A stretch of DNA of 11,954 bases from Phycisphaerae bacterium. Its GTDB lineage: Bacteria > Planctomycetota > Phycisphaerae > Sedimentisphaerales > SG8-4. Position numbers and translations under genes: made by a program. Positions 1-11,954 of this stretch are shown piece after piece. Location: assembly GCA_030614945.1 (NCBI GenBank), contig JAUXAH010000033.1, forward strand, positions 1 to 11,954, given 5' to 3'. Under the pieces are notes generated by a model, which saw only the letters and a program-made list of their open reading frames with translations, made no database searches and had not been told where the DNA came from. Position 1 is the stretch's first letter, and the number at the start of each line of letters is the position of its first letter.

Positions 1-1
1 C

Positions 2-169
2 CTGGCTTACGGCTGCGGCTCTTATGCGCAGCTGGGTGAGACCGAGGCAGAGGTCAGGAGAAGGCATCTGCGCACTGCTCGTATTAATCGGCAGGAGCTG
101 GCCGAAGACATAGACACGGCTCTGTTACTTGATAAGCCGAGCAAGTTAACCGATAAAAGGATACCCTGA
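2..169 (+). CDS. C-terminal part of a small unidentified protein, possibly a lipoprotein
   Basis: The frame is open from the left edge and ends with TGA at 167-169, giving the last 55 residues of a protein whose start lies outside the window. The visible part begins LAYGCGSYAQLGE and continues as a hydrophilic, Arg/Glu-rich, probably helical tail ending TDKRIP. The stretch LAYGC at the very edge could be the end of a lipoprotein signal peptide with Cys as residue +1, although Ala at -3 and Tyr at -2 make a poor lipobox. If that is right, the mature protein would be only about 50 residues, sitting in a membrane. I do not recognise the family. It lies about 95 bp upstream of cdaA on the same strand and may share its transcript. 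Being an ORF without a visible start, it rests on the lack of stops and plausible codon use. Confidence 0.6.
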   Translation: MAYGCGSYAQLGETEAEVRRRHLRTARINRQELAEDIDTALLLDKPSKLTDKRIP

Positions 170-176
170 GGCGCAG

Positions 177-240
177 AAGCTAAAAGTTAAAAGCCATAAC
201 TTAAAATCGAAAACTTTTACGTTTTTGGCTTTACGTTTCA
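177..240. repeat. AT-rich spacer built of degenerate short words
   Basis: The spacer between the first gene and cdaA is made of variations on AAAAGTT/AACTTTT and AAAGCC/GGCTTT. A perfect 8-bp inverted pair is TAAAAGTT (181-188) with AACTTTTA (212-219), and AAAGCC (190-195) pairs with GGCTTT (227-232). The left half uses the words in one orientation and the right half mostly in the complement, as in the spacer before pheA. It could fold as a weak hairpin in the cdaA leader. It has no T-tract typical of a terminator and no function can be assigned. Confidence 0.4.
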
Positions 241-265
241 CGCTTTCTTCAAAGGGATTTGATTT

Positions 266-1111
266 GTGGAAACGCTCATCGATTATTTCGGCCGGGTGGC
301 TGGGTATGATTGGTGGCGTGTTGCCATTGAATTGTTTTTTATCGGCCTTATTGTTTACTGGGCCGTGGATTTTCTCGAGGGCACTCGCGGAGAGAGGTTA
401 TTCCGGGGGGTTATATTCATTCTCATTGCAGGTGTGCTCATCCTGAATTTGGTCATCGAGCAGTTTGGCTTCGAGCGTCTTGAATACCTTTACAAGGGCT
501 TTTTGATTGCTGTTTTGATTATTGCTGTTGCGGCGTTTCAGCCGGAGATTCGAAGGGCACTTATGCGAATAGGCGAGCCCCGTTTTTGGGCGGGCTCATC
601 GCAGCAGTTGTCAAGGACCATAGAGGAGATAATTACCGCAGTAACTGAGCTATCCGCCGCCCGAACCGGTGCTATTATTGTTATTGAGGGGCGGGTGGCG
701 TTGGGGGAATTTATAGAAACCGGCGTTCGGATCGATGCCAAGGTAACAGCTGAATTGCTCAAGACCATTTTTCATCCCGGCAGTGCCCTTCACGATATGG
801 CCGTTATAATACGAGGCGATAGAGTAGTTGCCGCCAGGGTGCAGTTGCCTCTGGCTGAGGCCGGCAGTATAGACGGCGTTGAGCTCGGTTCCCGTCACCG
901 GGCTGCTATAGGCATAACGGCAGGTTCGGACCCCACCTGTTTGGTAGTAAGTGAAGAAAACGGCATTATTTCACTTGCCGAGAACGGAAAGTTGATCAGG
1001 AAAATAAGCGAGTCTGGTCTCAGATCGCATCTGAGCAGCACGATGGTCGAGTACATACCGATTGTCGAGCGGCTCTGGAGGTTTCCTAAAAGAAGCGTGC
1101 ATAAGTCGTAA
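266..1111 (+). CDS. cdaA: Diadenylate cyclase CdaA (membrane-bound c-di-AMP synthase)
   Basis: CdaA condenses two ATP to cyclic di-AMP, a second messenger controlling potassium/osmolyte balance and cell-wall homeostasis. The 281-residue length is normal. Three hydrophobic segments (about 22-37, 46-64 and 78-92) anchor the N-terminus; the DAC (DisA_N) domain follows at about 110-265. The RHR motif is intact (GSRHRAA, RHR at 210-212), as is the following VSEENGIISL stretch. The other hallmark, DGA, reads DMA (ALHDMAVII, 177-179): the metal-binding Asp is kept but the Gly is Met. The start is GTG at 266, chosen because AAAGGGA (251-257) lies 8 nt upstream and the next residues match CdaA N-termini. 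The YbbR-domain gene 42 bp downstream is the classic CdaA partner, so the two form an operon. Family assignment is secure; full cyclase activity is inferred and depends on whether DMA is tolerated. Confidence 0.93.
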   Translation: METLIDYFGRVAGYDWWRVAIELFFIGLIVYWAVDFLEGTRGERLFRGVIFILIAGVLILNLVIEQFGFERLEYLYKGFLIAVLIIAVAAFQPEIRRALMRIGEPRFWAGSSQQLSRTIEEIITAVTELSAARTGAIIVIEGRVALGEFIETGVRIDAKVTAELLKTIFHPGSALHDMAVIIRGDRVVAARVQLPLAEAGSIDGVELGSRHRAAIGITAGSDPTCLVVSEENGIISLAENGKLIRKISESGLRSHLSSTMVEYIPIVERLWRFPKRSVHKS

Positions 1112-1153
1112 GTGTCCTTGTGTTCTTATGCTCTTCTGTAACGAGATGCGCTA

Positions 1154-2188
1154 ATGGCAAGAAGAATCAACTACGGGAAAGTATTGCTTGTGATATTTCT
1201 GACGGTCTTGATATGGGTCTGGGTGGATCTAGCCAAGACCGAAGAGTTCCCCTTTTCCGGTGCTGCCATAAGCGTTGCCAGGTCTGCCAATCCGGGTCTC
1301 TGGGTTAGCTTCAACGAGGAACCAGTGGTTTCTGTTGATAACGTTGTGCTCAAGGGCCCGGCGTCCAAAATCACCAATGCGAGGCGAAAACTAAACGATG
1401 GCTCGCTGGTCCTTGAGTTCTTCCTGGATGCTGAGGATGAAGGGATGGTCAACCCCGGCGAATATCCTCTGAAGGTGCTGCATTTCCTGAAGCAAAGTCG
1501 CCAGATAAAGCAGCTCGGGCTTACGGTCGAATCCTGCAAGCCGGATAAGCTTTCTGTTAATGTTGTTAAACTCGTTAAAAAATCACTGACGGTTAAATGT
1601 TTTGATGAAGATGGAAATCCTCTAAAGGCAGAAAGCAAACCGTCAAAAGTTGATATGTTTGTGCCTGAGGGTTGGGAGGGTGAAGCGCTCACGGCAAAAG
1701 TTCGGTTGACGCGCAGTGAAGTTGAGCAGGCAAGAGTTGAGGCTGTTCCGAAGAAACCTTATATCGAGCTGGCGCCGGGCCAGATAAGAGAGGCCGCCGG
1801 AACCGTGGAAATCACGGCACCGTCGGAAGAGGACCGGCTTAGTGATTACACCATAACAGCGGCAACGCTCGGCATTACCTTAAGTCAGATCCTGCAGGGG
1901 GAATATGATGTTGAGGTGGAAAACTTGCCCGAGGTGATAGGCGGTATCACAATCAGAGCGACCTCGGAAGCAAAACGGGCCTATGAGGAGATGCGTTATC
2001 AGGTGATATTGGAAATTTACGATGAGGATGCCATGTCCACAGAACCTCTAAAAAGAAAGCTTATTTATAATTTTCCTGCTGAGTATGTCCGCAAAGGCGA
2101 AATTGAGCTAAAAAATCCTGACCAGCCGGCAGAAGCTAAATTTAAGTTGATACGTCTGCCTTCTGCGGTGGCTCCGTCGAATGAGTGA
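1154..2188 (+). CDS. cdaR: YbbR-domain protein, CdaR-like partner of CdaA
   Basis: A 344-residue protein with one N-terminal membrane segment (about 9-26, LLVIFLTVLIWVWVDLA) after a short basic start, followed by a long extracytoplasmic part rich in beta-strand patterns. This is the architecture of YbbR/CdaR proteins: a single anchor followed by several YbbR repeats of about 80-90 residues. Repeat-like boundaries can be guessed near residues 30-120, 125-215 and 230-335, but repeat-to-repeat identity is low by eye. CdaR proteins bind CdaA in the membrane and modulate c-di-AMP synthesis. The assignment rests on topology plus position directly behind cdaA. The start is ATG 1154 and no strong Shine-Dalgarno precedes it. 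Its last 47 bp overlap the convergent cstA gene. The symbol is used by analogy with Firmicutes. Confidence 0.8.
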   Translation: MARRINYGKVLLVIFLTVLIWVWVDLAKTEEFPFSGAAISVARSANPGLWVSFNEEPVVSVDNVVLKGPASKITNARRKLNDGSLVLEFFLDAEDEGMVNPGEYPLKVLHFLKQSRQIKQLGLTVESCKPDKLSVNVVKLVKKSLTVKCFDEDGNPLKAESKPSKVDMFVPEGWEGEALTAKVRLTRSEVEQARVEAVPKKPYIELAPGQIREAAGTVEITAPSEEDRLSDYTITAATLGITLSQILQGEYDVEVENLPEVIGGITIRATSEAKRAYEEMRYQVILEIYDEDAMSTEPLKRKLIYNFPAEYVRKGEIELKNPDQPAEAKFKLIRLPSAVAPSNE

Positions 2189-3896
2189 CACTGAAGAAGG
2201 CCATAAATGCCTCGACCGTCATCCATAATGCCAGTGCAAATATCCCGGCTCCGATTGTAACAAGAAGCCAATTTTTGTCGGCGAGAAAAATCGTTTCATT
2301 TTTAACCATAGCCCAGTTTGTAATCACCAGCATAATCAGGCACGGCACCGCAGTTACGATAAACTTGAATCCGCCCTTGCGTTTTAGGTAAAGCGTAACC
2401 AGCAGCAAGGCCAGGGCAGCTAAGAGTTGGTTTGAGGTTCCGAACAGAGGCCAGAGTTTCATTGCACCTGTGCCGTCAGCGCCTGTGGCGAAGGCCAACG
2501 CTGCTGCGGTAAGGACGGCGAAGGTGGTTGCCGCCCATCTGTTGGCGAGAAATGGGATTCGCAGGTCGGCTGCCAGCTCACTTATCACATAGCGCTGGAT
2601 TCGTACCGAGGTATCGAGGGTTGTGCCGGCAAAAGATGCAATAAATACACCCATAAGCGTAATTCCCACCGTTTCGGGCAGGCCGAGTGTCCCCATTATA
2701 TTGGCTGCACCAATAACCACGGGGGCTATTTTGTCAGACAATCCCATACCTCTGGCCCCCAACCAAGAGCTGTATTGATGCTGCCAGGCGGCTTGGCCGG
2801 TCAGGATTGTTTCGTTGTCGAGTTTTACGGCCATTGCTACGCCGGCTGCGACGCAGATAATGATCAGCACCGCCAGGAAACCTTCCAACAGCATTGAGCC
2901 GTATCCGACGAATTGACAGTCCGGCTCCTTTGCAACTTGTTTAGCGGTTGTGCCGGAGGCCACAAGTGAATGGAAGCCGCTGATGGCGCCGCAGGCGATT
3001 ATGACGAACATAAACGGCCATATCGGGGGGGTATTTGTCGGCAGCGACGGATTGATATGAGGTGCGACGAGGGGGAGTTTACCAGCTAATGACGCTACCA
3101 CCGTTCCGCCAACCAGAAGACCCATCGCAATAAATAGCTGCCAGGCGTTAATATAGTCTCTCGGCTGCAGGAGCGTTGTTACCGGCAGTGTCGAAGCCAC
3201 CCAGGCGTAAATCAGCAAGATTATCACCCACAAACCAGTGGCGGGTATCCCAAAGGCGGTGCCAAGTCCACAGGGGAGCCAACCGCCAACGGCAATGCAC
3301 AGATACATTCCGACTACCGCAATAGCCGTTGCAACAGGAATGTTGGCACCTCTTTTATAAACCGCAAAACCAAGAGCGACCGCTATTGGAATCTGAAGCC
3401 AGACCGGAATGACGGCACTGGGAAACCGCGTAAAGACCGCCGCAATCACAACGCCGAATATTGCGATAACAATCAGCAAGCTCAAAAACACAATGGCGAA
3501 GAATATGAATCGCACACGGATGTTGATATATTTGGCAGCTACCTCTGAGATGCTTTTGCCCTGGTTTCGCATCGAGACCACCAGCGCGCCGAAATCGTGG
3601 ACAGCACCCATAAAGATGGAGCCGAGGAAGACCCAGAGGATAGCTGGCAGCCAGCCCCAGATAATACCTATGGCCGGCCCAACAATCGGTCCTGTCCCGG
3701 CAATCGAGGTGTAGTGATGGCCGAAGATTATCCCCTTGCGAGTGGGGATATAGTCGATGCCGTCCTGAAGTTCTGCCGACGGCACGAGTGCGTTTTTGTT
3801 GAGTTTGAAGATTTTTCTGGCGAGAAATCGCCCGTAAGTATGATAAGCGACGAGGTACCCACCCCCGCAAATCAGCATCAGTAAAAGTGTATCCAT
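2142..3896 (-). CDS. cstA: CstA-family carbon starvation protein / peptide or pyruvate transporter
   Basis: A 584-residue polytopic inner-membrane protein with many hydrophobic helices. The CstA core signature is clear: GHHYTSIAGTGPIVGPA (59-75), GAVHDFGA (97-104), PRDYIN (245-250) and GAISGFHSLVASGTTAKQ (303-320), followed by a C-terminal five-helix CstA region. It is shorter than E. coli CstA or BtsT (about 700 residues), in the range of the compact CstA proteins of many other bacteria. In E. coli the family takes up peptides (CstA) and pyruvate (CstA, BtsT); the substrate here cannot be read from sequence. ATG at 3894-3896 is preceded by AAGGAAAG, a good ribosome site. It follows der on the same strand after 26 bp and may be read through from it. 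Its 3' end overlaps the ybbR gene tail-to-tail. No sensor kinase or response regulator gene of the BtsSR type is nearby. Confidence 0.93.
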   Translation of the reverse strand: MDTLLLMLICGGGYLVAYHTYGRFLARKIFKLNKNALVPSAELQDGIDYIPTRKGIIFGHHYTSIAGTGPIVGPAIGIIWGWLPAILWVFLGSIFMGAVHDFGALVVSMRNQGKSISEVAAKYINIRVRFIFFAIVFLSLLIVIAIFGVVIAAVFTRFPSAVIPVWLQIPIAVALGFAVYKRGANIPVATAIAVVGMYLCIAVGGWLPCGLGTAFGIPATGLWVIILLIYAWVASTLPVTTLLQPRDYINAWQLFIAMGLLVGGTVVASLAGKLPLVAPHINPSLPTNTPPIWPFMFVIIACGAISGFHSLVASGTTAKQVAKEPDCQFVGYGSMLLEGFLAVLIIICVAAGVAMAVKLDNETILTGQAAWQHQYSSWLGARGMGLSDKIAPVVIGAANIMGTLGLPETVGITLMGVFIASFAGTTLDTSVRIQRYVISELAADLRIPFLANRWAATTFAVLTAAALAFATGADGTGAMKLWPLFGTSNQLLAALALLLVTLYLKRKGGFKFIVTAVPCLIMLVITNWAMVKNETIFLADKNWLLVTIGAGIFALALWMTVEAFMAFFSVTHSTEPPQKADVST

Positions 3897-3922
3897 ACCA
3901 ATCTTTCCTTGTTAACGACGGC

Positions 3923-5239
3923 CTATTTTCTATGTGAACGGGCCAACAGCCGTATGGGCACCTCCTCTACGGGCAGCAGCTCTCGCAGTCTGCCTATAAT
4001 AAATCGGCGATAATTCTCCTCAAACAGTTCCGGGTTGTTTACGAACATAAGTATCGTAATCGGGTTGACGGCGATTTGCGTGGCATAGTAAATCTTTGGC
4101 CAGCCGCCTTTGCCTTTGGCTCCGCCGATTTTCTCTGTCTTTATGATTTCAAACACCTTGTTCAGTTTGGCAGTGGGTATCCACGTTGTGGTCTGCTTGA
4201 AGATTTCAGCCGCCAAATCCAGAACGCTCTGAACATTTTTTGCCTCGGTTGCCGTAGTAAAGGCTATCGGCGCATATTTCAGGCCCGGCAGCAGCTTTGT
4301 CAAATACTCCTCATAGTCGCCGGTAACAGCCGAGTCTTTGGCAAGGTCCCACTTGTTAACCACCAGTATGCAGCTTTTACATTCCTCAACGATGAACCGC
4401 GCCACTTTCTTATCCACCTGTGAAACGGCTGTGGCGGCATCTATAAGAAGCAGCACAACGTCAGCCCGGCGGATAGACCGTGTCACACGGACGTAGCTGT
4501 AAAACTCGATGCTGCTGGCTATCTTGCTTTTCTTTCTTATCCCTGCGGTGTCAATGACGATGATGGTTTTGCCGTTTTTTTCGAACCGCACGTCCACAGC
4601 GTCTCTGGTCGTGCCCGGCGTCTCGCTGACAATCACCCTCTCGGAACCTACCATAGCGTTTACAAGGGTACTTTTGCCGGCGTTTCTTTTTCCCACTATC
4701 GCAATCTTCATAACCGGCTCCGGCGGTTTGGCTGATTCTAAAGCTGCGAGTTTATCAAAGACTTTATCGAGCAGAACGGCTTTGTTAAGATTGTTCTTTG
4801 CTGAGATGCAAAGAAATTCGCCGAAGCCCAGCTTGGAAAATTCACCGGCAGCAGGAAACATCCTGGCGGTGTCGGCCTTGTTGGCAACGCCGATAACGTC
4901 AAGCTCGTGTTTACGCAGAAGCCGGGCTATTTTCTCGTCTAACGGCACAAGACCATCGCGAATATCCACCATAAAAATCACAAGGTTCGCTGATTCAATC
5001 GCCCGGAGGATTTGCTGCTCGATATGCTCGCTAAGGTCGTCGGCATCGACTACTCCGTATCCGCCGGTATCGACAAGCTCGAAGTAGCGGTCGTCTCGCC
5101 CGATGAAGGTACTGACACGGTCTCTTGTAACGCCGGCGGTCGGCTCAACGATACTTATCATTGACCCCGCCAGTGCGTTCAAGAGACTGCTCTTGCCCAC
5201 GTTCGGCCGACCAATTATCGCTACTACCGCCAACGCCAT
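3923..5239 (-). CDS. der: Ribosome-biogenesis GTPase Der (EngA)
   Basis: Der is the essential tandem GTPase that helps mature the 50S subunit. Counting from the alternative TTG at 5245, domain 1 has GRPNVGKSS (12-20), DTGG (59-62), NKAD (122-125) and SAK (148-150). Domain 2 has GKRNAGKST (185-193), DTAG (232-235) and NKWD (297-300), and a C-terminal KH-like domain spans about 352-440, ending in a basic tail. The length of 438-440 residues is typical. I prefer ATG at 5239, giving MALAVVAIIGRPN, over TTG at 5245; neither has a Shine-Dalgarno, because the upstream sequence is a tandem repeat running right up to the start. It lies 74 bp downstream of the XRE gene and 26 bp upstream of cstA on the same strand. 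The call is secure; only the start is uncertain by two codons. Confidence 0.96.
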   Translation of the reverse strand: MALAVVAIIGRPNVGKSSLLNALAGSMISIVEPTAGVTRDRVSTFIGRDDRYFELVDTGGYGVVDADDLSEHIEQQILRAIESANLVIFMVDIRDGLVPLDEKIARLLRKHELDVIGVANKADTARMFPAAGEFSKLGFGEFLCISAKNNLNKAVLLDKVFDKLAALESAKPPEPVMKIAIVGKRNAGKSTLVNAMVGSERVIVSETPGTTRDAVDVRFEKNGKTIIVIDTAGIRKKSKIASSIEFYSYVRVTRSIRRADVVLLLIDAATAVSQVDKKVARFIVEECKSCILVVNKWDLAKDSAVTGDYEEYLTKLLPGLKYAPIAFTTATEAKNVQSVLDLAAEIFKQTTTWIPTAKLNKVFEIIKTEKIGGAKGKGGWPKIYYATQIAVNPITILMFVNNPELFEENYRRFIIGRLRELLPVEEVPIRLLARSHRK

Positions 5240-5279
5240 AACCAATTACCATTCACCAATTTACCATTGACCAGTTACC
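5240..5279 (-). repeat. Degenerate 14-15 bp tandem repeat abutting the der start
   Basis: On the minus strand, three successive units begin GGTAA and end near TTGGT: GGTAACTGGTCAAT (5279-5266), GGTAAATTGGTGAAT (5265-5251) and GGTAATTGGTT (5250-5240). The last unit runs directly into the ATG of der and supplies the alternative TTG start. No purine-rich ribosome site lies between. It may be a slippage product; a role in der translation is speculation. Confidence 0.65.
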
Positions 5280-5319
5280 AATCCCCATTCTAACAGAATC
5301 ACCCCCCGATTTGAAGTGC

Positions 5320-5541
5320 CTAAGAATCCTCACCCTCGTATTGAAAGACATCTTCTATTCGTGCCTTGAAAGTGCGGGCTATTCTAAAGGCCAGAGTCAG
5401 CGAAGGAGCGTACTTGCCGGATTCGATGGCAATGATTGTCTGGCGGGTTACGCCTACGCGGTCAGCCAATTGCTGCTGGGTCATTTCGCCGTTTTCAAAA
5501 CGCAGCCGACGAATCTGGTTCGTAATTTCACTTTTCGCCAT
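5320..5541 (-). CDS. Small XRE/Cro-CI family transcriptional regulator
   Basis: A 73-residue protein that is almost entirely one helix-turn-helix domain. Residues 21-47 ([20 protein letters not shown] then SGKYAPS) form the HTH, and LAFRIARTF and DVFQYEG complete the fold. It belongs to the short YgzD/YozG-like group that typically accompanies a small membrane protein. Its ATG at 5541 sits inside the 3' end of that membrane gene (14-bp overlap, different frame), so translation is probably coupled; a G-run (GGGGGGG then CAAAG) lies just before the ATG. It probably binds DNA and may repress its own operon through the inverted repeat at 6021-6052. Fold assignment is strong; the target is inferred from the genetic layout. 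Confidence 0.9.
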
Positions 5542-5968
5542 CTTTGCCCCCCCTGCCGTACTGAATCAAAACCGCAGCGCTGTATATAAACATAGCGATA
5601 AGAAAGATAGTAAAGTTAACAAGTGATAGTACCCAAACAGGAATAGAGCCTGTATATCCGACAATAAACCGTGGTATGATACAAACTGCAGCGAGCATAA
5701 TCCAAACAGAAACAAAGGAAACTAATATAGCTCTTTTTATAATTAAGTTATCACGCTCATCTGATTCAACTTCTGCGAGGCTTTGTCTTTTGCGGAGAAA
5801 AATAAACAAAGGCACCATAAAGCTGAAAAGAAGCAACGCAATAAATCTATGAAGAGAAATGAATAGGTTTTTTAAAATGACAATTTCGGTAAACAATAAG
5901 ATGCCAAAAAGAATAAGGAATAATGAAGCTATTAAAGCACACAATGCTCCTTTCTGCGTTTTATTCAT
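5528..5968 (-). CDS. Small four-helix membrane protein paired with XRE regulator (DUF2178-like)
   Basis: A 146-residue protein with four hydrophobic segments (about 9-29, 42-58, 80-105 and 112-135). A charged cytosolic-type loop carries ESDERD (68-73) followed by a basic residue pair. That SDERD loop and the pairing with a small XRE gene are typical of DUF2178-like membrane proteins. No enzymatic residues stand out and the function is unknown; a membrane sensor or stress partner that sequesters or responds to the regulator is a guess. ATG at 5968 is preceded by GGGAGA with a 7-nt gap. The gene is visibly more AT-rich than der or ogt (runs such as TTTTTTATAATTAAG appear on the plus strand), which may mark acquisition by transfer. 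A well-formed promoter lies 58-86 bp upstream. Confidence 0.82.
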
Positions 5969-6020
5969 GATTTTTCTCCCTTTTTAACCATAATTCTCTT
6001 TGCGTATGTATACTAAACCA

Positions 6021-6052
6021 GACATAATGTAAAGTATATATAACTTTATGTC
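6021..6052. promoter_or_regulatory. Candidate operator (inverted repeat) overlapping the promoter
   Basis: GACATAA (6021-6027) and TTATGTC (6046-6052) form a perfect 7-bp inverted repeat whose arms cover the -10 and -35 elements of the minus-strand promoter. A nested pair, AAAGT (6031-6035) and ACTTT (6043-6047), lies inside, and AAGTATA occurs twice (6032-6038 and 6053-6059). This is the expected layout for autorepression by the small XRE protein encoded downstream. Binding itself is inference. Confidence 0.5.
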
Positions 6053-6054
6053 AA
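6026..6054 (-). promoter_or_regulatory. Sigma70-type promoter of the membrane protein/XRE operon
   Basis: On the minus strand a perfect TTGACA (-35; plus 6049-6054) is followed after exactly 17 bp by TACATT (-10; plus 6026-6031, 4 of 6 consensus bases). It points towards the ATG at 5968 and would leave a leader of about 50 nt with a good Shine-Dalgarno. The region is strongly AT-rich. This is the most convincing promoter in the window. Confidence 0.6.
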
Positions 6055-6055
6055 G

Positions 6056-6061
6056 TATAAT
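6056..6061 (+). promoter_or_regulatory. Possible -10 box for the zinc-ribbon/PH gene
   Basis: A perfect TATAAT on the plus strand faces the gene at 6149 and sits against the -35 of the divergent promoter. No convincing -35 is found 16-18 bp upstream, so the promoter would be weak or activator-dependent. If used, the leader is about 80 nt, with a purine stretch at 6092-6104 too far from the ATG to act as its ribosome site. Confidence 0.3.
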
Positions 6062-6148
6062 TTACATTTTTTTGCAAATTTTTTCAAAAAATGAGAGGTG
6101 AAAGAATCTCCTGCTTAAATTCCTCACATATTTCCGAATATATAGTTA

Positions 6149-6850
6149 ATGGCTGTTATTGATTTGCAGACAAGACAATGTCCATTTTGTGCCGAGACGA
6201 TTCAGGTCCGGGCGATTAAGTGCCGATTCTGCGATGAATTCCTTAACAGCGGCAAGGCGAGAGCTTTGGAAGCCAGCTCAGGGTCGAATACGCAGTCGTC
6301 CGAGGCCGAAGGGGCGAACGATAACGTCCTGTTTGAGGGTAGGCCATCTCTGTGGGGGATGACTGGGGCGGTAATCAAGGGGCTATTCTTTGTTGTTGTG
6401 GCGGGTCTTCTGGTGAAGCTGCCTCTCGAAGATATGGCCAACGCCCTGCTGGGTTTGAACCTTACCGAAAGCCAGGCCCTGGCGTTCGGCCGATACAGGG
6501 TTATTGCCGGTGTGGCGCTTGCGGTACTGGTAATGCTTTTTCTTGTGATAAAGATGGTCAGGCTCAAGATGATCTACTATGAGGTTACAGCCGAGCGGAT
6601 CGAGTGGAGCAGAGGCATCTTCGACCGAAGGGTTGACAATCTGGATATGTTCCGGGTGATTGACCTGAAGATGCGCAGAACCGTGTTCGACTGTATTCTT
6701 GGGATAGGTACCGTGGGTTTGATAACAACTGACAAGACGGACCCGGAGTTCGTCTTCGAGAAGATACGGGATTCGCGCAGACTTTACGATATTATCAAGA
6801 AAGCCAGCCTTGAAGCAGATAAACGAAGCGGTGTCATACACGTGGAATAG
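6149..6850 (+). CDS. Zinc-ribbon and bacterial PH-domain membrane protein
   Basis: A 233-residue protein in three parts. The N-terminus is a zinc ribbon with two CxxC knuckles (Cys 11, 14, 25, 28; CPFCAETI and KCRFC), as in the zinc-ribbon leaders of many uncharacterised membrane proteins. A low-complexity Ser/Glu/Asn linker (about 42-58) follows, then two membrane segments (about 70-92 and 116-138), then a bPH_2 (YdbS-like) domain from about 142 to 215, with YEVTAERIEWSRG and IGTVGLITTDKTDPEF as signature stretches. The bPH_2 family is common next to membrane helices; its ligand and role are not established. The start is ATG 6149; a stop (TAG) lies two codons upstream in frame, so no longer start is possible, and there is no Shine-Dalgarno. 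It converges on ogt with a 23-bp gap. A specific physiological function cannot be read from the sequence. Confidence 0.85.
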   Translation: MAVIDLQTRQCPFCAETIQVRAIKCRFCDEFLNSGKARALEASSGSNTQSSEAEGANDNVLFEGRPSLWGMTGAVIKGLFFVVVAGLLVKLPLEDMANALLGLNLTESQALAFGRYRVIAGVALAVLVMLFLVIKMVRLKMIYYEVTAERIEWSRGIFDRRVDNLDMFRVIDLKMRRTVFDCILGIGTVGLITTDKTDPEFVFEKIRDSRRLYDIIKKASLEADKRSGVIHVE

Positions 6851-6873
6851 GGTTGGTTTGCAGGCACTTTGGG

Positions 6874-7632
6874 TCAGAGGCTTTTGCAAGGGATTATCGC
6901 TGCGTGTTCGTGTTTAAGTAACTTTGCCTTTAAGTCCTTTCCGCCTGGGGCGGAGAAGCCGCCGATTTTACCGTCGCTGCGGACTATGCGGTGGCAGGGG
7001 ATAATCAAGGGCAGTGGATTTTTAGCAAGTGCGGTGCCGACGGCTCTGGCCCCGTTAGAAATCTTCCCTTTTTGCGGTTTACGTCCCTTCGTAGAATTTC
7101 TAACGTGGCTGGCGGCGGCGGGTCGGCCTAACTTTTTCGCTAATCGCGAATAGCTTATTGTCCGGCCAAATCCGATATTTCTGCAGGCAGTTAAAACCTG
7201 TTTGGTAAATTCAGTAACTCTTTGTATAGGTAGAACGTGGGTGTATTTTGCGTTGGCTATCGTTTGTGGATTCCCGCTTGCGCGGGAATGACAAAAAGTG
7301 CGGGAATGACAGGTTGACCCCGACTCCTGCCGCAGGGGCGGGGTTGATGTGTAGTAATCCCATACAATGGGGACATCACTAAAATTTACGCGAGTCCCGC
7401 CCATCGGATGGGCTGGGCGAGTACCCTCAAAATAAGCGGTTATCTGTTCCTGGGCTGCCTTAAAGAAGGTTTTGTCGAATTGAGCGGCTTGCAGGTCTTT
7501 TAGAAGTTTCGGTTTGATTTTTTCAGGTTCCGGGCCGGGTAGGTGAGTTCGCAAGAGCCCATATTCGGTGCCGGCAAGGCCGAAATAGCCCCATTTGGTC
7601 TTGAAAATGGTATATTTTAGCGTTTTTTGCAT
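6874..7632 (-). CDS. ogt: O6-alkylguanine-DNA alkyltransferase (MGMT) with in-frame repeat insertions
   Basis: This suicide enzyme transfers alkyl groups from O6-alkylguanine in DNA to its own Cys. The active site is intact: PLIIPCHRIV with Cys 213, then GKIGGFSAPGG. The helix-turn-helix region (TISYSRLAKKLGRPAA, 158-173) and RAVGTALAKNPLP (196-208) are also typical. The protein is 252 residues, whereas the family is usually 160-180. The excess lies in visible inserts: a 9-residue period TR-PAHPMGG-TR (72-81), a 10-residue period ST-PPLRQESG-ST (96-107), the repeat-encoded CHSRTFCHSRASGNP (108-122), and 21 residues (about 174-195) splitting the usual GRPAAARAVG. All keep the frame and none introduces a stop. 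ATG at 7632 is the only sensible start; no Shine-Dalgarno is seen. Activity is uncertain because one insert falls in the DNA-binding half, but the conserved frame and active site argue against simple decay. Confidence 0.9.
   Translation of the reverse strand: MQKTLKYTIFKTKWGYFGLAGTEYGLLRTHLPGPEPEKIKPKLLKDLQAAQFDKTFFKAAQEQITAYFEGTRPAHPMGGTRVNFSDVPIVWDYYTSTPPLRQESGSTCHSRTFCHSRASGNPQTIANAKYTHVLPIQRVTEFTKQVLTACRNIGFGRTISYSRLAKKLGRPAAASHVRNSTKGRKPQKGKISNGARAVGTALAKNPLPLIIPCHRIVRSDGKIGGFSAPGGKDLKAKLLKHEHAAIIPCKSL
7046..7113. mobile_element. 63-bp palindromic insert inside ogt
   Basis: A perfect 10-bp inverted repeat, CGTTAGAAAT (7053-7062) and ATTTCTAACG (7096-7105), extends to 13 bp with one mismatch. 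Around it CTGGC occurs at 7046-7050 and again at 7109-7113, a period of exactly 63 bp, like a target duplication. Removing one period restores the family-typical GRPAAARAVG motif in the alkyltransferase. The insert adds 21 basic, glycine-rich residues. This resembles Rickettsia palindromic elements in size, symmetry and frame compatibility; homology to them is not claimed. Confidence 0.65.
7267..7311. repeat. Dispersed ATTCCCGC..GCGGGAAT repeat inside ogt (CHSR..GNP peptide)
   Basis: ATTCCCGC (7270-7277) and GCGGGAAT (7282-7289) form a perfect 8-bp hairpin with a 4-nt loop. GCGGGAATGACA occurs at 7282-7293 and again at 7300-7311, an 18-bp direct repeat that is frame-neutral. The minus strand reads CHSRTFCHSRASGNP. 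Repeats of this type, read in one or another frame as CHSR.GGNP, VIPA.AGI or similar, are known to be dispersed in many bacterial genomes and are often mis-annotated as protein. Here the repeat sits inside a real conserved gene. Confidence 0.8.
7312..7347. mobile_element. 30-bp GC-rich palindromic insert inside ogt
   Basis: GGTTGA occurs at 7312-7317 and 7342-7347, a period of 30 bp. Between them CCCCGACTCCTGC (7318-7330) and GCAGGGGCGGGG (7332-7343) form an imperfect hairpin around C7331. In protein it reads ST, then eight residues, then ST again. Length and symmetry match the neighbouring inserts; whether the 6-bp repeats are target duplications or slippage products cannot be decided here. 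Confidence 0.5.
7390..7422. mobile_element. 27-bp GC-rich palindromic insert inside ogt
   Basis: GCGAGT occurs at 7390-7395 and 7417-7422, a period of 27 bp. The core at 7399-7413 is GCCCATC, G, GATGGGC, a perfect 7-bp hairpin that extends to 10 bp with one mismatch. In protein it duplicates Thr-Arg and adds PAHPMGG after YFEG, where the family normally goes straight on to the strand here read as VNFSDVP. Confidence 0.55.
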
Positions 7633-7657
7633 TTTTTGCTTATGATTCGGTGTTCAC

Positions 7658-7690
7658 CCAGCCCCTCGCCCCGCCCCTCCGAGGGGCTGG
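7658..7690. repeat. GC-rich hairpin upstream of ogt
   Basis: CCAGCCCCTCG (7658-7668) and CGAGGGGCTGG (7680-7690) form a perfect 11-bp stem around an 11-nt loop containing CCCCGCCCC. No T-tract follows on either strand, so it is not a standard intrinsic terminator. The CCCGCCC word in the loop and the overall style link it to the palindromic inserts in the neighbouring ogt gene and to the hairpin before gmk. Confidence 0.6.
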
Positions 7691-7798
7691 TCAAGGATGG
7701 GCGGGGTTCAAAAATATTATCTAATGGGTCAAATTAGTTGACGCAAGGGCAAAATTTTGTTAGTAATAATAGTTTTTATGAAAAATGGCATTTAGGTT

Positions 7799-7915
7799 AT
7801 CAGGCTACCAGGTTATCAGGTAGTGGGCATCAGGCTATCAGGACATCAGGTAGGTTTTCCTGATACCCTGATTTGCTGATATCCTGCACTCTGATTTCCT
7901 GATGCGCTGATATCC
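7799..7915. repeat. Mirrored array of ATCAGG and CCTGAT words before pheA
   Basis: The left half carries ATCAGG five times (starting 7799, 7815, 7829, 7837, 7845), spaced 8-16 bp. The right half carries CCTGAT at 7859, 7867 and 7898 with further CTGATAT and CTGATTT variants. The halves are reverse complements in vocabulary, so many alternative hairpins are possible; the closest is 7845-7850 with 7859-7864 around an 8-nt loop. It ends about 20 bp before the pheA ATG and lies in its probable leader. No function is established. Confidence 0.65.
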
Positions 7916-7935
7916 ATGGTGGTAGTATTTGATTT

Positions 7936-9006
7936 ATGTCTCTTGAAGAATTGAGGAACCGAATTGACGAGCTTGACCATCAGCTTGTGAAGCTGCTCAA
8001 TGAGCGTGCGCGAGTTGTCGTGGAGATAGGGAAGCTGAAAGACAAAACCGGCGGACAGGTTTACGCACCGGACCGTGAAAAAGAGGTTTTTGCGAGGATT
8101 GCCGAGGCCAATAAGGGTCCGCTTCCGGACAAGTGCCTTGTGGCTATCTGGCGTGAGTTGATGAGCGGCTCTTTTGTTCTGGAAAGGCCATTGCGAATCG
8201 GTTATCTTGGTCCTGGCGGCAGCTTCAGCCACACCGCAGCTATGCTCAAGTTTGGCCAGAGTGTTGAATATGAGCCGCTGGCTGATATCAGGAGTATCTT
8301 TGATGAAGTAGGCAAGGGTCATTGCGATTTGGGGCTTGTGCCGATAGAGAACAGTACCGGCGGCGGCGTAATAGAGACGCTTGATGCGCTGATAGATTCG
8401 GACGTGAAGATATGCTCCGAGGTTCTGATGGCTATTCACCATAATCTTTTAGGCAATTGTCCACTGGAAGAAATCGAGAAGATTTACTCAAAGCCGGAGG
8501 TATTCGCCCAGTGCCGGAACTGGCTAAGCGCCACTTTTAAGGAGGCGCAAACTGTCCCCGTTGCCTCGACTGCGAAGGCGGCTCAAATGGCGGCTGACGA
8601 GCTGAACGCCGCAGCGATTGGTTCCAGCGTTGCTGCGGAGTTGTATGGTCTGAAAGTTGTCTGCGAAAATATTGAGGATATTGCTAATAATATAACGAGA
8701 TTTCTGGTGGTCAGCTGCGAGGATGCAAAGCCGACCGGTGAGGATAAGACCGCTGTATTGTTTAGCACCGCTCATAAGGCCGGTGCCCTGGCTGATGTGC
8801 TTGAAGTTTTCAAGCGATACAACATTAATCTGACCAATATAGAGTCCAGGCCGAGCAAGAAAAGGCAGTGGGAGTACTATTTCTTCGTGGATTTTGTAGG
8901 GCACAGGACGGAGAAACAAGTTCAAGAGGGACTGGAGAAGGCCCGTGAGTATTGTCTGCAGCTTTCGGTATTGGGCAGTTTCCCGAGAGCAACAGAATTG
9001 CTTTGA
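7936..9006 (+). CDS. pheA: Bifunctional chorismate mutase / prephenate dehydratase (P-protein)
   Basis: This enzyme carries out the two steps from chorismate to phenylpyruvate in phenylalanine synthesis. Residues 1-85 are an AroQ-type chorismate mutase (ELRNRIDELDHQLVKLLNER, then IGKLK and the helix ending WRELMSGS). Residues about 86-262 are prephenate dehydratase, with GPGGSFSHTAA (92-102), PIENSTGG (136-143) and NNITRF (251-256). A C-terminal ACT domain (about 273-350) has GALADVL (283-289) and ESRP (303-306), the phenylalanine-binding signatures, so feedback inhibition by phenylalanine is expected. The length of 356 residues is normal. ATG 7936 has no Shine-Dalgarno and no in-frame alternative that keeps the mutase start. 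tpiA begins 28 bp downstream, so co-transcription is likely. The leader contains the ATCAGG/CCTGAT array rather than a recognisable phenylalanine attenuator. Confidence 0.96.
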   Translation: MSLEELRNRIDELDHQLVKLLNERARVVVEIGKLKDKTGGQVYAPDREKEVFARIAEANKGPLPDKCLVAIWRELMSGSFVLERPLRIGYLGPGGSFSHTAAMLKFGQSVEYEPLADIRSIFDEVGKGHCDLGLVPIENSTGGGVIETLDALIDSDVKICSEVLMAIHHNLLGNCPLEEIEKIYSKPEVFAQCRNWLSATFKEAQTVPVASTAKAAQMAADELNAAAIGSSVAAELYGLKVVCENIEDIANNITRFLVVSCEDAKPTGEDKTAVLFSTAHKAGALADVLEVFKRYNINLTNIESRPSKKRQWEYYFFVDFVGHRTEKQVQEGLEKAREYCLQLSVLGSFPRATELL

Positions 9007-9034
9007 CGGTTAGACGGTGAAAAAGGAGAGTTTT

Positions 9035-9796
9035 ATGAGAAAGCCGTTTGTGGCTGGTAACTGGAAGATGAACACCGACAGTCACACCAGCATAGGTCTG
9101 GCTGAGAGTATTGTTTCCGGGTCTTTAGAGACGGCGGGCCAGAGCGTTAGCGTAGCGGTCTGTCCGCCCTTTGTTTATCTTCAGGCCGTGGCCAAGGCCC
9201 TCAGCGCATCGAGCATTGCCGTCGGTGCGCAGGATATTTACATAGAGAGTCAAGGTGCTTTTACCGGCGAGATAAGTGCGTCGATGCTAAAAGATATTGG
9301 CTGTACCTATGCCCTGTGCGGTCATTCGGAGCGTCGGCACGTGATCGGTGAGACTGACGAGCTGATAAATAAAAAAGTTGCTGCTGCTATTGGGGGTGGA
9401 CTTTTGCCGATATTGTGTGTGGGTGAGCTACTTGCCGAGCGAGAGGCCTCCCAGACAAACGAGGTGGTGACCCGTCAGATAAAGAATTGTCTGTCCGGCT
9501 TAAGTGTGGAGAAGGTATCAGCGGTAACCATAGCTTATGAGCCGGTCTGGGCTATTGGGACAGGGCTGACAGCAACGCCCCAGCAGGCCCAGGAGGCGCA
9601 CGATTTTGTACGAAAGCTGCTGCTTCAGATGTATGATGCCCAACTGGCTGAGGAAATTCGGATTCTCTACGGCGGTTCGGTAAAGCCGGGCAACGCAGGG
9701 GACTTGATGGCCGAGCAGGATATAGACGGTCTGCTGGTGGGCGGGGCAAGTTTGAGTGCGGATGATTTCACAGCGATAATTCAGGCAGCAGCATAA
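9035..9796 (+). CDS. tpiA: Triosephosphate isomerase
   Basis: This cytosolic enzyme interconverts dihydroxyacetone phosphate and glyceraldehyde 3-phosphate. The 253-residue protein has every catalytic landmark: NWKMN with Asn 9 and Lys 11, CGHSERR with His 97, AYEPVWAIGTG with Glu 169 and the flexible loop, and the phosphate-binding YGGSV (212-216) and GLLVGGASL (232-240). I chose ATG 9035 because AAGGAG (9023-9028) lies 6 nt upstream and MRKPFVAGNWKMN matches the family; the GTG at 9017 would add six residues and place the ribosome site inside the gene. It follows pheA by 28 bp and leads into secG, a tpiA-secG neighbourhood common in many bacteria. Confidence 0.97.
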   Translation: MRKPFVAGNWKMNTDSHTSIGLAESIVSGSLETAGQSVSVAVCPPFVYLQAVAKALSASSIAVGAQDIYIESQGAFTGEISASMLKDIGCTYALCGHSERRHVIGETDELINKKVAAAIGGGLLPILCVGELLAEREASQTNEVVTRQIKNCLSGLSVEKVSAVTIAYEPVWAIGTGLTATPQQAQEAHDFVRKLLLQMYDAQLAEEIRILYGGSVKPGNAGDLMAEQDIDGLLVGGASLSADDFTAIIQAAA

Positions 9797-9797
9797 T

Positions 9798-9828
9798 TAG
9801 CGTATAGCGTATAGCGTGTAGCGTATAG
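9798..9828. repeat. 7-bp tandem repeat (TAGCGTA) between tpiA and secG
   Basis: Four consecutive copies of TAGCGTA (third copy TAGCGTG) plus a partial fifth fill 9798-9828, starting 2 bp after the tpiA stop. A complementary CGCTA at 9840-9844 could pair with one unit to form a small hairpin before the secG ribosome site. The period and near-perfect copies suggest replication slippage. No function is known. Confidence 0.8.
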
Positions 9829-9862
9829 TTTTTCCTGTTCGCTATTTGTAAGGGGAACGAAT

Positions 9863-10273
9863 ATGACTGTTTTTCCATTGTTGGCGGCAAGTTTTATTAT
9901 AAAGGTTGTCGCCGTCATTTTCCTTATTTGCTCCTTGGCACTGATTCTAATCATTTTGATTCAGAAGGGTAGAGGTGGCGGTTTAAGTGCGGCATTTGGC
10001 GGCGGTATGGCAAGCGGGATTTTGGGTTCTAAGACCGGAGATTTTTTGACGTGGGTTACAATAGTGCTGGTGGGTATATTTCTGACTCTTGCGGTGGTAG
10101 TGGCTAAGTTCTACAAACCGGCTGTCAGTGATTTTGGCGGCGGTGCATCTCGGCGGACATCCCTTCCCACAGAACGACCGCAAAGCTCGGAGCTGCCGCC
10201 TCTGATTGACGAGATTGGTGTTACGACCAGCGATACAAACGAACCTGGTGATGCAAATTCATTCGGCGGCTAA
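9863..10273 (+). CDS. secG: Preprotein translocase subunit SecG
   Basis: SecG is the small accessory subunit of the SecYEG channel. Two membrane helices (about 12-33 and 62-82) flank the hallmark cytosolic loop LIQKGRGGGLSAAFGGG (32-48). This is the family signature, so the call is firm. The protein is longer than E. coli SecG (136 against 110 residues) because of a polar Ser/Thr/Asp-rich tail (about 88-136), probably disordered. ATG 9863 follows AAGGGGA with about 6 nt spacing. It is separated from tpiA by a 66-bp spacer containing the TAGCGTA tandem repeat and from yicC by 71 bp, in which I see no terminator. Confidence 0.94.
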   Translation: MTVFPLLAASFIIKVVAVIFLICSLALILIILIQKGRGGGLSAAFGGGMASGILGSKTGDFLTWVTIVLVGIFLTLAVVVAKFYKPAVSDFGGGASRRTSLPTERPQSSELPPLIDEIGVTTSDTNEPGDANSFGG

Positions 10274-10344
10274 AGGGAAATTTTCACAAGCGCAGATAAA
10301 ATGGCTGCATGCGCAGGTGCATTTAGCTTGAAAGCGTGGTGGCT

Positions 10345-11229
10345 ATGATAAGTAGTATGACCGGATATGGAGACGCAGAGGGCCAGCTCAATGGTGTAAC
10401 GTACGCGGTGGAAATCAGGACGGTCAACAACCGTTATTTCAAGGCCAGTATAAGATTGCCGGACTCGATGGCGTTTCTGGAAGACGATATTGAAAAGCTT
10501 CTGCGAGGAAATTTGTCACGCGGGACGGTAAATTACGTGCTTCGGCTCAAAAATGTATCGGCGAATGTGCTCTTTGATATAGACGAGGCGGCCTTGCAGG
10601 CATATATGGAAAGATTAAGCCGTATTGCCTCTTCGGCCGATATGAAATGCCCGATTGATGTTGGCGGCTTGCTTAACTTGCCCGGAATTATTCGGCCGAC
10701 ATCGCCAGATGAAGAAGTGGCAGGGCAAGTTAAGGAGATGGTTTTAAGTATTACGCAAGATGCGATGGAGAAGCTCAAACAAATGCGTGCTGCCGAAGGA
10801 ACTGCTCTCAAAAATGATTTGAAGAAGCACTGCAGAGCGATAGAGCAGGACCTTGAGCGGGTACGTGCTCGCGGTACGGCTGTTGTGCAGGGATATGCAA
10901 AGAGACTAAAGAAGAGGGTCGATGAGCTGCTCGCTAGCGCAAAACTGAAATTGGATGATGAAACGCTTGCCAGAGAAGTGGCGATTTTTGCCGACAGGTC
11001 GGATATATCTGAGGAGATTGCTCGATTGGGTTCGCATTTGCAGCAGTTACTCCAGAGTTGTCGGGGGCGTGGTCAGGCAGGGCGGAGGTTAGACTTTATC
11101 AGCCAGGAGATGCTCAGAGAAGCTAATACCATTGCCAGCAAGGCGTCCGATATTGAGATTATCCGCTGTGTGGTCGATATAAAATGCCGGATAGACCGAA
11201 TTAAAGAACAGGTTCAGAATATAGAGTGA
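10345..11229 (+). CDS. yicC: YicC-family endoribonuclease
   Basis: A 294-residue YicC protein. The N-terminal domain opens with the family hallmark MISSMTGYG and continues VEIRTVNNRYFKASIRLP. The C-terminal DUF1732-type part ends in the diagnostic GRRLDFISQEMLREANTIAS, followed by RIKEQVQNIE. A coiled, charged middle section (about 130-210) is normal. E. coli YicC has been reported as an endoribonuclease acting on RyhB small RNA; the biological substrate here is unknown. I chose ATG 10345 since MISSMTGYG is the conserved start; two GTG codons at 10336 and 10339 just upstream are in frame but less likely. The yicC-gmk-rpoZ order that follows is widely conserved and suggests one transcript. Confidence 0.94.
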   Translation: MISSMTGYGDAEGQLNGVTYAVEIRTVNNRYFKASIRLPDSMAFLEDDIEKLLRGNLSRGTVNYVLRLKNVSANVLFDIDEAALQAYMERLSRIASSADMKCPIDVGGLLNLPGIIRPTSPDEEVAGQVKEMVLSITQDAMEKLKQMRAAEGTALKNDLKKHCRAIEQDLERVRARGTAVVQGYAKRLKKRVDELLASAKLKLDDETLAREVAIFADRSDISEEIARLGSHLQQLLQSCRGRGQAGRRLDFISQEMLREANTIASKASDIEIIRCVVDIKCRIDRIKEQVQNIE

Positions 11230-11243
11230 GGGCCCCGATTTTG

Positions 11244-11287
11244 TCCCGCCCCAATTAGGCGTGAGCCTAAGCTCAATTGGTGCGGGA
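11244..11287. repeat. Hairpin element between yicC and gmk
   Basis: TCCCGCCCCAATT (11244-11256) and AATTGGTGCGGGA (11275-11287) pair over 13 positions with one mismatch. The loop contains a second small stem, AGGC (11257-11260) with GCCT (11265-11268) around GTGA. It ends 30 bp before the gmk ATG. There is no T-tract, so it is not a classical terminator. GTCCCGCCC also occurs in the 27-bp insert of ogt (7394-7402), suggesting membership of the same palindrome family. A processing or translational role in the gmk leader is also possible. Confidence 0.6.
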
Positions 11288-11317
11288 TTGCAAAAAGGGA
11301 ACCTTAAGGTAAGCCTG

Positions 11318-11899
11318 ATGAGCGAGACAAAGAGTAGAAAAGGCAAAGTGGTGATAGTTAGCGGCCCGTCCGGGGTTGGCAAGAGCACTATCTGCAAAGA
11401 GGTGGTTAAGCGGCTGAATAATGTTTGTCTTAGCATCTCGGTTACTACCCGGCCGAGGAGCGAAGCCGAAATTGATGGCGAGGATTATTGGTTTATATCG
11501 GAGAGGGAGTTTCAAGAACGGGTTGATAAGGGCTTGCTGCTGGAATATGCCGAGGTGTTCGGCCATCTATACGGGACGCCGAAGGACAAAGTTGATGCGG
11601 CGCTGCAGGCCGGAAAGAGCGTTATTTTGGAAATCGACGTTCAAGGTGCCAAACAGGCAAAGAGGGTATATCGGGATATGGTAATGATTTTTATTCTTGC
11701 GCCGAGTCAGAAGGAATTAGCGGAGCGCATGAAACTTAGAGGCAGAGAAGACATTGAAACAGCGCAAGAAAGATTGAACGAAGCAAGCAGTGAAATTGCT
11801 GCTGCCTGGCAATATTATGAACATATGGTTATAAACAGCGATTTGCAGCAGGCAGTGGGCGAGGTGATACAAATTATCCAGCAGAGCGGAGAAAAATAA
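11318..11899 (+). CDS. gmk: Guanylate kinase
   Basis: Gmk phosphorylates GMP to GDP with ATP, in purine nucleotide synthesis and recycling. The 193-residue protein has the P-loop GPSGVGKST (16-24), the GMP-binding SVTTRPRSEAEIDGEDYWF region, VFGHLYGTP and ILEIDVQGAKQ. I chose ATG 11318, preceded by AAGG (11306-11309) at a suitable distance and giving MSETKSRKGKVVIVSGPSG. The in-frame GTG at 11261 would start inside the loop of the hairpin at 11244-11287 and add 19 residues with no family match. The stop TAA at 11897-11899 shares its last base with the ATG of rpoZ, so the two are translationally linked. Confidence 0.96.
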   Translation: MSETKSRKGKVVIVSGPSGVGKSTICKEVVKRLNNVCLSISVTTRPRSEAEIDGEDYWFISEREFQERVDKGLLLEYAEVFGHLYGTPKDKVDAALQAGKSVILEIDVQGAKQAKRVYRDMVMIFILAPSQKELAERMKLRGREDIETAQERLNEASSEIAAAWQYYEHMVINSDLQQAVGEVIQIIQQSGEK

Positions 11900-11954
11900 T
11901 GATAGAGGAGCTCAAGAGCACTGACCTAATCAACAAAGTTGGCGGTAGATTCAA
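11899..11954 (+). CDS. rpoZ: RNA polymerase omega subunit, N-terminal fragment
   Basis: The frame opens with ATG overlapping the gmk stop (TAATG) and runs off the right edge after 18 complete codons, reading MIEELKSTDLINKVGGRF. The pattern of an acidic start, a short helix, then K.GGRF matches the beginning of RpoZ (compare VEKIGNRF in E. coli), and gmk-rpoZ is one of the most conserved neighbour pairs in bacteria. Omega helps fold and assemble the beta-prime subunit. With so little sequence the call leans on context. Confidence 0.78.
   Translation, partial: MIEELKSTDLINKVGGRF

Follow-up and report, generated by a model that had tools for sequence, protein, structure and literature searches.

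Palindromic units in an enlarged ogt gene of a Phycisphaerae bacterium and their probable origin from two families of very small mobile elements

The ogt gene and its inserts

The window (the whole stretch of 11,954 nucleotides analyzed in this study, from a contig of a Phycisphaerae bacterium) contains a gene for methylated-DNA--protein-cysteine methyltransferase, ogt (Table 1). The product scored above the cut-offs of PF01035 (E 1.1e-26, 92.9 bits vs. 27) and TIGR00589 (85 vs. 46.4) in profile searches, and the PCHR active site was found intact in the alignment with homologues, which places it in the Ogt family. Homologues were also found in the PDB, and Foldseek matched the predicted fold to solved structures of O6-methylguanine methyltransferases (best E 1.5e-11). 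Ten-residue blocks of the model core mostly have pLDDT values of 74–94; residues 171–190, within the 63-bp insert, have values of 59–65, and residues 105–135 fall below 50. The AlphaFold model of the Ogt of a same-genus genome (G002) was poor (pLDDT 60.4). At 252 aa, the protein is about 75 residues longer than the commonest homologue length (177 aa; 41 of the best 120 among 4346 homologues), in agreement with the excess of 75–90 residues claimed in an earlier note made from the sequence of the window.

Table 1. Position of ogt, its inserts and neighboring units in the window
Feature	Position	Strand	Remarks
ogt, methylated-DNA--protein-cysteine methyltransferase, 252 aa	6874..7632	(-)	PF01035, TIGR00589, PDB homologues, predicted fold
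CTGGC, 5-bp target duplication, copy 1	7046..7050		
63-bp insert: CTGGC + 58-bp palindromic unit	unit 7051..7108	(-)	empty in G002 and G003
CTGGC, 5-bp target duplication, copy 2	7109..7113		
Older repeat-derived block: TTCCCGCTTGCGCGGGAATGACA + partial copy, read as CHSRTFCHSRASGNPQ	7263..7311	(-)	common to both sisters
GTTGA, 5-bp target duplication, copy 1	7313..7317		sixth base repeats too
30-bp insert: GTTGA + 25-bp GC-rich palindromic unit	unit 7318..7342	(-)	empty in G002 and G003
GTTGA, 5-bp target duplication, copy 2	7343..7347		
CGAGT, 5-bp target duplication, copy 1	7391..7395		sixth base repeats too
27-bp insert: CGAGT + 22-bp GC-rich palindromic unit CCCGCCCATCGGATGGGCTGGG	unit 7396..7417	(-)	empty in G002 and G003
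CGAGT, 5-bp target duplication, copy 2	7418..7422		
GTTCA repeat flanking the 49-bp unit	7652-7656 and 7706-7710		
Fourth unit, 49-bp GC-rich, just upstream of ogt	7657..7705		absent from G002 and G003

Blocks with periods of 27, 30, and 63 bp, each containing a palindrome and flanked by direct repeats of 5–6 bp, had been proposed to account for the excess. These were resolved into units of 22, 25, and 58 bp, each with a 5-bp duplication. A sixth base is repeated at the 30- and 27-bp inserts (GGTTGA, GCGAGT), which makes the register ambiguous by one base; the duplication at these two inserts is assigned as 5 bp by analogy with the element families described below. The 58-bp unit belongs to the CCCGTTAG...CTAACGGGG family, dispersed copies of which are present in G001, the nearest genome compared; it carries GTGG at one end and is translated as HVRNSTKGRKPQKGKISNG, which is placed in what we take to be the turn ahead of the DNA-recognition helix. 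The length of the upstream unit (49 = 22+5+22) is consistent with, but does not prove, the nesting of one unit in another.

A duplicated 18-bp copy of a dispersed repeat had been counted among the inserts. The duplication is real (GCGGGAATGACA occurs twice at 7282-7311), but it was found in both G002 and G003 and is therefore older than the three inserts. It is part of a linker block of about 35 aa that accounts for most of the excess left over after the three inserts and can be recognized in 11 of the 119 homologues aligned. This block (CHSRTFCHSRASGNPQ..., residues 86–141) comes at least partly from a dispersed TTCCCGC...GCGGGAATGACA repeat read in frame; dispersed copies of the stretch at 7263-7311 were also detected in G001.

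With the inserts removed, pairwise dN/dS is 0.36 (window-G002), 0.28 (window-G003), and 0.28 (G002-G003); the ogt sequences thus give no clear sign of relaxation, although the inserts may be too recent for such a sign to show. The enlarged protein is probably still made and folded. A close homologue, P0083, goes out of frame upstream of the active site; therefore ogt can decay, and may be in the course of doing so in one relative or more.

Around the gene, an Rfam search over 6500-8000 gave a single hit, far under its gathering score. Tandem ATCAGG/CCTGAT repeats at 7794-7912 form a long hairpin between ogt and the next gene; this stretch does not align with G002 or G003, and a similar one occurs in G001. 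In the gene at 10336-11229, G002 has two extra pieces of 7 and 10 bp at 11046-11069, perhaps another short insertion.

Insertion states of ogt in relatives

G002 and G003 are the two same-genus genomes with a match to the window Ogt. G001, which has 30% of sampled 31-mers in common with the window, is 54% complete and gave no match to this protein. Alignment with these close relatives, as suggested in the earlier note, mapped the extra blocks: the sites of the 63-, 30-, and 27-bp inserts are exactly empty in both G002 and G003, each sister lacking the unit and the second copy of the 5-bp repeat, and the 49-bp upstream unit is likewise missing from both. The inserts add 120 bp (63+30+27), or 40 aa, and preserve both frame and active site as had been stated; Ogt is 212 aa long in G002. 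A metagenome homologue, P0002, has the 21-aa (63-bp) insert and neither of the other two. The gain of the inserts therefore took at least two steps. The allele with three inserts is known from one copy, that of the window.

The best 120 homologues were listed and 119 aligned, P0083 being left out. In 14 of these, some of them distant, 21–26 residues of the window's kind lie between A173 and R196, read in the same direction in every case; 104 homologues have a single residue at this position, and P0047 has another insert. With the length cut-offs used, the 27- and 30-bp inserts were found in none of the other 118 rows. On the Ogt tree, built with the insert columns removed, the trait requires nine changes, four of them forced by starred branches, and a single clade of insert-bearing proteins was rejected (p-AU 0.008; 143 columns, many weak forks). 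The trait is nevertheless more clustered than shuffled labels (9 vs. 13.5 changes; none of 500 shuffles as low), and five of the 14 homologues form one group. Repeated insertion at a favored target, repeated loss, and allele exchange are all possible causes of this recurrence. As the site is common to distant homologues, the 63-bp insert may be older or transferred, and this is the main result against equal recency of all three inserts. Of 89 genomes of the family searched for ogt DNA, 45 gave a match. In an earlier set of 30 family and order ogt genes, none contained an insert of the 63-bp type.

It is conceivable that the window acquired its 63-bp insert by recombination with an ogt allele already carrying it. 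P0009, 72% identical over aligned positions, has nearly the same 21-aa insert in the same place. However, the flanks of the window insert match G002 at 90.6% and 97.1%, and one end of the P0009 insert differs (H vs. P). We consider such an exchange unlikely.

Two families of dispersed palindromic units

The earlier note had raised the possibility that several of the blocks form one class of element. They are indeed dispersed palindromes, but fall into two families, one of GC-rich 22/25-mers and one of CCCGTTAG...CTAACGGGG units that mostly measure 58/61 bp; the two have CCC...GGG termini and a 5-bp duplication in common. Scanning 324 kb of G002 together with the window gave 36 exact 5-bp repeats around CCC..GGG vs. 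two around GGG..CCC. The 36 hits include register duplicates and chance hits, and ten other terminal pairs gave 12 to 54 hits (G002 alone, composition not corrected for); the raw count alone is weak evidence against chance. What stands out is that the CCC..GGG hits are palindromic and concentrated at two lengths, 22 bp (12) and 25 bp (3). The GC-rich class (stem fraction ≥0.7; 22-bp units counted with an exact 5-bp repeat) is represented in 1.03 Mb of G002 by 21 units of 22 bp, five of 25, one of 23, and one of 29. Units of the longer class, with CCCGTTAGAA/TTCTAACGGGG ends, are mostly 58 or 61 bp, the longest counted being 109 bp. Three 22-bp units of G002 (L068:4012, L068:15046, and L092:16394) occupy the same position in a dispersed repeat of greater length (GAAGCAAGTTCAC...GTAAGTCCTTCAATGACAA and similar forms); these units probably spread with the larger repeat and are not independent insertions.

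The 22-bp class (≤2 mismatches) was detected in 11 of 119 relatives and is numerous only in G001, G002, G003, and G022. The longer class was found in 20 of the 119 and in three of 392 genomes across the phylum, G001 among them, an undercount since exact ends were required. A scan of named genomes for the exact 22-bp unit yielded 50 stretches, every one from a Phycisphaerae MAG with the label CSMAG, which also occurs in a cold-seep genome catalogue (PMC10491686).

The flanks of 39 units in G002 were compared with loci in G001 and G003 in two ways, and the union of the results is given here; one of the 40 units first chosen (L063:5125) was left out as not a unit of its own. A single alignment across the junction, which under-detects sister copies with a long unit, gave 15 empty places among 18 comparable ones. 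Separate alignment of the flanks gave 13 empty, 7 filled, 1 other, and 18 with no comparable place; the empty places of L060:9662 and L071:7210 (in G003) were found by the junction-spanning alignment only. With sister loci taken from 30 of 52 matches, so that some sister places lie outside the sample, a comparable place was found for 22 of the 39 units and none for 17. Fourteen of the 22 were empty only, six filled only, one filled in G001 and empty in G003, and one differed by 6 bp; thus 15 of 22 have an empty place in a relative, as would be expected of MITE-like elements, and seven a filled one. Filled places hold a unit of like or other length, whereas at empty ones a single copy of the 5-bp repeat fits exactly. 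Four of the eight comparable units of the longer class were filled in a sister; this class is therefore older on the whole, and not all of its copies are recent. The corresponding figures for the GC-rich class are two of 14 filled only and one of 14 both filled and empty.

The duplication is of fixed length. An exact direct repeat of 5 bp, always in the same register, flanks 23 of 60 long units with perfect ends, and none of the 60 is flanked by one of 2, 3, 4, 6, 7, 8, or 9 bp, so that terminal inverted repeats and a fixed-length target duplication, both features of MITEs, occur together. The 72 target duplications collected have a symmetric bias, with A at position 1 in two and T at position 4 in one. 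Some of the copies counted in these comparisons are orthologous (e.g., L090:12634 and L194:2273) or lie in one larger repeat, and the counts are not all independent.

These comparisons bear on the view that the extra blocks in Ogt are old structural loops or other ancestral sequence, deleted in the sisters by slippage between the 5-bp repeats or by precise excision. Short direct repeats can promote deletion, and the occurrence of a similar insert, always in one reading direction, in 14 of 119 homologues, with a five-row clade keeping it, accords in part with shared old loops, the result that the earlier note had said would speak against insertion. Against this stand the rejection of a single clade, the clean empty sites, the restriction of the 27- and 30-bp inserts to the window among the 119 aligned rows by the length cut-offs used, and the dispersed copies at unrelated sites, one of them filled in G001 and empty in G003. 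Loss alone would, we infer, require many precise losses on the Ogt tree. Loss of old sequence in the sisters is accordingly quite improbable, and insertion of mobile units is preferred.

No mobilizing enzyme was found among the candidates profiled in relatives, the test being a phylogenetic profile against the elements in which G001-G003 and G022 are 54–86% complete. The tyrosine transposase Y1_Tnp (PF01797) was detected in 102 of 119 genomes including G001-G003, but not in G022 (74% complete), which has 22-bp copies (17 forward matches). The IS1380-type DDE transposase (PF13701) is present in 49 of 119 genomes but not in G002, G003, G006, or G022. Cas1 (PF01867) was found in 5 of 20 chosen genomes, not including G001-G003 or G022, and reverse transcriptase (PF00078) in 9 of 20, not including G001-G003, G022, G006, or G089. 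None of the four tracks the elements. In 1.03 Mb of G002, three weak candidates for longer elements with the same ends were found (10–11 of 14 matching), and no partner element combining CCCGTTAGAA-type ends with an exact 5-bp repeat was seen in about 2.0 Mb of partly overlapping DNA. Repeats are often collapsed in draft genomes. Movement of the units as REP/REPIN elements by a Y1 tyrosine transposase (RAYT) is the least probable of the alternatives: REPs have been described as small, high-copy palindromes with in-gene copies and examples in Planctomycetes (PMC3733652), and Y1_Tnp is present in G001-G003, but the units here have an exact 5-bp target duplication and lack the GTAG or CGTC end tag, and Y1_Tnp was not detected in the incomplete G022 despite its 22-bp copies.

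Reading frame, proposed mechanism and known systems

With the 5-bp duplication, the canonical lengths (22+5, 25+5, 58+5, and 61+5) are all multiples of three. Genic and non-genic sites were called with our own gene caller and are approximate. By these calls, the GC-rich class, window units included, is frame-neutral at all 16 coding sites and at 13 of the 15 non-coding ones. Most of its units (26 of 28) are free of stops in all six frames, which is largely explained by composition, since 78% of shuffled units are stop-free too. Long units are in frame at 32 of 37 former coding sites (29 of them open) vs. 16 of 26 non-coding sites, a modest difference (Fisher p 0.035), and the non-coding fraction itself exceeds one third (p 0.003). 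An ORF-based count of the longer class gave 30 of 32 vs. 13 of 26 but is partly circular. Stops interrupt three of the 32 in-frame long units within coding sequence, and the five units that shift the frame are located at 2–20% of the gene. The earlier note had attributed frame preservation either to selection or to elements built to be read through. Both appear to contribute: the in-frame excess holds between genes and is stronger inside genes, so the frame is kept by unit length and selection together.

The long units also have a preferred reading. Among 30 in-frame genic units, the PVR...SNG frame is used in 24 (p 0.002), a PL(E)...LTG-type frame in six, and the frame with TAG in none; the genic reading is mostly a hydrophilic peptide, PVRNST...QKGKISNG. 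In 16 of 20 PVR-frame units examined (of the 24), the equivalent opposite-strand frame is also open, and 14 of these 16 use the more hydrophilic of the two readings (p 0.004), with some orthologous pairs included in the counts. No clear phase preference was observed in the GC-rich class (phases 0, 1, and 2: 5, 7, and 4).

We conclude, with a probability of roughly 0.85, that the inserts are copies from two families of mobile palindromic elements, very small and non-autonomous, inserted in the following way. An enzyme would cut the target with a 5-base stagger, enzyme and cut both being deduced, at a loosely symmetric site (not-A, pyrimidine, any, purine, not-T). Insertion of a unit beginning with CCC and ending with GGG, followed by gap filling, would produce the 5-bp duplication, in keeping with the units, duplications, and empty sites observed. 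As unit length plus 5 bp is divisible by three, a gene that is hit would keep its frame; with GC-rich units mostly stop-free in six frames and two usable frames per strand in the longer family, the outcome would often be a longer open protein, not a null. Purifying selection would then remove frame-shifting copies and favor the hydrophilic reading. On this reading Ogt has kept three copies, located in the linker and loops and in the turn ahead of the recognition helix. It counts against this explanation that 22 bp is very short for a unit moved by a two-ended transposase.

In-frame palindromic elements are best known from Rickettsia, where their reading is hydrophilic. RPEs are palindromic mobile repeats of about 150 bp, located in frame in unrelated protein genes and encoding a conserved peptide (PMC10969869). 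The palindromic elements here are likewise mostly in frame within genes, in both families, and read as peptide; a conserved peptide was found in the long family, not in the GC-rich one. Unlike RPEs, the units are much shorter (canonically 22, 25, 58, or 61 bp, at most 109 bp), have a demonstrated 5-bp target duplication and empty sites, and occur in another phylum. The suggestion that this genome has its own counterpart of RPEs fairly describes how these dispersed palindromic families work, given that they duplicate their targets and have empty sites in sister species; we do not claim that they belong to the RPE family itself.

Cyanobacterial SDRs are reportedly 21–27 nt long, hairpin-forming, nested, and mobile, and an RNA route is said to have been suggested for them. 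The 22/25-bp units, with their empty sites, resemble SDRs, which were described by Elhai 2008 (cited in PMC3116915), in being small, dispersed, mobile hairpins. The long family lies outside the reported SDR size, and the elements are set apart in that they duplicate 5 bp of target, have a frame-neutral length, and are read as protein where they lie within genes. REPs are palindromes of 20–40 bp with in-gene copies, many in DNA repair genes, and are known in Planctomycetes (PMC3733652). Our units are similar in being small palindromes with in-gene copies in a planctomycete host; they differ in their CCC...GGG ends without a GTAG/CGTC tag, in the exact 5-bp duplication, and in the lack of a detected link to Y1_Tnp. 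MITEs, of 70–300 bp (PMC3733652), have terminal inverted repeats, a fixed target duplication, and no genes, as do the units here, which are smaller and for which no parent transposon was found in the DNA searched (1.03 Mb of G002; about 2.0 Mb, partly overlapping, for CCCGTTAGAA-type ends). A likeness to GC clusters was also noted. In yeast mitochondria, these short GC-rich palindromes can enlarge a protein gene in frame, with another target duplication and in an organelle.

The elements are RPE-like in genes and SDR-like in size, and match no known kind in every defining feature; they read as a variant of the RPE/REP/SDR kind. No description of such elements was found in the part of the literature naming Planctomycetes or Phycisphaerae that was covered. 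We tentatively entertain, while regarding it as less probable than not, a new Phycisphaerae transposition system with 22-bp-minimum units, a 5-bp duplication, and translation-compatible lengths and sequences, repeatedly kept, perhaps usefully, ahead of the Ogt recognition helix. If this were true, the 85% of the genome that is coding (by our gene calls on the G002 sample) would be opened as living space for elements. The in-frame strategy of the Rickettsia elements is seen here in another phylum, with units roughly one-seventh to two-fifths as long as RPEs. These may be the smallest elements with clean target duplications. Since frame and strand preference can be counted, adaptation of elements to coding DNA becomes testable by numbers, and the several insertion states of ogt in close relatives include a natural series of Ogt proteins that either have or lack 21 extra residues in the DNA-binding motif.

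A further repeat family may be read as protein in Ogt. The loop at residues 44–57 is expanded in many homologues (e.g., P0016, P0023, P0043, P0060, and P0092) by motifs like NRxSSIEYRVSRIEFD, which may be translations of a repeat of the ATCGAGAATCGA type; such 12-mers occur frequently in G002.
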